Origin: Geobacteraceae bacterium
GTDB lineage: Bacteria; Desulfobacterota; Desulfuromonadia; Desulfuromonadales; BM103
Assembly (NCBI GenBank): GCA_024641085.1
Contig: JAHEDT010000002.1
Location: 124,001-188,000, forward strand
Length of the DNA: 64,000 nt
Direction of reading: 5' to 3'
In this document: positions 1-64,000 of the stretch, piece after piece
Position numbering within the stretch: position 1 is the first letter of the stretch
Layout: each line of letters opens with the position of its first letter
The notes under the pieces: model-generated
Told to the model about the DNA's origin: nothing
Seen by the model: the letters and a program-made list of their open reading frames with translations, nothing else
Database searches by the model: none
Program-made: the position numbers and the translations under genes

Positions 1-86
1 CGACGGATGCGGGCTTCGATCCGCAGGCGCAGGTCTTCGCGTCCCGGGACCGGCTGCACTTCGGGATGTGGCCCCGCCTGGCTCAT
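1..86 (-). CDS. partial CDS, N-terminus only (product unknown)
   Basis: An ATG at 86 follows a strong Shine-Dalgarno (AGAAGGAG, 7 bases upstream) and opens a frame that runs off the left edge after 28 codons. The visible N-terminus begins MSQAGPHPEVQP and is charged further on. It has no signal peptide, so a soluble or cytoplasmic N-terminus is likely. It sits 66 bp downstream of the dihaem HAMP protein and is probably the next gene of the same operon. A kinase or other output protein for that sensor-like neighbour is an attractive guess, but nothing visible identifies it. Confidence 0.6.
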   Translation of the reverse strand, partial: MSQAGPHPEVQPVPGREDLRLRIEARIR

Positions 87-152
87 TAGTCATCTCCTTC
101 TGCCCGACCGGCGCATCATGCAACCGCGTCAGCCACAAGATGTCCTGCTGGC

Positions 153-998
153 TCAGAGCAGCGACTCCGGTGAAGTGCTTTCGCTCCCCTTGGCTTTATC
201 CCGGCGCTCCAAATCCCGCACACGGCTGTTCATTTTCTGAAAAGCATCTGCCAGGCGAGCCATTTCGCCGCTCACCTCGGGAAAATCGTCATCAAGAATA
301 TCACCCTGCGAAGCTTCGGTAAAGTCGACAAGTTTTTTGATCGGCAGAAACACCTGGCTGTACAGCACGGCGCAGACAGCCCCGACCGTGAGCACCAGGA
401 CCATGCCGCTGAACATGATCATGCGGTTTTGCAGATGTCCCAGGGTTTGTTTGAGAGGCGTCTGGGACACGCCTATATCGAGGGTGCCCAGCAGGCTTTG
501 TCCGGCATCATGGAAATGGCAGGCGGCATTGGAGCATTCCGGTTCATTGTAGATCGGCGCCGTAATCGCCAGGACATCCCGGCCTTTCTGATTGGTAAAC
601 TGGCGGGCCTGGTCCATGGTTCCCAGACTGCGTTTTGGCACCGGCCCGGCATGACACTCAGTGCACCCGGCGGCGGACTTGTCGATGAACCGGTCGACTT
701 CCCGGGGGTCACGGGACAGCATGATCAGCCCCTTCTTGTTGAATATCCGCACGTGTTCAACCTGGTTCTGTTCGCCGATGCTGATGATGATATTGCTCAG
801 GGTTTCCCGATCGTCCTTGAGCATTGCGTAGCGGGTCGACTTGATCACGGTGTCGGCCAGATCGGCAGCATGCTGGATCTCGCCCTTGACCAGGTCCTCT
901 TTGACAAATGTATACAGAAGCACACAGCAGGCGATGACAAATCCGGTTACGGCACAGGCAACCGGGACGATAGCGCGACTGTTAATGCTGCTGAACAT
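153..998 (-). CDS. membrane-anchored dihaem sensor-like protein with HAMP domain, no kinase
   Basis: This 281-residue protein has a transmembrane helix at about 10-32, a periplasmic region, a second helix at about 193-215 and a HAMP-like segment (216-265), then ends without any kinase or methyl-accepting domain. The periplasmic part carries two haem c motifs: CTECH at 112-116 and a long CX4CH (CSNAACH) at 155-161. The second motif lies in a stretch (IYNEPECSNAACH) closely matched in the histidine kinase at 7009-8652, so the two share a haem-sensing module. I chose the ATG at 998 because AAGGAG lies just upstream and the hydrophobic helix follows directly. It is the last complete gene of the minus-strand respiratory operon. 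It probably senses redox state or a haem ligand and passes the signal to a partner protein (inference). Confidence 0.75.
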   Translation of the reverse strand: MFSSINSRAIVPVACAVTGFVIACCVLLYTFVKEDLVKGEIQHAADLADTVIKSTRYAMLKDDRETLSNIIISIGEQNQVEHVRIFNKKGLIMLSRDPREVDRFIDKSAAGCTECHAGPVPKRSLGTMDQARQFTNQKGRDVLAITAPIYNEPECSNAACHFHDAGQSLLGTLDIGVSQTPLKQTLGHLQNRMIMFSGMVLVLTVGAVCAVLYSQVFLPIKKLVDFTEASQGDILDDDFPEVSGEMARLADAFQKMNSRVRDLERRDKAKGSESTSPESLL

Positions 999-1060
999 GA
1001 CGAATCTCCTTGGCAGGATCACCTGACCGCGGGGCCGTCGAGCGGCCCCGCGGTCATCTT

Positions 1061-2398
1061 TCAATCGATCTTGCGATACATGGCCCCGGCCGGAGACGGC
1101 GTCGTCCGGATCGGCGCCGGCCTGACTGCTTCCGCAGCAAGAGCTTCTTCCGGCTGCGCCTTCCAGGAATAGAGGATCGGCAGACGATAGAGGATGAAGC
1201 GGTAGACCACGATGTAAATGGCAAAGATTGTTACGGCAATTATCACTTCAAAAATATGCGGAATCTCCTGGTACAGCTGCCAGTTGAAGGCGATCAGCGC
1301 TGTATTCAAACGATTCAGGGCAATCCCTAAGACGGTGATCATTGCCCCCAGACGGGCCACTTTAACCACTTGATGGCGAATTGCATAAGCGAACAGGATG
1401 ATCGGCAAAACCACTCCGACGGCCATTTCCAGCAGGAACCATGCGCCCCAACCGGTTGCCAGGTAGCCCCACTCGTTGTCATGAGCAATCCCAATCAGCT
1501 TGATGACCAGGTAGGTGATCAAGGCCAGGCTGGCACCTTTGGCCAGGCCGAGGGTGCAGCGATCCAGATTATCGCTGAAGTTGCTGTCACATCGCCAGGC
1601 CATGGTCTTCTTGACGATCGTGCTGACGACGATAACCATGCAGAGTCCGGCAGGGATTGAAGAGCAGAAGAAATGAATCCACTGGAAAGGTGAATACCAA
1701 AGGGGATGGACCTTGCCGGGGGCATAATTGAAGAGCGCCCCCAGGGCCCCCTGGTGCAATGTCGAGAGGATGATCCCGGATACGGTCAGGCCGATGGCAA
1801 TCCTCCTGATGAAGCGCTTGCCACCCAGCCAGCCGATCCACTCGAAGAAGGACACAGACACTTCCGCAACCTGCACGGACAAGTAGGTGGCCACATGCCA
1901 GGCGACCAGGAAAAGCACGGCAGCGGGACCGAAGGAGACGAACATGGGGTAAGGCAGACGCCAGGGCTGGCCGAGATCGATCAACAGGTAGACCACTGCA
2001 AAGAAATAACCGAGCAGACCATTGAGCAGGGCCAGGCGTTCGATCGGTTCGAAATCGTGGCGCCCGAAAATTTCCACCGTGGTCCCGAGCATGAATCCCG
2101 AGGCGGAAAGAGGCACCATGACAAAGAGCCCGAACCCAAGGAACAATCCCCAGGGATAATCGTTGGAGGCATGCGTCACGGCACCGAGCCCGAAGAAATA
2201 ACGGTAAGCGATCAGGGGCAGACCAACGGCAAAGATGATCCCCAGAATCCAGTTGAAAGGGTTGCGCAGCGCCTGGCCAAGGTACTGGCCCGGCGTCAAC
2301 CCGAGGAACAGCTTTTGCTTGAAAGTCCAGGCCTTGTCATTTTTCTCGTTGACGTGGGAGTCCACGGGCTTCACGCCCCATCCTATAAGACTTTTCAT
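1061..2398 (-). CDS. HybB/NrfD-family integral membrane quinone-interacting subunit
   Basis: A 445-residue polytopic protein with about ten hydrophobic segments. The stretch STLHQGALGALF is typical of the HybB branch of the NrfD/PsrC family. These proteins have no haem. They exchange electrons between (mena)quinone in the membrane and a periplasmic iron-sulfur partner. The start overlaps the stop of the upstream ferredoxin by 4 bases (ATGA), indicating translational coupling. Together with the pentahaem cytochrome and four-cluster ferredoxin upstream, it forms a three-part quinone:cytochrome c module similar in layout to Geobacter CbcSTU and to HybAB. No catalytic hydrogenase or molybdoenzyme subunit is encoded nearby. 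Confidence 0.9.
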   Translation of the reverse strand: MKSLIGWGVKPVDSHVNEKNDKAWTFKQKLFLGLTPGQYLGQALRNPFNWILGIIFAVGLPLIAYRYFFGLGAVTHASNDYPWGLFLGFGLFVMVPLSASGFMLGTTVEIFGRHDFEPIERLALLNGLLGYFFAVVYLLIDLGQPWRLPYPMFVSFGPAAVLFLVAWHVATYLSVQVAEVSVSFFEWIGWLGGKRFIRRIAIGLTVSGIILSTLHQGALGALFNYAPGKVHPLWYSPFQWIHFFCSSIPAGLCMVIVVSTIVKKTMAWRCDSNFSDNLDRCTLGLAKGASLALITYLVIKLIGIAHDNEWGYLATGWGAWFLLEMAVGVVLPIILFAYAIRHQVVKVARLGAMITVLGIALNRLNTALIAFNWQLYQEIPHIFEVIIAVTIFAIYIVVYRFILYRLPILYSWKAQPEEALAAEAVRPAPIRTTPSPAGAMYRKID

Positions 2399-3348
2399 TG
2401 CTCGCCTCCATCCTCGCCCTGTTGTTGCTCGGCGTCATGTTCGTGATCGTCGTGACCTTTTTGTTTCTTTGCCAGGAGGTGGAAGCCGGTAAACATTGCC
2501 GGCCAGATGGCCAGCACCATTGGTACGGTACCGAGGAAGTCTTTGACGTTGTTGATGATCGGTTCGTTGCCGGGGGTCGGGTCGAAGCCGACCTGGTCGA
2601 AAGCCACCGGCGCCAGATACATCCAGCTTGTTCCGCCCAACTCTTTCTCACCATAGAGGCGGGCGACATAGCGGCCAGGGTGGGTCTCAATCCGCTGGTG
2701 ACCGATCTTGATGAGATCCTTACGCTTGCCGAAGGTCAAGGCTTCCTGCGGGCAGATATCGACGCAGGCCGGCGGCAGGCCGTTTTTCAGCCTGGTGTCG
2801 TAACAGAAGATGCATTTTTTGATGACCGGATCCAAGGAGCTGGAGTAGCTGTAGGCCGGAACGTGGAACGGGCAGGCGACCATGCAGGTTCGGCAGCCGA
2901 CGCACACCTTACTATTGTAGACGACAGCTCCCTCTTCGGTCTTCGTATAGGCATTCACAAAGCAAGAGCTGAGACAAGCGGGCTCGTTGCAGTGATTGCA
3001 TTGCACCTTACGGTAGACAGGAGCACCGCCCTCTGGATTGTAACGATTGACCACCGTGTAGGCATTTTCATCGGGACGCCGCTTCTGCTTGCCGTCATGA
3101 AAGGTTTCATCAAAAACCGACATATCGTCGAAGGGACGATCAGGAGCAGGGAGCTTCTGCTCTTTGTTGCAGGCCGCCTCACAACTGCGGCAACCGACAC
3201 AACGTGTCAAATCAACCAGCACACCCATGCCATCCGGATATCCGGAAAATGTCCCCGACGCCAGGGCCTTTCTTGGCCCGGCCAAGGTTGTGGCGGCACA
3301 TCCTGCCACGCTTGCAGCAAGAAATCTCCGTCGACTGATTCCACTCAT
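2395..3348 (-). CDS. Tat-exported four-cluster ferredoxin subunit (HybA-like)
   Basis: The N-terminus has a twin-arginine signal (SRRRFL, residues 5-10). Four cysteine groups follow, the usual set for four [4Fe-4S] clusters: CVGCRSCEAAC, CNHCNEPACLSSC, CVGCRTCMVAC and CIFC...CVDIC. A C-terminal hydrophobic helix (FLGTVPMVLAIWPAMFTGF) and an acidic, His/Gln-rich tail resemble HybA, which is anchored to the periplasmic face of the membrane. It should pass electrons between the NrfD-type subunit encoded just downstream and the pentahaem cytochrome encoded just upstream. The start has a good GGAG Shine-Dalgarno. Length (317) is normal for the family. Confidence 0.9.
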   Translation of the reverse strand: MSGISRRRFLAASVAGCAATTLAGPRKALASGTFSGYPDGMGVLVDLTRCVGCRSCEAACNKEQKLPAPDRPFDDMSVFDETFHDGKQKRRPDENAYTVVNRYNPEGGAPVYRKVQCNHCNEPACLSSCFVNAYTKTEEGAVVYNSKVCVGCRTCMVACPFHVPAYSYSSSLDPVIKKCIFCYDTRLKNGLPPACVDICPQEALTFGKRKDLIKIGHQRIETHPGRYVARLYGEKELGGTSWMYLAPVAFDQVGFDPTPGNEPIINNVKDFLGTVPMVLAIWPAMFTGFHLLAKKQKGHDDHEHDAEQQQGEDGGEQ

Positions 3349-3409
3349 GACAACTCTCCTTATCCTGAAAATCCTGTTCTAGTGAATATCATCTCAAGAC
3401 TGAGCACTT

Positions 3410-3925
3410 TTAGTGTCCGCCCCTGCCCGCGGCCTCTGCGTGGACGACATTTATTTGATAGAAGTCGTCCCCGGCAGTCGTCCTTGTATGGCAATCCTGA
3501 CACCCGGTCGGCCCGTCCATCTGCTCGTGACAACCAACGCAGTTCCAGTGATAGGCGGCCTTCAGACCGGGCATATCGATGTGGAACTGGTAGCGGTTCG
3601 AGGCGTCGCGATTGATATGCTTCGCAGAAAAAGGCTCGGCGACATGGCAGCCACTGCATCGGACCGTTGTTGCCTCGTCGCTACCCGCATGACAGCCCAT
3701 GCAACGCTCATTGCTTGTGCCTGTTCCCGTCGTGTGGTGATGACATGCCGAGCAATCCTCGCCCAGATCGGTATGCATAGCGTGATCGAACTCAACACCG
3801 TTGAACAACTTGGCCATTGTGTCGAGAGACACCTGCTCGGGCACATCTCCTGCCGCAGCTATCGTGCCCACAGCGATGAGTGCCAGTGCCATTATCAACG
3901 TGGTCAAGGTTTGCTTAGCGCTCAT
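3410..3925 (-). CDS. periplasmic pentahaem c-type cytochrome (class III/c7-like)
   Basis: A 171-residue protein with a cleavable signal peptide (about 1-25) and five CXXCH motifs: CSACH, CMGCH, CSGCH, CVGCH and CQDCH. Extra histidines sit between them (for example FDHAMH, SAKHINRD), giving the bis-His spacing of cytochrome c3/c7 relatives. It heads the ferredoxin-NrfD gene trio and would accept electrons from, or give them to, the ferredoxin subunit in the periplasm. The ATG has an AAGGAGAG Shine-Dalgarno. The exact family is uncertain, because few-haem class III cytochromes are divergent. Confidence 0.88.
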   Translation of the reverse strand: MSAKQTLTTLIMALALIAVGTIAAAGDVPEQVSLDTMAKLFNGVEFDHAMHTDLGEDCSACHHHTTGTGTSNERCMGCHAGSDEATTVRCSGCHVAEPFSAKHINRDASNRYQFHIDMPGLKAAYHWNCVGCHEQMDGPTGCQDCHTRTTAGDDFYQINVVHAEAAGRGGH

Positions 3926-3966
3926 GACTCTCTCTCCTTATACTGTGATTGTACCGGTCGGAATTC

Positions 3967-4137
3967 TCATTTCTTGAGATCACCAGGCTTCGTATTCACG
4001 TACTTGTAAAACATTGGAAAAGCGATGAAGAATCCGACACATATAAGATATTCGACCGTTTTGATGTACGTGTAATAATCCACCATCGTGTAAACTGTCT
4101 GGAACTCTCCTATTTTGCCGAGTATTTCGGTAAACAT
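3967..4137 (-). CDS. 56-residue single-helix membrane protein (HmcD/TmcD-like small subunit?)
   Basis: The ATG at 4137 follows AAGGAGATAAGC. The protein has one clear transmembrane helix (VEYLICVGFFIAFPMFYKYV) and a short charged tail. It lies between a small signal-peptide membrane protein and the pentahaem cytochrome in a tightly packed operon. Small one-helix subunits (HmcD, TmcD) occur in other NrfD-containing respiratory complexes, so this may be an accessory subunit of the complex. That link is inferred from position and size, not from recognised homology. Confidence 0.65.
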   Translation of the reverse strand: MFTEILGKIGEFQTVYTMVDYYTYIKTVEYLICVGFFIAFPMFYKYVNTKPGDLKK

Positions 4138-4178
4138 GCTTATCTCCTTTGTGCGAAACAGCACCTAAGTTGACGCTT

Positions 4179-4421
4179 TTAGCCCCTGCTGCCATGACGA
4201 CTGGTCTGTTTATCAGTACCCTTGATCAGGCCTTTGATAAATCCGACCAGCAGCATGATCGTCGGCATCAGCTGCACCACTACGACCAGGGCGCAGAACG
4301 CCAGGAAGATCGCGACCAGGATGCCGCTGGAATAGGTTTTGGTCGTATCCACGGCCAACGCCGGTCCAGCCGTGATCAGCAGCATCGACATTCCCATGAG
4401 TAACCTTCGGTAGCTTTTCAT
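4179..4421 (-). CDS. 80-residue small membrane protein, paralogue of the one at 4921-5145
   Basis: The ATG at 4421 has a GGAGG Shine-Dalgarno. A signal-peptide-like N-terminus ending ALA precedes a single long hydrophobic segment containing GILVAIFLAF and QLMPTIML, then GLIKG and a basic tail. The same pattern (GILAYFFIGF, QLVPAMIL, GLVKGLL) is present in the 74-residue protein at 4921-5145, so the two are paralogues flanking a pseudo-receiver gene. No known function. They are probably structural or assembly partners of the respiratory complex encoded downstream. Confidence 0.7.
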   Translation of the reverse strand: MKSYRRLLMGMSMLLITAGPALAVDTTKTYSSGILVAIFLAFCALVVVVQLMPTIMLLVGFIKGLIKGTDKQTSRHGSRG

Positions 4422-4453
4422 AATTGCCTCCATCAAGTTTTTGGATGCACGGC

Positions 4454-4867
4454 TCATTGCAGCCACTCTGCGGCTGGATTCTGAGCCAGCTTTTCAAATG
4501 CGCATTTGACCGCCTGGCGCAACTCTTCTTCATCGCCCGGGCGGTTCGGTTTGAGGGCATGGTAGAAAATTCCTTCGCTGCGGGCCTTGCGGATCAGAGC
4601 CAGCGGCAGCTCGCTGGCAACCAGGATAATGGTCAGGTGACGGTTGCACTGTTTGAGAATCGGAATCAGCTCCGTCGCCAGCAATTCATCAAACCGGGTA
4701 CTCAACAGGACAACCTGGGCGGTTTTTTTGAGGATTCCATAGAGGACGCCTGCGGCCGAGTTGGTCACGGTCACCTGGTAGCCGGCATTGATGAACAGGT
4801 CAGCCATGCGCTTCCTGGTCAACAAGTCTTCGTCTGCGATGAGTAGTCCTGGCATATGCATCGTCAT
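4454..4867 (-). CDS. CheY-like pseudo-receiver lacking the phospho-acceptor aspartate
   Basis: A 137-residue stand-alone receiver-fold protein. The acidic pocket (ADED, D12-D14), a Ser in the Thr/Ser switch position (S85) and the conserved Lys (K106 in ALKP) are present. At the position where strand 3 normally ends in the phospho-Asp, the sequence reads VVLLSTRFDE, placing Ser56 there. It is therefore unlikely to be phosphorylated by a kinase and may act by constitutive protein binding. It sits between two paralogous small membrane protein genes inside the respiratory operon, an unusual place for a receiver. The start has AGGAG 8 bases upstream. Confidence 0.75.
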   Translation of the reverse strand: MTMHMPGLLIADEDLLTRKRMADLFINAGYQVTVTNSAAGVLYGILKKTAQVVLLSTRFDELLATELIPILKQCNRHLTIILVASELPLALIRKARSEGIFYHALKPNRPGDEEELRQAVKCAFEKLAQNPAAEWLQ

Positions 4868-4920
4868 TGTCTTCTCCTACCCGAGATCGGGCTGTCCCTG
4901 CATCGGGGGACAGGTCACAT

Positions 4921-5145
4921 CTACTCGGATTTTACAGACGTTTTTTCCGGGCGGGTCAAAAGCCCCTTCACCAGGCCGAAGAAGAGGATCATCGCCGGCA
5001 CCAGTTGAGTCACAATGATCAGGGCAAAGAACCCGATGAAGAAATAAGCCAGAATTCCGGCACCCTCACTGTGCGTGCCTGCGGCCGCATAAGCGGCAGA
5101 TGCGCTGCCGGCTACCATCGATATCAACATCCTCATCGTTTTCAT
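4921..5145 (-). CDS. 74-residue small membrane protein, first gene of the sigma54-type operon
   Basis: The ATG at 5145 follows GGAAGGAGG. A short signal-peptide-like N-terminus (to about residue 21, SAAYAAAG) leads to one strong transmembrane segment with GILAYFFIGF and QLVPAMIL, then a charged tail. It is paralogous to the protein at 4179-4421. It is the first gene after a good -24/-12 promoter, so its product should be induced along with the cytochrome complex. Function unknown. An upstream in-frame ATG at 5220 was not used because it lies within the promoter. Confidence 0.75.
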   Translation of the reverse strand: MKTMRMLISMVAGSASAAYAAAGTHSEGAGILAYFFIGFFALIIVTQLVPAMILFFGLVKGLLTRPEKTSVKSE

Positions 5146-5203
5146 AATGGCCTCCTTCCTGTTGACCATGATTGGTCGACATTTGCTCTTGGCAATGTCA
5201 AAA

Positions 5204-5219
5204 TGCATCAGCCGTACCA
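5204..5219 (-). promoter_or_regulatory. sigma54 (-24/-12) promoter
   Basis: Read on the minus strand, TGGTACGGCTGATGCA has the invariant GG-N10-GC and matches the TGGCACG-N4-TTGCW consensus at all but two fixed positions. It ends 59 bp before the first ATG of the small-protein/cytochrome operon. It lies immediately downstream (in transcriptional order) of a gene for an NtrC-type activator with a central AAA+ domain, the partner such promoters need. Confidence 0.7.
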
Positions 5220-5284
5220 TTCTTAGAATTTTCTTATTTATATTTTTAAGGTACTGTTTTTAAATGATTATTTTTTTAATGCGT

Positions 5285-5300
5285 GGAACAGGGATGTTCC
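5285..5300. promoter_or_regulatory. inverted repeat GGAACA-N4-TGTTCC
   Basis: Perfect 6-bp arms separated by GGGA, about 66 bp upstream of the -24 element of the sigma54-type promoter. It could be an additional regulator site. Confidence 0.4.
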
Positions 5301-5315
5301 TGGAGTAGGGGCCGA

Positions 5316-5334
5316 CGTATAAAAAAAATATACG
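5316..5334. promoter_or_regulatory. enhancer-like site 1, CGTATA-N7-TATACG
   Basis: Perfect 6-bp inverted arms with a 7-bp A-rich spacer, about 100 bp upstream of the -24 box. It shares the core GTATA-N7-TATAC with a second site at 5418-5436. Size and distance fit an upstream activating sequence for an NtrC-family dimer. Confidence 0.6.
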
Positions 5335-5417
5335 CCGCGCGCCGTGCGAAGCAGTAAATCCGGCCGTTTGATCTTCTAAGTTATTGAAAAAAGGTTTGTT
5401 TCTTCAGGAGCCTGGAA

Positions 5418-5436
5418 TGTATAGGCAAAATATACA
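5418..5436. promoter_or_regulatory. enhancer-like site 2, TGTATA-N7-TATACA
   Basis: Perfect 6-bp inverted arms with a 7-bp spacer, about 200 bp upstream of the -24 box and 102 bp (centre to centre) from the first site. It lies just beyond the stop codon of the sigma54 activator gene. The paired copies make chance less likely. Confidence 0.6.
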
Positions 5437-5492
5437 GGGTGATGTTTTGATTATGCTGTGAGATGCAGATCATGGAGCAGGCGCCTGCCTGG

Positions 5493-6914
<1,422 letters not shown>

Positions 6915-7008
6915 AACGCCCTCTTCATATCATGAGATTCACAATAAGACCCTTATCAGGACCTGGACTGCTGACTTGCCGGTGCAGCCCTCTGCGCTCC
7001 GGGAACGG

Positions 7009-8652
7009 TCAGGCTGTCGATGCGCGATTGTCCGGCAGGGGTTCCGCTTCAATGGTGCGCATCAATGATGCAATCGGTAATTCGACCGTGAAGACCGTGC
7101 CATGATTCACGACGCTGCGCACCTTGATCTGGCCTCCGTGATTATGAATGATGCCGTAGGAAACCGACAGGCCGAGGCCCGTCCCGGCAACGCCGTTCAG
7201 CTCCTGGTTCTTGGTCGTGAAAAACGGATCGAAGATTTTGCCCAGGTTTTCTTCGGGGATTCCGACCCCGGTATCCTCGATCGTGGTAATCAACAGGTCG
7301 CGCTTGGCCTCTTTACGCATGCCGATGGTCAGACGTCCGCCCAGCGGCATGGCGTGGCAGGCATTCACCATCAGGTTGATGAAAACCTGTTCCATCTGGG
7401 TGGGGTCGACTTCGATATCGGGCAGGTTGACACCATAATGACGCACAATCTCGACATCGTTAACGCTTGCGTGGTGCTCCACCAGCGCTACGGTGCTCTC
7501 CATGATTTGCGACAGCGACTTGAGCCGTTTGTCAGGGATCGAGGTCCGGGAAAAATCGAGCAGCCGCTTGACAATATCGGCACAGCGATTCGTCTCATGG
7601 ACAATGGTCAGGGCATCTTCTCTCTGGCTTGCATCGAGTCTCTGGTCATCGGCGAACATGTTGGCGAACATCAGGATGCCGGTGAGAGGGTTGTTGATCT
7701 CATGGGCGATGCCGGCGACCAGTTGACCGAGTGAAGCCAGCTTCTCCGAACGCACCAGTTGACTGTTGACATTGGCAATCTCCTGCGTTCGCTCGAGCAC
7801 CTTGGCTTCCAGGGTTTCGGTCAGATGGCGATATCCTTCGCTGGTTTCCTTCAGCCTGGCCGTCATCTCGTTGAACGCTTCGGAGAGCTCGCCGATCTCG
7901 TCATTCGATGTCCTCTCAAGTCGGCTGTCCAGTTCCATCTTTGAAACCTTGTTCGCGTGCAGCAGTAGATCATGGACCGGACGGATGACCATGCTCTGGG
8001 TCATCCAGCTCAGGCAGATGATGACCATCAGCAACATGATCACGCCGAAGGCTGCAATGCTGTTGCGGTAGGAACCCGCCTGGACACCGATCTTCGCCAG
8101 CGACCCCTGGACCTCCAGGTAGCCGAGGGTTTTCACATGGGGCGGATGCACATGGCAGGCCGCGGTGGAACAGCTCGGCTTGTTGTAGATGGCCGTGGTG
8201 ACGCTGAGGATCTCCGCACCCTCGGCGTTATGGAAAATGCGCCGGCTGTTTTCGAAGGGGAAAAACTCGGAAGCCATGGCATCGTCCTCGCAATCCGGGC
8301 AGCTGGCTTCGATATCTTTCCGGGCTTTACCGATCTCTTCCGAGCAGGTTGAGAAGTGCACCTGGCCAACGGTGCTGAAGAGCCGGATTCGGTCTATCTT
8401 TTCATGCTGGCAAACTTCCTCCATCATCTGGTAAACCCGCTGGCGGTTGTCTTCCAGCATCTGGAAGTGAGTGGTATGCAGGATGATTTCACTGACGGTT
8501 TCAATATCATCCTTGGCATCGATCAGGAAGAGCTCCTTGAGGGTCGTGATATTGAAAAAAGCGAACAGGGAGATAGTAATCAGCAGGACAACACCGGTTC
8601 TGAATGTGAACTTGCTGATCAGACTGTGGCTGAGCGCCTTGTAGATCTTCAT
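7009..8652 (-). CDS. membrane histidine kinase with haem-binding periplasmic sensor
   Basis: A 547-residue protein: transmembrane helices at about 18-36 and 199-218, a HAMP domain, a coiled linker, and a HisKA domain with H317 in GIAHEINNPL. The HATPase domain has the N box around N430, DTGVGIP at 460-466 and GTGLGL at 490-495. The periplasmic domain has a CX4CH haem motif (CSTAACH, 161-167) in a context shared with the dihaem protein at 153-998. An earlier CPDCE (118-122) is where that protein has CTECH, so one haem site seems lost here. I placed the start at the ATG at 8652: a GTG at 8712 in the same frame lies inside an intrinsic terminator stem. Likely signals are redox state or a haem ligand. 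Confidence 0.9.
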   Translation of the reverse strand: MKIYKALSHSLISKFTFRTGVVLLITISLFAFFNITTLKELFLIDAKDDIETVSEIILHTTHFQMLEDNRQRVYQMMEEVCQHEKIDRIRLFSTVGQVHFSTCSEEIGKARKDIEASCPDCEDDAMASEFFPFENSRRIFHNAEGAEILSVTTAIYNKPSCSTAACHVHPPHVKTLGYLEVQGSLAKIGVQAGSYRNSIAAFGVIMLLMVIICLSWMTQSMVIRPVHDLLLHANKVSKMELDSRLERTSNDEIGELSEAFNEMTARLKETSEGYRHLTETLEAKVLERTQEIANVNSQLVRSEKLASLGQLVAGIAHEINNPLTGILMFANMFADDQRLDASQREDALTIVHETNRCADIVKRLLDFSRTSIPDKRLKSLSQIMESTVALVEHHASVNDVEIVRHYGVNLPDIEVDPTQMEQVFINLMVNACHAMPLGGRLTIGMRKEAKRDLLITTIEDTGVGIPEENLGKIFDPFFTTKNQELNGVAGTGLGLSVSYGIIHNHGGQIKVRSVVNHGTVFTVELPIASLMRTIEAEPLPDNRASTA

Positions 8653-8677
8653 CACGACCATTCCACAAAACGGCACG

Positions 8678-8715
8678 AAAAAACCGGGTGCCTGGGAATC
8701 AATCCGGCACACCCG
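8678..8715 (-). terminator. intrinsic terminator inside the kinase 5' leader
   Basis: On the minus strand CGGGTGTGCC pairs with GGCACCCG (one bulge) and is followed by six T residues at 8683-8678. It ends only 25 bases before the kinase start codon and lies downstream of that gene's own promoter, so it should act as an attenuator rather than end an upstream gene. Confidence 0.7.
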
Positions 8716-8795
8716 AATTACCCTCGCAGCCCGGTGGGAACAGACCCGCGGCTTTATGCGGCTTTCCTCGCGGAAGCCTCTCCCAGTCAGGAGCT
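8716..8795 (-). ncRNA. riboswitch-like structured leader (GEMM-I-like candidate)
   Basis: On the minus strand this leader contains a hairpin GGCTTCC-GCGA-GGAAAGCC with a GNRA tetraloop, then CGCATAAAGCC, GCGGGTC and ACCGGGCTGCGA. The order resembles GEMM-I (c-di-GMP/cGAMP) aptamers: GNRA-capped stem, GACGCAAAGCC, CGGGTC, GCCGGGTTGCCGA. The 5' part deviates from that consensus. It sits between a promoter and an intrinsic terminator, the standard layout of a transcriptional riboswitch. The class is uncertain; a regulatory leader of some kind is better supported. Confidence 0.45.
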
Positions 8796-8820
8796 TAATA
8801 TTATTTAATTATTTGTCTCC

Positions 8821-8848
8821 AATATATACCAAGCGGGCGCCATGTCAA
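8821..8848 (-). promoter_or_regulatory. sigma70 promoter of the haem-motif kinase
   Basis: On the minus strand a perfect -35 TTGACA (8848-8843), a 16-bp spacer and a -10 TATATT (8826-8821). The predicted transcript start near 8814 gives a leader of about 160 bases that contains the structured element and terminator. Confidence 0.65.
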
Positions 8849-9298
8849 GCCTGGAGTAGGCAGGGCGGCGATCCCGACGGCATCTTCACCGCCCTGGAGA
8901 GAGAATTCTTGAATTTACAGAATCGGCTCTGCGGGCTGGAATCAGGCGCCAGGACGGGACCGGCCATGGAGAATTCTGCAAGCATCGCCTCTGCCCGGCA
9001 TCCTGTCTCATTAGTCCAAGCTGAATGTGGATATGAACCGTCTCGGTCAGGGAATCATCTCAAAAACGGCGGAACCCCACTTAATATTTTAGGATTTACG
9101 TGCAGGCTGTGCCACCAACTGGTAAAGTTGCCAGGCCTGAGCAGGCATTGCGCCATCTCCGGAAGACTTCCGAGACATGCCCCCTGTATGCCTGACCTGA
9201 TCAGCATGCATGACCAGGTGTGCGACGGGCACATGATGTTGTCGACCTGTCATTTATAAGCCACGGCAGGCGGCCGCCTTTGCGACAAAGGAACAAGC
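8849..9298. other. intergenic region between divergent kinase and polyketide synthase genes
   Basis: No convincing gene is seen here on either strand. A long open frame across it on the plus strand (8756-9259) lacks protein-like character. The sequence just before 9299 supplies the AAAGGA ribosome site of the polyketide synthase. I see no clear -35/-10 pair for that gene. Confidence 0.5.
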
Positions 9299-10420
9299 AT
9301 GCCAGTCTGGATTCAGCAGATAGAGACCATGAACCCCGGGAAGATTTATACTCAGGAAGATATCAGCGCAAAAATGCTGGGGTGGATGGATGATGAGCGA
9401 GGCAAACGCATCATCCGGGCCCTCTACCAGAAATCCGGCATCGACACGCGTTACAGCGTGATCCATTCCTTCGACCAGGGTCTGCCGGGGGATTTCTTTC
9501 CACTGGAGTTGGATGGCCGGCGCCGTGAGCCAAGCACCGCTGAGCGCAACGCCCTATATACGCGGGAGTCGCATCGCTTGGCTGTAGAACTGGCCCACCA
9601 GGCGATTTCAAACTGCCCGATCATCGACAAAAACGACATCACGCATGTTATCACCGTGTCCTGTACCGGCTTCTGCAATCCCGGGCCAGACTACCATATC
9701 GTCAATGAGCTCGGCCTCTCTCAGGCCACCCAACGCTACAATCTTGGCTTCATGGGCTGCTATGCCGCATTACCAGGACTGCACATGGCCCAACAGTTCT
9801 GCGAAGCGCGGGCCGATGCCGTGGTCCTGGTGCTCAGCCTAGAACTCTGCAGCCTGCACCTGCAACTGGACGGCACAGAAGATACCATGCTCGCCAATTC
9901 TCTGTTTGCTGATGGAGCGGCGGCAGCGATTGTCAGTGCCCGCCCCCCCCTGGCCGACCAAAACTGTTATCGACTTGACGCGTTCCATTCAAGCCTTATA
10001 ACGAGCGGCAAGGGCGATATGGCCTGGACCATCGGCGACCGTGGCTTTGATATCGCCCTGTCGAGTTACGTGCCGAAAATTATCGGCGCCAATATTCAAA
10101 GTGCGATCATGCCGCTGTTGGCGACCCGCAATTTCAGCCTGGCAGATATCCAAACATGGGCCATTCACCCTGGCGGGCGAGCGATCGTCGACAAGGTCGC
10201 CAAGAGTCTCGCCCTCAATGAGGTCCAGGTTTCTGCTTCGCGTAAAATTCTAAGCAAGTTCGGCAATATGAGCAGCGCCACGATCCTTTTTGTCCTGCAG
10301 GAAATTCTCAACCACCCTGAGGCTCCCGGCCAGGAAGAGGTCTGTGCCATGGCCTTCGGTCCTGGCCTGACGGTTGAAATGGCCCTGCTGCAGGCACGGC
10401 GGCCGGACAGACAGTCGTAG
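9299..10420 (+). CDS. type III polyketide synthase (chalcone synthase family)
   Basis: A 373-residue protein, the usual length for type III PKS. The Cys-His-Asn triad is visible: Cys154 in GFMGCYAAL, His in WAIHPGG, and Asn in SKFGNMSSAT. Such homodimeric ketosynthases extend an acyl-CoA starter with malonyl-CoA and cyclise it to alkylresorcinols, alkylpyrones or phloroglucinols. The product cannot be read from sequence. A UbiE-like methyltransferase gene follows on the same strand after 303 bp and may methylate the product, perhaps giving a phenolic lipid or quinone-like molecule (inference). The start has AAAGGA 6 bases upstream. Confidence 0.92.
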   Translation: MPVWIQQIETMNPGKIYTQEDISAKMLGWMDDERGKRIIRALYQKSGIDTRYSVIHSFDQGLPGDFFPLELDGRRREPSTAERNALYTRESHRLAVELAHQAISNCPIIDKNDITHVITVSCTGFCNPGPDYHIVNELGLSQATQRYNLGFMGCYAALPGLHMAQQFCEARADAVVLVLSLELCSLHLQLDGTEDTMLANSLFADGAAAAIVSARPPLADQNCYRLDAFHSSLITSGKGDMAWTIGDRGFDIALSSYVPKIIGANIQSAIMPLLATRNFSLADIQTWAIHPGGRAIVDKVAKSLALNEVQVSASRKILSKFGNMSSATILFVLQEILNHPEAPGQEEVCAMAFGPGLTVEMALLQARRPDRQS

Positions 10421-10723
10421 CGCGGGGCGGCGGCCACCCTCTCCACTTTGGCCTGACAATTGCCGCCAAGAGGGGGCGACCCGGGTAACGTCCTCTCCTC
10501 TCCGGCGAGCGGGGCACGGCCAGTTTCGAGCTCCTGTACGAGGAGCCCTGACACGTCGCAGGACAAGCAAGGACAATGGACTTTGAGGCTGATCTGGCAC
10601 TCAGGGGTGGCGTGCCTCGGAGCATTATTGTCGTGGGGACACCATTGAGATCGCCCAAGGGACTTCTACAAGAGCTCGAGCCTGAACTGACCAGGGCTGA
10701 TTTGGCCTGAACGGGAGAAGACC
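10421..10723. other. 303-bp gap between polyketide synthase and methyltransferase
   Basis: No gene is recognised. A small inverted repeat (CTCCT-GTACG-AGGAG) occurs near 10530, without a T-tract. The end of the gap supplies a GGGAG ribosome site for the methyltransferase. Confidence 0.45.
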
Positions 10724-11539
10724 ATGACGAGAACCCGCAGATTTTCCATGAAAATCAGGGACCATATTCATGCTCCGGAAAGCAAGCGCGCCTATAACGT
10801 CCAGCATTTCAGCGTAGCGGCCAGCCGCTACGATTTTGCCACCCGGGCCATCTCGCTCGGTCGTGACGCCGCATGGAAGAAACTGATGGTCGCGGCCCTG
10901 CCAGACTTGTCGGATCCGTTCTGTGTTGACTTGGCCTGCGGCACGGGCGATATCGCCTTCCTCTTGGCGGGGAAATACCCTCAGGGACAGATCCTCGGTA
11001 TCGACCTGACCGAGCCGATGCTGGACCTGGCCATGGCTCGCAACCACTGCCAGCGAGTCACCTTTCTCCTGCAAGATATGGCGGAGACCGGTTTACCCGA
11101 CGCCTGCGCTGATATCGTCACCGGCAGCTATGCTATTCGAAATGCGCCCGAACTGCGGCAGGCGTTCAGGGAAATCGATCGGATTCTCAAGCCGTCCGGC
11201 GTCGTGGCGCTGCTCGATTTCTCCAAGCCGCCGCACCGTTTTTTGCAACGCCTGCAGCTGTTCATTTTAAAATATTGGTGCGGCTTCTGGGGGATGGTTC
11301 TGCATGGCAATCCAGAGGTGCATGCCTACATTGCCGCCAGCCTCGCTTGTTTTCCGAACCGCGAACAGTTGCGCGCCCTGATTGAAGAAAACGGCCTGAT
11401 CGTCAGCCATTCGCAACGATTTTATTTTGGGGTTCTCGAGCTGCTGGTACTGTCCAAGCCGCAAACCAAGGGGGCCGCGGCAGAAGGGGGACGTTCTGAG
11501 CCTGACAGCGGATCTGACGACAGCAGAACGGGACAGTGA
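10724..11539 (+). CDS. UbiE/MenG-like class I SAM methyltransferase
   Basis: A 271-residue protein with the UbiE fold. The SAM-binding motif I is DLACGTGDIAF, followed by GIDLTEPML, then DMAETGLPDACADIVTGSYAIRN and DRILKPSGVVALLDFSKP, all typical of the UbiE/COQ5 group. The C-terminal 25 residues are polar and probably disordered. UbiE methylates ubiquinone or menaquinone precursors. Placed after a type III PKS rather than with men/ubi genes, it may instead act on a polyketide-derived resorcinol or quinone. The start is supported by CGGGAGAAGACC. It converges with the EF-G gene. Confidence 0.85.
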   Translation: MTRTRRFSMKIRDHIHAPESKRAYNVQHFSVAASRYDFATRAISLGRDAAWKKLMVAALPDLSDPFCVDLACGTGDIAFLLAGKYPQGQILGIDLTEPMLDLAMARNHCQRVTFLLQDMAETGLPDACADIVTGSYAIRNAPELRQAFREIDRILKPSGVVALLDFSKPPHRFLQRLQLFILKYWCGFWGMVLHGNPEVHAYIAASLACFPNREQLRALIEENGLIVSHSQRFYFGVLELLVLSKPQTKGAAAEGGRSEPDSGSDDSRTGQ

Positions 11540-11593
11540 CGAACAGCCTCCTGTCCCGCGCCAAAAGGCCATGGTTAAGCTCGCCAACAAGGC

Positions 11594-13660
11594 CTACTTC
11601 AGACCATACCTCACCAGCACAGCGTCCGGTGCCCGGTCGTAATGACTGAACTCCATGGTAAAGGACCCGCGCCCCTGGGTGGAACTGCGCAGCTCGGTCA
11701 TGTAGCCGAACATCTCCGCAAGCGGGATGAGGGCCCGGACGATATCGACGACCTCACGGGATTCCATCCCCTCGACGCGGCCGCGTTTCTGCTGGAGGGT
11801 GCCCATGACCTTGCCCGAGAATTCGTGCGGGGAGGTAATTTCCAGGGCCATCACCGGTTCAAGAAGAATCGGCCCGGCAGAGCGTACCGCCATGGTGAAA
11901 CCGCGCTGGGCGGCAGCCCGCACACCAAGAACGGTGGTCTCCCCGTGAGTGATCGGGACCTGTTCGACGATGACGCTCAGGTCGACCATGGGGTAGCCGA
12001 TCTGAACTCCGGACTGCGTGGCCATGCGCAGCGTTTCTTCCAGAGCGGCCCGGAGGTCGGCACTTAGAATGTCCGTGTCGCCGGTCGGCAGAACGATCTC
12101 GACTCCGGAACCACGCTCGCGCGGGGAGATCCGCAGGCTGACCTCGCCACGCTGATATTTGCCGTCGATTTCCCGCTCGAAACACTCGGTGTGAACAGCT
12201 TCGCCGGAGATGCTCTCCCGATAGACGACCTGCGGCTGGCCGGCATTGACCTGGACGCCGAAGTCTTCAGCCAGGCGCCGGATCACCACTTCGAGATGCA
12301 GCTCCCCCATGCCGGTCAGAACCGTCTGTCCGGTATCCTCATCTTCGCGAACCCGGAAGGTCGGGTCCTCCCACTGGAGTTTCTCCAGGGACAGGAGCAG
12401 CCTGTCGCGGTCCTGGATCTGCTTCGGCTCCACAGCCAGCGAGACCACGGGCTCGGGGATAGAGAGTCCGGCGAGCAGCAGCGGCTGTTCCACTGTGCAG
12501 AGCGTGTCCCCGGTCAATGCCTCCTTGAGCCCGGCGGCGGCAACGATATCGCCGGCCCGGGCGGTATCGATCCGCTCGCGTTTGTGGGCATGCATGCGGA
12601 ACAGGCGGGCTGCGCGTTCCTGAACGTTGCGGTTGCTGTTCATCACGGTGTCTCCAGCCTTGAGCTCACCGGAATAGATGCGCAGATAAGTCAGCTTGCG
12701 CCCCTCGTCGGAGAGGACCTTGAAGGCCAGGGCACAGAGCGCTCCGGAGGGGTCGCAGGGCAGCAACAGGTCTTCTGCATTGCCAGGTTGATGAGCCTTG
12801 ACCGGTGGTAGATCAAGAGGCGAGGGAAGAAGGTCCCTGACCGCATCAAGAACCGGCTGAACCCCCTTGTTGCGGAGGGCCGAGCCGAGGAACACCGGGA
12901 AGAGCTGCCCGGCCAGCACGCCCCTGCGCAGAGCCGGAAGGATCCGCTCCGCGGCGATCGTTTTGCCCTCCAGGAAGTCGGCGAGCAGTTCATCATCCCA
13001 GTCGGCCGCGGCTTCCACCAACGCTTCGCGCGCCTCGGCAACCACCGCCTTGAGATCGTCGGCAACCGGCAGGCAGGCGACCGCCGCACCGAATTCGCCC
13101 TCGTCGAAGGTCAACTCGCAGCCTTCGAGCAGATCGATGACACTGTGGAAGTCACCCTCCTCGCCCACCGGCAGCTGCATCAATACCGTTCGGGCGCCAA
13201 GGCGCACCTGCATCTGCTCGAGGACCTTGCGGTAGTCGGCACCGACCCGATCCATCTTGTTGATCAGGCAGATGCGCGGCACACCATAGCGATCGGCCTG
13301 ATGCCAGACCGACTCGCTCTGTGGCTGCACGCCTTCAACGGCGCTGAAAATGGCAACCGCTCCGTCGAGAACGCGCAGGGAACGTTCCACTTCGATGGTG
13401 AAATCGATGTGCCCGGGGGTGTCGATCAGGTTGATCCAGATGTCCTGCCAGCGACAGGTCGTGCTGGTGGCAGTGATGGTGATGCCGCGGTCCTGCTCCT
13501 GGGCCATCCAGTCCATCGTCGCCATGCCGTCGTGAACCTCGCCCAGCTTGTGAATCTCGCCGGAGTAATAGAGGATACGCTCCGAGACCGTGGTCTTTCC
13601 GGCATCGATATGCGAGATAATCCCGATATTACGAATCTGGCTGAGGGCTGGCTGGCTCAT
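11594..13660 (-). CDS. fusA: elongation factor G paralogue
   Basis: A 688-residue translational GTPase. The P-loop (HIDAGKTT), DTPGH and NKMD motifs of the G domain are present, with domains II-V in normal order and the C-terminal [15 protein letters not shown] signature. Family length is about 690. It is not in an rpsL-rpsG-tuf context but is the last gene of an operon with a chemoreceptor, so this is probably a second EF-G rather than the housekeeping copy. It may serve in ribosome recycling or under stress (inference). The gap to the upstream gene is 30 bp. Confidence 0.92.
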
Positions 13661-13690
13661 GTTGGTTCCGCCGTCGGCAAGGGTTCGCGG

Positions 13691-15526
13691 TCAGCCCGCG
13701 TAACCTTTGCGGATCAGGTACAGGTCATCCATGTTGAGGTTGTTGAGTTGGAAATATTCACGCTCCAGCTCTTCGACGTAGAAACGGTCGAGGCCGCTGT
13801 TGTCTAGAAAATCCTCGCGCAGACCGGCATCACGCTCGGCAATGATCCTCGGCAGCAGGTTGTGCAGGTAAATCGCTTCCTTCTTGATGTTCATCACGAC
13901 GTTGTGGAACTGGGCCAGCGGGATATCGCCGGTGTAGATCCCCTTGCTGTAAAGCTCGTCAGCCACCTCGACCAGCAGGGCTTCCTGCTCCACCCGGGTG
14001 TTGTACTTGGAATAGAAGTTGCGGATGCGCTCCTTGACGTGGGCCTGCAGGACCACAGTGAGCCGCTCCTGCTTACCGAGGACGCGCAGCTGGTCGGCGA
14101 GCGCCTTGATCGTCAGCCGGCTGTCCTCGATCAGCCCCAGGCCTTGGTGCAGGCAGACGACTTTTTTGCGGCCGAAGTGGCCAAGATACTTGTTTTCGAA
14201 CACCCGGTTGAAGAACAGCTCCGACCAGAGTTTCGGGTCCAGCTCATCAAAGGCCTTCTTGTTGCCCAACAGGCTGCGGATATGCTCTTCGCCGAAGTTG
14301 ACGTTCTCCATGAAGGCCAGCTGGTTGATCACCGCCGAAGTGTTGTCGTAGCGGTCGAAATAAGTGATGATATAGGAAAAATGTTCGAGCAGGGCGAGGT
14401 CGGCGCCCTCATGGATTTTTTCGTCGCAGGCCTTGCCGGTCTCGAGGAGGATATGCTCGAAGGTGTGATCACGGTTTTCACTCGCCTGACGCTTGGCATG
14501 CAAAAGCAGGGACATGTCCTCTGAATTGATGCTGGCATCGATCTGCGCTTCGGCAAAGAAAATGCCCTCCAGCACCTGCCGGGTTTCCGCCAGGTAATCC
14601 TGTTCATCCAGATCGACCAGCTTGTCGTGCTTGAGCATCTTGTCGAGCGTGTAGAAGAGCGCCGCAGGGATTTTGTTGCGCACCGACAGTGTTTTCAGAC
14701 GGGTCAGGCGGGCATTCTCCATCTGATTGATGCTCCCCTTGAGGTTGCATTCGATCAGGATGTTCTTGTACTCGTCGACAATCCGCTGATTGTCGGGATG
14801 CTTGTACATGACGTCAATCCGTATGCGCTCCTGCTGGTACTTGTCGATCTTCAGGTCATCGGCCAATTCCTGCAGTTTTTCGAATTCATAATCAGGAATG
14901 CTCTTGTATTCGAAATAGAGCTCCTTGAAGACATCATGGTACTTCTTGTGCTTTTTATTGATCAGCTTGATCAGGTAGAGCGAACTGCGATGACCGAGCA
15001 TGCTGTAGATCTCGTCAACCAGCTCCGAGTCATCGCCAAGCCCGACATGGATGGAACGTTTGAGGGTTTTGCCGAGCAGTCGGGCGATACTCTCCTGCTG
15101 CTCCTGCAGCTGGCCTGAGAATGACCCGGTGACGAAGAAGAAATAGTTGACTGTGGCATTGCCCTCGAAGAAAAGCTGCTCGCAGCTGCTCTGGCCCTCG
15201 GTCTTCGGGGTGAAGTCCAGTTGGCTGCCATCGCCCTTGTAGAAGGTCCCGTACAGGACCAGACGGTTGCGCACGTCGGTTTTCGCCAGGTCCGAAAGCG
15301 GCTGGTCGACTCCGAACATGTACTCGCAGAAGGAGCCGCCGTTGCCGCGGTGGCTGACCTGTTCAGGCTGCAGGATGAACTCGTTGCCCGGCGAGAAAAA
15401 GCGCAGTCTGTCGCTGGACGGCTCGAAGAAATACCGGCTGTAGGCGTCACGCGACGCCGCCATCGCGAAATATTCGATGGTATCGTCGAGGTGACCGTGC
15501 AGGCGAATTTCCTGGTGCTTAGGCAT
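13691..15526 (-). CDS. conserved hypothetical protein (possibly TIGR04442 family)
   Basis: A 611-residue soluble protein with no signal peptide or membrane helix. It is rich in charged helical segments (for example KLINKKHKKYHD and ELADDLKIDKYQQERIRID), suggesting an extended alpha-helical scaffold. It reminds me of a deltaproteobacterial family of about 600 residues (TIGR04442), but I cannot confirm that. It follows a PhnP-like hydrolase gene with a stop/start overlap region: a TTG at 15541 overlaps the upstream stop, while the ATG at 15526 is the more usual start and was chosen. Function unknown. The operon with a chemoreceptor hints at a signalling role. Confidence 0.7.
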   Translation of the reverse strand: MPKHQEIRLHGHLDDTIEYFAMAASRDAYSRYFFEPSSDRLRFFSPGNEFILQPEQVSHRGNGGSFCEYMFGVDQPLSDLAKTDVRNRLVLYGTFYKGDGSQLDFTPKTEGQSSCEQLFFEGNATVNYFFFVTGSFSGQLQEQQESIARLLGKTLKRSIHVGLGDDSELVDEIYSMLGHRSSLYLIKLINKKHKKYHDVFKELYFEYKSIPDYEFEKLQELADDLKIDKYQQERIRIDVMYKHPDNQRIVDEYKNILIECNLKGSINQMENARLTRLKTLSVRNKIPAALFYTLDKMLKHDKLVDLDEQDYLAETRQVLEGIFFAEAQIDASINSEDMSLLLHAKRQASENRDHTFEHILLETGKACDEKIHEGADLALLEHFSYIITYFDRYDNTSAVINQLAFMENVNFGEEHIRSLLGNKKAFDELDPKLWSELFFNRVFENKYLGHFGRKKVVCLHQGLGLIEDSRLTIKALADQLRVLGKQERLTVVLQAHVKERIRNFYSKYNTRVEQEALLVEVADELYSKGIYTGDIPLAQFHNVVMNIKKEAIYLHNLLPRIIAERDAGLREDFLDNSGLDRFYVEELEREYFQLNNLNMDDLYLIRKGYAG

Positions 15527-15537
15527 AACGTCCGTTC

Positions 15538-16326
15538 TCAAATGGCTGGCAACGGCACTGTCAGAGTCTGTCCATCATAGGCAAATTCGACCCCCGCCGG
15601 AAGACTGGCGGCATGCCGTGGGTAATCGATATCATGGGTGAGGTGGGTCAGCAGGGTCCTCGGAACCCGCAATTGCCCGGCCACCTCGATCGCTTCGCTG
15701 ATGCTGAAGTGCGACTCGTGCCCGCGAAACCTCAAGGCATCGATGACCAGCACCTCCAGTCCCTGCAGCAAACTCCAGGATGGGTCCGGGATAGCGCTGC
15801 AGTCGACCACGTAGGCCAGGTTGCCGACCCGGTAGCCGAGCGATTCCCCCGAGCCATGCACCAGGGGGATCGGGGTCACTCTCTGTCCGAAGAGCTCAAA
15901 GGGCCCGGTCACCTCGTTGACCTGCAGGCGCGGCCGGTAGCCCGGCACATCGATATCGCTGAAAATGTAACTGAACAGCCCCTGAATCCGCTCAAGCACG
16001 CCAGGTGCGGCATACACCGGAATGGCCCGGCCGGAGACCAGGGTAAAGGTGCGCAGATCATCTATGCCGTGCACATGGTCGGCATGGGCGTGGGTATAAA
16101 GTACACTGTCAACCTGTTCGATCCCCTCGCGCAGGGCCTGTTGGCGGAAATCCGTCGCCGTGTCGATCAGAATCTTTTGTCCGGACCATTCGAAGAGGGC
16201 GCTGCAGCGGGTCCTGTTGTTGCGTGGTTCGGTCGACCTGCAGACGACACAATGGCAGCCGAGCACGGGGACGCCGGTACTGGTCCCCGAGCCCAGGATC
16301 GTCAGCTTGAGAACCGGCGAGGTCAT
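15538..16326 (-). CDS. metallo-beta-lactamase-fold phosphodiesterase (PhnP-like)
   Basis: A 262-residue protein with the fold's metal motif [11 protein letters not shown], the early [13 protein letters not shown] loop typical of PhnP/RNase Z-like enzymes, then VVDCS and a late HLTHDID metal ligand. The CHCVVC cysteines after the first loop match the structural Zn site seen in PhnP. PhnP hydrolyses cyclic phosphodiesters. The substrate here is unknown because no phn genes are nearby. The start overlaps the stop of the chemoreceptor gene by 4 bases, so the two are translationally coupled. Confidence 0.85.
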
Positions 16327-18686
16327 ATCTTGAAGACCCCGACCTCTTCTTCCAGGGCGGCAGTCAAGCGCGTCAGGGTTTCCACCACATGGTCCAGTTC
16401 CGCCGTCCGGCCGGCGTTGTTCTCGGCAACCTTGTGGACGCTGCCGACCGCATCAACAACCTCCCGGCTCCTGCTGGTCAGCTCACGGGTCGCGTCATCG
16501 ATCACCGTGATCATGGAACGTATCTGTTCCATGCTCGCGTTGATCTGTCGGCTCCCCTTGGCCTGCTCCCCTGTGCTCTGCTTGCCGTGAGCGGCAATGT
16601 CGCGCATCGATTCGGCACCCTCAGCAAGCTGGCGGGCACCGGTAGTCTGCTGGTTGATCGCCGAGGAAATCTGCTCAAGCATTGACGCCACCTGGTTGAT
16701 CGAATCGGTGACCTGGCGGCTGCCGCGGGACTGCTCTTCAGTGGCCCGGACAATCCCGTTGACCTGCTCCATCGCCTTGAGAGTGCTGTTGCGAATCTTC
16801 TCCAGGGCATCGCTCGAATCCTTGGAGCGTTTGACCTCATCGTAGACCTGGTCGCTGCCGGCCTTCATCGCGATCACCGCCTCCTGGGTACCCTCCTGAA
16901 GGTTGGCAATGATCGTGCCGATCTCCCGAGTGGAAATCGCGGTTCGCTCGGCCAACTCCCGAATCTCGTCGGCCACAACCGCAAAGCCTTTGCCGTGCTC
17001 ACCGGCCTGGGCAGCGATGATCGCAGCATTCAGGGCAAGCAGGCTGGTCTGATCAGCCACCTCGTCGATGACGGTGAGAATCTTGCCGATGGCGCTCGAT
17101 TGGTTCCCCAGCTCCATGATCGCCGCACTGGCCCGGTCGACGGTCTGGCGGATCGACTCGATCCCGCGGATCGTTTCGTTGACCGTCTGCATGCCACGTT
17201 GGGCGTCTTCCGCCGCTTCGCTGGCGAGTTTACTGGTCTGAACGGCGTTTTCCTCGATCTCCTTGATCGAGGCGTCCATCTCCAGCATCGAGGAGACCGT
17301 CACCTCGGTGGAGGAGGAGAGGATGCCGACATTCTCGGCGACTTCCTGGCTGGCCACCGACATCTCGTTGATTGAACTGGAGACCTCATCGACCGTGGCG
17401 AAGAGCTTCTCCATCTGCGAAGCGATCTCCTCGATCGTGGCCCCCAGCTCCAGGGTCGCCGACGAGCTCTCTTCGACTGAACTGACCAGGTTGCCGGTAC
17501 TTTCGGCGATGCCCCCGGCCGCTTCGTCAATGCCTTCGATCGCCCTGGAAGACTCCTCCAGGGCCTGCGACTGGCGAACGGCACCATCCATGACCTCGTG
17601 AGAGGATGTGCGAATCTGTTCGTTGGCCTTGGCCAAGTCGCCGGTCACATCACGAATCCGGCCGACCATGTCACGCTGCCGGGCCAGGAAGCTGTTGAAG
17701 CATTCGGACAGTTCGCCGACCTCGTCGGAACTGCGCACCGCGAGCTCGCGGGTCAGGTCTCCGCCACCGGCAGAGATTTCGCGCAGGTTTGCAACGACCG
17801 CGCGTAGAGGGCGAATGATCCCGGCCGATACGAGCAGCCCGACCAACACCGAGATGAAGCCGGCAATCAACGCAGTGATCAGCAAGGACTTCTGCACTTG
17901 ATGCTTGGCGGCATCGAACTTGGTGATGTCGAGGGCCATCAACACGCCGCGACCCATACCACCAACCGAATTGCGGAAGATGCGGTTCTTGCGCCCATCG
18001 ATTAAGGGTTCGTATTCTGTCGAATTGAGAGTGGCGGCCAGGTCGAGAGAGTTCATGTCCGGGGAAGTGCTGGCATAGACACCCGTCTCATCGTAGAAAG
18101 CGATCTCCATGCGGCTGAGAGTTTTCAGACGCTTGGCCAACAGGTTGTCGAAGTAGGCAACCCCGACCAAGTGACCGATCGGATCACCATACATGCTGAT
18201 CGGGGCAGCCACGACCAGCGCCATGCGTCCGTCGAACAGACCGTTCTCGTCGTACGCTTCACCCTGCATGCTGGCCTCGATGACCGGGTGCTCGATCCCG
18301 GATGTGGCAGGGATTTCTTGGTTCCCCCGGTAGAACCCACGGAAAAGTCGGTCACCCTCTTTGTTGAGGACCTGGATCTGATCGAACGGCAGATGATCCA
18401 TGTCGTCGAGCAGGCTGACCAGTTGCGAGTTGTCGCCGCTCGTGCCGGCAGAATAGACGGCGTTGACCATAAACGGGTTGCTGGCCAGCAGCTGGACGAT
18501 CGTCAGATTCTCCGCCGAGATGCCGTTGGTGGTCTGTTCGATAAAGTTCTCCGAGTCCTGGGCACGCACCTGCATCTGGGATTCGAGTTCTCCAGCGATC
18601 ATGCTGCCTGCCAGCCAGAGGGACAGCACCAGGGGAATGACTCCCACGGAAACCAGGGCTAAAAGTATTTTCGACCGCAACCTCAT
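16323..18686 (-). CDS. methyl-accepting chemotaxis protein with Cache-type sensor
   Basis: A 787-residue chemoreceptor: N-terminal transmembrane helix (about 7-28), a large periplasmic sensor region resembling a Cache domain (to about 265), a second helix (about 270-292), HAMP, and a long coiled-coil signalling domain. The hairpin tip reads [43 protein letters not shown], of which only the part [20 protein letters not shown] is needed for recognition. It should bind a small extracellular ligand and control CheA. It heads a four-gene minus-strand operon. Confidence 0.93.
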
Positions 18687-19232
18687 ATATTCAACGTCCT
18701 TCCTTGACGACCATCACGGTCGATTACCATAAAACATTCCGGTTGCTCCGGTGAGGGAAAGCTCTCCCTGGGGGAGACTCTGCCTGGGCAGAGGTCAAGC
18801 GGCCACAGAAAGCCCGTGACTTGACTCTCCTCCAAAACCAACAATGTAGAGTAGCAAACAAGCACGACAAAACTCAACAATCAACTGCAGGAGCTGGGAT
18901 CAGCACCAGGGCGGCAGACAGACGGGTTTCATCTGGCCCAGGCGGAGGCAGAGACCGACCGGCGGCAGACTCAAACCACTGAGCCGGTTGCCGAAATTGG
19001 CGAGTTGCGTTATCTTTGCCTTCAGCAAAGCGGGGATCTTCCGTTCTGCAGACAACATATTTTTGCATATAGACGAGTTAATGAGTTGCACTCGATTGAG
19101 AGATGGGTTAAGTTCGCCGCCTTCTTGCACCTCATTTCAAGCTCTCTTATGTAGAGCCTCTCTCCGCACCTGACTTTCACATGGCCCGGCCCCGGCCGGG
19201 CTTTTCGCGTACAGCAGAACACAAGGAAGCAC
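18687..19232. other. 546-bp divergent intergenic region with structured leaders
   Basis: This gap lies between the chemoreceptor (minus) and the DEAD-box helicase (plus). No gene is recognised. On the minus side there are short hairpins before the chemoreceptor start (TCTGCC-CA-GGCAGA and CGACC-GTGAT-GGTCG). On the plus side a GC-rich segment around 18930-18995 ends in GAGCCGGTTGCCGAAATT, which can fold, and a terminator-like hairpin lies just before the helicase. A long regulated 5' leader for the helicase is likely. Confidence 0.4.
19185..19205 (+). terminator. terminator-like hairpin in the helicase 5' leader
   Basis: CCCGGC-CCCG-GCCGGG is followed by CTTTT, 28 bases before the DEAD-box helicase start. 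It could attenuate helicase transcription or end a short upstream RNA. The T-tract is short, so efficiency is uncertain. Confidence 0.45.
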
Positions 19233-20987
19233 ATGACAGAAGATAAATTGACGACCTTTGCCGAGTTGGGACTTGCTCCGGCCATTCACCAGGTTATTGA
19301 CGAAGTCGGCTACGAAACCCCTTCGCCGATTCAGGCCCAGAGCATTCCGCCGCTCCTTGCGGGGCGCGACCTTCTGGGGCAGGCCCAGACCGGAACGGGC
19401 AAAACCGCAGCCTTCGCCCTGCCGTTATTGAGCCGTCTCGACCTGAAAAAGAAAAGCCCGCAGATTCTGGTCCTCACCCCCACCCGAGAACTGGCCCTGC
19501 AGGTTGCTGAAGCGATTCGTACCTATTCGCGTCACCTGCCGGGATTCCAGGTCCTGCCCATTTACGGCGGCCAGAGCATGAGCCAGCAATTGCGGCAGTT
19601 GCATCGCGGTGTTCACGCCGTGGTCGGTACCCCGGGACGAATCCAGGACCACTTGCGTCGCGGCACCCTGAACCTGGGAGCCCTCGCCGCGGTTGTCCTC
19701 GATGAGGCCGACGAAATGCTGCGCATGGGTTTTGTCGAAGACGTCGAGGAGATTCTCAAGGAAACCCCGGCAGAACGGCAGACCGCGCTCTTTTCTGCGA
19801 CCATGCCGAAGGAGGTCTTGAGTATTGCCCGGCGCTACATGCGGGACCCGGTTGAGATTCGCATTAAGGCCAAGACGACAACCGTCGAGACCATTGTCCA
19901 GCGCTTCTGGCAGGTCAAGGGACTGCACAAGCTGGACGCCCTGACCCGCATCCTCGAAGCGGAGGATATCGAGGGGATGCTCGTTTTCGTGCGCACCAAG
20001 ACCGCCACGGTAGAACTCTCGGAGAAACTCGAATCGCGCGGCTTCTCCTGTGCGCCGCTGAATGGCGACATGACCCAGGCGATGCGGGAAAAGACCGTGG
20101 AACAATTGAAATCGGGGGCCCTCGACATCGTCGTCGCCACCGACGTCGCCGCCCGCGGGCTGGATGTCAAACGCATCAGCCATGTCGTCAACTACGATAT
20201 CCCCTACGACACCGAAGCCTATGTGCATCGCATCGGCCGCACCGGGCGGGCCGGTCGTGAAGGGCAGGCCATCCTGTTTGTCGCCCCCCGGGAAAGGCGC
20301 ATGCTGGCCGCCATCGAACGGGCGACCCGGCAACCGATCACGGCGATGAGCCTGCCGAGCCGCAAGGAGATTTCCAACCGTCGCATCGGCCTGTTCAAGG
20401 AGCAGATCGCCGAGGCGATGGAATCCCAGGACCTGGAATTTTACGAGGAACTGATCGACAGCTACCAGCACCAGTACGATGTCGGCCTGCGCCGGATCGC
20501 CGCCACGCTCGCCTACCTGGTCCAGAAAGACAAGCCGCTGCAGGTAGACGACGGCGTCGAAGACGAACCGGAGGCCCCGGAGGAAGAGGCGGCCTTTACC
20601 GGACGCACCCCGGTCGCGCGCGACAGCAGCCTGATGCGCTACCGGATAGAAGTCGGCCGGATTCACGGCGTCGAGCCCAAGCATATCGTCGGCGCCATCG
20701 CCAACGAGGCGAACATCAAGAGCCGTGATATCGGTCAGATCAAGATCTACGACGATCACTGCCTGGTCGACCTGCCGCAGACCATGCCCTCGGCAACCTT
20801 TCGCCACCTGCAAAAAGTCTGGATTTGCGGGCAGCAGCTCCAGATCAGCCCGGCCGACGACCGGTTCCCGTCTCGCGCCGCCAAAGCCAAGAGTAAACAC
20901 GGGATCAAAAGCGGCGACGGCAAATATTTCAAACCGGGGGGCAAGAAATCACCACGCAATCGACACGGCGGGCGGAAAAACACATGA
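19233..20987 (+). CDS. deaD: DEAD-box ATP-dependent RNA helicase (DeaD/CsdA-like)
   Basis: A 584-residue helicase. The Q motif precedes QAQTGTGKT (motif I), PTRELALQ, VGTPGR, DEAD (VLDEADEML), SAT, then the C-terminal helicase domain with VATDVAARGLD and HRIGRTGRAG. After a linker, residues about 465-540 form a DbpA-type RNA-binding domain (RYRIEVGRIHGVEP), and the tail is basic. CsdA/DeaD helicases aid ribosome assembly and mRNA turnover, often at low temperature. The start has AAGGAAG. The stop overlaps the S4-protein start by 4 bases. Confidence 0.93.
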   Translation: MTEDKLTTFAELGLAPAIHQVIDEVGYETPSPIQAQSIPPLLAGRDLLGQAQTGTGKTAAFALPLLSRLDLKKKSPQILVLTPTRELALQVAEAIRTYSRHLPGFQVLPIYGGQSMSQQLRQLHRGVHAVVGTPGRIQDHLRRGTLNLGALAAVVLDEADEMLRMGFVEDVEEILKETPAERQTALFSATMPKEVLSIARRYMRDPVEIRIKAKTTTVETIVQRFWQVKGLHKLDALTRILEAEDIEGMLVFVRTKTATVELSEKLESRGFSCAPLNGDMTQAMREKTVEQLKSGALDIVVATDVAARGLDVKRISHVVNYDIPYDTEAYVHRIGRTGRAGREGQAILFVAPRERRMLAAIERATRQPITAMSLPSRKEISNRRIGLFKEQIAEAMESQDLEFYEELIDSYQHQYDVGLRRIAATLAYLVQKDKPLQVDDGVEDEPEAPEEEAAFTGRTPVARDSSLMRYRIEVGRIHGVEPKHIVGAIANEANIKSRDIGQIKIYDDHCLVDLPQTMPSATFRHLQKVWICGQQLQISPADDRFPSRAAKAKSKHGIKSGDGKYFKPGGKKSPRNRHGGRKNT

Positions 20988-21193
20988 TTGAATTCGACCT
21001 GGCAGGGCACGACTACATCGAGCTGCACAGCCTGTTGAAAGCAACCGGCCTCTGTGAGAGCGGCGGCCTGGCCAAGCTGTTGATCGGCGACGGTCAGGTC
21101 AGGGTCGACGGCACGACAGAACTGCGCAAGCGGTGCAAGGTCCGCGCTGGACAGAAGGTCGAATTCGCCGGCCAACAGGTGGTCGTGCGCTGA
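20984..21193 (+). CDS. small S4-domain RNA-binding protein (YbcJ-like)
   Basis: A 69-residue protein that is almost entirely one S4 domain: LLKATGLCESGGLAKLLIGDGQVRVDG, of which the part SGGLAKLLIGDGQVRVDG is the diagnostic core. It belongs to the YbcJ/RqcP-like group of stand-alone S4 proteins, which bind structured RNA, usually rRNA. It is translationally coupled (ATGA) to the DEAD-box helicase, suggesting a shared role in ribosome or RNA metabolism. Confidence 0.88.
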   Translation: MIEFDLAGHDYIELHSLLKATGLCESGGLAKLLIGDGQVRVDGTTELRKRCKVRAGQKVEFAGQQVVVR

Positions 21194-21241
21194 CCAGGTC
21201 AGGGCTTGCCCGCTGAACCGGCCAGCCCCCGGAGAATGTTC

Positions 21242-21508
21242 GTGACGCTTTTCTTTTTCTATGCCTTTCTGGCAACCGGCATGCTCAACTTCATCTGCTC
21301 GATCCTGGTCCTGCGCGGCCTCGCCGAAGCCGGCATCAAGGTCGGTTTTTTCGAGATCCGCTGGCATGTGCACAAACACCTGAAGACTTACCGGCAGATC
21401 AGCATGCAGAAAACCGGTCACATCGCCTGGCCTTACTACGGCTATCAGGCCTCACTGGTTGCCATGATCGGTTTCGGCCTGCTGACCCTCATCTCTCTCG
21501 ACCGGTAA
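21242..21508 (+). CDS. small two-helix membrane protein, unknown function
   Basis: Two hydrophobic helices (TLFFFYAFLATGMLNFICSI and ASLVAMIGFGLLTLISL) flank a basic loop with HVHKHLKTYRQ. I chose the GTG at 21242, 7 bases after GGAG. An ATG at 21236 is only 1 base from it and so less likely. It lies 48 bp after the S4-protein gene and probably shares its transcript, ending at a strong hairpin. I do not recognise the family. Confidence 0.6.
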   Translation: MTLFFFYAFLATGMLNFICSILVLRGLAEAGIKVGFFEIRWHVHKHLKTYRQISMQKTGHIAWPYYGYQASLVAMIGFGLLTLISLDR

Positions 21509-21516
21509 TCCTGTTC

Positions 21517-21564
21517 CCGAACAGCAAGGGGCGCATCAAAACTGATGCGCCCCTTGCTGTTCGG
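21517..21564. terminator. 22-bp perfect hairpin between convergent genes
   Basis: CCGAACAGCAAGG... pairs perfectly over 22 bp with its downstream copy around an AAAC loop. No T-tract follows on either strand. It lies between the convergent genes ending at 21508 and 21592 and probably works as a two-way terminator or mRNA 3'-end stabiliser. Confidence 0.6.
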
Positions 21565-21591
21565 CAAATTGGAGTGTTGCTACCAGGCGAA

Positions 21592-22065
21592 TTACTTGTA
21601 GATCCCGGCACCAACCAGTAAATTGGTGTAGCCGACCCGGCGGATGTAGGTGAACTTGTCACTCACTTCGCGACTGTTCGGAAGAGTCCACTTATACCAT
21701 ATCCAGCCCTCACCATTGTTCCTGGCAATGTTGACGAAATCGACAAAGATCATCTTGGGCTTCTCCTTGTTCTTGTCAGAGACATGGAACAGGGGGCCCT
21801 TTTCCGTCAACTGGGGAACCATCGGATGGGCCAGCATATTGCCGTCAAAGTCCATCAGGAACACATAGGTGTTCTTCGTGACAAACTGCCCCTTCGGGTT
21901 GGCGATTTCGCTAATGCCGGCTTCCTTATTGGTCAGGAGCAGCTGCTCAGCCTTTTTGCACATTTCGATGATTTCCGCACGTGTGGCACTTTCTTCGGCC
22001 ATTGCGATGGCCGGCACCAGCAGACAGGCCTGCAACAGGACCAGCGCAAGAATCCATTTTTTCAT
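21592..22065 (-). CDS. secreted single-Cache-domain protein
   Basis: The ATG at 22065 follows AGAAGGAG. A signal peptide (about 1-23, ending AIAMA) precedes a domain of about 130 residues with the pattern FVTKNTYVFLMDFDGNMLAHP and WIWYKWTLPNSREVSDKFTYIRRV, typical of sCache_2 ligand-binding domains. It lacks transmembrane helices and signalling domains, so it is a free periplasmic Cache protein that may bind a small organic ligand or work with a separate receptor. It is monocistronic and converges with the small membrane protein gene. Confidence 0.75.
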   Translation of the reverse strand: MKKWILALVLLQACLLVPAIAMAEESATRAEIIEMCKKAEQLLLTNKEAGISEIANPKGQFVTKNTYVFLMDFDGNMLAHPMVPQLTEKGPLFHVSDKNKEKPKMIFVDFVNIARNNGEGWIWYKWTLPNSREVSDKFTYIRRVGYTNLLVGAGIYK

Positions 22066-22281
22066 CGCGTAACTCCTTCTGACGTTAAATCGAAAGCCCT
22101 CCAGGGCGTTCGCTATGCCAATTTTTCCAGGCGGCAATTGCCCCGGGACATTATCTCCGACGACAGGCAAGACGCCCCGGCGAAAAAACATACTCCGCCC
22201 GGCTGTATTTGTAAACCCTCTTGTTGCGCAACCAGAGTAGCCAGCGACCTGGAAACCCCGGGCAAATAGGCAGAAAACCGG

Positions 22282-22310
22282 TTGACACTCCGAAAACCCT
22301 GTGCTATCTA
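22282..22310 (+). promoter_or_regulatory. sigma70 promoter of the atpZ-I-B-E operon
   Basis: TTGACA (22282-22287), exactly 17 bp, then TATCTA (22305-22310). It lies 43 bp before the start codon of the first atp gene. Confidence 0.75.
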
Positions 22311-22352
22311 AGGTGGGCTTTAACTCCAGGTGTACTCTGCATACAATTATCT

Positions 22353-22616
22353 ATGGCCGACGATAAACGCCAACTACTCAAATCCCTGAGCTTTTTATCA
22401 AGCGTCGGGATATCTATGGTGGCGGCTTCCTTCATCGGCCTGTTCATCGGTATATATCTGGACAAATGGCTCGGCACCAAGCCGTGGATGACCATTACCT
22501 GGCTGGGCTTCGGCATCGCCTCCGGCTTCCGCAACATCTTCATTCTGACCCGACGTGCCCTGCGCGATCTGGAGCAGGATGACCAACCGGACCAGAGGAA
22601 CGATGGACCCGCTTGA
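22353..22616 (+). CDS. atpZ: AtpZ/AtpI-type small membrane protein of the ATP synthase operon
   Basis: An 87-residue protein with two transmembrane helices separated by a short loop (GLFIGIYLDKWLGTKPW), the DxxxGTxPW pattern of AtpZ. These proteins assist c-ring assembly or Mg2+ supply to the Fo sector. The Shine-Dalgarno is weak. I chose the ATG at 22353 because the hydrophobic part and the promoter position fit. The gene overlaps the next one by 14 bases. Confidence 0.75.
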   Translation: MADDKRQLLKSLSFLSSVGISMVAASFIGLFIGIYLDKWLGTKPWMTITWLGFGIASGFRNIFILTRRALRDLEQDDQPDQRNDGPA

Positions 22617-22968
22617 TCGGTTGCCCGCCCAATTGAGCCGGCGCAACTGGGTTGTTCTGGCCATGCTGGTACTGGGTAGCCTGCCCTTCGGCAATCCGGC
22701 CCTGAGCATAGGGATTCTCTGCGGAGGGCTGGTAGCGATCGGCGGCTTTCTATGGATGCGGCGCTCGCTAGGCCAACTGCTCGAGCAGCCCACCGGAGGT
22801 GCACGGTTTCGCTACCAGTTCGGGTACCTGGTCAGGCTGGCGGCACTGGTTCTGGTTCTGGCCGTTTTAATTGCAGTCGTAAAAATCCACACCGGCGGCT
22901 TGCTTATCGGACTTTCGGTAGTGGTTATCAACTTGTTCTGGATAACAGTACAACGCGCCTTTAAGTAG
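22603..22968 (+). CDS. atpI: ATP synthase subunit I (AtpI)
   Basis: A 121-residue protein with four hydrophobic segments ([61 protein letters not shown]), the AtpI pattern. Start at 22603 after AGAGGAA. AtpI is a chaperone for c-ring assembly. It is followed by atpB after 17 bp. Confidence 0.75.
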
Positions 22969-22985
22969 GGGAGGCTTCTGGTACC

Positions 22986-23660
22986 ATGACACATCCGTTT
23001 ATTTTTCTCGAATGGCTCGAGCAGCAACTGCACCTGCACATCGGCAACCATGTCACCTATACCTGGCTGGTCATGGCGCTGTTGATTCTCGTGGCCATTC
23101 TGGTCAAGCGCAATATCAAGACGGTGCCTAGCGGCCTGCAGAATTTTTTGGAGCCGGTGATCGACGGTATCGAGAACATGATCGAAGAGACCATGGGCCA
23201 CAAGGGAAAAGCCTACTTTCCGTTGATCGCCACCATCGCCTTCTTCATCCTGACATCGAACCTGATCGCCCTGATCCCTGGATTCTTTCCGCCGACGGCC
23301 AATCTCAACACCAATGCCGCCATGGCTCTGACGGTATTCGCCATGACCCACATCATCGGCGTCAAGGAACACGGCATCGGGTATTTCAAACATTTCTGTG
23401 GTCCGGTTATCTGGCTGGCCCCGCTCATCGTACCGATTGAGATCGTCGGTCACCTGGCGCGGCCCCTGTCCCTGACCCTGCGTCTCTTCGGCAACATGTA
23501 CGGCCACGAAATCGTGCTCATGATCTTCTTCGGCCTGGTGCCTTTCCTGCTGCCGCTGCCGATGATGCTGATGGGCGTTCTGGTCGCGTTCATTCAAACC
23601 TTCGTTTTCATGCTGCTGGCCATGATTTACATCGCCGGTTCGCTCGAGGAAGCTCACTAA
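22986..23660 (+). CDS. atpB: ATP synthase Fo subunit a
   Basis: A 224-residue polytopic protein. The helix with the essential Arg reads [17 protein letters not shown], and the C-terminal helix contains [15 protein letters not shown], both hallmarks of subunit a. It forms the ion half-channels against the c-ring. It is cotranscribed with atpE downstream. The other ATP synthase genes (atpF, H, A, G, D, C) are not in this window, consistent with the split atp loci of Geobacter relatives. Confidence 0.95.
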
Positions 23661-23727
23661 GTCCGGATGTTCCGGGCTTGCGTCCTATACTGTATAGGAA
23701 AACAGAAAACAGAAAAGGAGTCGTTAT

Positions 23728-23994
23728 ATGGAATTCTTTGCTTGGTGTGTTGTCGCGGCCGGTATCGGCATGGGACTCGGTTCTTTCGGAACCGGTATCG
23801 GTCAGGGTCTGGCCATCCAGAAGGCGGTTGAAGGTGTTGCCCGCAACCCCGGCGCAAGCGGTAAAATCATGACCATCATGCTGATCGGTCTGGCGATGAT
23901 CGAGTCCTTGGCAATCTACGTTTTCGTTGTTGCCATGATCATCCTCTTCGCCAACCCCTTCACCGAAACTGTTGTGCAGTTGATCAACAAGTAA
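23728..23994 (+). CDS. atpE: ATP synthase Fo subunit c
   Basis: An 88-residue two-helix hairpin protein. The glycine-rich first helix ends GTGIGQG (Gln26), the polar loop is ARNPGASGK, and helix 2 carries the ion-binding Glu59 in AMIESLAIY. Gln26, Glu59, Ser60 and Tyr64 match side chains of the Na+ site known from Ilyobacter, but the Thr next to Ser is Leu here, so ion choice is open. AAAAGGAG precedes the start. Confidence 0.95.
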
Positions 23995-24013
23995 GTCGAC
24001 CTAGTCAGCAGAC

Positions 24014-24046
24014 AAAAAGAGCAGCCTTTCGGCTGCTCTTTTTTTA
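24014..24046 (+). terminator. intrinsic terminator of the atp operon
   Basis: GAGCAGCC-TTTC-GGCTGCTC followed by seven T residues, 20 bp after the atpE stop. Confidence 0.9.
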
Positions 24047-24202
24047 CGGCTCATTAATTTAGCAAAAACTTAAGTCTCTGTTTTTCCTTTAGTTTCGGTT
24101 ATCGTCCCGCTTTTTCGTCTCAGGACCGACCTCGTTGTCGACCAAGGGGATGATACCCGCCCGGCTCTCCGGTCCTGAGAGACGGGCCTGGTGACAAGCC
24201 CT

Positions 24203-24433
24203 TCAGGCCACACCCCGATTGCGCATGATTCTCATGATCAGCACACCCATGACTGAGAGAATAATTCCGACGCCGAAAGCCAGGTAACCCAAACCACGTG
24301 CCTCCCCCCAGCCCCATAGGTCCTGGGTCCCCAGGATACCAATCATCACCAGTCCGGCCATGATCAGCAGGCCACCGAAAACATACAGGCTCAATGCCAG
24401 CCCGGCCCAGACCCAGCCACGCCAATCGCTCAT
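24203..24433 (-). CDS. 76-residue two-helix membrane protein, unknown function
   Basis: The protein starts MSDWRGWVWAG and has two transmembrane helices (AGLALSLYVFGGLLIMAGLV and GYLAFGVGIILSVMGVLIM) and a basic C-terminus. A GGGAG lies about 11 bases before the ATG, slightly far. It is divergent from the CbcL-like gene and separated from it by an AT-rich gap. I do not recognise the family. Confidence 0.55.
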   Translation of the reverse strand: MSDWRGWVWAGLALSLYVFGGLLIMAGLVMIGILGTQDLWGWGEARGLGYLAFGVGIILSVMGVLIMRIMRNRGVA

Positions 24434-24731
24434 CGCTCGAAAACTCCCTGAAACCTTTTGATGATGGCATATTAAGGGCAGCTCATCGGTCTTGCAATCT
24501 TTTTGCACAATACATTTAAATTATTTACTTAGTTTATTTTCACGATTGACTTTTAATCCGGCCTATGATAAACGTTTTTTAATCTTACATTGTATACAAA
24601 ACACTGACATGCAACATGATCAATTTATTCAACTTTTTCTTTTTTTCATGTACTGAAAACGGGACTTTTCTTGTAATCATTCACGTGCATTTCCGGCTTG
24701 AGACGACAGAAGAACATCAGGAGGTCAACCT
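24434..24731. other. AT-rich divergent intergenic region upstream of the CbcL-like gene
   Basis: About 300 bp, strongly AT-rich, with no gene seen. It contains TGTATACA at 24591-24598 and a possible -10 (TATGAT, 24564-24569) without a convincing -35. No GG-N10-GC sigma54 element was found. Confidence 0.5.
24591..24598. promoter_or_regulatory. palindrome TGTATACA (candidate operator)
   Basis: The palindrome, within TTGTATACAA, lies 134 bp before the CbcL-like start. The same 8-mer occurs at 26709-26716 before the octahaem gene. TTGTATACAA resembles operators of FCD-type GntR regulators, but no such regulator is in the window. Confidence 0.35.
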
Positions 24732-26594
24732 ATGAGTTGTAGATTCTTTGCCTGTTTGCTGCTGGCCATGGCCCTGCTCATGCCTGGCACACCGGTTCTT
24801 GCGGAAAGCGGCATGGCGATCGCTCCGGAAGTGTGCCTGGAATGCCATGAAGACGTGGTCTCTCCGGTTGCCTACGGGGCCTCTGTGCACGGCACCAATG
24901 CATGCACCAGCTGCCACGTTGAAGTGACCTCACTCGATGCACACATTTCCGGCGAGATGATGCCCGGCGAACCGAAGTGTGTTCGCTGCCACAAAAAAGA
25001 GACCAGCGAGCACTATTCAAGCGTTCACAAGTTAAACGACGTGTCATGCGCCGACTGCCATAGCGACATTCACACCCATACCTACTGGAAGGACGACAAG
25101 AAGAAGGTCATCGCCAAGTGTACCAGCTGTCATGATGATCATGAAGACTACCTTGAGTCGATACACGGCAAGTCGGTCATGGCCGGGAATCAGGATTCCG
25201 CGGCCTGCAACGATTGCCACGGTCTGCACAAGATCGAACAGCTTGGGGCGTCCGACAGCCATATCAACCGTGAATTCCACACCAAGGTCTGCCTGAAATG
25301 CCATGCCGACCACGAGATGATGGCGCGCAACGGCGTGTTCAACGTGGCCGTGGAAACCTATATGAGCAGCTACCACGGCAAGAACTTCAAGCTCGGCTCG
25401 CCCGACAAGGTTGCCGGCTGCGCCGATTGCCACACGGCACATAACGTGCTGCCCCAAAACGACCCGATGTCCAGCGTCAACGAGGCGAACTTGACCGGCA
25501 CCTGCGCCCAGTGCCACCCGAACGCCACGCCCCTGTTCGCCGAGTTCTACTCCCACGGCGATATGCACAACCGTGAAAAGTATCCGATTTTGAACTACAC
25601 GTTTGTCGGCATGACCGGCCTGCTGGTCGGCACCTTCGCCGTCTTCTGGATCCACACCTTGTTGTGGATGATCCGCGGCTTCGTCGAAAACCGCCAAAGG
25701 ATAGCGTCGCAGCACCAGGGCAAGGGAGAGCACCACATCAGCGAGCCGCACAAGCAGTACGTACGCTTTAAAGCGCGCCATATCTTCCTGCACCTGACGG
25801 TCATCGTCAGCTTCCTCGGCCTGACGCTGACCGGCCTGCCGCTCAAGTTTGCTGACCAGCGCTGGGCCATGTCGATGATGGATTTCTACGGCGGCACCTA
25901 CTATGCCGGCCTGATCCACCGCGGCTGCGCGATCCTGACCTTTTACTACTTCATGTCCGCTCTCATCCTGAGCTTCGACTTCCTCTTCCTGAGCAAGAAG
26001 AAGAGCCCGCGCGACATGTGGCTGACCCGCCTGTTCGGTCCCGATTCACTCTGCCCGAACTTGCGTGACATCCGCGACGTCGTCGGCATGGTCCGCTGGT
26101 TCCTGTTCCTCGGCCCGAAACCGACCTTCGAACGCTGGACCTACTGGGAAAAATTCGACTTCCTCGCGGTCTTCTGGGGCATGTTCGCCATCGGCGGGTC
26201 CGGGTTGATGCTGTGGTTCCCGGAATTCTTCGGCTACTTCCTGCCCGGATGGATGTTCAACGTCGCCACGATCGTGCACTCTGACGAGGCCTTGCTGGCA
26301 ACCGGCTTCATCTTCACCGTGCACTTCTACAACACCCACGGCCGGCCAGAAAAGTTCCCGATGGACTTCGTTATCTTCAACGGCCAGATGGCCAAGGAGG
26401 AATTCATCGAGGAGCGTGGCGACCAGTGGCGGCGCTATGAATCGGAAGGGATTACCGAAGAGTTCGTTTGCAAGAAAGTCAGCGGGCCGGTTTATGACTT
26501 CTGTCTCAAGGCCTTCGGCTATATTGCGCTGTTCACCGGCATCGCCTGCATGTTCCTGATGATCTTCGCCTTCATGGGGGGCAGCGGGCATTAG
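24732..26594 (+). CDS. cbcL: CbcL-like inner-membrane fusion: nonahaem cytochrome c plus cytochrome b
   Basis: A 620-residue protein with a signal peptide (about 1-24). Nine CXXCH motifs follow in the first 265 residues: CLECH, CTSCH, CVRCH, CADCH, CTSCH, CNDCH, CLKCH, CADCH and CAQCH. The second half (about 293-620) has several transmembrane helices with histidines (RHIFLHLTVIVSFLGLTLTG, GLIHRGCAILTF, LATGFIFTVHFYNTH), like the HydC/FdnI dihaem cytochrome b family. Nine c-haems fused to this b domain is the architecture of Geobacter CbcL, a quinol dehydrogenase needed for electron transfer to low-potential extracellular acceptors. The start has CAGGAGG 7 bases upstream. It ends at an intrinsic terminator, so it is its own transcription unit. 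Confidence 0.88.
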   Translation: MSCRFFACLLLAMALLMPGTPVLAESGMAIAPEVCLECHEDVVSPVAYGASVHGTNACTSCHVEVTSLDAHISGEMMPGEPKCVRCHKKETSEHYSSVHKLNDVSCADCHSDIHTHTYWKDDKKKVIAKCTSCHDDHEDYLESIHGKSVMAGNQDSAACNDCHGLHKIEQLGASDSHINREFHTKVCLKCHADHEMMARNGVFNVAVETYMSSYHGKNFKLGSPDKVAGCADCHTAHNVLPQNDPMSSVNEANLTGTCAQCHPNATPLFAEFYSHGDMHNREKYPILNYTFVGMTGLLVGTFAVFWIHTLLWMIRGFVENRQRIASQHQGKGEHHISEPHKQYVRFKARHIFLHLTVIVSFLGLTLTGLPLKFADQRWAMSMMDFYGGTYYAGLIHRGCAILTFYYFMSALILSFDFLFLSKKKSPRDMWLTRLFGPDSLCPNLRDIRDVVGMVRWFLFLGPKPTFERWTYWEKFDFLAVFWGMFAIGGSGLMLWFPEFFGYFLPGWMFNVATIVHSDEALLATGFIFTVHFYNTHGRPEKFPMDFVIFNGQMAKEEFIEERGDQWRRYESEGITEEFVCKKVSGPVYDFCLKAFGYIALFTGIACMFLMIFAFMGGSGH

Positions 26595-26624
26595 CAGAAG
26601 CACTGCAAGCAGATTATCTCTCCT

Positions 26625-26656
26625 GGGGCTGCCGATCGGCAGCCCCATTTATTTTA
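26625..26656 (+). terminator. intrinsic terminator after the CbcL-like gene
   Basis: GGGGCTGCC-GATC-GGCAGCCCC followed by ATTTATTTT. Confidence 0.88.
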
Positions 26657-26708
26657 AACCGCTGTCAACACGGACAATCTTCCGTAATGGGCATGTCAAC
26701 TTGCATAC

Positions 26709-26716
26709 TGTATACA
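26709..26716. promoter_or_regulatory. palindrome TGTATACA (second copy)
   Basis: The same 8-mer as at 24591-24598, here 10 bp upstream of a -35 candidate for the octahaem gene. Confidence 0.35.
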
Positions 26717-26725
26717 ACCTTTCTG

Positions 26726-26753
26726 TTGCATTCATTCTTAAAATGTGTATCAT
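26726..26753 (+). promoter_or_regulatory. candidate sigma70 promoter of the octahaem cytochrome
   Basis: TTGCAT (26726-26731), a 16-bp spacer, then TATCAT (26748-26753). The -10 is good and the -35 matches in its first half only. Confidence 0.45.
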
Positions 26754-26826
26754 ACGGTGGCTTGCCGGAGGTTAATCCTTCACGATCACAAACTTTAATC
26801 AAAAAAAATTTACAGGGGTGTGGATC

Positions 26827-27990
26827 ATGCTGAAAAACATATTTGACTGGTGTAAGCGGCACATTGTCATCTTCACCATTATCTCGGTGGCGTTTGTCGT
26901 GGTGTTCGGCTTCATCAACATCCAGATTCTTCACATGACCTCAGAACCTGAATTCTGTCACCTTTGTCACCCGTCCCAAGGCTTCGGTCCCCTGGCGGAA
27001 GTCGACTCCTGGGAGCACTCCGCTCACGGCGATGCTGGCGTGTCCTGTCTAGACTGTCACGGCCGGCCCGGCGTTCTCGGCTATGTCAAGGCGAAACTGG
27101 GTGGTTTGAAGGATACCTACATGCAGCTGACCATCTCCAAGGAGGAGAAACTGGAGATTCTCTCGAACCCGCACGAAAACCTGGTCCCCTCGTGGCACTG
27201 CCTCTACTGTCACTCGGACGAAGGCAACAAGACGGTTCGCGAAACCACCAAAGGCCCGATGAAGCTCGTCAACATGCGCATGCTCGATGACGTGGTCAAC
27301 CCGGCCTTTCGTGAACGCAAAGGGCTGGCGGACATCATGCAGGACACGTTCGTCGGTGGCATCCACTTCAATCACAGCATGCACGTCGAGGAGTTCGACC
27401 TGACCTGCCGCGACTGCCATTTCGGTGTTGTCCACAATCCCGCGACCAAAACTGACCGCATGAACTTCTGTCTGACCTGTCATGCCGATGCCGGCGAAGG
27501 GGCCCCGCAGATGGCTGACTGCAAAGTCTGCCACGAGGCTCAGGTCGCCATGAACGAGGGGCTCGGAGTGGAAGGCGTCGAGGACACCCCCAGCCTGATG
27601 TACGGCGACGCGGCGGAGATGACCTGCACCGATTGTCATACCGGTGTCACCAAGGGTGTTTACAGACCTTCTTCCACGACCTGTACCGACTGCCACGCAG
27701 ACCAGGAGTACAAGCAGGTCTATGAAGAGTGGTCGGCAACGACCAAGGCCCGCGTTGAAGAGCTCAAGCTGCAGCGGGTCGAAGTTGAAGCCGCCCTGGT
27801 CGATGCCGATGCCGCTAAGCGCAACACTGCCGAAGTCTGGAAGACTTACGAAAAGGCGATCCGCAATCTCAAGTTCGTGCGCAACGACGGCACCCACGGG
27901 GTCCACAACAACGACTATGCCACGGCCATCCTTGACAGCGTCGACGCCGACTTCAAGAAAGCCATGACACAGCTCGACTCGGTTTGGTAA
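26827..27990 (+). CDS. membrane-anchored octahaem c-type cytochrome (NapC/NirT-like N-terminus)
   Basis: A 387-residue protein with an N-terminal transmembrane helix (IVIFTIISVAFVVVFGFI) that acts as an uncleaved anchor. Eight CXXCH motifs follow: CHLCH, CLDCH, CLYCH, CRDCH, CLTCH, CKVCH, CTDCH and CTDCH. The first four and the anchor resemble NapC/NirT quinol dehydrogenases. The C-terminal 100 residues contain a coiled-coil-like helix (ARVEELKLQRVEVEAALVDA) and HGVHNNDYA. It likely takes electrons from menaquinol or from the CbcL-like protein and passes them to periplasmic cytochromes. I chose the ATG at 26827 over a GTG 9 bases earlier because AGGGG is better spaced from it. Confidence 0.85.
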   Translation: MLKNIFDWCKRHIVIFTIISVAFVVVFGFINIQILHMTSEPEFCHLCHPSQGFGPLAEVDSWEHSAHGDAGVSCLDCHGRPGVLGYVKAKLGGLKDTYMQLTISKEEKLEILSNPHENLVPSWHCLYCHSDEGNKTVRETTKGPMKLVNMRMLDDVVNPAFRERKGLADIMQDTFVGGIHFNHSMHVEEFDLTCRDCHFGVVHNPATKTDRMNFCLTCHADAGEGAPQMADCKVCHEAQVAMNEGLGVEGVEDTPSLMYGDAAEMTCTDCHTGVTKGVYRPSSTTCTDCHADQEYKQVYEEWSATTKARVEELKLQRVEVEAALVDADAAKRNTAEVWKTYEKAIRNLKFVRNDGTHGVHNNDYATAILDSVDADFKKAMTQLDSVW

Positions 27991-28019
27991 GTCTGGTCGG
28001 TAAGCCGGGGACAAACAGC

Positions 28020-28049
28020 AAGGCGCCCGCAATCGCGGGCGCCTTTTTC
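28020..28049 (+). terminator. intrinsic terminator after the octahaem gene
   Basis: AGGCGCCCGC-AATC-GCGGGCGCCT followed by a T-run. Confidence 0.9.
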
Positions 28050-28148
28050 ATTGCATGCTTGTATCACGCCATTGGCTAAAACAGGGATGGCAATGAGAGC
28101 CCGGCGCATCTAGGAGCAAGCTTGCCGTTGGTCAGTCACCCGGACGAA

Positions 28149-29954
28149 TCAATCCCCGCCCTTCTCGTCGTCTGATTGGGTGGTCGTATCAGCCACCCTG
28201 CTCCAACGCCCCAGGACAAGGGATGCCAGCGCGGCGACCAGACCGAACGTGAACACGCTGATCATCAGCGGCATCCCCTTCAACTGCACCATGTCCATCA
28301 GGAAGACCTTGCCGGCGCCAATCACCGTGATCACAACGGCCACGTTGCGCAACTCCTTGTTGCGCTTCATCAAGCTCAGCCAAAGCAGGACCGCTGCGGT
28401 TACGTTGATCAGAACCGATTGTGCACCGCCAAACGCGCTGTGGGTCGCCGAATGCAGGAAGTCAAGAGTCTGGTAGATGCCAACCCGCATGGTAAAGAAG
28501 CCGCTGAACAGGGCGGCGATCAACAGGATACTCGCCCCCCGGTCGTTCTTGTTGAGCTTGTGCATGAAGCTCTCACCACGAGCCGCGGGATGCCTGCGCG
28601 CCCAGAAGTAATGGAAGAATGCAATCAGGGACAGCAGCCCGGAGGACAGTGCGCCGACCACTGATGGTTTGGTGCCATCGGTGGTCCAGAGCAGGAACAC
28701 CAGTGCCGAGCAGGCGTAGAACTGCAGCAGGTAGGACGACAGGCGCAGCCCGACAATTTCGTAGCGCACTGAGGCCCATGCCATGCCGACGGCAAGCAGC
28801 GCAACCAGCGCCGAGGCAATCACGGCATGACCGATCGCCATCGGCGCGGAAAACGCCAGGAGCAAACCACCGGCCAGGGCAAAAGAGGTGGTTCCCAAGG
28901 ACCCGCCCTCGGTCCGGACCGCCAGCCACCAGGCAATCGACAGGTGAGCCAAGGCGGCAACCAGGGCCACCCAGCCGAACGTCATCGACGTCGTCAACCC
29001 CTGCCTGATCGCATAGTTGGCCGCCAGGTACACCCAGCAGACATTAAGCACCGGCATGACCACATCGAACTTGGAAATCTTGTCCTGCACTTTGCCCAGA
29101 ACGCCAAGCAAGGCGATCCCGCCAAAAACCACGCCGAGGAAACCGATTGACGGCAATAGCCCCCGTACGGAGAACTCGAGATTTTCCGGGCTCAACTTAC
29201 CGAGGTATATGGCCAGCTTCAGATCCCAGATCTGGATCATGAAAAGCGTCAGGACGAACAACAACCAACGTAGCCAGGACGCTCTGAGCAGATGGGTTGC
29301 GTAGGTGGCAAAGATACTGGCCAACCCCATGATGATCACCAGGTAGGGGAAAACGGGGCTGGGGTAGTCAAGGGCGAAACTGCCGAAACTCATGCCGAGG
29401 GTCCCGACGAAAACCGGCAGAGCGACGTGGTTCACTCGGCTGATGATTGTCGTGACCAGTCCCATGACGGCCATAGCCACATATGCAAGCTCCGTAGGCA
29501 CCGTATCAAAGACCCGGTGGGCTTCGACCGACACGCTGCACATGATGATGGTGCCCCAGAGGATGAAGACCGGTGCCTGGATGCTCTTTTCCTTATACGC
29601 GAACCAACCGTACATAATCAGCCCCATGGCATAGAGCATGCCCATGAAAGAGCCGATCTGCAGGTCTATGGCCCCACTGTCGGCAGCGGTTCGCAAGGCC
29701 ACAGCGACGGCGACGATAAAGCTGGTTGTGGCCACGCGCGACAGGATATAGGACTTGTCAACCCAGGACAGTATCTCCTCTGACGCGCCCCCCTGGACGG
29801 TCGGTTTGCGGGGCACTTTCTCCTTGCCCGTCAGTTCAGCCGGGATGGCCGCTTCCCGACCCGCATGCAATGCATCCACTGTCTTGGTTAATGCAGCAAG
29901 CTGCATCTCAAGATCAGCAACCCTTTTCTCCAGACCGGCAGACGATTCCGCCAT
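28149..29954 (-). CDS. DUF2339-like polytopic membrane protein
   Basis: A 601-residue protein with a short N-terminal coiled coil (LEKRVADLEMQLAALTKTVDAL) followed by about 15-18 hydrophobic helices. The C-terminal segment (GKVFLMDMVQLKGMPLMISV) is characteristic of DUF2339 proteins. The function of that family is unknown. Some members are linked to envelope maintenance. It lies on the opposite strand inside the electron-transfer island and may be an unrelated insertion or a membrane partner. The ATG at 29954 has GAGG 5 bases upstream. Confidence 0.75.
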   Translation of the reverse strand: MAESSAGLEKRVADLEMQLAALTKTVDALHAGREAAIPAELTGKEKVPRKPTVQGGASEEILSWVDKSYILSRVATTSFIVAVAVALRTAADSGAIDLQIGSFMGMLYAMGLIMYGWFAYKEKSIQAPVFILWGTIIMCSVSVEAHRVFDTVPTELAYVAMAVMGLVTTIISRVNHVALPVFVGTLGMSFGSFALDYPSPVFPYLVIIMGLASIFATYATHLLRASWLRWLLFVLTLFMIQIWDLKLAIYLGKLSPENLEFSVRGLLPSIGFLGVVFGGIALLGVLGKVQDKISKFDVVMPVLNVCWVYLAANYAIRQGLTTSMTFGWVALVAALAHLSIAWWLAVRTEGGSLGTTSFALAGGLLLAFSAPMAIGHAVIASALVALLAVGMAWASVRYEIVGLRLSSYLLQFYACSALVFLLWTTDGTKPSVVGALSSGLLSLIAFFHYFWARRHPAARGESFMHKLNKNDRGASILLIAALFSGFFTMRVGIYQTLDFLHSATHSAFGGAQSVLINVTAAVLLWLSLMKRNKELRNVAVVITVIGAGKVFLMDMVQLKGMPLMISVFTFGLVAALASLVLGRWSRVADTTTQSDDEKGGD

Positions 29955-30381
29955 GAGCACCTCGCACTATGCAACCCAATGAAATTTTGTCCCACATATC
30001 AATAGTCATTTTGACTCGTGCGCCGCCGCCGGATCAGCACTCTCAAGGCTTTTCCAGGCGCCTGTACGGGAGCGTTTGAGCATAACTTCTCCGGGAGAGA
30101 CAACGCGTTCAAGTCGGCCATTTCGCAAACGCCATAAGTAAAACAGTATTTTATTTGTGTTTTATTGTCAAGATTCACTGAGTAAAACAAAAATGAAAGC
30201 TCAATAAATAATAAAACTTAATGGTTTTAGGTCTTATTCTCCGGCATTTTCCCCACAATATCCCTGTAAAAATCCTGCAGAATGACGATCTGTATATTTG
30301 ACAACAGGCGTCGCATCATGCTAATAACAAAACTTCGTTTTACTTTATTTGTCTAGCTCTTTTTACGTGGAGGCGAGCCCT
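29955..30381. other. 427-bp divergent intergenic region upstream of the first CbcSTU-like operon
   Basis: AT-rich in its right two thirds, with no gene seen. It contains an inverted repeat TAAAACA-N12-TGTTTTA at 30139-30164 and a promoter candidate at 30298-30327. Confidence 0.45.
30298..30327 (+). promoter_or_regulatory. candidate sigma70 promoter of the tetrahaem/ferredoxin/NrfD operon
   Basis: A perfect -35 TTGACA (30298-30303), an 18-bp spacer and TAATAA (30322-30327), a weak -10. It lies 55 bp before the GTG start. Confidence 0.45.
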
Positions 30382-30996
30382 GTGAAAAACCATGTCTGGC
30401 GATCCCTATCTCTGGCCATTGGCTTGATTGCATTTGGCGCCACTCTGGCCTCGGCAGCTCAGGTTGAAAAGTTCTTCGACCGTCATGGCAACCTGGTTGT
30501 CCAGGAAAAGGTTGAACGCTACAAACGTCGTGCCGATGAGGGCACAACGTTTCCGGTCCCTCCGCCACCCTTTTCCGAGGGAATCTTCCCCTGCTCTGAC
30601 TGCCATGCGGACATGACCCCCAATCCGAAGCGGCGCGAACTGGTTGAAATGCACGACGACATCGTCCTCGAGCATGCCGAAGGACAGCGCTGGTGTCTGG
30701 ACTGCCATAATCTCGATGATCGCGACAAACTGCGCCTGGTTTCCGGCGAGCTGATCCCCTTTACAGAATCTTATCGGCTTTGCGGCCAATGCCACGGAGA
30801 CAAATACCGCGACTGGAAAGTCGGCATCCATGGCAAGCGGACCGGTTACTGGAATGGCGAAAAGCAGTATCTGCTCTGTGCCAATTGCCACAACCCGCAC
30901 AGCCCGAGATTCAAAGCATTAAAGCCGTTGCCGCCGCCGGTCCGTCCTGAGAACCTCAACCGTCAGGGGATCGCGGAAGGTTCAGAACACAACTGA
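30382..30996 (+). CDS. tetrahaem c-type cytochrome, CbcS-like (copy 1)
   Basis: A 204-residue protein starting at GTG with GGAGG 8 bases upstream. It begins VKNHVWRSLSLAIG, nearly the same opening as the tetrahaem protein at 33508 (KSHVWRPLYVVIG). An N-terminal hydrophobic segment (signal or anchor) ends near ASAAQ. Four CXXCH motifs follow: CSDCH, CLDCH, CGQCH and CANCH. It heads a three-gene operon with a Tat ferredoxin and an NrfD-family protein, the layout of Geobacter CbcS-CbcT-CbcU. It should link the quinone-oxidising membrane subunit to periplasmic acceptors. Confidence 0.85.
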   Translation: MKNHVWRSLSLAIGLIAFGATLASAAQVEKFFDRHGNLVVQEKVERYKRRADEGTTFPVPPPPFSEGIFPCSDCHADMTPNPKRRELVEMHDDIVLEHAEGQRWCLDCHNLDDRDKLRLVSGELIPFTESYRLCGQCHGDKYRDWKVGIHGKRTGYWNGEKQYLLCANCHNPHSPRFKALKPLPPPVRPENLNRQGIAEGSEHN

Positions 30997-31034
30997 CAAC
31001 CGCTGAATGACAACCTCTTTAGAGGAGACAGCAG

Positions 31035-31961
31035 ATGAGCAACAAATCCCAGTGCGACAAACACGCCTTCCAGCAATCCCGTCGCAAGGTCCTCAAGGGC
31101 CTGGCCGCAGGAGTAGGCGCTTTGGCCCTGCCGGCCCCCAATGCCTCGGCATCGGCTTGGGAGGCATTTTTTCAAAAGAATTTCCGGGAACTGGACAGGG
31201 ACGAGCTCAAGCAGGTGCTGGCTCGCCTGGAAAGTGAATACAGCAAGGAATACGGTAAGGACGTCACGGTTAAAGCGACCCTGCCAATCGAAGGGGTCAA
31301 ATACGGCTACGGCCTCGACCTCTCCCGCTGCATCGGCTGCCGGCGCTGCGTCTATGCCTGCGTCGGCGAGAACAACCAGTCCCGTGAGCCTCAAATCCAC
31401 TGGATTCGCGTGCTGCAGCTCAACAAGGAAAAGGGTGTCGCCCTGGAATATGCCGAGCACTACTACAACCCAGAGGAAGTTCCGGTGGAGGGGCACTTCT
31501 ACATGCCGGTGCAGTGTCAGCAGTGCGAAAATCCCCCCTGCACAAAAGTGTGCCCGGTCCAGGCAACCTGGCAGGAGAATGACGGCATCGTCGTGGTCGA
31601 CTACAACTGGTGCATCGGCTGCCGTTACTGCATGGCCGCCTGTCCATACGGCGCCAGGCATTTCAACTGGACCAAGGGGAAGCTGCCGAAAGAGGAGATG
31701 AACCCCGAGACCCATTATTTGGGGAACCGCCCGCGGCCGACCGGCGTGGTCGAGAAGTGCACCTTCTGCATCCAGCGGACACGCGAACAGCCCGGCCGCT
31801 ACCCGGCGTGCGAGGAAATCTGCCCCGTCGGCGCACGCAAGTTCGGCAACCTGCTCGACCCGAAGGGGGAGATGCGCTACCTGATCGAGAACAAGCGGGT
31901 CTTCATTCTCAAGGAAGATCTCAATACACAGCCGAAATTCTTCTATTTCTATGCGACCTAA
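31035..31961 (+). CDS. Tat-exported four-cluster ferredoxin, CbcT-like (copy 1)
   Basis: A 308-residue protein with a twin-arginine signal (SRRKVLKGLAAG, about residues 15-26) and four cysteine groups: CIGCRRCVYAC, CQQCENPPCTKVC, CIGCRYCMAAC and CTFC...CEEIC, enough for four [4Fe-4S] clusters. Similar proteins (NrfC, PsrB, CbcT) sit on the periplasmic side and wire the NrfD subunit to a cytochrome. AGAGGAG precedes the start. It is flanked by the tetrahaem cytochrome (38 bp upstream) and the NrfD protein (17 bp downstream). Confidence 0.9.
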   Translation: MSNKSQCDKHAFQQSRRKVLKGLAAGVGALALPAPNASASAWEAFFQKNFRELDRDELKQVLARLESEYSKEYGKDVTVKATLPIEGVKYGYGLDLSRCIGCRRCVYACVGENNQSREPQIHWIRVLQLNKEKGVALEYAEHYYNPEEVPVEGHFYMPVQCQQCENPPCTKVCPVQATWQENDGIVVVDYNWCIGCRYCMAACPYGARHFNWTKGKLPKEEMNPETHYLGNRPRPTGVVEKCTFCIQRTREQPGRYPACEEICPVGARKFGNLLDPKGEMRYLIENKRVFILKEDLNTQPKFFYFYAT

Positions 31962-31978
31962 TTCTTGGGAGTAGCCTG

Positions 31979-33301
31979 ATGAAAAACATCTGGAATTTCT
32001 TCAAAGGGACCCTGGTCCTGACCGCTCGGGGAAGCACGGCTTACTATTGCTGGGTAGCGGGTCTGATCGTTCTGATGGTTATCGGTGCTCTGACCTACTT
32101 GGTGCAGCTCAATGACGGCCTGATCATCACCAACATGCGCGACCAGGTTTCCTGGGGCTTCTACATCTCCAACTTCACCTTCCTGGTCGGTGTTGCGGCC
32201 GCGGCGGTTCTGCTGGTCATTCCGGCGTACGTCTACAATTGGAAGCCGATCAAGGAGATTGCCCTGCTCGGAGAGCTGTTGGCTGTTTCAGCGATCGTCA
32301 TGTGCCTGCTCTTCGTAACAGTCGACATCGGCCGTCCGGATCGTTTCTGGCACCTGATCCCATTTGTCGGCATCCTGAACTTTCCGCAGTCGCTGCTGGC
32401 CTGGGATGTGGCGGTCCTCAACACCTACCTGGTCCTCAACCTGACCATTGCCGTCTACTATCTCTACAATCTCTACTACCGGCGGGAGCCGAACAAGAAG
32501 TTTATGACTCCCTTGCTGCTATTCTCGATTCCGGCTGCCATTTCAATTCACACGGTCACAGCCTTCCTCTACAACGGTCTCGGTGCCCGTCCATTCTGGA
32601 ACGCCTCGATTCTGGCTCCCCGCTTTCTTGCCTCGGCTTTCTGTTCAGGCCCGGCGTTCATGATTCTGGTCTTCTTGATGATCCGCAGGTACACCCGCTT
32701 CCAGATCAAGGACGAAGCGATTCAGAAAATTGCCGAACTGATCGCCTACGCGATGTTCATCAACCTCTTCCTGTTGGGTGCTGAGATCTTCAAGGAGTAT
32801 TACACCGGAACCATTCACCTCGCGCCGATGCAGTACCTGCTTCAGGGCCTGCATGGACATTCTGCGCTGGTCCCCTGGATCTGGACCGCCATGCTCTTCA
32901 ACTTCTCGGCCTTCATGATCTTCCTGGTTCCCGACACGCGCCGCAACAATACGACCCTGGTGCTCGGCTGCGTGCTGATCTTTATCGGGGTTTACATTGA
33001 AAAAGGGATGGGATTGGTTATTCCGGGGTTCGTGCCAGACGTCCTTCACGAAATCTACGAATATGTTCCCACGGGGATGGAGATGGCACTTGCCATCGGC
33101 ATCTGGGCGACCGGGCTGTTTGTTTTTACCATGTTGCTGCGCGTGGCAATCCCGATTATGAACGGCGACTTTCACGTTGCGGACGACGGTGTCGGTTTTC
33201 ATATCGGCGACAACATGTTCTTCCTGCGCAGGGCGGACCGTGACAGACTTGTCGCTGACTCAGATGAAGAGCCTGCCACCAAATCAGGCAAAAACGTTTA
33301 A
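31979..33301 (+). CDS. NrfD-family membrane subunit, CbcU-like (copy 1)
   Basis: A 440-residue polytopic protein with about nine to ten helices, in the NrfD/PsrC family (GAEIFKEYYTG, and GLHGHSALVPWIW near the quinone-site helices). The C-terminal 45 residues are soluble and acidic. The frame is open far upstream, but the ATG at 31979 has GGGAG just before it and begins at the natural membrane N-terminus. It completes the first quinone:cytochrome module. Confidence 0.88.
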   Translation: MKNIWNFFKGTLVLTARGSTAYYCWVAGLIVLMVIGALTYLVQLNDGLIITNMRDQVSWGFYISNFTFLVGVAAAAVLLVIPAYVYNWKPIKEIALLGELLAVSAIVMCLLFVTVDIGRPDRFWHLIPFVGILNFPQSLLAWDVAVLNTYLVLNLTIAVYYLYNLYYRREPNKKFMTPLLLFSIPAAISIHTVTAFLYNGLGARPFWNASILAPRFLASAFCSGPAFMILVFLMIRRYTRFQIKDEAIQKIAELIAYAMFINLFLLGAEIFKEYYTGTIHLAPMQYLLQGLHGHSALVPWIWTAMLFNFSAFMIFLVPDTRRNNTTLVLGCVLIFIGVYIEKGMGLVIPGFVPDVLHEIYEYVPTGMEMALAIGIWATGLFVFTMLLRVAIPIMNGDFHVADDGVGFHIGDNMFFLRRADRDRLVADSDEEPATKSGKNV

Positions 33302-33507
33302 ATATAGTTACTTAGTCTCGCCGTACACCACCACGGTCCGGCGGGGTTTGCATTGTAATGTAACGGGACCTGTCATAATGCTTTCAGGATTTTAAAACAA
33401 ATGTTTATCCAGGGTGTCGTGTGGCCAGGGCGCTGTTCCTTGTGACCAGGCGACAGCTCTTTTGAACTCTTGGGTTCGGGAAATTTAAAAAAGAGAGGGA
33501 GGAAACT

Positions 33508-33996
33508 GTGAAAAGTCACGTTTGGCGACCACTGTACGTGGTCATTGGCATCGTCGCCTTAATCCTGCTGTTCCGGGAGTTTTACATCCCGGGCAATTTT
33601 GGCTCAGGCGAATACGGCTTCATGTACAGCTACCACAACAAAGACAACGAGGAAGTCTGGAAAAACCAGCCGCTCAAGTACCGGGATACGGGCAAGCAGA
33701 AGATGCATGAATACTGTGGAGAATGCCACGGCGATGAAGTAGAGACTCGTTCCGGGGACCTGCACGGGATCATCGCCTGCGAAAATTGCCACGGGCCGGC
33801 CCTCGAGCACCCGGATGATCCGGAGAAGTTGGTGATCGACCGAAGTCGGGAACTCTGCCTGCGCTGCCATACTCTGCTGCCTTACACCACTAGTGAGCGC
33901 AAACGCATTCCCGGCATCGACCCCAACGAGCACAACGTCGGTGAAGACTGCGTCGATTGCCATAATCCGCACAACCCGAGATTGGAGGATATGTAG
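33508..33996 (+). CDS. membrane-anchored tetrahaem c-type cytochrome, CbcS-like (copy 2)
   Basis: A 162-residue protein, GTG start with GGGAGG 6 bases upstream. The N-terminal helix (PLYVVIGIVALILLFREF) looks uncleaved and would anchor it in the membrane. Four CXXCH motifs: CGECH, CENCH, CLRCH and CVDCH. Size, anchor and haem number match Geobacter CbcS, better than copy 1 does. The ferredoxin gene begins 2 bp after the stop. Confidence 0.87.
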   Translation: MKSHVWRPLYVVIGIVALILLFREFYIPGNFGSGEYGFMYSYHNKDNEEVWKNQPLKYRDTGKQKMHEYCGECHGDEVETRSGDLHGIIACENCHGPALEHPDDPEKLVIDRSRELCLRCHTLLPYTTSERKRIPGIDPNEHNVGEDCVDCHNPHNPRLEDM

Positions 33997-33998
33997 TT

Positions 33999-34775
33999 AT
34001 GAAGAGGCGTGATTTCATGAAAAACACGATCGTTGCCATTGCCGGCGCCTCGGTTCCTCTCTCGGCCCTTGAATTCATCGATCCGAGAGAGGTCCTGGCT
34101 GCCAACCCTGAGATTCATTGGGCGTTTTTGATCAACACCTACAGCTGCGTCGGCTGCGGCTTCTGTGTAAAAGCCTGCAAGACAGAGAATGATATCCCCT
34201 TCGAAGCCAACGCCAGTCGTACCTGGGTCGAACGTTATGTGTACACCAAGGACGACCGCCGCTACATCGACAGCCCCAAGTCTGCGCAATACGGCTTTAC
34301 GGATGCGAGAATCGACCTCGGTGAACACCTGGGCTACCAGGACGTCGACCCGAACAACGTCGGCAAGGCGTTTTTCGTGCCCAAACTCTGCAATCATTGC
34401 GCAACACCTTCGTGCACCCAGGTCTGCCCGGTCGGCGCCACCTACAAAACCGATAGCGGACCGGTTTTGGTTGACCGCTCCTGGTGCATCGGCTGCGGCT
34501 ACTGCATCATGGCCTGTCCTTTTGGTGCCCGATTCTTCCATCCGGTGCTCAAGGTAGTCGACAAGTGCACCTTCTGCTATCACCGCATCACCAAGGGGGT
34601 GGAGACAGCCTGCGTCAACGCCTGTCCGTTCGGTGCACGCAAGATGTGCAATATCAAGGATATCAACGACCCGGTGACACAGATCATTCTGAATGAGCGT
34701 GTCGGGGTTCTTAAAGACGAATTCGGAACCAAGCCCCAGGCCTTTTACATCGGCCTCGCCTCGGAGGTGCGTTAA
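33999..34775 (+). CDS. Tat-exported four-cluster ferredoxin, CbcT-like (copy 2)
   Basis: A 258-residue protein with a very short Tat signal (MKRRDFMK). Four cysteine groups follow: CVGCGFCVKAC, CNHCATPSCTQVC, CIGCGYCIMAC and CTFC...CVNAC. It lies between the tetrahaem cytochrome and the NrfD gene with almost no spacing. An insertion of about 50 residues after the first cluster group (RTWVERYVYTKDDRRY region) is absent from the HybA-like protein at 2395-3348 at this position. Confidence 0.9.
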   Translation: MKRRDFMKNTIVAIAGASVPLSALEFIDPREVLAANPEIHWAFLINTYSCVGCGFCVKACKTENDIPFEANASRTWVERYVYTKDDRRYIDSPKSAQYGFTDARIDLGEHLGYQDVDPNNVGKAFFVPKLCNHCATPSCTQVCPVGATYKTDSGPVLVDRSWCIGCGYCIMACPFGARFFHPVLKVVDKCTFCYHRITKGVETACVNACPFGARKMCNIKDINDPVTQIILNERVGVLKDEFGTKPQAFYIGLASEVR

Positions 34776-34777
34776 TC

Positions 34778-36061
34778 ATGGTTGAAAACGTTATGCACGT
34801 TCACGGAGAGCTATGGACCGTCAAGGAACTCTTCGTTCTCCCCAATGAGTATGTCTATTGGTCGATCCAGATCGTCATGTACCCTTTCATGACCGGCCTG
34901 GTTGCCGGTGCCTTTGTCCTTTCATCCCTCTACCACGTGTTCGGGGTGAAACAGCTCAAGGAGATCGCCCGCTTTTCCCTGGTTTTCTCCTTTGCCCTGC
35001 TGCCCGTGGCGATGATGCCTTTGCTGATGCACCTGCAGCAGCCATTCCGCGGCATTCATGTCATGATGACGCCGCATTTCACTTCGGCGATTTCGGCCTT
35101 CGGTATCGTCTTCATGGCCTATGCCTTCATCGTCGCCTCGGAACTCTGGTTTGAATACCGCAAGCATTTCGTTCTGACGACCCAGGCCCTGGCGGCCCAA
35201 CCGCAGCGCAGCGGTTTTGATACGCTGCGCATGCACTTTTTTAAAGTCCTGACCCTCGGCGCCATGGATATCAGTCATGAAGCCGTCCAGAAAGATCATA
35301 ATGCGGTCAAGAAACTTGCCTCACTCGGTATCCCCGTCGCCTGCTTCCTGCACGGCTATGCCGGCTTCATCTTCGGTTCGGTCAAGGCCAACGCCCTTTG
35401 GATGACTCCGCTGATGCCAGTCATCTTCATCTGCTCGGCGGTTGTCTCGGGGATCGCCCTCTGCATCCTCTGCTACGTCGTGACCATGGAGATTCGCAAG
35501 TTCATGGCCAAACGCAAGATCAGCCGCTGGAGCAAGGATCCCAACGCCCCCTCGGTGGAAGAGCTCCAATCCGCCGAACAGCTGGAAATTAAAATCGTCT
35601 CCAACTACCTGCTCTATTTCATGATCGCTGCCATCACCCTGGAGATTCTCGACCTGATCTTCCGCGGCTACACCCAGGTCAAATCCTGGGACATTCTGCG
35701 CGAAGTCATCATGGAGCGGGACTTCAACAAGATCTTCATCATGCAGTACGCCTTTGGCAACGCACTGCCCTTCCTGCTCATGGTGCTCCCCAATCGGACC
35801 GTGCGCCGGACTACCATCGCCACGGTACTGGTCATGTTCGGGGTGTTCATGATGCGTTGGAATGTTGTCATCGGTGGGCAAGCGTTTTCTTTAAGTTTTT
35901 CCGGTTTCATGCATTATCACCTGCCGATCATCCCCCACGACTGGGAGACTTTCCGCGAAGGATTGGGCGGTGCCCTGCTGGTTATGGCAACCCCCTTTGT
36001 GATTTTCTACTTCCTGAACAAGATTTTCCCGGCGTTCATGAAGGAAGAGGAAGCCCACTGA
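34778..36061 (+). CDS. NrfD-family membrane subunit, CbcU-like (copy 2)
   Basis: A 427-residue polytopic protein beginning with a soluble stretch (to about residue 27), then helices including PFMTGLVAGAFVLSSLYHVFG and several His/Gln-containing segments (MHLQQPFRG, CFLHGYAGFIFGS, GFMHYHLPII). It belongs to the NrfD/PsrC superfamily. It starts 2 bp after the ferredoxin stop and ends at a strong terminator, closing the second CbcSTU-like module. It is quite diverged from copy 1, so the two complexes probably differ in potential or partner. Confidence 0.88.
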   Translation: MVENVMHVHGELWTVKELFVLPNEYVYWSIQIVMYPFMTGLVAGAFVLSSLYHVFGVKQLKEIARFSLVFSFALLPVAMMPLLMHLQQPFRGIHVMMTPHFTSAISAFGIVFMAYAFIVASELWFEYRKHFVLTTQALAAQPQRSGFDTLRMHFFKVLTLGAMDISHEAVQKDHNAVKKLASLGIPVACFLHGYAGFIFGSVKANALWMTPLMPVIFICSAVVSGIALCILCYVVTMEIRKFMAKRKISRWSKDPNAPSVEELQSAEQLEIKIVSNYLLYFMIAAITLEILDLIFRGYTQVKSWDILREVIMERDFNKIFIMQYAFGNALPFLLMVLPNRTVRRTTIATVLVMFGVFMMRWNVVIGGQAFSLSFSGFMHYHLPIIPHDWETFREGLGGALLVMATPFVIFYFLNKIFPAFMKEEEAH

Positions 36062-36095
36062 CCGAACCTGTAACACACATGACGACCATAAAAAA

Positions 36096-36126
36096 GGCCG
36101 CTCTCATCAGAGAGCGGCCTTTTTTA
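36096..36126. terminator. intrinsic terminator after the second CbcSTU-like operon
   Basis: GGCCGCTCTC-ATCA-GAGAGCGGCC followed by six T; preceded by AAAAA, so it can also serve the minus-strand genes to its right. Confidence 0.9.
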
Positions 36127-36173
36127 TTGCCTCTGTTCATGACCGGGCGGAGGCCCGGCAATTGTCCGGTGAA

Positions 36174-36320
36174 CTAGTTGAACATCTTGGCGCCGAGGTA
36201 GGCGAGCGCCGGCCAGGCGATCAGCACGGCGGAGATGAAGGCGAACACGCCGAGCAGGCCCATGATGGCGATGGTGTAGCTGGCTTTGACGGTGCTGAGG
36301 ATCGTGGCTGCGGTTTTCAT
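36174..36320 (-). CDS. 48-residue single-helix membrane protein (tandem copy 2)
   Basis: ATG at 36320 with AGGAGG 6 bases upstream. The protein reads MKTAATILSTVKASY and then a long helix containing GVFAFISAVLIAWPALAY, ending GAKMFN. The last 28 residues are nearly identical to those of the protein at 36379-36525, so this is a tandem duplication. Function unknown. It lies between a CbcSTU-like operon and the ImcH-like gene, on the opposite strand. Confidence 0.75.
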   Translation of the reverse strand: MKTAATILSTVKASYTIAIMGLLGVFAFISAVLIAWPALAYLGAKMFN

Positions 36321-36378
36321 GGTGTGCCTCCTATGGGCTCTCCCGCCGGGCGGAAGGGTGGATGGTTAAAGTGACGTC

Positions 36379-36525
36379 CTAGTTGAACAGTTTCGAACCG
36401 ATGTATGCCAGGGCCGGCCAGGCGATCAGCACAGCGGAGATGAATGCGAACACGCCGAGCAGGGCGATGACCAGAACCAGGTAACTGCTTTTGACGCTAT
36501 CCATAAAGCGACTTTGAGTTTTCAT
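36379..36525 (-). CDS. 48-residue single-helix membrane protein (tandem copy 1)
   Basis: ATG at 36525 with TAGGAGG 6 bases upstream. Begins MKTQSRFMDSVKSSY and continues with GVFAFISAVLIAWPALAY, ending GSKLFN. Same length and motif as the next gene at 36174-36320. The W-P within the helix is conserved in both. Strong ribosome sites and conservation after duplication argue that both are translated. Confidence 0.75.
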   Translation of the reverse strand: MKTQSRFMDSVKSSYLVLVIALLGVFAFISAVLIAWPALAYIGSKLFN

Positions 36526-36571
36526 GATGTCCTCCTATTTCTTAATGTTTTTTAATTATCTTTGATTAAAC

Positions 36572-36599
36572 TTTTAACATTAAATAAATCTCATGTCAA
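36572..36599 (-). promoter_or_regulatory. candidate sigma70 promoter of the tandem small-protein genes
   Basis: On the minus strand a perfect -35 TTGACA (36599-36594), a 16-bp spacer and a weak -10 TTAAAA (36577-36572), 46 bp before the first ATG. Confidence 0.4.
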
Positions 36600-36689
36600 T
36601 AAGAAAAGTTAAAATAATTTCATTTTTTTCAGACACCCTCTAACCCCGCCTTTTTTCTTGTATTTTTTAGTTTTATTTGATAAATATTT

Positions 36690-36716
36690 GCCAATTAATC
36701 TTTTTTACTTATTGGC
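36690..36716. promoter_or_regulatory. inverted repeat GCCAAT-N15-ATTGGC
   Basis: Perfect 6-bp arms in the AT-rich gap between the divergent small-protein genes and the ImcH-like gene. A possible shared operator; no matching regulator is identified. Confidence 0.35.
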
Positions 36717-36797
36717 TATTTATGCAATTTATTCACTTTTCTCGCTAAATTATTAAGCTTTTCAACGCCTCCGACCCGGGTACAACAGGAGCTCTCC

Positions 36798-38261
36798 ATG
36801 GGACAGTTTGACATCGTCAAGGACTTCTTTCTCGGCATCAGCCGCAGCCGCATGTCGCTGATCGGCGGTATGATCGTCACCGTCACCACACCTTTTCTGT
36901 TCGGCTACATGTTGGCCGACACCGTCTGGCACATCAAGAACCCCTACTTCGGTGCCGCCGTCTACCTGGCCCTGGGGCCGGTATTTCTAGGTGGATTGGC
37001 AATGATCTTCATCGGTGCCTTCTTTTTCCGCGGCGAACGCGACGTGCATCTCTTTACTCTGGAGTACCTGCGCCGATACTTCACGGAACCGGACATGTTC
37101 GGGCGCCTGCGCAGAAACGTTTTTCTGATCGTCCTGCTGACTTCGGTCAATTTTGCGGTTTTCAGCATGTTCCTCTACCGGGCCTATCACTATATGGAAT
37201 CGACCCAGTTCTGCGGCGAGTTCTGCCATACCGTCATGACCCCCGAGCACACCGCCTACGAAAACTCCCCCCATTCCCGGGTCGCCTGTGTCGAGTGCCA
37301 CATCGGCGCCGGGGCCGACTGGTTTGTCAAATCGAAAATATCCGGAGCCCGACAGCTGCTGGCCGTCGCGGCGGGAACCTACCCGACCCCGATCAACACA
37401 CCGGTGCATGGCCTGCGCCCGGCCAGGGAAACCTGCGAGCAATGTCATCGCCCGGAGCTTTTCCACGGCGACAAGCTGTCGGTGTTCAAGAAGTTCCTTC
37501 CCGATGAGCAGAACAGCTCCGTATACAATGTTCTCCTGATGAAAGTCGGCAGTGCCGGCGACCGGGTGCAGAGTTCTCACGGTATTCACTGGCACGTAGC
37601 CCCGGAAAACAAAATTACGTACCGGGCCTCGGACGACAGCCGCATGGTGATCCCCGAGGTGACCCTGACCGAGGCCGACGGGACGGTCACCGTCTTCCGC
37701 ACGAGCGATGCCGATGCGCTGTTGCAGGGCGCCGCGGCCGATGGCGGTCTGCGCGAAATGGATTGCATCGACTGTCATAACCGGCCATCGCACATCTACC
37801 TCTCGCCGGACGATGCGCTCGACCGTAAACTGGCCGAGGGTGGGATCCCCCACGAACTGCCATTCATAAAGCAGCAAGCCCTGGAGCTGATTACGGCTGA
37901 CTACGCAACTGCAGACCTGGCTCGCGAAACCATCACCCGAAAGCTCGAGGGATGGTACCGTGAGCACTATCCGCAGTTGGTCGAGGCACAACCGCAGCTT
38001 GTCCAGCGCGCGGTAGACGGGGTTATCAAAGCCTATACGGAAAACGTGTTCCCGGAGATGAAGGTCACCTGGGGGACTTACGTGAACCACATCAGCCACG
38101 GCCCGGATTTCAATATCGGCTGCTTCCGCTGTCACGACGACATGCATGAAAGCCCGGACGGCAAGACCATCTCCGCCGACTGCAACACCTGCCACAGCCT
38201 GCTGGCGATCGAGGAAGCCAACCCGCCGATCATGAAGACCCTGGAGGGGAAGAGCCTCTAG
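36798..38261 (+). CDS. imcH: ImcH-like NapC/NirT-family inner-membrane multihaem cytochrome
   Basis: A 487-residue protein with three N-terminal transmembrane helices (about 20-43, 52-76 and 106-127), followed by a periplasmic cytochrome domain. It has five CXXCH motifs (CVECH, CEQCH, CIDCH, CFRCH, CNTCH) and, at the NapC-type first haem position, an unusual CX3CH (CGEFCH). Three helices before a NapC/NirT domain match Geobacter ImcH, the quinol dehydrogenase used for high-potential extracellular acceptors, though ImcH is described as heptahaem and only six sites are seen here. CAGGAG precedes the start. It ends at a perfect hairpin. Confidence 0.78.
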   Translation: MGQFDIVKDFFLGISRSRMSLIGGMIVTVTTPFLFGYMLADTVWHIKNPYFGAAVYLALGPVFLGGLAMIFIGAFFFRGERDVHLFTLEYLRRYFTEPDMFGRLRRNVFLIVLLTSVNFAVFSMFLYRAYHYMESTQFCGEFCHTVMTPEHTAYENSPHSRVACVECHIGAGADWFVKSKISGARQLLAVAAGTYPTPINTPVHGLRPARETCEQCHRPELFHGDKLSVFKKFLPDEQNSSVYNVLLMKVGSAGDRVQSSHGIHWHVAPENKITYRASDDSRMVIPEVTLTEADGTVTVFRTSDADALLQGAAADGGLREMDCIDCHNRPSHIYLSPDDALDRKLAEGGIPHELPFIKQQALELITADYATADLARETITRKLEGWYREHYPQLVEAQPQLVQRAVDGVIKAYTENVFPEMKVTWGTYVNHISHGPDFNIGCFRCHDDMHESPDGKTISADCNTCHSLLAIEEANPPIMKTLEGKSL

Positions 38262-38284
38262 AGCATCCTGACGACCGAATAAAG

Positions 38285-38318
38285 ACGGGGGCAGACTCAA
38301 TCTTGAGTCTGCCCCCGT
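38285..38318. terminator. 15-bp perfect hairpin between convergent genes
   Basis: ACGGGGGCAGACTCA-ATCT-TGAGTCTGCCCCCGT, with no T-tract on the plus strand. It lies between the ImcH-like gene and the converging UbiD-family gene, like the hairpin at 21517-21564. Confidence 0.65.
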
Positions 38319-38346
38319 ATGTGTTCAGGCCATGCTGCAGGTAAAT

Positions 38347-40185
38347 TCAGAGCAGACCGTGCAAAGGCCCCCCTGCTGCACCGAGCCCGTCCACCCGCCG
38401 TTCGACCTCAGGATCGTCCTCGAGGGGTGGGGCATGAAAGCTCTTGCAGCGGGCGTCGATCACCAGGCTGCCACGGCAACCCCAGTGCTTGGCATGAGCA
38501 AAGGCCTCGACCCCTTCAAGGTCGCTGGCCGGAGCGGAGCGGGTAAAGGTCACCCAGAGCAGGTTGTCCAGGCTCCTTGCGGCAAATTCCGCATCATCGA
38601 CGATCACGATCAGGGGGAAGGCGTTGATCTCATCGTCCGGAGTATAGGCGCGGCAGAACGCCACCAGGTCGGCAGCCGGAGTGCCACGTTCTCCCTGCCA
38701 GGGAGATCCCTGCACAACGAGGACGCCGGGAAGGGCCAGCCGCGGACCGGAGAACCCTGCCGGCAGGCGCAGATTTGGCGGCAGGGCCCCGGGCAGAGTG
38801 CGCCGCACCGGGCCTGTGGCCGCCATGACGACCTTGGAACCGGAGTTCAGTGCCGAACCGGAATAATCGAGGGTGTCGATGGTGGTACAGGTCTGGAAAT
38901 GCAGGTCCCGGCGCCAGTCAATCCTGGACAGGAGGGACTTCAGGAATTCGCCGATATCCTGGATATCGAGTCCCGGCTGATCGGATTCATTGATGATCAT
39001 CAGGTACTTGGCCAGCGACAACTGGCCCTGGCCGAGCAGTGCGTTGGCCTGGGTGAGCAGTTCCTGGGGGCCGCAATTCTCGGCGTAAGGCAGGTAGCGC
39101 TCGCTGCCGATCGCCAGCAGAAGCGGGTGGACCCCGGCCGCGTCGACGGCATGAACCGCACGGATGCCCGGCACCAGGTCGGGAATCGCGGCGCCGGTCA
39201 TTTCGTGAATCAGGGCCCCGAATGTCGTGTCCTCCTGGGGGGGCCGCCCGACCGTGGTAAATGGCCAGATCGCACCCGGACGATGGAAGATGTGAGTGAC
39301 CTTCATGACCGGGAAGTCATGGGCCAGGCTGTAGTAGCCCAGGTGATCGCCAAAGGGGCCCTCCGGGCGGGTCTCGCCGGGAAGGATATGGCCAGCGAGG
39401 CAGAAATCCGCTTCGGCCGGGGCCAGCAGACCATTGGGGGTCTTGACCACCGGCAGGCGATGCCCACCGAGCAGGCCGGCAAAGGCCAGCTCAGGCATCC
39501 CTTCGGGCAACGGCATAACCGCAGCCAGGGCCATGCTGGGCGGGCCGCCGACGAAAACGTTCACCGGCAGGGGCCGATCTTTTGCCAGGGCCGCGGTGTG
39601 ATGTACGCCAATGCCGCGGTGAATCTGGTAGTGCAGCCCGGCCTCGTCCGGAGCATACCTGCCGCCGGAAATCTGCACGCGGTACATGCCGAGGTTGGAA
39701 CGCCGCCAGCCGGGTCGGCCCGGGGCTTCACTGTAGACCTGCGGCAGGGTAATGAACGCACCGCCATCGGCGGGCCATGAAACCAGCTGCGGCAGCTGCG
39801 CGAGCCTTGTGCTGTGCTTGAGCAGGGGTCCGTTGCGCACAGCTTTCGGCAGCAGATGCCAGGCATGACGGGCAAGACCCAGAAAAGCGGCAGGCTCGCG
39901 CCAGGCGCAGCCCGGATCGACCTTCAGCGCGATCAGGCGTTCGATCGCCGGCAAGGTGTCGCGAAACAGGTAGCGGGCCCGTTCAAGGGTGCCGAACAGG
40001 TTGCCCAGCATGGGGAACGCACACCCCTTGACGCGGGTGAAGAGCAGTGCCGGTCCACCGCGGGCGTAGACCCGCCGTTGGATGGCGCCGATCTCCAGGC
40101 ACGGATCGACTTGGTCCTCGATCCGGATCAGTTGGCCGGTTCTTGCAAGGTCGGCCACGGTTTCGTGCAGATTGCGATAACCCAT
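38347..40185 (-). CDS. UbiD-family prenyl-FMN decarboxylase (menaquinone-type, long form)
   Basis: A 612-residue protein of the UbiD family. The region EADFCLAGHILPGETRPEGPFGDHLGYYS contains the conserved acidic residues and Arg of the active site; the core GETRPEGPFGDHLGYYS is diagnostic. Standard UbiD is about 490 residues. The longer form matches the decarboxylases assigned to the futalosine menaquinone pathway (SCO4490-like), which would fit a menaquinone-based anaerobe. Substrate assignment is inferred. It is divergent from a small membrane protein gene. Confidence 0.8.
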   Translation of the reverse strand: MGYRNLHETVADLARTGQLIRIEDQVDPCLEIGAIQRRVYARGGPALLFTRVKGCAFPMLGNLFGTLERARYLFRDTLPAIERLIALKVDPGCAWREPAAFLGLARHAWHLLPKAVRNGPLLKHSTRLAQLPQLVSWPADGGAFITLPQVYSEAPGRPGWRRSNLGMYRVQISGGRYAPDEAGLHYQIHRGIGVHHTAALAKDRPLPVNVFVGGPPSMALAAVMPLPEGMPELAFAGLLGGHRLPVVKTPNGLLAPAEADFCLAGHILPGETRPEGPFGDHLGYYSLAHDFPVMKVTHIFHRPGAIWPFTTVGRPPQEDTTFGALIHEMTGAAIPDLVPGIRAVHAVDAAGVHPLLLAIGSERYLPYAENCGPQELLTQANALLGQGQLSLAKYLMIINESDQPGLDIQDIGEFLKSLLSRIDWRRDLHFQTCTTIDTLDYSGSALNSGSKVVMAATGPVRRTLPGALPPNLRLPAGFSGPRLALPGVLVVQGSPWQGERGTPAADLVAFCRAYTPDDEINAFPLIVIVDDAEFAARSLDNLLWVTFTRSAPASDLEGVEAFAHAKHWGCRGSLVIDARCKSFHAPPLEDDPEVERRVDGLGAAGGPLHGLL

Positions 40186-40315
40186 GGTGGATAGCGGTCT
40201 CGAACAAGGTTGCCGGTCAGGGCGGAATCAACCCGGCTATTGTAACGGGAGTCTGCGATGAAGACAAAAACTTTCTCTAAGGCCTGCGGAACTGGCGCAG
40301 AACGGGTTGACACCG

Positions 40316-40321
40316 TATAAT
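40316..40321 (+). promoter_or_regulatory. -10 element TATAAT
   Basis: A perfect -10, predicting a transcript start near 40328, 24 bases before the ATG chosen for the next gene. The -35 region (TGGCGC) is poor. Confidence 0.45.
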
Positions 40322-40351
40322 GATGCAATGAATGACACGTGGCAGGAACAG

Positions 40352-40684
40352 ATGAAGGCCCCCACCGAGACCAGCCTGAAGCGGCTGGCAATGATTGTCT
40401 ATGCCCTGCAGGCGGCCAGCCTGTTCACCGGAACCCTGACCCTTTTCGCCGGCATCATCATCAACTACGTACGTCGGGAAGATGTGCAGGGAACGTGGAT
40501 CGAAAGCCACTTTCGCTGGCAGATCAGGACCTTCTGGTTCACCCTGCTCTGGCTGGTGATCGGTGTAGCGACTTTGATCTTCCTGATCGGCAAGGGTATT
40601 CTGCTCGCGGCTACGGTCTGGTTGATCTACCGGATCGTCAAGGGGTGGGTCTACCTCAGCGAACAGCGCCCCATGCCGTCTTGA
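40352..40684 (+). CDS. DUF4870-like small membrane protein
   Basis: A 110-residue protein with helices AMIVYALQAASLFTGTLTLFAG, WFTLLWLVIGVATLIFLIG and LAATVWLIYRIVKGW. The motif WIESHFRWQIRTFW between them is typical of DUF4870-like proteins. An ATG at 40328 would sit at the predicted transcript start. The ATG at 40352 has AGGA upstream and was preferred. Function unknown. Confidence 0.65.
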   Translation: MKAPTETSLKRLAMIVYALQAASLFTGTLTLFAGIIINYVRREDVQGTWIESHFRWQIRTFWFTLLWLVIGVATLIFLIGKGILLAATVWLIYRIVKGWVYLSEQRPMPS

Positions 40685-40824
40685 ACCTCAGCCCTCGATG
40701 AACTCTCCAGCAGCATGCTGCCGGGAAGCAAATCTCCTGCCGGCTAAACCCTGGTCTGCGCTTGCGCCGCACATCAGCCGGCGCAAGCCCCGCGGGTTGA
40801 TGTCGCCACAAGGCGGCAGGCTGT

Positions 40825-42822
<1,998 letters not shown>

Positions 42823-42885
42823 ATAAATCGCTATAATCAGCAAGAGTCGCCATGCCAGACACCTCTTTGCATGAACGGCATATGA

Positions 42886-44331
<1,446 letters not shown>

Positions 44332-44432
44332 ATTCTTTTCTCCACCAGGATTCACGCCCCTCAGCACGGAGCGCCCAAATGTCATATCACAGAACAGCCG
44401 ACAGAAAAAGTCCGCAGCGGCTCCGTTGAGAG

Positions 44433-46118
44433 CTAATCACCTACCATTTTGGCCCAGGTGTCACGCAGCGTCACGCTACGGTTGAACACCATCCTGCCCG
44501 GACGCGAGTCTTTACTGTCCACACAGAAGTACCCCAGGCGCTCGAACTGGAAAGCAGCTCCCGGAGCGGCCTCGACTAGGGAGGGCTCTACAAGGGCCTG
44601 GGAGAGGACTTCCAGCGAAGCGTCGTTGAGAAACTCCCGATAGTCGCGCCCCTTTTCCGCCGAGGGGTCGGCAACCCGGAGCAGGCGATCGTAGAGACGG
44701 ACCTCGACCGGTACGGCGTGGGCCGCTGAGACCCAGTGAATAATCCCCTTGACCTTCTTGCGCCCCTCCGGCAGGGCGCCGCCGCCGGTTTCCGGGTCGT
44801 AGCTGCAGCGCAGTTCAATCACCTCTCCGGACGCCCGGTCCTTGATCACCTCGTCGCAGCGAATGATATAGCCGTAACGCAGGCGCACTTCGCGCCCCGG
44901 GCCGAGGCGGAAGAATTTGCTTGGGGGGTCGTCCATGAAATCATCCCGGTCGACGTAGAGGTCGCGGCTGAACGGGATGGCCCGCGTTCCCATGGCAGGA
45001 TCCTTGGGGTGGCTGGCGGCGGTAAACTCTTCGCTCTGCCCCTCGGGGTAATTGGTGAGCGTCACTTTGAGGGGACGCAGCACACCCATGGCGCGCGGGG
45101 CCGTCTGGTCGAGGTCTTCGCGAACACAATCTTCAAGTACGCTCAGGTCGATGACGCTGTCGCTTTTACCAATACCGATCCGTTCGCAGAAAGTGCGAAT
45201 GGCCGAGGCCGTAAAACCGCGGCGCCGCATTCCCGAAAGGGTCGGCATGCGTGGGTCGTCCCACCCGGAGACATGTTTTTCATTGACCAGTTCCAGCAGG
45301 CGCCGTTTGCTCATGACCGTATAAGTAAGGTTCAACCGGGAAAACTCGATCTGCCGGGGATGGTAGATTTCCAGAGCCTCGCAGAGCCAGTCGTAGAGCG
45401 GGCGATGGTCCTGGAACTCGAGGGTGCAGAGCGAATGGGTGATCCTTTCGATTGAATCTGACTGGCCGTGCGCGAAGTCATACATCGGGTAGATACACCA
45501 GGCCGTCCCGGTGCGCGGATGGGTGGCGCGCAGGATACGGTACAGCACGGGATCGCGCAGGTTGACGTTGGCTGACGCCATGTCGATCCTGGCGCGCAGC
45601 ACCCGTGAGCCATCGGCAAACTCGCCGGCCCGCATGCGCCGCAGCAGGTCGAGGTTTTCCTCTCGGCTGCGGCTACGGTAAGGGCTGTCCCGGCCCGGCT
45701 CCGTCAAGGTGCCGCGGTACTCGCGCATCTCCTCCGGGCTCAGATCGCAGACATAGGCCAGGCCCTTCTCCACGAGTTTTTCCGCATAGCCGTACAGCGT
45801 CTCGAAATAGTCCGAGGCATGATATTCGTGTTCACCCCAATCGAAGCCGAGCCAGCGCACGTCGGTTTTGATCGCATCGATATATTCCTGCTCTTCCTTG
45901 ACCGGGTTGGTATCGTCGAAGCGCAGGTGGCAACGCCCCTGGTAATGAGCCGCCAGGCCGAAATTGAGGCAGATTGACTTGGCGTGGCCGATGTGCAGGT
46001 AGCCATTCGGTTCCGGCGGGAAACGGGTGATCACGCTCTGGTGCTTGCCGCTGGCCAAATCCTCGTCGATGATGTTGCGAATGAAATTGGCGGCCAGCTG
46101 TACAGTGGGTTGACTCAT
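44433..46118 (-). CDS. glnS: glutaminyl-tRNA synthetase
   Basis: A 561-residue class I synthetase. [16 protein letters not shown] is the GlnRS form of the HIGH motif and VMSKRRL is its KMSKS equivalent. The C-terminal anticodon-binding beta-barrels are full length. Direct charging of tRNA-Gln means the indirect GatCAB route is not required for Gln. GGAGT precedes the start. Confidence 0.96.
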
Positions 46119-46153
46119 CTGAGGCTTACTCCTGAAGTTTTATTAGTGTGACC

Positions 46154-46636
46154 CTATTTGTCGTTTGTTTCGATCAGCACCACGGCGTAGGCGGAGATCC
46201 CCTCACCGCGGCCGGCATAGCCAAGGTGCTCGGTGGTCGTGGCCTTGACATTGACGCAGCCGCTCGGCACCTGGCAGACATTGGCCAGGTTGGTGAGCAT
46301 CTGAGCGACATAAGGCGCCAGCTTCGGGCGCTGAGCGACGATCGTGGTATCAAGGTTGCCGATTCTGAAACCGCGCGTGTGCGCCAACCCGACCACGTGT
46401 TCCAGGAGCAGCATGCTATTGACCCCCTTGTAGGACGGGTCGGTATCGGGAAAATAGCGGCCGATATCTCCAAGCCCAAGGGCGCCGAGGATCGAGTCGG
46501 ACACCGCATGCAGCAGCACGTCGGCATCCGAGTGGCCAAGCAGGCCATGCTCGTAGGGGATATTGACTCCGCCCAGGATCAAGTCACGGTCCGGAACCAG
46601 TCGGTGAACGTCAAAGCCGTGGCCGATGCGTATCAT
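46154..46636 (-). CDS. ispF: 2-C-methyl-D-erythritol 2,4-cyclodiphosphate synthase
   Basis: A 160-residue protein beginning [13 protein letters not shown], the IspF N-terminus with the Zn ligands D and [27 protein letters not shown] contains the family core. It converts CDP-ME-2-phosphate to MEcPP in the non-mevalonate isoprenoid pathway. The start overlaps the ispD stop by 4 bases (ATGA). Confidence 0.97.
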
Positions 46637-47334
46637 GTCAGGCTCACCTCTCCCGCCGCCAGCAGAGCCCTGGCCAGGGCAAGGTCCGCCGGCGTCGTTA
46701 TCTTGAAATTGTGGGGGTCGCCGGGCAGAACCGCAACCGGCCACCCGCACCATTCGATTAACGAAGCGTCATCGGTTCCGGCATAACCGCTGGCGTAGGC
46801 CCGCCGATGCGCTTCACGTATCCGTTCATAACGAAAGGCCTGGGGGGTCTGCACCTGCCAGAGCAGGCGGCGATCGAGCGTCGAGCGAACCCGGCCATCG
46901 AAAACCTCTTTGATCGTGTCCTGGGCCGGGATCGCCAGCAGGGCGGCCCCCTCGACCGCAGCAAGCTGGACCAGGGGGCCGATCCGGTCTTTCGGGAAGA
47001 AGGGGCGAACTGCGTCATGGACCAGGATGACATCCTGGTCGGCGGCGCCGCAGGACTCCAGGCCGTTGCGTACCGAATCCTGGCGCTCCGCTCCGCCGGC
47101 AATCACCGCGCCGATCTTCGCAAGGCGATAGCGGTCGACCAGTTCGGCACGACAGAGAGCGATGTCCGCAGTCGGCACGACCAGATGGATAGCACTCACC
47201 TGTGGAAGGCCTGCCAGGCGCAGCAGCGTCTGCACCAGAACCGGCCGATCGCCCAGTTCCAGATACTGTTTCCTGGTATCGCCCCCAATCCTGCTGCCGC
47301 TGCCCGCGGCCGGGACCAGAACGTGTACATCCAT
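46633..47334 (-). CDS. ispD: 2-C-methyl-D-erythritol 4-phosphate cytidylyltransferase
   Basis: A 233-residue nucleotidyltransferase: [20 protein letters not shown] at the N-terminus, [11 protein letters not shown] in the middle, and TDDASLIEW near the C-terminus, all IspD signatures. It makes CDP-ME from MEP and CTP. It is translationally coupled to ispF. Confidence 0.96.
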
Positions 47335-47440
47335 AAGTTTCCCGCCATCGACCGATCATGCCAGGCGATCGCCCGGACTGTTACTTTTATCGCATTTGCC
47401 GACGTTTGAAAATAATTAATCACAGCCCGATGCCGGGCAA

Positions 47441-47473
47441 ATAAAAAGACCGGGTGCATTTCAGCACCCGGTC
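47441..47473 (-). terminator. intrinsic terminator of the carD-like gene
   Basis: GACCGGGTGC-ATTTCA-GCACCCGGTC, followed on the minus strand by TTTTTATTT. It lies 28 bp after the CarD-like stop. Confidence 0.88.
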
Positions 47474-47500
47474 CGGAATCAGTCTCAGGCTATGGCAAGG

Positions 47501-47983
47501 TTAGTTGACCATCTTCTCGAGCCGCTTCGTCACCATCTCTTCGGCGATCCCCTCGGCCAGAGCCAGTTCCTTGACCAGCAGCCGGCGTGCCAGTTCCAGG
47601 ACTTTCTTCTCGCCGTAGGAGAGTTCCTTCTCTTCCTTGATCAGGTAGAGTTCACGCAGCACCTCGGCCACATCCTTGGGGTCACCGGTCTTGATCTTGT
47701 CGTTGTATTCGCGCTGCCGCCGGCTCCATGAGGCAATCGCCAGGGCCCCGATTTGCTTTTCCTCGAGGACGTTGTATATTGTCTCGACCTTCTCCTTGCT
47801 GATCAGGGTACGCAGTCCGACTTGACGGGCGTTACCCACCGGGACCATAATGGTCATGTCGTTGTCGATGATGCGCAGGATATAAAAATCGTTGATTTGT
47901 CCGCAGAATTCTCTGGATTCAATCTTCTCAACTACACCGACCCCTTGTGCAGGGTAAACCGCCCGATCACCAATTTTAAACAT
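47501..47983 (-). CDS. CarD/CdnL-family RNA polymerase-binding regulator
   Basis: A 160-residue protein starting MFKIGDRAVYPAQGVGVVEKIE, the CarD_CdnL_TRCF Tudor-like domain that binds the RNA polymerase beta subunit. The C-terminal helical domain (ASWSRRQREYNDKIKTGDP) contains the conserved Trp used at the promoter bubble. Such proteins stabilise open complexes at rRNA and housekeeping promoters. GGGAG precedes the ATG at 47983. The frame is open upstream but that part is not protein-like. Confidence 0.9.
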   Translation of the reverse strand: MFKIGDRAVYPAQGVGVVEKIESREFCGQINDFYILRIIDNDMTIMVPVGNARQVGLRTLISKEKVETIYNVLEEKQIGALAIASWSRRQREYNDKIKTGDPKDVAEVLRELYLIKEEKELSYGEKKVLELARRLLVKELALAEGIAEEMVTKRLEKMVN

Positions 47984-48112
47984 TCGCGTTTCTCCCATGG
48001 AAATTACGAGATTAACACAGAAAGCCCATCTGGTCAAGGAAAGCCCATATTCTTCGGGGGTTTGTTTGCGCTCGGGAACACGAAGCACACTGCCGGGCGC
48101 CGGGAGGGTCAA

Positions 48113-49033
48113 ATGCGTATCGGTGTAATCGGATCGGGCGCCCTGGGGCTTTATTACGGAGCCTTGCTGCAAAGAGACGGGCATGACGTGCACTTCCTGC
48201 TGCGCCGCGACTACCAGGCCATCCGTCAGACGGGCCTGACGGTCACTTCACCGCGCGGCGACTTCCATCTCGCAGGGGTCAACGGCTATCAAAACAGCGC
48301 ACAGATCGGCCCGGTCGACCTGGCCCTGGTCGGACTCAAGGCGTACGCCAACAGCCACCTGGTCGACTTGACCCGCCCGCTCGTCGCGCCCGGGACCAGC
48401 ATCCTGACCCTGCAGAACGGGCTCGGCAACGAGGATCTTCTGGCCGCCGCCTTCGGGTCGGAGAAGATCCTGGGCGGGACAGCTTTTCTCTGCTGCAACC
48501 GCGGCCAACCCGGCACCGTGCACCACCTCGATCAGGGCGCCATGCGTATCGCCGAATGCGTCGGAGGCCTCAGTGCCCGGGCCGAGCAGTTGGCCGAGTC
48601 CTTCAGGAGGGCCGGCATCCCTTGCGAGGCCTGTGTCGACCTGAACAAGATCCGCTGGGAAAAGCTGGTCTGGAACATCCCTTTCAACGGTCTCTGTGCC
48701 CTGACCGGCCTGGCTACCGACCGCCTGCTGGCCTGCCCGGAAGCCCGGAAGATGATCACGGAAATGATGCAGGAGGTGGTGGCCGCCGCCAATCGACAGC
48801 CCCTGACGACACCGATCGCAGGGGACGCCTTCATCGCGCGCATGCTGCACCTGACCTCCGGCATGGGGCCCTACCGGCCAAGCATGATGGTCGACCGCCT
48901 GCAGGGCTCGCCCCTCGAACTCGAGGCGATCTACGGTGTCCCGCTCCAGCGTGCTGCCGCGGTCGCAACACCGATGCCCCGGGTGGCCATGCTGCATGCC
49001 CTCCTCGCGGCAACCGAACCACAGGCACTTTGA
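48113..49033 (+). CDS. panE: 2-dehydropantoate 2-reductase
   Basis: A 306-residue protein with the N-terminal NAD(P)-binding motif IGVIGSGALGLYYGALL, LTLQNGLGNED in the middle and the conserved catalytic Lys in KIRWEKLVWN. The C-terminal helical domain is full length. PanE (ApbA family) reduces ketopantoate to pantoate in CoA biosynthesis. CGGGAGGG precedes the ATG at 48113. It diverges from the CarD-like gene. Confidence 0.92.
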   Translation: MRIGVIGSGALGLYYGALLQRDGHDVHFLLRRDYQAIRQTGLTVTSPRGDFHLAGVNGYQNSAQIGPVDLALVGLKAYANSHLVDLTRPLVAPGTSILTLQNGLGNEDLLAAAFGSEKILGGTAFLCCNRGQPGTVHHLDQGAMRIAECVGGLSARAEQLAESFRRAGIPCEACVDLNKIRWEKLVWNIPFNGLCALTGLATDRLLACPEARKMITEMMQEVVAAANRQPLTTPIAGDAFIARMLHLTSGMGPYRPSMMVDRLQGSPLELEAIYGVPLQRAAAVATPMPRVAMLHALLAATEPQAL

Positions 49034-49050
49034 ATCCCTAATCCCCCTCC

Positions 49051-50274
49051 TTACTGCACTGCGACGTTGCGAACCCCCTGCGGCCGCCAGGCCGGCGAGA
49101 TGACGTGGCTGCCCTTGCCCTTCTGCTCGAGCAGGCTGCCGAACATGACCGTGAAGTCGCCGTAGCGATCGTTGACACAGTCCCTGGCCTCAGTCAACAT
49201 GTACTGCCGGCGTTCCAGCGGGAAAAGCGGCAGCTGTCCGGTCTTGAAGCGCAGATCGGACAACCGTACCCCCAGCAGGCGAACCGGCTGCTCAAGCGCC
49301 AGGCTGTCGAGGATCTGCACACTGGCCCGATAGATCTCCTCGCTGCCGGCCAGGTAGTCGGCCTGCGCCTGCTGACGACTCAAGGTGGTAAAATCCGCGT
49401 AGCGCACGGTCAGGGTCACCACCCGGCCTGACACCTGGTAGCGCCGGGCGCGGCGCCCGACCATCTCCGCCAGCTGCAGGAGGAAAGCGCAGATCGCCTG
49501 GCGGTCGGCCAGGTCGTCGCGCAGCGTCCGGCTGTGCCCCACCGACTTGATCGGAGCGCTGCTTTCCTCGGGGACCACCGGAGACCGGTCGATACCACGG
49601 GCCATGGCGTGCAGCTGGTCGCCGATCACGCCGTACTTCTTGCGAAGAACCGCCAGGGGAAAGCGCCCCAGTTGGCCGCAGGTGAAGATGCCGAGGCCCT
49701 GCAGCTGCCGGCCGAGCCGCCGACCGATGCCACAAAGCTCCTGGATCGGCATGTTTTCCAGGAGACCAGGGATCTCCGTCGACCGGAATACGGTCAGGCC
49801 GTCGGGTTTGTGCTGCTCGGAGGCCAGCTTGGCCAACAGCTTGTTGGGTGCGATGCCGATCGAACAGGAAATGCCGAAACGGGCCTTGATCCGCGACTTG
49901 ATCAGGTAGGCGATGCGTTCGGCACCACTGAACAGCCTGAGGGACCCGCTGAGATCGAGGAACGCTTCATCGATGGAGAAGATCTCGACCAGCGGCGTAT
50001 AATCCTTCAGCAAGGCCATGATTTCCGTCGACACGTGGGTGTAAAGCCGGTTGTTGGCCGGCACCAGAATCAGCTGCCGACAGCGTTCGAAGGCTTCGAA
50101 CCGAGTCATGCCGGTTTTGACCCCGAAAGCACGGGCCTCGTACGAGGCGGTCAGGATGACCGACCGCTGTTCGCTGCCGGTCACCGCAATCGGCCGCCCC
50201 CGCAAGGCCGGGTTCGATTGCTGCTCCACAGCCGCAAAGAACGCGTTCATATCCACATGCAGGATGGTCTTCAT
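49051..50274 (-). CDS. dinB: DNA polymerase IV (Y-family)
   Basis: A 407-residue Y-family polymerase. Catalytic acidic residues are in HVDMNAFFAAVE (Asp8) and in FSIDEAFLDLS. The little-finger domain region has SVGHSRTLRDDL. It performs error-prone translesion synthesis. It lies in a run lexA, 81-residue gene, dinB on the minus strand and is expected to be LexA controlled. A beta-clamp-binding motif is plausible near KTGQLPLF. Confidence 0.95.
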   Translation of the reverse strand: MKTILHVDMNAFFAAVEQQSNPALRGRPIAVTGSEQRSVILTASYEARAFGVKTGMTRFEAFERCRQLILVPANNRLYTHVSTEIMALLKDYTPLVEIFSIDEAFLDLSGSLRLFSGAERIAYLIKSRIKARFGISCSIGIAPNKLLAKLASEQHKPDGLTVFRSTEIPGLLENMPIQELCGIGRRLGRQLQGLGIFTCGQLGRFPLAVLRKKYGVIGDQLHAMARGIDRSPVVPEESSAPIKSVGHSRTLRDDLADRQAICAFLLQLAEMVGRRARRYQVSGRVVTLTVRYADFTTLSRQQAQADYLAGSEEIYRASVQILDSLALEQPVRLLGVRLSDLRFKTGQLPLFPLERRQYMLTEARDCVNDRYGDFTVMFGSLLEQKGKGSHVISPAWRPQGVRNVAVQ

Positions 50275-50284
50275 AACACCCCGA

Positions 50285-50312
50285 AGCGCGAGGCGCGCAG
50301 CGTGAAGCGAGC
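50285..50312. repeat. degenerate heptamer repeat (AGCGNGA-like), four units
   Basis: Four consecutive 7-mers, AGCGCGA, GGCGCGC, AGCGTGA and AGCGAGC, in the 85-bp gap before dinB. A further inverted copy (CGAAGCGCG at 50282-50290 with CGCGCTTCG at 50345-50353) brackets the gap. Confidence 0.4.
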
Positions 50313-50359
50313 AAAGGCCTGGCGGCTGTTCTCACGGGTCACTCCGCGCTTCGCTTGTC

Positions 50360-50605
50360 CTAAAGAGCTTCTATCTGTTCCAATGTCCAGCTCGCATCCG
50401 CCAGGTCGTAGACCAGTTCGTACAGGGCCCCCTCGTCGGTGACATGGAAGTAAATACGCACGGTCTCGCCTTGCCGGGCGCGCCAGGTGTTGGTGATTTC
50501 GCGAATGACGTGCTTGCGACGTTTCAGGTCGAACCAGACGGGAGTCATCCTGCGGCCCGGGCCGTGGATAACTCCGACCCGGAGGTTGCCGTCAGCAGGC
50601 TGCAT
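50360..50605 (-). CDS. 81-residue protein of the lexA-dinB operon, unknown function
   Basis: A small soluble protein with a basic middle (WFDLKRRKHVIREITNTWRA) and a C-terminal part YFHVTDEGALYELVYD...SWTLEQI. It starts 5 bp after the lexA stop, with a Shine-Dalgarno (GGAG) inside lexA. Position in an SOS operon suggests a DNA-damage role. Small conserved proteins of this type accompany lexA/dinB or imuB in other bacteria, but I cannot name the family firmly. Confidence 0.65.
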   Translation of the reverse strand: MQPADGNLRVGVIHGPGRRMTPVWFDLKRRKHVIREITNTWRARQGETVRIYFHVTDEGALYELVYDLADASWTLEQIEAL

Positions 50606-50610
50606 ACCGG

Positions 50611-51222
50611 CTACTCCAGGTTGCGGCAGAGACCGGTGACCTTGCCGATGATGGTCACATCCCGGGTCCCGGCCGGAACGATAATCGGCTCGAGGCGGGC
50701 ATTTGCCGGCTGCAGGCGAATGCGGCGCCCCTCAAGGAAGAACCGCTTCAGGGTGGCCTCGCCATCAACCAGGGCAACCACGATCTCGCCGTTTTCGACG
50801 GTTGCCTGCGGACGGACGACGGCCAGGTCGCCGTCAACGATGTGCGCCTCGATCATCGAATCGCCCTTGACCCGCAGCAGGAAAGATCCCTTTCCCTTGA
50901 CCAGGGAGCGGTCCACGGCGAAATAGCCGGCAACTTCTTCCATGGCGAGCTGCGGCGATCCGGCCCGCACCGTGCCGACCAGCGGCAGGAGCACCGACTC
51001 GCTCGCACTGCGGGCGACCAGGGCGATCGAGCGGGAGCTGCCAGGGCTACGGGTAATCAGTCCGGCTCGCTCCAGCGCCTTGAGGTGGCGCAGCACGCCG
51101 AGATTGCCCGAGACATGCAGGTGCCGTGCGATTTCCTGCAAGGTCGGCGGGTAGCCGTTGGCGGCCAGGTACGCGGTCAGGAAGGCATAGACTTGTTGTT
51201 GACGATCAGTCAGTGGCGACAT
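50611..51222 (-). CDS. lexA: LexA SOS repressor
   Basis: A 203-residue protein. The N-terminal winged helix has PPTLQEIARHLHVSGNLGVLRHL, where the recognition helix core SGNLGVLRHLKALE differs from the E. coli type. A cleavage site Ala-Gly is in GTVRAGSP. The catalytic Ser is in KGDSMIEAHI and the Lys in EATLKRF. LexA represses SOS genes until RecA-stimulated self-cleavage. GAGGG precedes the start. It probably represses itself through the palindrome at 51242-51261. Confidence 0.96.
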   Translation of the reverse strand: MSPLTDRQQQVYAFLTAYLAANGYPPTLQEIARHLHVSGNLGVLRHLKALERAGLITRSPGSSRSIALVARSASESVLLPLVGTVRAGSPQLAMEEVAGYFAVDRSLVKGKGSFLLRVKGDSMIEAHIVDGDLAVVRPQATVENGEIVVALVDGEATLKRFFLEGRRIRLQPANARLEPIIVPAGTRDVTIIGKVTGLCRNLE

Positions 51223-51241
51223 GCAAACGACCCTCGGTGTT

Positions 51242-51284
51242 TAGTTACTATAAAGTAACTATCATGAAAGCGCTCGCGAGTCAA
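51242..51284 (-). promoter_or_regulatory. lexA promoter with palindromic operator TAGTTACT-N4-AGTAACTA
   Basis: The operator (51242-51261) has perfect 8-bp arms around TTAT. A -35 TTGACT (51284-51279) with a 17-bp spacer places the -10 (TAGTTA) inside the right arm, so LexA binding would block the promoter. The operator does not match the E. coli CTG-N10-CAG box or the Gram-positive GAAC-N4-GTTC box. Confidence 0.65.
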
Positions 51285-51332
51285 GCAATCGGGGGTGACG
51301 CAGAGCCGACAATTTGCGATGATAGGCAGGTT

Positions 51333-52301
51333 ATGATCGACCCGCCCATCGACATCGCCGCTCCGGGCCTGGAGCCAGCCGAGTGGCAGCCCCTGCCGGC
51401 GCGCCTGGAAGGGGCTGCCGTCACCACCCTGTCCCGGCGCCAGCTGCGCAGCTGGTCGCTGGTCCTGGCGGCGCGCCACATCCCCTGGCGTGCCGAGCGG
51501 CGCGGCTTCGGCTGGCAGCTCCTGGTTCCGGCCGCAGAGTTGACCAGGAGCGTACAGGAGCTGCGCCAGTACGAGAGCGAGAACCGCGGCTGGCCGCCGG
51601 CAGCGCCGCAGGCCACGGCGCTGGTCGACAATCGCACGACCACCATCTGGGTGCTGATCGCTATCGGGGTGTTTTACAATCTCACCCGGCACAACATCAA
51701 TCTGGCCGGGCACTATCCCGTCGACTGGGCCGCCCTCGGCAACGCCCATGCCGGCAAGATCATGGCCGGCCAGTGGTGGCGGCTGGTCACCGCCCTCACC
51801 CTGCACGCCGACTGGCAGCATCTGCTCGGCAACCTGCTGATCGGCGGCATCTTTATTTCGCGCCTGTGCCGGGACCTGCGCTCCGGACCGGCCTGGCTGC
51901 TGCTGCTATTCAGCGGCATGCTCGGAAACCTGGTCAATGCCTGGCTGCAGAATCCAGCCCACCGCGCGGTCGGCGCGTCCACCGCCATCTTTGGTGCCGT
52001 CGGCCTGCTCGCGGCCATCAGCATGGTACGTTACCGCCACAACCTGCGCCCGCGCCGTCGCTGGACCCTGCCGGTCGCCGCCGCCCTCGGGCTGCTCGCC
52101 ATGCTCGGGGCCGGCGGCGAAAACACCGACCTCGGCGCCCACCTGTTCGGCTTCCTGTTCGGTCTCCCCCTTGGCATCGGCGCGGAGTTGATGATAGAGT
52201 ACCGGGGACGCCCAGGCAGGGCAGTCAACGCCCTGCTGGCAGCAGCGGCGATCAGCATCGTGGCCGGCTCCTGGTGGGCGGCGCTGCTGATGGGCGGCTG
52301 A
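51333..52301 (+). CDS. rhomboid-family intramembrane serine protease
   Basis: A 322-residue protein. An N-terminal soluble domain of about 100 residues precedes six or seven helices. The catalytic dyad is visible: Ser in VGASTAIFGAVG and His in LGAHLFGFLFG. The HADWQHLLGNLL motif in the second helix is also typical. It cleaves membrane proteins within the bilayer. I chose the ATG at 51333. An ATG at 51264 lacks a ribosome site and lies in the lexA control region. Confidence 0.9.
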   Translation: MIDPPIDIAAPGLEPAEWQPLPARLEGAAVTTLSRRQLRSWSLVLAARHIPWRAERRGFGWQLLVPAAELTRSVQELRQYESENRGWPPAAPQATALVDNRTTTIWVLIAIGVFYNLTRHNINLAGHYPVDWAALGNAHAGKIMAGQWWRLVTALTLHADWQHLLGNLLIGGIFISRLCRDLRSGPAWLLLLFSGMLGNLVNAWLQNPAHRAVGASTAIFGAVGLLAAISMVRYRHNLRPRRRWTLPVAAALGLLAMLGAGGENTDLGAHLFGFLFGLPLGIGAELMIEYRGRPGRAVNALLAAAAISIVAGSWWAALLMGG

Positions 52302-52311
52302 ACAGGGCCGG

Positions 52312-52339
52312 TTGACGTCCCGCGGATTGGCGTTATTGT
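52312..52339 (+). promoter_or_regulatory. candidate sigma70 promoter of the DUF3014 gene
   Basis: TTGACG, 16-bp spacer, TATTGT, 67 bp before the start codon. Confidence 0.45.
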
Positions 52340-52405
52340 TCTAGGGTCGCTCGGACGCCCCATGCTCCGGCAGGGCCCACAAACCCCGGATATCGGAGAA
52401 ACCCC

Positions 52406-53212
52406 ATGAAAAACTGGCCGTTTCGGATCGGACTCCTGATCATCGCCGTGATTATCGCTGTGGTCTATTGGCAGTTTTATCGCCCCACGCAAGCACCCCA
52501 GCAACAGGCCGTTGTCCCGGCCCCGGCCAGCCAACCCCCAACCGAGCCGGTCATCCAGCATCCACTCACCGCCACCCCGGAGGAGCTCAAGGCCGCCGGG
52601 CCGGCCCTCGACCTCAATCAGCCGCTGCCGGAGCTGAAACAGAGCGATCTGTCGATGGCGGCGATCCTGGCCAGGCTCTTCGCTGACCAGAAACTGGACC
52701 GTTACTTTATCCTTGAACATTTTATCGAGCGTTTCGTCGTCATGGTTGACAACCTGCCGCGCCAGCAGCTACCGGCGACCCACCGCCCGGTCAAAGAAAC
52801 CCCCGGGCGGTTCCTGGCCCAGGGCGAGCGGGGCCAGCTCACCATCGACCCGGCCAACTATCGGCGCTACACGCCACTGGTCAAAATACTCGCGGCGCTC
52901 GACCCCCGGCAGGTGGTCGCTATCTACAAGCGCCTGTATCCGCTCTTCCAGGAAGCCTACGAAGGGCTCGGCTACCCGAACGCCTACTTCAACGACCGCC
53001 TGATTGAAGTTATTGACCACCTGCTGACCTCCCCGCCGGTCAACGAGCCGGTGTACCTGGTCCAGCCCAAGGCCCTCTACCTTTACGCCGACCCGGATCT
53101 CGAGAAATCCTCTGCAGGGCGCAAGATCCTGATTCGCATCGGGCCGGAGAATGCCGCGCAGGTCAAAACCCTCCTGCATCGATACCGTCAGGACCTGACT
53201 GCCCCCAACTGA
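52406..53212 (+). CDS. DUF3014-family membrane-anchored protein
   Basis: A 268-residue protein with one N-terminal helix (IGLLIIAVIIAVVYWQF), a Pro/Gln-rich linker, and a conserved helical domain with LPELKQSDLSM, RFVVMVDNLPR and FNDRLIEVIDHLLTSP, the pattern of DUF3014. No function is known for the family. Its periplasmic domain is likely structural. The stop overlaps the next start by one base (TGATG). Confidence 0.82.
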   Translation: MKNWPFRIGLLIIAVIIAVVYWQFYRPTQAPQQQAVVPAPASQPPTEPVIQHPLTATPEELKAAGPALDLNQPLPELKQSDLSMAAILARLFADQKLDRYFILEHFIERFVVMVDNLPRQQLPATHRPVKETPGRFLAQGERGQLTIDPANYRRYTPLVKILAALDPRQVVAIYKRLYPLFQEAYEGLGYPNAYFNDRLIEVIDHLLTSPPVNEPVYLVQPKALYLYADPDLEKSSAGRKILIRIGPENAAQVKTLLHRYRQDLTAPN

Positions 53213-53925
53213 TGGACAGCAGCCTGCTGGTCATCGCCGCCTTCCTGTCGTCTTCGCTGACCGCCGTGCTCGGCGTCGGCGGCGGCATGCTGCTGATCTC
53301 CATCATGGGTGTCATCCTCCCCCCGGGCGCGGTCGTTCCGGTGCACGGTGTCGTGCAACTGGCCAGCAACGCCAGCCGGGGAGCCCTGGCGCCGCGAGAC
53401 ATCCGCAGGGAGATCCTATGGCCATTCCTGGCCGGGTGCCTCGCCGGCGCCCTGGTCGGCTCACGGGTGGTGCTGCGCGTCCCCAGCGAATTCCTGCCGA
53501 TTCCCCTCGGACTCTTCATCCTGCTCATGACCTGGCTGCCGCAGATCAAAACACGGCTCTGGTTCCCCGGCAAGTTTCTCAGCCTCGGCTTCGTTCAGGC
53601 CTTCCTGACCCTGTTCGTCGGCGCCACCGGCCCACTCAACCTGCCCTTTCTGATCCGTGCCGGCCTCACCCGGGACCAGCTGGTGGTCACCGCCGCCGCG
53701 TTTATGACCAGCGTCCACCTGGTCAAGATCATCACCTTCGGCCTGCTCGGCTTCGCCTTCACTCCCTACCTCGGTCTCATGGCCCTGATGATCATCGCCG
53801 TGGTCGCCGGCTCCTATGCAGGCACGAGGCTCAGGCACCGGACCCCGGAAAAGCTGTTCCTGCTGGGCTTCAAATTGTTGATCTCACTGCTGGCCATCAG
53901 GATGATCCTTTCCCCACTGACTTAG
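53212..53925 (+). CDS. TauE/SafE-family anion permease
   Basis: A 237-residue protein with about seven to eight helices. The motif VLGVGGGMLLISIMGVILPP near the start and QLASNASRGALAPRDI in the first half are typical of TauE/SafE sulfite/organosulfonate exporters (also called DUF81). Substrate is unknown. It is translationally coupled to the DUF3014 gene. Confidence 0.85.
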   Translation: MDSSLLVIAAFLSSSLTAVLGVGGGMLLISIMGVILPPGAVVPVHGVVQLASNASRGALAPRDIRREILWPFLAGCLAGALVGSRVVLRVPSEFLPIPLGLFILLMTWLPQIKTRLWFPGKFLSLGFVQAFLTLFVGATGPLNLPFLIRAGLTRDQLVVTAAAFMTSVHLVKIITFGLLGFAFTPYLGLMALMIIAVVAGSYAGTRLRHRTPEKLFLLGFKLLISLLAIRMILSPLT

Positions 53926-53947
53926 GGGTCAGGTCTACACATTTCAC
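53925..53947. repeat. REP/RAYT-like sequence remnant
   Basis: GGGGTCAGGTCTACACATTT directly follows the TauE-like stop. Nearly the same motif occurs next to Y1 (REP-associated) transposase genes in many genomes. No transposase is present here, so it may be a scar. The recall of the motif is from general knowledge and not verified. Confidence 0.35.
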
Positions 53948-54068
53948 AAAAAATGCACAACCCAACTGGACGGGGTCCGTTTCGCCCCGTGCCCTATTGC
54001 GCAATCTCGGCGCGGCAGTTATGCTCGGAAGAGAGAGGTCCACGCGTGCGTTTACCAGGGAGAACCCA

Positions 54069-54323
54069 GTGGATATTTTCGCCAGATTGGCAGCGGCCAC
54101 CCGCAGAGAGAACAGGGAAGGGGACCTGCCGGATTTCATCGTGCCGCTGCTCATGCGGGTCGCCGATAATCCGGCCGATTTTTTCGGACGCGAAGAACTG
54201 GTGGCACAACTTCTCCAGCGGGTTGAAGAGTACGAGACCTGGTCGGAGATGTGCTGCGAAAAGCAGGGCTTCAGTCTCGAGGATATTCACCGCACCCTGG
54301 ACCATCTCAAGGTCCGCTACTGA
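54069..54323 (+). CDS. 84-residue hypothetical protein
   Basis: I chose a GTG at 54069 with AGGGAGA 5 bases upstream. The protein is soluble and helical (DIFARLAAATRRENREGD, LVAQLLQRVEEYETWSEM) and has a Cys pair in EMCCEKQGF. No family is recognised. An open frame extends far upstream, but that part overlaps the permease and is not protein-like. Confidence 0.5.
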   Translation: MDIFARLAAATRRENREGDLPDFIVPLLMRVADNPADFFGREELVAQLLQRVEEYETWSEMCCEKQGFSLEDIHRTLDHLKVRY

Positions 54324-54368
54324 ACAGGCGCTGACCGGCGTTTAGACAGCGTACAGTCCACAACAGCC

Positions 54369-55271
54369 ATGCAGATTATCCGTAATGAAATCGTCAGGCA
54401 CCTGCCTGTCGCCGGAGAGGCCCGCCGTCTCTTTCATGGCCGCGGGCAGTGTTTTACCGGCTATGACGACCTGGTGATCGACTGTTTCCCGCCGGTCATC
54501 ATGGTGACTCTCTACCGACCGCGCCCGCAAGCATGGCTTGAGGAGCTGAGTGACTTGCTAGAGGATCGGCTGTCGGCAGCACCCCGGGCGATTCTGCTGC
54601 AGGAACGCTTTCTGCCCCAAGCCCCGAGCCGGCTGCTGCGAGGGGAACTGCCGGAGAGCCTCGAGGCGCATGAAGCCGGGCTGTCTTTCACCCTGCGTCT
54701 TGGTGCGGCACAAAACATCGGGTTTTTTCCGGACATGGCTGCTGGGCGCCAGGCGGTCCGGGCGCGGGCTGCGGGGAAGAGCGTGCTCAATCTGTTTGCC
54801 TACAGCTGCAGCTTTTCCGTGGCCGCCCTGGCCGGGGGCGCGGACCGGGTGGTCAACCTCGACATGAATCGCAGCGCCCTGGAACTGGGCAAGATCAATC
54901 ATCGCATCAATCGCATCGACCTGCGCCAGGCCAGCTTTCTGGCGATGGAATTCTTCCGCAGTCTCGGCAAGCTGCGCCGGCTGGCCCCTTTTGATCTGGT
55001 CATCTGCGACCCCCCTGCATCTCAGGGGAAGAGCTTTACCGCCAAGCACCACTGGCCCAGGCTGGTCCGCAGCCTCCCTGACCTGGTCAAGCCCGGCGGC
55101 GAAGTGCTGGCCTGCCTCAGTGCACCGCACCTCGGCCCCGACTTCCTTGATGAACTGTTTGCCGCCCACATCCCTGGCGCGGCAAAGATCGACCAGTTCA
55201 CCGCGGGGGAGGATTTCCCCGAGGCACGGCAAAGCTGCGGCGTAAACCTGCACCTTTATCATCTGCATTAA
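54369..55271 (+). CDS. class I SAM-dependent rRNA-type methyltransferase (RlmI/RlmK-like)
   Basis: A 300-residue protein. A SAM-binding Rossmann motif (VLNLFAYSCSFSVAALAGGA) is followed by NLDMNRSALELGKINHRIN and VICDPPASQGKSF, the DPP motif of RlmI and RlmK/L-type 23S rRNA methyltransferases. An N-terminal region of about 100 residues lacks a recognisable PUA domain. The exact RNA target is unknown. No clear Shine-Dalgarno precedes the start. Confidence 0.78.
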   Translation: MQIIRNEIVRHLPVAGEARRLFHGRGQCFTGYDDLVIDCFPPVIMVTLYRPRPQAWLEELSDLLEDRLSAAPRAILLQERFLPQAPSRLLRGELPESLEAHEAGLSFTLRLGAAQNIGFFPDMAAGRQAVRARAAGKSVLNLFAYSCSFSVAALAGGADRVVNLDMNRSALELGKINHRINRIDLRQASFLAMEFFRSLGKLRRLAPFDLVICDPPASQGKSFTAKHHWPRLVRSLPDLVKPGGEVLACLSAPHLGPDFLDELFAAHIPGAAKIDQFTAGEDFPEARQSCGVNLHLYHLH

Positions 55272-55444
55272 GAGAAACCACCTTATTTTTTCTCCCGGTT
55301 GTGTTAGTCTGTCTCCCCGAATATGGCCTGAATCAGTGCGCTCATAGCTGGCCGAAAGCACACGTCATAGGACCGGCCAGTGTCTCTCCTGAGCCACATC
55401 GAGCACGCTGATTCAGAGATGATCAAAGGACGGCAATACCTGTC

Positions 55445-56311
55445 ATGCTGACAGTCACCCCCTTGCGCAAAAAACTCTTCGGAAGTGCCGTCAGCCTGCT
55501 CCTGTTGATCCTGGTGCTGGCTGGCTGCAGCGTGCCGACAGTCCAGGACAGGACGCCTCCACTGACAAGCTGGACCCCCGGCCCAGCGCCAGGCACACCC
55601 GCGGACGATCCGATTGCGGTGCTGCTCGACGAGGGGGCTGACGATCAGCAGGATGGCCTTCCCCTGCCGAAAATGGGCTACTCGATCCAGGTCGGGGCGT
55701 TCACCAATCTCGACAATGCCGTACGCCTGGAGCAGGCCCTCGAGGCGCGCGGCATCGACGCCTACTACTTCCGCCACGAATCCGGCCTGTACAAAGTCCG
55801 CTTCGGCAACCACGCCAGCTACCAGCCGGCCCGTGACGAAGCCGAGCGCCTGCAGGCCCAGGGGTTGATCGGCCAGTTCTTCATCGTGTTCCCGGAAGAC
55901 TACGCTGCCGCCCGCATCCAGCAGAGCGGCCGGGGCGATCTGCGCAGCGAACTGGTCAGAACCGCGAAGCGTTTCCTCGGCATCCCCTACCGTTGGGGTG
56001 GCATCACGGCCGAGAACGGCTTTGACTGCAGCGGCTTGACCATGGTCTGTTACCGCCTCAACGGCCTGAATCTGCCCCGAGTTTCGCGTAATCAGTTCCA
56101 GGCCGGAAGGTGGGTTCCCAAGGCGCAGCTGCGCCCCGGAGACCTGGTCTTTTTCGCGACCAAGGGTGGCAAACGGGTCACCCACGTCGGCATGTACATC
56201 GGCGACGGCAAGTTCATCCATGCACCACGCACCGGCAAGAATGTCCGCATTGAAAAGCTCTCGAACCGCTTCTTCGCCAAGACCTACATGGGCGGAAGAA
56301 CATATCTTTGA
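55445..56311 (+). CDS. lipoprotein with SPOR and NlpC/P60 domains (peptidoglycan endopeptidase)
   Basis: A 288-residue protein. The lipobox is LAGC (Cys at about 29). A SPOR domain (YSIQVGAFTNLDNAVRLEQAL core, about 77-150) binds denuded glycan strands. The C-terminal NlpC/P60 domain has catalytic Cys in FDCSGLT, His in THVGMYIG and a third His in KFIHAPR. It hydrolyses peptide cross-links in peptidoglycan, likely at the septum, anchored to a membrane by its lipid. Confidence 0.9.
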   Translation: MLTVTPLRKKLFGSAVSLLLLILVLAGCSVPTVQDRTPPLTSWTPGPAPGTPADDPIAVLLDEGADDQQDGLPLPKMGYSIQVGAFTNLDNAVRLEQALEARGIDAYYFRHESGLYKVRFGNHASYQPARDEAERLQAQGLIGQFFIVFPEDYAAARIQQSGRGDLRSELVRTAKRFLGIPYRWGGITAENGFDCSGLTMVCYRLNGLNLPRVSRNQFQAGRWVPKAQLRPGDLVFFATKGGKRVTHVGMYIGDGKFIHAPRTGKNVRIEKLSNRFFAKTYMGGRTYL

Positions 56312-56416
56312 GAGGCGAAAGGTCCGGGGTCAGGGGGCAGGGGTGAAAGAATCTAATAAGCGTCAAAACCGAGCCAGGGATGTTCGCACCGCACACCACT
56401 CACCTCGGGGGGTTAG

Positions 56417-57802
56417 ATGACCCGGCCGGTTTCCCGCTCCGCCACACTCCTGGTCGTCTGCACCGCCCACTTTCTCATGCCCTTCATGATGTCGGCGGTC
56501 GGCGTGGCCCTGCCGGTTATCGGCCGGGAGTTTTCGGCCAGCGCCATGCAGCTCGGGCTGGTGGAAACCACCTATGTGCTGTCGGCCTCGATCTTCCTGC
56601 TGGCCATGGGCCGGATGGGGGACATTTACGGGCGGCGACGCATCTTCCAGTACGGCATCATCATCTTCACCATCGTTGGCGGCCTGCTCTCCCAGGCCTG
56701 GTCGATCGAATCGATGATCGCCCTGCGCTTTCTGCAGGGGATGGGCGGCTCGATGGTCATGGCGACCACCTTCGCCATCGTCGTGTCGGTCTTCCCGCCC
56801 GAGGAGCGCGGCAAGGCCCTTGGCATCGCTGTCGCCAGCGTTTATGTCGGCATCTCCTGCGGGCCATTTTTCGGCGGAGCCCTGATCACCGCTTTCGGCT
56901 GGCGGGCGATCTTTTACCTGGCTGTGCCGCTGGGCATAATCACGTTTGCGATCAGCTGCCTGAAACTGCGCGGCGAATGGGCCGAGGCCAAGGGTGAGCC
57001 CTTCGACTGGCGCGGCAGCCTGGTGTACGCCGGCGCCATCATGCTGCTGATTATCGGCGCCTCCAACCTCGACCGGGGCGTATGGGCCTGGCTGTTGGCG
57101 TTGTGCGGAATCGCCGGGCTGGGGCTCTTCCTGGCGCTGGAAGCACGCACCGCATACCCGGTCCTCAACATCGCCCTGCTGCGCGGCAACCGGGTGTTTG
57201 CCTTTTCTAACCTGGCCGCCATGCTCAACTACGCCGGGACCTTCGGCGTGACTTTTTTCCTCAGTCTCTACCTGCAATACGTCAAAGGGCTTGACCCCCA
57301 CGAAGCCGGGACCATCCTTATGATCCAACCCATCGTCCAGGCGGTATTCTCTCCGCTCTGCGGTCGGCTGGCCGACCACTTTTCCGCTGCAGGCGTGGCC
57401 ACCATCGGCATGGGCCTGTGCGCCACGGGGATCGGCATCGCCGCCGGTATCACCGGCGGCACCTCAATCGCGCTGATCATGGCCATGCTGGTGATCCTGG
57501 GGCTCGGCTTCGCCCTTTTCTCTTCGCCGAATGTCAGTGTCATCATGGGCAGCGTCGCCCCCCGCTACCTCGGTGTCGCCTCTGGGCTCAACAGCACCAT
57601 GCGCACCCTGGGGATGATGGGCAGCATGACCATCATCACCATCACCTTTTCAATCGTCATGTCGGGGCAGGCCGTCACGGCACAGACCCAGCCACAGTTC
57701 CTGTTCAGCATGCACACTGCGCTGCTGACCTTCTCGGCACTCTGCGTCATCGGGATTTTTTTCTCCATGGCCCGGATCCGTCAGGGCCCTGCCAGGGAGT
57801 AG
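56417..57802 (+). CDS. MFS multidrug-type exporter (DHA2/EmrB-QacA family)
   Basis: A 461-residue protein with about 13-14 helices. Motif A is GRMGDIYGRRRIF and motif C (antiporter signature) is VGISCGPFFGGAL, the DHA2 pattern of EmrB/QacA drug:H+ antiporters. No partner membrane-fusion gene is adjacent. Substrate is unknown. The start has CGGGGGG 5 bases upstream. Confidence 0.9.
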   Translation: MTRPVSRSATLLVVCTAHFLMPFMMSAVGVALPVIGREFSASAMQLGLVETTYVLSASIFLLAMGRMGDIYGRRRIFQYGIIIFTIVGGLLSQAWSIESMIALRFLQGMGGSMVMATTFAIVVSVFPPEERGKALGIAVASVYVGISCGPFFGGALITAFGWRAIFYLAVPLGIITFAISCLKLRGEWAEAKGEPFDWRGSLVYAGAIMLLIIGASNLDRGVWAWLLALCGIAGLGLFLALEARTAYPVLNIALLRGNRVFAFSNLAAMLNYAGTFGVTFFLSLYLQYVKGLDPHEAGTILMIQPIVQAVFSPLCGRLADHFSAAGVATIGMGLCATGIGIAAGITGGTSIALIMAMLVILGLGFALFSSPNVSVIMGSVAPRYLGVASGLNSTMRTLGMMGSMTIITITFSIVMSGQAVTAQTQPQFLFSMHTALLTFSALCVIGIFFSMARIRQGPARE

Positions 57803-57901
57803 CCCACGAGTACTTCGTCCGGCAACGAGACACGGGACAAATCGAAAAAACCCGCTAGGATTAAAGAACCATGCTTCCCAGGGTTAACGATTGGACGGCA
57901 C

Positions 57902-59212
57902 ATGACAGACCCGCGCCCCGGAATATCACCACTCTTCCTCAGCCAGTTCGAAGTTGACGAAGCAATCCCCTTCAAGCGCCACCTGAATCGCCTTGAAGTC
58001 GAGATCGGCCGGGAGGATTACAGTCAGCTGAAGAGGGTCGAACTGCTCGATAACATCCCCGCGGAAGGGGCTTTCTCCGTCATGACCGAGATTACCGAGC
58101 GCCTTCTGAAAAGCACCCAGAACAACTACAACCGGGAGCTGCTCAAGCGCCTGAAGATCCGCATCTATCTCGACCCGGTCAGCTACTCGATCTATTACCG
58201 TCTGCCCGAGCGCTGCCTGCGCTTTGTCGCCACCTGGCGCCAGTCGGTCCTGAAGCGCTTCTTCACCACCGAACCCACCGTGGATTCGGGCTGGCGTCTT
58301 TGTGGTCACGCCTTGCCGGAGTTCGCCAGCCGCTACCTGCCGGATGCCGCAGGCGGGGTCCTGCTGCTGCGACACAACCAGGAGGAGATTCTCCGGGAGC
58401 GCCCGCTAATCACCGCCAGCCATGGCCCCTATGACCCCCACACTCTGGAAGTGGCACTCTATTTTCTGCGCGCCGGCAAGGTCGGTGCGGCCATCATCAA
58501 TCTCGGCTTCGCTGGCCGCGAGCCCTTGACCGATGACAATCTCGCCCAGCTCGACGCCTGGGGGGTGCCGCTTAATCCGAGCAACATCGATGTTATCTAC
58601 CCCTACTCCGACGAACACGGCCACCCTTACTGCTACAAGCTCGAAGAGGGTCTGCCGCACTATATCGCGGCCCTTGGGATGGCCCTTCCCGACCTGGTGA
58701 TCGACATCCACGGTTGCGTAGGGACCTTCAGTGACGATCGGCGCATCGTGGTTGGGCTCGGTGGGCTCCCGCCCTTCCGTGACCCGCAGCAGATCGGCAC
58801 GTTGGTCAACCAAGCCGGCATCCTCCACCTACAGCCGAGCGCGGCCGTTCGGCAGGGCTTGGGCGTGATCCGCGAGCTGTCCGCCGAGATGTACGTGCAG
58901 TTCTGTGCCAGCGCCCACGAGTGCTACAACTTCGCCCTGCTCGGCGGCATGCAGCTGCTCGGGGCCCGCATCGACCCACGCGCTGAGGTCGACAGCCTGG
59001 TGGACGGTGAAAACCGGGCGTTTCTGCCAAACGACAACCTGCGCTGGCTGCCAGGGGCCGGGGCCAACGCCCTGCAGCGGATCGCCGCCCGCAAGCTCAA
59101 CCCCGAGACCCAATGCCTGCACGTCGAAATCCCAACGGCGGTGCGCCGCAAGATGGTCCTCAAATTACGCTCGCTGGAAATCGAGTCTTCTTTCGATGCC
59201 AGCGGCCTGTAG
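57902..59212 (+). CDS. 436-residue conserved unknown (N-formylglutamate amidohydrolase-like motif?)
   Basis: A soluble protein without signal peptide. The C-terminal two thirds contain ITASHGPYDPHT, LPDLVIDIHGCVGTF and CASAHECYNFALLGGMQLLG, with an invariant-looking H-G after Asp-Ile. Asp-hydrophobic-His-Gly also occurs in N-formylglutamate amidohydrolases, so a metal-dependent hydrolase is possible but unproven. It precedes an RNase Z-like gene by 24 bp and probably shares its operon. Confidence 0.6.
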   Translation: MTDPRPGISPLFLSQFEVDEAIPFKRHLNRLEVEIGREDYSQLKRVELLDNIPAEGAFSVMTEITERLLKSTQNNYNRELLKRLKIRIYLDPVSYSIYYRLPERCLRFVATWRQSVLKRFFTTEPTVDSGWRLCGHALPEFASRYLPDAAGGVLLLRHNQEEILRERPLITASHGPYDPHTLEVALYFLRAGKVGAAIINLGFAGREPLTDDNLAQLDAWGVPLNPSNIDVIYPYSDEHGHPYCYKLEEGLPHYIAALGMALPDLVIDIHGCVGTFSDDRRIVVGLGGLPPFRDPQQIGTLVNQAGILHLQPSAAVRQGLGVIRELSAEMYVQFCASAHECYNFALLGGMQLLGARIDPRAEVDSLVDGENRAFLPNDNLRWLPGAGANALQRIAARKLNPETQCLHVEIPTAVRRKMVLKLRSLEIESSFDASGL

Positions 59213-59236
59213 CTGGAGACAATATTCGGAGCTTCC

Positions 59237-60331
59237 ATGCAGAACCTTGGTCTGTTCCGCTACCTGCAACCGAGTTTTTTCTCCGGACTGCTCGATGATC
59301 CGGTGATGTTCATCAACGTCCGGCCCACCGGTCGCGGCCTCCTGATCGATTGCGGCCAGCTCCACCACCTGGCGAAGCGGGTCCTGCGCTCGGTGGATGC
59401 CATATTCGTCAGCCACGCCCACATGGACCACCTGATGGGCTTCGATCACCTCCTGCGGCATGTGCATGTCGCCTCTCGCACTATCGCCGTCTATGGCCCG
59501 CCGGGAATTGCCGCACGAATCGGCAACAAGCTGGCCGGGTACGACTGGAACCTCACCGAGGCAACCTGGTGCACGATTACCGTTTTCGAAATCCACCCCC
59601 GAACCATCGAGGAGTACGAATTCGCCGGCAGCCGCGGCTTCACATCACAGCATGCCAAAACCCGTCTCCGCCGGGATCGTACCCTGCTGCAGACACGGCA
59701 CCTGACCGTCGAAGCCGAGATCTGCGACCACAAAATTCCGGCACTGATCTTCCGGGTTACGGAGAGCGCGGCCTTCCTGCTCGACAAGTCGAAACTGCAC
59801 GAGGAACAGCTGCTGGCGGGGCCGTGGATCAAGGAGCTGGAAAAACGCTTTCACACCGGGCGTTGGGACGAAAGGCCCCTGGAAGTCTGGAGAGAGAAAG
59901 AGGGGAAGCGCACCACCGAAACGCTTGGCGACCCCGAGGCACTATACCGTCGGATCTGTCGCAGCGCACCACCGGCCAGCATTGGCTACCTCTGCGATGT
60001 GGGGATGACCCAGGGCAACCTGGAACGCATCCATGACCTCATGCAGGGGGTCACGCTGCTGGTCTCGGAATGCACCTTCCTGGCCGCAGATGAAGCCAAA
60101 GCGCGCAGTTCCGCACACCTGTGCACGACCGATCTGAACATCCTCAGCCGACAGGTCAAACCGGACGTGCTGCTGCCGATGCACCTGAGCAAAACCTATC
60201 TTGGCGACACCAGGCGGCTGTATGCTGAACTCAAACCGCCACCGGGCACTCGCCTCCTCGCCCTGCCGGACTACATCACGCCGCGCCCCCTGCTACCGCA
60301 CGATCTGCCGGGCCTCGAGCCACGACCTTGA
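59237..60331 (+). CDS. metallo-beta-lactamase-fold hydrolase, RNase Z-like
   Basis: A 364-residue protein. The metal motif is SHAHMDHLMGFDHL; later LCDVGMTQGN and LLVSECTFLAADEAKARSSAHL give the Asp and a further His, and MHLSKTY provides another, matching the tRNase Z/RNase Z-like fold. It is longer than the short RNase Z (about 310), with an insert near 135-225. It could be a tRNA 3'-processing enzyme or a relative acting on another phosphodiester. It is the second gene of a pair with the 436-residue unknown. Confidence 0.75.
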   Translation: MQNLGLFRYLQPSFFSGLLDDPVMFINVRPTGRGLLIDCGQLHHLAKRVLRSVDAIFVSHAHMDHLMGFDHLLRHVHVASRTIAVYGPPGIAARIGNKLAGYDWNLTEATWCTITVFEIHPRTIEEYEFAGSRGFTSQHAKTRLRRDRTLLQTRHLTVEAEICDHKIPALIFRVTESAAFLLDKSKLHEEQLLAGPWIKELEKRFHTGRWDERPLEVWREKEGKRTTETLGDPEALYRRICRSAPPASIGYLCDVGMTQGNLERIHDLMQGVTLLVSECTFLAADEAKARSSAHLCTTDLNILSRQVKPDVLLPMHLSKTYLGDTRRLYAELKPPPGTRLLALPDYITPRPLLPHDLPGLEPRP

Positions 60332-60415
60332 ACCGGCCCGGCCAAACCCGCCAAAATTGCCAAAGGCGGCCCTAAACCGCCCTGAGTTGATCATGTGGGG
60401 ATGAAACAAGGCCGA

Positions 60416-60580
60416 TCAGTAAATCACGATGTAGCCGTGCTGCGTGGCAATCCGGGAGATTTCGAGAACATCCTGAATCTGGTAGCTCTTGCCGTCGAGC
60501 ACGAAGGTGTAGCCGCCCTCCGGGTTCTCCTTGGCGAGATCGATCAGGTATTCGAAGCTGGCCGTCTTGATTGTTTCCAT
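60416..60580 (-). CDS. 54-residue hypothetical protein
   Basis: The ATG at 60580 has GGAG 9 bases upstream. The protein is small and soluble: ETIKTASFEYLIDLAKENPE, GYTFVLDGKSYQIQDVL, then EISRIATQHGYIVIY. It starts 16 bp after the inositol-monophosphatase stop and is probably cotranscribed. No family is recognised. Confidence 0.55.
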   Translation of the reverse strand: METIKTASFEYLIDLAKENPEGGYTFVLDGKSYQIQDVLEISRIATQHGYIVIY

Positions 60581-60596
60581 GGGCTCGACTCCACGT

Positions 60597-61409
60597 TCAA
60601 AGCAGGGACATGACCTCTTGATGCAGCTGTCGGTTTGCGGCCGCGACCACGAATCCGCCGGCCACAGGAGCCCTCCCCCGGCGATCGGTGACCACACCGC
60701 CGGCCGCCTCGATGATCGGGATCAGCGGCACGATGTCGTAGGGCTGCAGGGTGTCCTCCACGACCAGGTCGACCTGGCCCAGGGCCAGCATGCAGTAGGC
60801 GTAACAATCACCACCGAAGCGTTGCAGGCGGGCCTTTGCGGCCACCCGACCGAAGGCCTCCAGGTTGGCCTCATTGGCGAACATGCTCGGATGGGTGCAG
60901 TAGAGCAGCGCCTCGTCGAGGGCCACCTGCTGCCTGGTGTGCATGGCGGTCCTTTGCCCACGGCACTGCAGAAACGCACCGGCCGCGCTGCCGTAGAAAA
61001 GCTCTCCTGTCACCGGCTGGTGCATGAGCCCGGCATGAACCCGGTCGCCTTGCTGCAAGCCGAGCAGAATCCCCCAGGTCGGGAATCCACTGATAAAAGC
61101 CTTGGTGCCGTCGATCGGGTCGATCACCCAGTTGAGATCCGAACGCCCCGGCGTGCTGCCAGTCTCTTCGCCGACAATACCGAAGTCGGGAAAGCGCCGA
61201 GCGAGCGCTTCGCGCAGACTGGCCTCCACCTCGCGGTCGGCCTGCGTCACCGGGTCGAAGCGCCCTTTACCAGGCTTGTTGTCCACAGCCAGAGCTGTGC
61301 GGAAATAACGCAGGGCAATCTCGCCCGCGTCCTGCACGACCCGCAGGGCAAAGCCCAGGGCTTCGGCGACCTCTGTGGTGGACAGTGTTGTCAAAGGATC
61401 TCTACCCAT
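60597..61409 (-). CDS. inositol monophosphatase-family phosphatase (HisN-like)
   Basis: A 270-residue protein. Metal-site motifs are GEETGSTPG, WVIDPIDGTKAFISGFP and, near the end, VVEDTLQPYDIVPLIPIIEAAGG; the DPIDGTKAFISG form with Lys is characteristic of HisN histidinol-phosphate phosphatases rather than of inositol phosphatases. It probably completes histidine synthesis (inference). I chose the ATG at 61409 with GGGA upstream. An ATG at 61445 is possible. Confidence 0.82.
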   Translation of the reverse strand: MGRDPLTTLSTTEVAEALGFALRVVQDAGEIALRYFRTALAVDNKPGKGRFDPVTQADREVEASLREALARRFPDFGIVGEETGSTPGRSDLNWVIDPIDGTKAFISGFPTWGILLGLQQGDRVHAGLMHQPVTGELFYGSAAGAFLQCRGQRTAMHTRQQVALDEALLYCTHPSMFANEANLEAFGRVAAKARLQRFGGDCYAYCMLALGQVDLVVEDTLQPYDIVPLIPIIEAAGGVVTDRRGRAPVAGGFVVAAANRQLHQEVMSLL

Positions 61410-61603
61410 GATTCCCGAATCCAGGAAAGAAAATTTAGCCTGCATGCCATTCTATAAGAAAACCCGCTGATCATCAAAACAAAGGTTTTGCCAGCGGCAG
61501 AGAGCCGCCCATACCTGCCCGCCGTTTATTCCGGCGCCCGGGAAACCTGTGTCTTTGCTTCAGGAGACAGGACCGTCCAAGGACGTCGTCTTCTGGCCTG
61601 GTG

Positions 61604-62434
61604 CTACTGCCGCGCCAGGCGCAGGTTGACCGCCTCGTACTCGAAATTGCTGCGGTAGGGATTGATGTCGAGGCCGCCGCGCCGGGTGTAGCGCGCATAA
61701 ACCGTCAACTTCCGCGGCCGGCAGAAGTGCATCAGGTCGGCAAATATCCTTTCAACGCACTGTTCGTGGAACTCGTCGTGCTGACGGAAGGAAACCAGGT
61801 AGCGCAACAAGGCTTCCCGGTCGATCCTGGCGCCCTCATAACGGATCAGCACGCTCCCCCAGTCCGGCTGGCGGGTCACCAGGCAGTTGCTCTTCAGCAG
61901 GTGACTGTGCAGCGTCTCGGCAACCTCCTGCCGGGGGTCGGCCGCCCCTGCGAGCAGACCGGCGTCCAGGGCGTATCCGTAGATCGGGACATCGATATCA
62001 TCAACACACTCCCCCGGCAGCGTGGCAAAGACTTGATCGGCAAACTCTTCGGCACCGATCAAGCGGACGTCTACCGGGGCCCCGGCGGCACCGCCGAGGT
62101 CCTGGCTGAGCAGGGCACGCACCGCCTCGAAATTGTCGAACCGGGTCTGGTTGTAGGAGTTGAGATAGAGCTTGATCGATTTCGACTCGATCAGGTGGGG
62201 AGACTCGCAAGGAATGCGGAACTCGCCCATGGCCACCACCGGCATTCCCCGGGGAGTCAGCCAGGACAGCTCGTAGGCGTTCCAGATGTCGACTCCGTGA
62301 AAAGGCAGCACCTCCGGCAGGCCGATCTCGTCGCGCTTGAGTCGCCGCGGCAGCGGGCAGAGCAGACCGGGATCGTACTCCGACTTGTAAGCCGTGGCTT
62401 TGCCCAGGGGCAGGTTGTCGGTGTGATCATGCAT
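61604..62434 (-). CDS. queF: NADPH-dependent preQ0 reductase (long-form QueF)
   Basis: A 276-residue protein, the long (E. coli-type) QueF with two T-fold halves. The QueF motif ESKSIKLYLNSYNQT, which binds NADPH, is present, and the nucleophile Cys lies in LLKSNCLVTRQPDWGS. It reduces the nitrile of preQ0 to preQ1 in queuosine tRNA modification. Confidence 0.95.
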   Translation of the reverse strand: MHDHTDNLPLGKATAYKSEYDPGLLCPLPRRLKRDEIGLPEVLPFHGVDIWNAYELSWLTPRGMPVVAMGEFRIPCESPHLIESKSIKLYLNSYNQTRFDNFEAVRALLSQDLGGAAGAPVDVRLIGAEEFADQVFATLPGECVDDIDVPIYGYALDAGLLAGAADPRQEVAETLHSHLLKSNCLVTRQPDWGSVLIRYEGARIDREALLRYLVSFRQHDEFHEQCVERIFADLMHFCRPRKLTVYARYTRRGGLDINPYRSNFEYEAVNLRLARQ

Positions 62435-62503
62435 GATGTTGATACTCTGACAGATCAGGAAATCATTTCAACAGAAAAAACCAGCGGGGGCTCACCGCCT
62501 TAG

Positions 62504-62573
62504 CTGTAAGCTGTAAGCTGTAAGCTGTAAGCTGTAAGCTGTAAGCTGTAAGCTGTAAGCTGTAAGCAATCAA
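62504..62573. repeat. tandem heptamer repeat (GCTGTAA)x10
   Basis: Ten perfect, uninterrupted copies of a 7-base unit in the 258-bp gap between queF and the helicase gene, outside any gene. Copy number is likely to vary among strains by slippage. The rest of the gap shows no gene. Confidence 0.95.
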
Positions 62574-62692
62574 GATCAGGGCAGGTCTGGCAGTCAAGCG
62601 TGATAGCAGGCGGTCCCCGGGAATCTTGCTGGGGCCCAACTTTCAGCCCCAGGAAGGACGGCCCTTGAGCGGGGGCGGCACTGCGCGTCCCG

Positions 62693-64000
62693 CTACTCTC
62701 CCATCAGCCGGGCAAACAGGTCCGACAGGCTGGCCTGTTCATCCCCTTCGACCAGCTGGAACCCGGCCCGGGCTTCCTCGCGGCGCACCTCTTCAGGGAT
62801 TTCCGCCAGGAAACGGCTGGTTTCGCGGGGTTCCGCCTTGCCGTACTTCATACGCGCGTCGGCATGCAGGAGGGTCAGCTTTTCCCGGGCCCGGGTGATG
62901 CCGACATAGCAGAGACGGCGTTCCTCGTCGACGTCGAAAACGTCTGAGACCGATTTCCGGTGCGGTAGGAAGCCCTCCTCGAAACCGGGCATGAACACGT
63001 GGGGGAATTCCAGGCCCTTGCTCGAGTGCAGGCTCATCAGCACCACGGCGTCCTGAGCGAGTTTCTTCTCCTTGCTTTCGGAACCGGGCTCATCGCGGTC
63101 GAGGAGCGCAACCTTTTCCAAAAAACCGGACAGGGTCGGCTGCCCCACACGCCCCTCGTAGGTGGCGAGGGCGTTGACGATCTCCTGGACGTTCTCGATG
63201 CGGCGTTCGATCCTTTCGCGCGAGTCCGGTTCACGGCGCAGTTCGGCTTCGAGGCCGATCGTGGCGAACAGCTCCATGGCCGTTGCGGCCAGCCGGCCGC
63301 CAGCGCGAAACCCGCGCCTGCGCTCTTCGATCAGGGCCACAAAACCTCCCACGGCGTCGGCCGCCTTGGCGTTGACCCCTTCGAGCAGGCGGGCCTTGCG
63401 AATCACCTGCCAGAGTGGCTCCCGGCCGGCAATTGAGGCGCGGATCAGCAGGTCGGCCGTGGTGCGGCCGATGCCGCGGCGCGGGTAGTTGAGGATACGC
63501 AGCAGGTTGACCTCGTCGTAGGGGTTGACGATGAAGCGCAGATAGGCAATCGCGTCTTTGACCTCCTTGCGGTCGAAGAACTGCTGGCCGCCGATCAGCA
63601 CGTAGGGCACCTCGGCGAAGCGCAGCTCCTGCTCGAAGACCAGGGTCTGAGCGTTGGTCCGCAACAGGATGGCGTGGTCGCGATAGGCCATACGCTTACG
63701 GCCCACATTGTGGCGGATTCGTTCGATCACCGCCCTGGCTTCGTCCTCGGCATCAATGCACCTGACCACGCCAAGCTTCTCGCCAGCAACGCCTGCCGTC
63801 CAGAGAGCTTTTTCCTTTCGCTTATTGTTGTGCCTGATCACCGTGTTGGCCGCTTTGAGGATATGGGCCGTGGATCGGTAATTCTGCTCGAGCTTGATGA
63901 CGTGGGCACCGGGAAAATGCTTCTCGAAATCGAGGATATTGCCGGGATCGGCGCCGCGCCACCCATAGATCGACTGGTCGTCGTCACCGACCACGCAGAA
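62693..64000 (-). CDS. UvrD/Rep-type superfamily 1 DNA helicase, C-terminal part (cut by window edge)
   Basis: The frame is open to the right edge, so the N-terminus lies outside. The visible 435 residues start within FCVVGDDDQSIYGWRGAD (motif III region) and include LEQNYRST (motif IV), MSLHSSKGLEF (motif V) and RRLCYVGITRARE (motif VI). This is the C-terminal half of a UvrD/PcrA/Rep-like 3'-5' helicase used in repair or replication restart. Which member it is cannot be decided from this part; DDDQSIYGWRGAD is common to Rep and PcrA. Confidence 0.93.
   Translation of the reverse strand, partial: FCVVGDDDQSIYGWRGADPGNILDFEKHFPGAHVIKLEQNYRSTAHILKAANTVIRHNNKRKEKALWTAGVAGEKLGVVRCIDAEDEARAVIERIRHNVGRKRMAYRDHAILLRTNAQTLVFEQELRFAEVPYVLIGGQQFFDRKEVKDAIAYLRFIVNPYDEVNLLRILNYPRRGIGRTTADLLIRASIAGREPLWQVIRKARLLEGVNAKAADAVGGFVALIEERRRGFRAGGRLAATAMELFATIGLEAELRREPDSRERIERRIENVQEIVNALATYEGRVGQPTLSGFLEKVALLDRDEPGSESKEKKLAQDAVVLMSLHSSKGLEFPHVFMPGFEEGFLPHRKSVSDVFDVDEERRLCYVGITRAREKLTLLHADARMKYGKAEPRETSRFLAEIPEEVRREEARAGFQLVEGDEQASLSDLFARLMGE

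Follow-up and report, generated by a model that had tools for sequence, protein, structure and literature searches.

Paired GTATA-N7-TATAC palindromes and interleaved IHF-like sites upstream of a sigma-54 promoter in a Geobacteraceae bacterium, with a predicted activator encoded next door

An initial annotation had marked positions 5204–5436 of the window (the whole stretch of 64,000 nucleotides analysed here) as a sigma-54-type promoter preceded by two inverted repeats. The question raised by this locus is whether the repeats are regulatory sites, which protein would act through them, and what they would control. As listed in Table 1, all genes concerned lie on the minus strand in the order of a kinase, an enhancer-binding protein (EBP), a gap of 347 bp, and an operon of eight genes, and the gene order, including the kinase-EBP-operon arrangement, is kept in relatives.

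Table 1. Positions in the window of the regulatory elements and genes, from the kinase to the end of the operon.
Feature	Position	Strand	Remarks
Sensor histidine kinase	7009..8712	minus	periplasmic Cache/PAS-type domain, HAMP, HisKA, HATPase
NtrC-type enhancer-binding protein (EBP), predicted binder of E1 and E2	5493..6914	minus	Pfam/NCBIfam
E2, distal predicted enhancer palindrome	5419-5435		GTATA-GGCAAAA-TATAC; centre 5427, 208 bp from -24 box (5219)
IHF-like site TTTCAATAACTTA	5377..5389	minus	WATCARN4TTR, one mismatch; between E1 and E2
E1, proximal predicted enhancer palindrome	5317-5333		GTATA-AAAAAAA-TATAC; centre 5325, 106 bp from -24 box (5219)
IHF-like site AAACAGTACCTTA	5247..5259	minus	WATCARN4TTR, one mismatch; between promoter and E1
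Sigma-54 -24/-12 element TGGTACGGCTGATGCA	5219..5204	minus	direct reading; pattern GG-N10-GC
First operon gene, 74-aa small membrane protein	4921..5145	minus	conserved family
Pseudo-receiver, 137 aa	4454..4867	minus	Ser at phospho-Asp position
Second small membrane protein, 80 aa	4179..4421	minus	paralogue of 74-aa protein
65-aa small membrane protein	3967..4164	minus	adjoins cytochrome module; synteny conserved
Multiheme c-type cytochrome, five CxxCH	3410..3925	minus	class III / c7 family matches
HmcB-like iron-sulfur protein	2395..3348	minus	NCBIfam NF045715, 388 bits, cut-off 420
HmcC/NrfD-like integral membrane protein	1061..2398	minus	NCBIfam NF045714, 367 bits, cut-off 550
Membrane heme-sensor-like protein, HAMP-like region	153..1064	minus	PF21563, 8.9e-6, just under cut-off

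Promoter element and paired palindromes

The GG-N10-GC element claimed by the initial annotation was read directly on the minus strand approximately 59 bp upstream of the ATG at 5145, where the small-protein operon that it had placed downstream begins with the gene of the 74-aa protein. The element resembles TGGCAC-N5-TTGCW with an invariant GG-N10-GC. Its position is kept in relatives, which carry a -24/-12 element at the same place, often as TGGCAC-N6-TGCA, and the -24/-12 columns are 82% conserved across 15 aligned loci from the window's family. The genome also encodes rpoN (TIGR02395, 464 bits).

The two inverted repeats had been described as perfect, with a shared core of GTATA-N7-TATAC and different spacers, and this description is base-exact. 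Their distances from the -24 box and the spacing of 102 bp between the centres of E1 and E2 are likewise exact by coordinates. The arms reach 6 bp when the outer C..G and T..A pairs are included. Random scatter of the motif over the genome would have spoken against a regulatory role; in the 3,506,176 bases searched, the perfect motif occurs twice, as E1 and E2, and the control pattern does not occur. With up to two mismatches, 274 places were found genome-wide compared with 429 for the reversed control, so that only near-perfect copies are informative, because two-mismatch matches are common. A wider regulon in this genome was also considered, and the one-mismatch sites with a sigma-54-like element at 60–260 bp were few and weak (8 of 11 matches) and were judged to be chance.

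All elements lie within the 347-bp intergenic region, which is AT-rich (41% GC), a composition in which GTATA-like sequence arises easily; the repeats could in principle be chance AT-rich palindromes. Of 20,000 shuffles that preserved the dinucleotides of the region, 3 contained one copy of the motif and none contained two, and a pair of inverted repeats of any kind with 5-bp arms, sharing arm and spacer, arose in 6 of 2000. The chance explanation is refuted by the conservation and positioning of the sites in relatives, and its probability is negligible.

Conservation of the sites and their link to one activator

Homologous loci were collected from 98 relatives and the named genomes, using the first operon gene as the marker. 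Most loci of the window's family carry both palindromes at the same distances, and in an alignment of 15 regions the half-sites are 97% conserved at E1 and at E2, while the DNA between them is 45–52% conserved. A wider set of 112 distinct promoters, anchored at the -24 box, was picked by gene family and sigma-54 element. These contain 132 near-perfect palindromes (at most one mismatch), whereas 29 permuted half-sites gave a mean of 2.5 and a maximum of 11; for perfect palindromes the count is 70 compared with 0.1. The counts are somewhat inflated, as a minority of the loci had been retrieved by a search for the palindrome, and relatedness makes the promoters non-independent. The distance from the palindrome start to the -24 box has its major peak at 112–118 bp and a second peak at 214–219 bp. 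This conservation in relatives is the decisive evidence that the palindromes are real.

Within two mismatches, the proximal site is present in 100 of the 112 promoters, the distal site in 73, both in 64, and neither in 3. The 48 promoters without both sites, and the occurrence of lone sites, some proximal and some distal, would fit an arrangement in which one of E1 and E2 acts as the enhancer and the other is a helper or a remnant. The equal conservation of E1 and E2 in the window's family, at 97% each, argues against this arrangement, which we regard as unlikely.

Several loci deviate from the common layout. Three orphan operons (L041, L043, and L044) consist of small membrane proteins and the pseudo-receiver with no adjoining electron-transfer genes; the DNA approximately 300 bp upstream of their small-protein genes contains a sigma-54 element and, in the distal position, a GTATA site with one mismatch. 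Extra perfect palindromes at L060:5431, L064:5462, and L065:5382 lie well away from the operon promoter, in the DNA that separates the operon from a divergent EBP gene, and possibly regulate the EBP gene itself. Within a duplicated operon, a second pair of palindromes is accompanied by a sigma-54 element of its own (L083:7125-7339). A helical periodicity of the E1-E2 spacing, suspected from clusters at 89–93 and 101–105, was rejected, as the circular statistic does not favour 10.5 bp.

The IHF-like sites were sought with the consensus WATCARN4TTR, which is the one used for Geobacter (PMC7962754). A match is found at offset 38–44 in 52 of the 112 promoters, where same-width background windows give 0–2 and one gives 7, and at offset 165–186 in 44 of the 112, where such windows give 3–10. 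The observed peak was matched by none of 2000 permuted patterns. The consensus thus occurs at a conserved position between enhancer and promoter, and the order of the elements is E2-IHF-E1-IHF-promoter. The genome contains genes of the IHF/HU family, with a best IHF-alpha match of 113 bits, just below the 120-bit family cut-off. These results suggest that an IHF-type protein may bind and bend the DNA at the IHF-like sites.

The initial annotation had also pointed to an NtrC-family activator gene next door. The product of 5493-6914 has, by Pfam and NCBIfam, the receiver, sigma-54 AAA+, and Fis-type helix-turn-helix (HTH) domains of such a protein, and the kinase gene adjoins it. The EBP forms a single orthologue group across the class, with orthologues called at E below 1e-150, clearly apart from paralogues at no more than about 51% identity. 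The geometry, which had been read as that expected for this family of activators, was searched in 147 relatives as a composite pattern of the palindrome followed by TGG-N9-TGCW at 83–112 bp, and the search supports that reading. The composite occurs 49 times in 38 genomes compared with 2 occurrences of the reversed pattern, and 60 of the 64 distinct composites immediately precede genes of the same families, with 4 elsewhere. All 38 composite-bearing genomes hold the EBP orthologue, and none of the 53 genomes without the orthologue holds the composite (Fisher p 1.6e-9, a statistic that ignores relatedness). The strict composite is absent in 56 of the 94 orthologue-bearing genomes, and those inspected closely mostly have one-mismatch sites. 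In the recognition helix RPNFQ...K, the residues R, N, F, Q, and K are invariant in 80 orthologues, and the RPNFQ signature is found in none of the paralogues with a readable helix. From the co-occurrence and the helix conservation, we infer that the EBP binds E1 and E2.

The binding is predicted, and sigma-54 activators are numerous in these genomes; the palindromes might be operators of another transcription factor, such as a repressor or global regulator, with the promoter answering to another activator. Four observations argue against this: the sites stand at enhancer distances from the sigma-54 element; they track this one EBP orthologue (38/38 against 0/53); they persist at orphan operons whose genome holds the EBP orthologue elsewhere; and the other small-protein operon in this genome, beside different activators, lacks the palindromes. 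Such an assignment is improbable. As judged from the sequence, positions 5204–5436 are almost certainly a switch, in which paired sites for a regulator encoded by the neighbouring gene stand at fixed distances from a sigma-54 promoter.

The sensor kinase and the controlled operon

The periplasmic domain of the kinase contains CX4CH and a degenerate CxxC(E). All 78 homologues contain CX4CH, and 64 of the 78 contain CxxCH; in the window's kinase the first heme motif reads CPDCE, with the histidine lost. The predicted fold of the domain is of the Cache/PAS type (pLDDT 73.5). Its best fold match is the extracellular domain of WalK, and the better Foldseek matches include the heme sensor GSU0935 (3b42). 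The presence of CX4CH in a Cache/PAS-type domain suggests a c-heme sensor kinase with putative heme attachment. An extracytoplasmic Cache/PAS-type domain with a c-heme motif is likewise found in the sCache_heme and GSU0582-GSU0935 heme sensors (PMC12889525, PMC3460858), whereas the kinase here has the invariant CX4CH, with a second motif, CxxCH, in most homologues. The sCache_heme domains fused to signalling modules act as NO sensors (PMC12889525). Because of the heme motif, the fold, and the likeness to heme sensors, the kinase likely responds to a redox or gas (heme-ligand) signal.

The 74-aa protein that opens the operon gave no Pfam or NCBIfam match. The pseudo-receiver is strongly conserved in these operons; its phospho-acceptor position is mostly Ser or Gly, with Asp in 17 of 80 homologues. 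The electron-transfer module shares HmcB- and HmcC-like subunits with the Hmc complex of sulfate reducers, but has a five-heme cytochrome where Hmc has the 16-heme HmcA. Since the scores of the two subunits also remain below their cut-offs (388/420 and 367/550 bits), the module is Hmc-like rather than Hmc. The protein at 153-1064, which ends the operon, resembles the sensor domain of the kinase; it has CxxCH and CX4CH, both conserved, lacks an output of the kinase or MCP type, and might serve the kinase as a feedback partner.

A second operon with small proteins and a pseudo-receiver in the same genome (contig C18, L131:6131-11332) has no GTATA palindromes. It has a 7-heme cytochrome and adjoins two other sigma-54 activators, which indicates that this type of operon is also used under other control.

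Proposed mechanism and spread in the class

We assign a probability of roughly 0.87 to the reading that the region controls a two-component, sigma-54-dependent respiratory operon through the EBP acting on both palindromes. According to this mechanism, sigma-54 RNA polymerase would be poised at 5219-5204, and the periplasmic c-heme sensor kinase would phosphorylate the EBP. EBP dimers would then occupy both palindromes and form an AAA+ ring, and DNA loops, aided by IHF-type bends on the E2 side and on the promoter side of E1, would let the EBP open the promoter. The output would be the small membrane proteins, the pseudo-receiver, and a quinone/cytochrome electron-transfer module.

The kind of system is ordinary sigma-54 control. 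As in NtrC, ZraR, and AtoC, a protein with receiver, AAA+, and Fis-type HTH domains has a neighbouring kinase and upstream palindromes to be looped to the -24/-12 element; the present system differs from these in its operator GTATA-N7-TATAC, the site spacing of approximately 102 bp, the interleaved IHF-like sites, and the helix RPNFQ. The main text of the Desulfovibrio sigma-54 regulome paper does not give the GTATA/TATAC motif.

The EBP orthologue is present in 60 of 76 Geobacteraceae genomes, usually as a single copy, with 57–65% identity. In 20 neighbourhoods inspected, it usually stands with its kinase and with a sigma-54 element behind palindromes, while several loci have one-mismatch sites only and a few have none. 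The targets in these neighbourhoods are either an Hmc-type module or a CbcBA-like pair (a 7-heme cytochrome and a cytochrome b) with a 12-heme cytochrome. BccR and CbcBA of Geobacter sulfurreducens were reportedly described by Joshi, Chan and Bond in 2021, and the EBP group points to what is presumably this BccR (GSU0598). The Geobacteraceae orthologues adjoin the CbcA-CbcB-like pair, which is frequently preceded by the same two palindromes and sigma-54 element, whereas the module under control here is of the Hmc type (five-heme cytochrome, HmcB, and HmcC). Because the Cbc-type module replaces the Hmc-type one in Geobacteraceae, the EBP most resembles Geobacter BccR; this likeness rests on the neighbourhoods, as G. 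sulfurreducens was not recognised among the searched genomes (GSU0935 fragment at most 50% identity). CbcBA operates near -0.2 V, and it is induced when no better electron acceptor is available (PMC12307469).

These observations lead to a tentative proposal, to which we give slightly less than even odds, of a class-wide heme-sensing sigma-54 regulon in Desulfuromonadia. One conserved regulatory head, consisting of the c-heme sensor kinase, the BccR-like activator, and the alternating E2-IHF-E1-IHF-promoter layout, would serve exchanged, mutually unrelated quinone/cytochrome modules of the Hmc or Cbc type, with the pseudo-receiver and the kinase-less heme-HAMP protein of the operon as feedback parts. 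If this is true, genes for low-potential respiration could be recognised directly in genomes by the operator.

The present analysis adds to the initial annotation the adjoining kinase, the character of the operon, the IHF-like sites interleaved with the palindromes, and the occurrence across the class. Within the literature searched, the operator, the interleaved geometry, and the class-wide link to two exchangeable electron-transfer modules are new. They provide a concrete operator and a promoter layout for a group of activators that, judged by the Geobacteraceae neighbourhoods, probably controls respiration near the energetic limit, and they would extend this control from CbcBA-like to Hmc-like complexes. 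The more than 100 related promoters offer natural repeats for studying two enhancers and two bends at one sigma-54 promoter, in a layout that recurs in a class of metal- and sulfur-respiring bacteria for membrane electron-transport genes.
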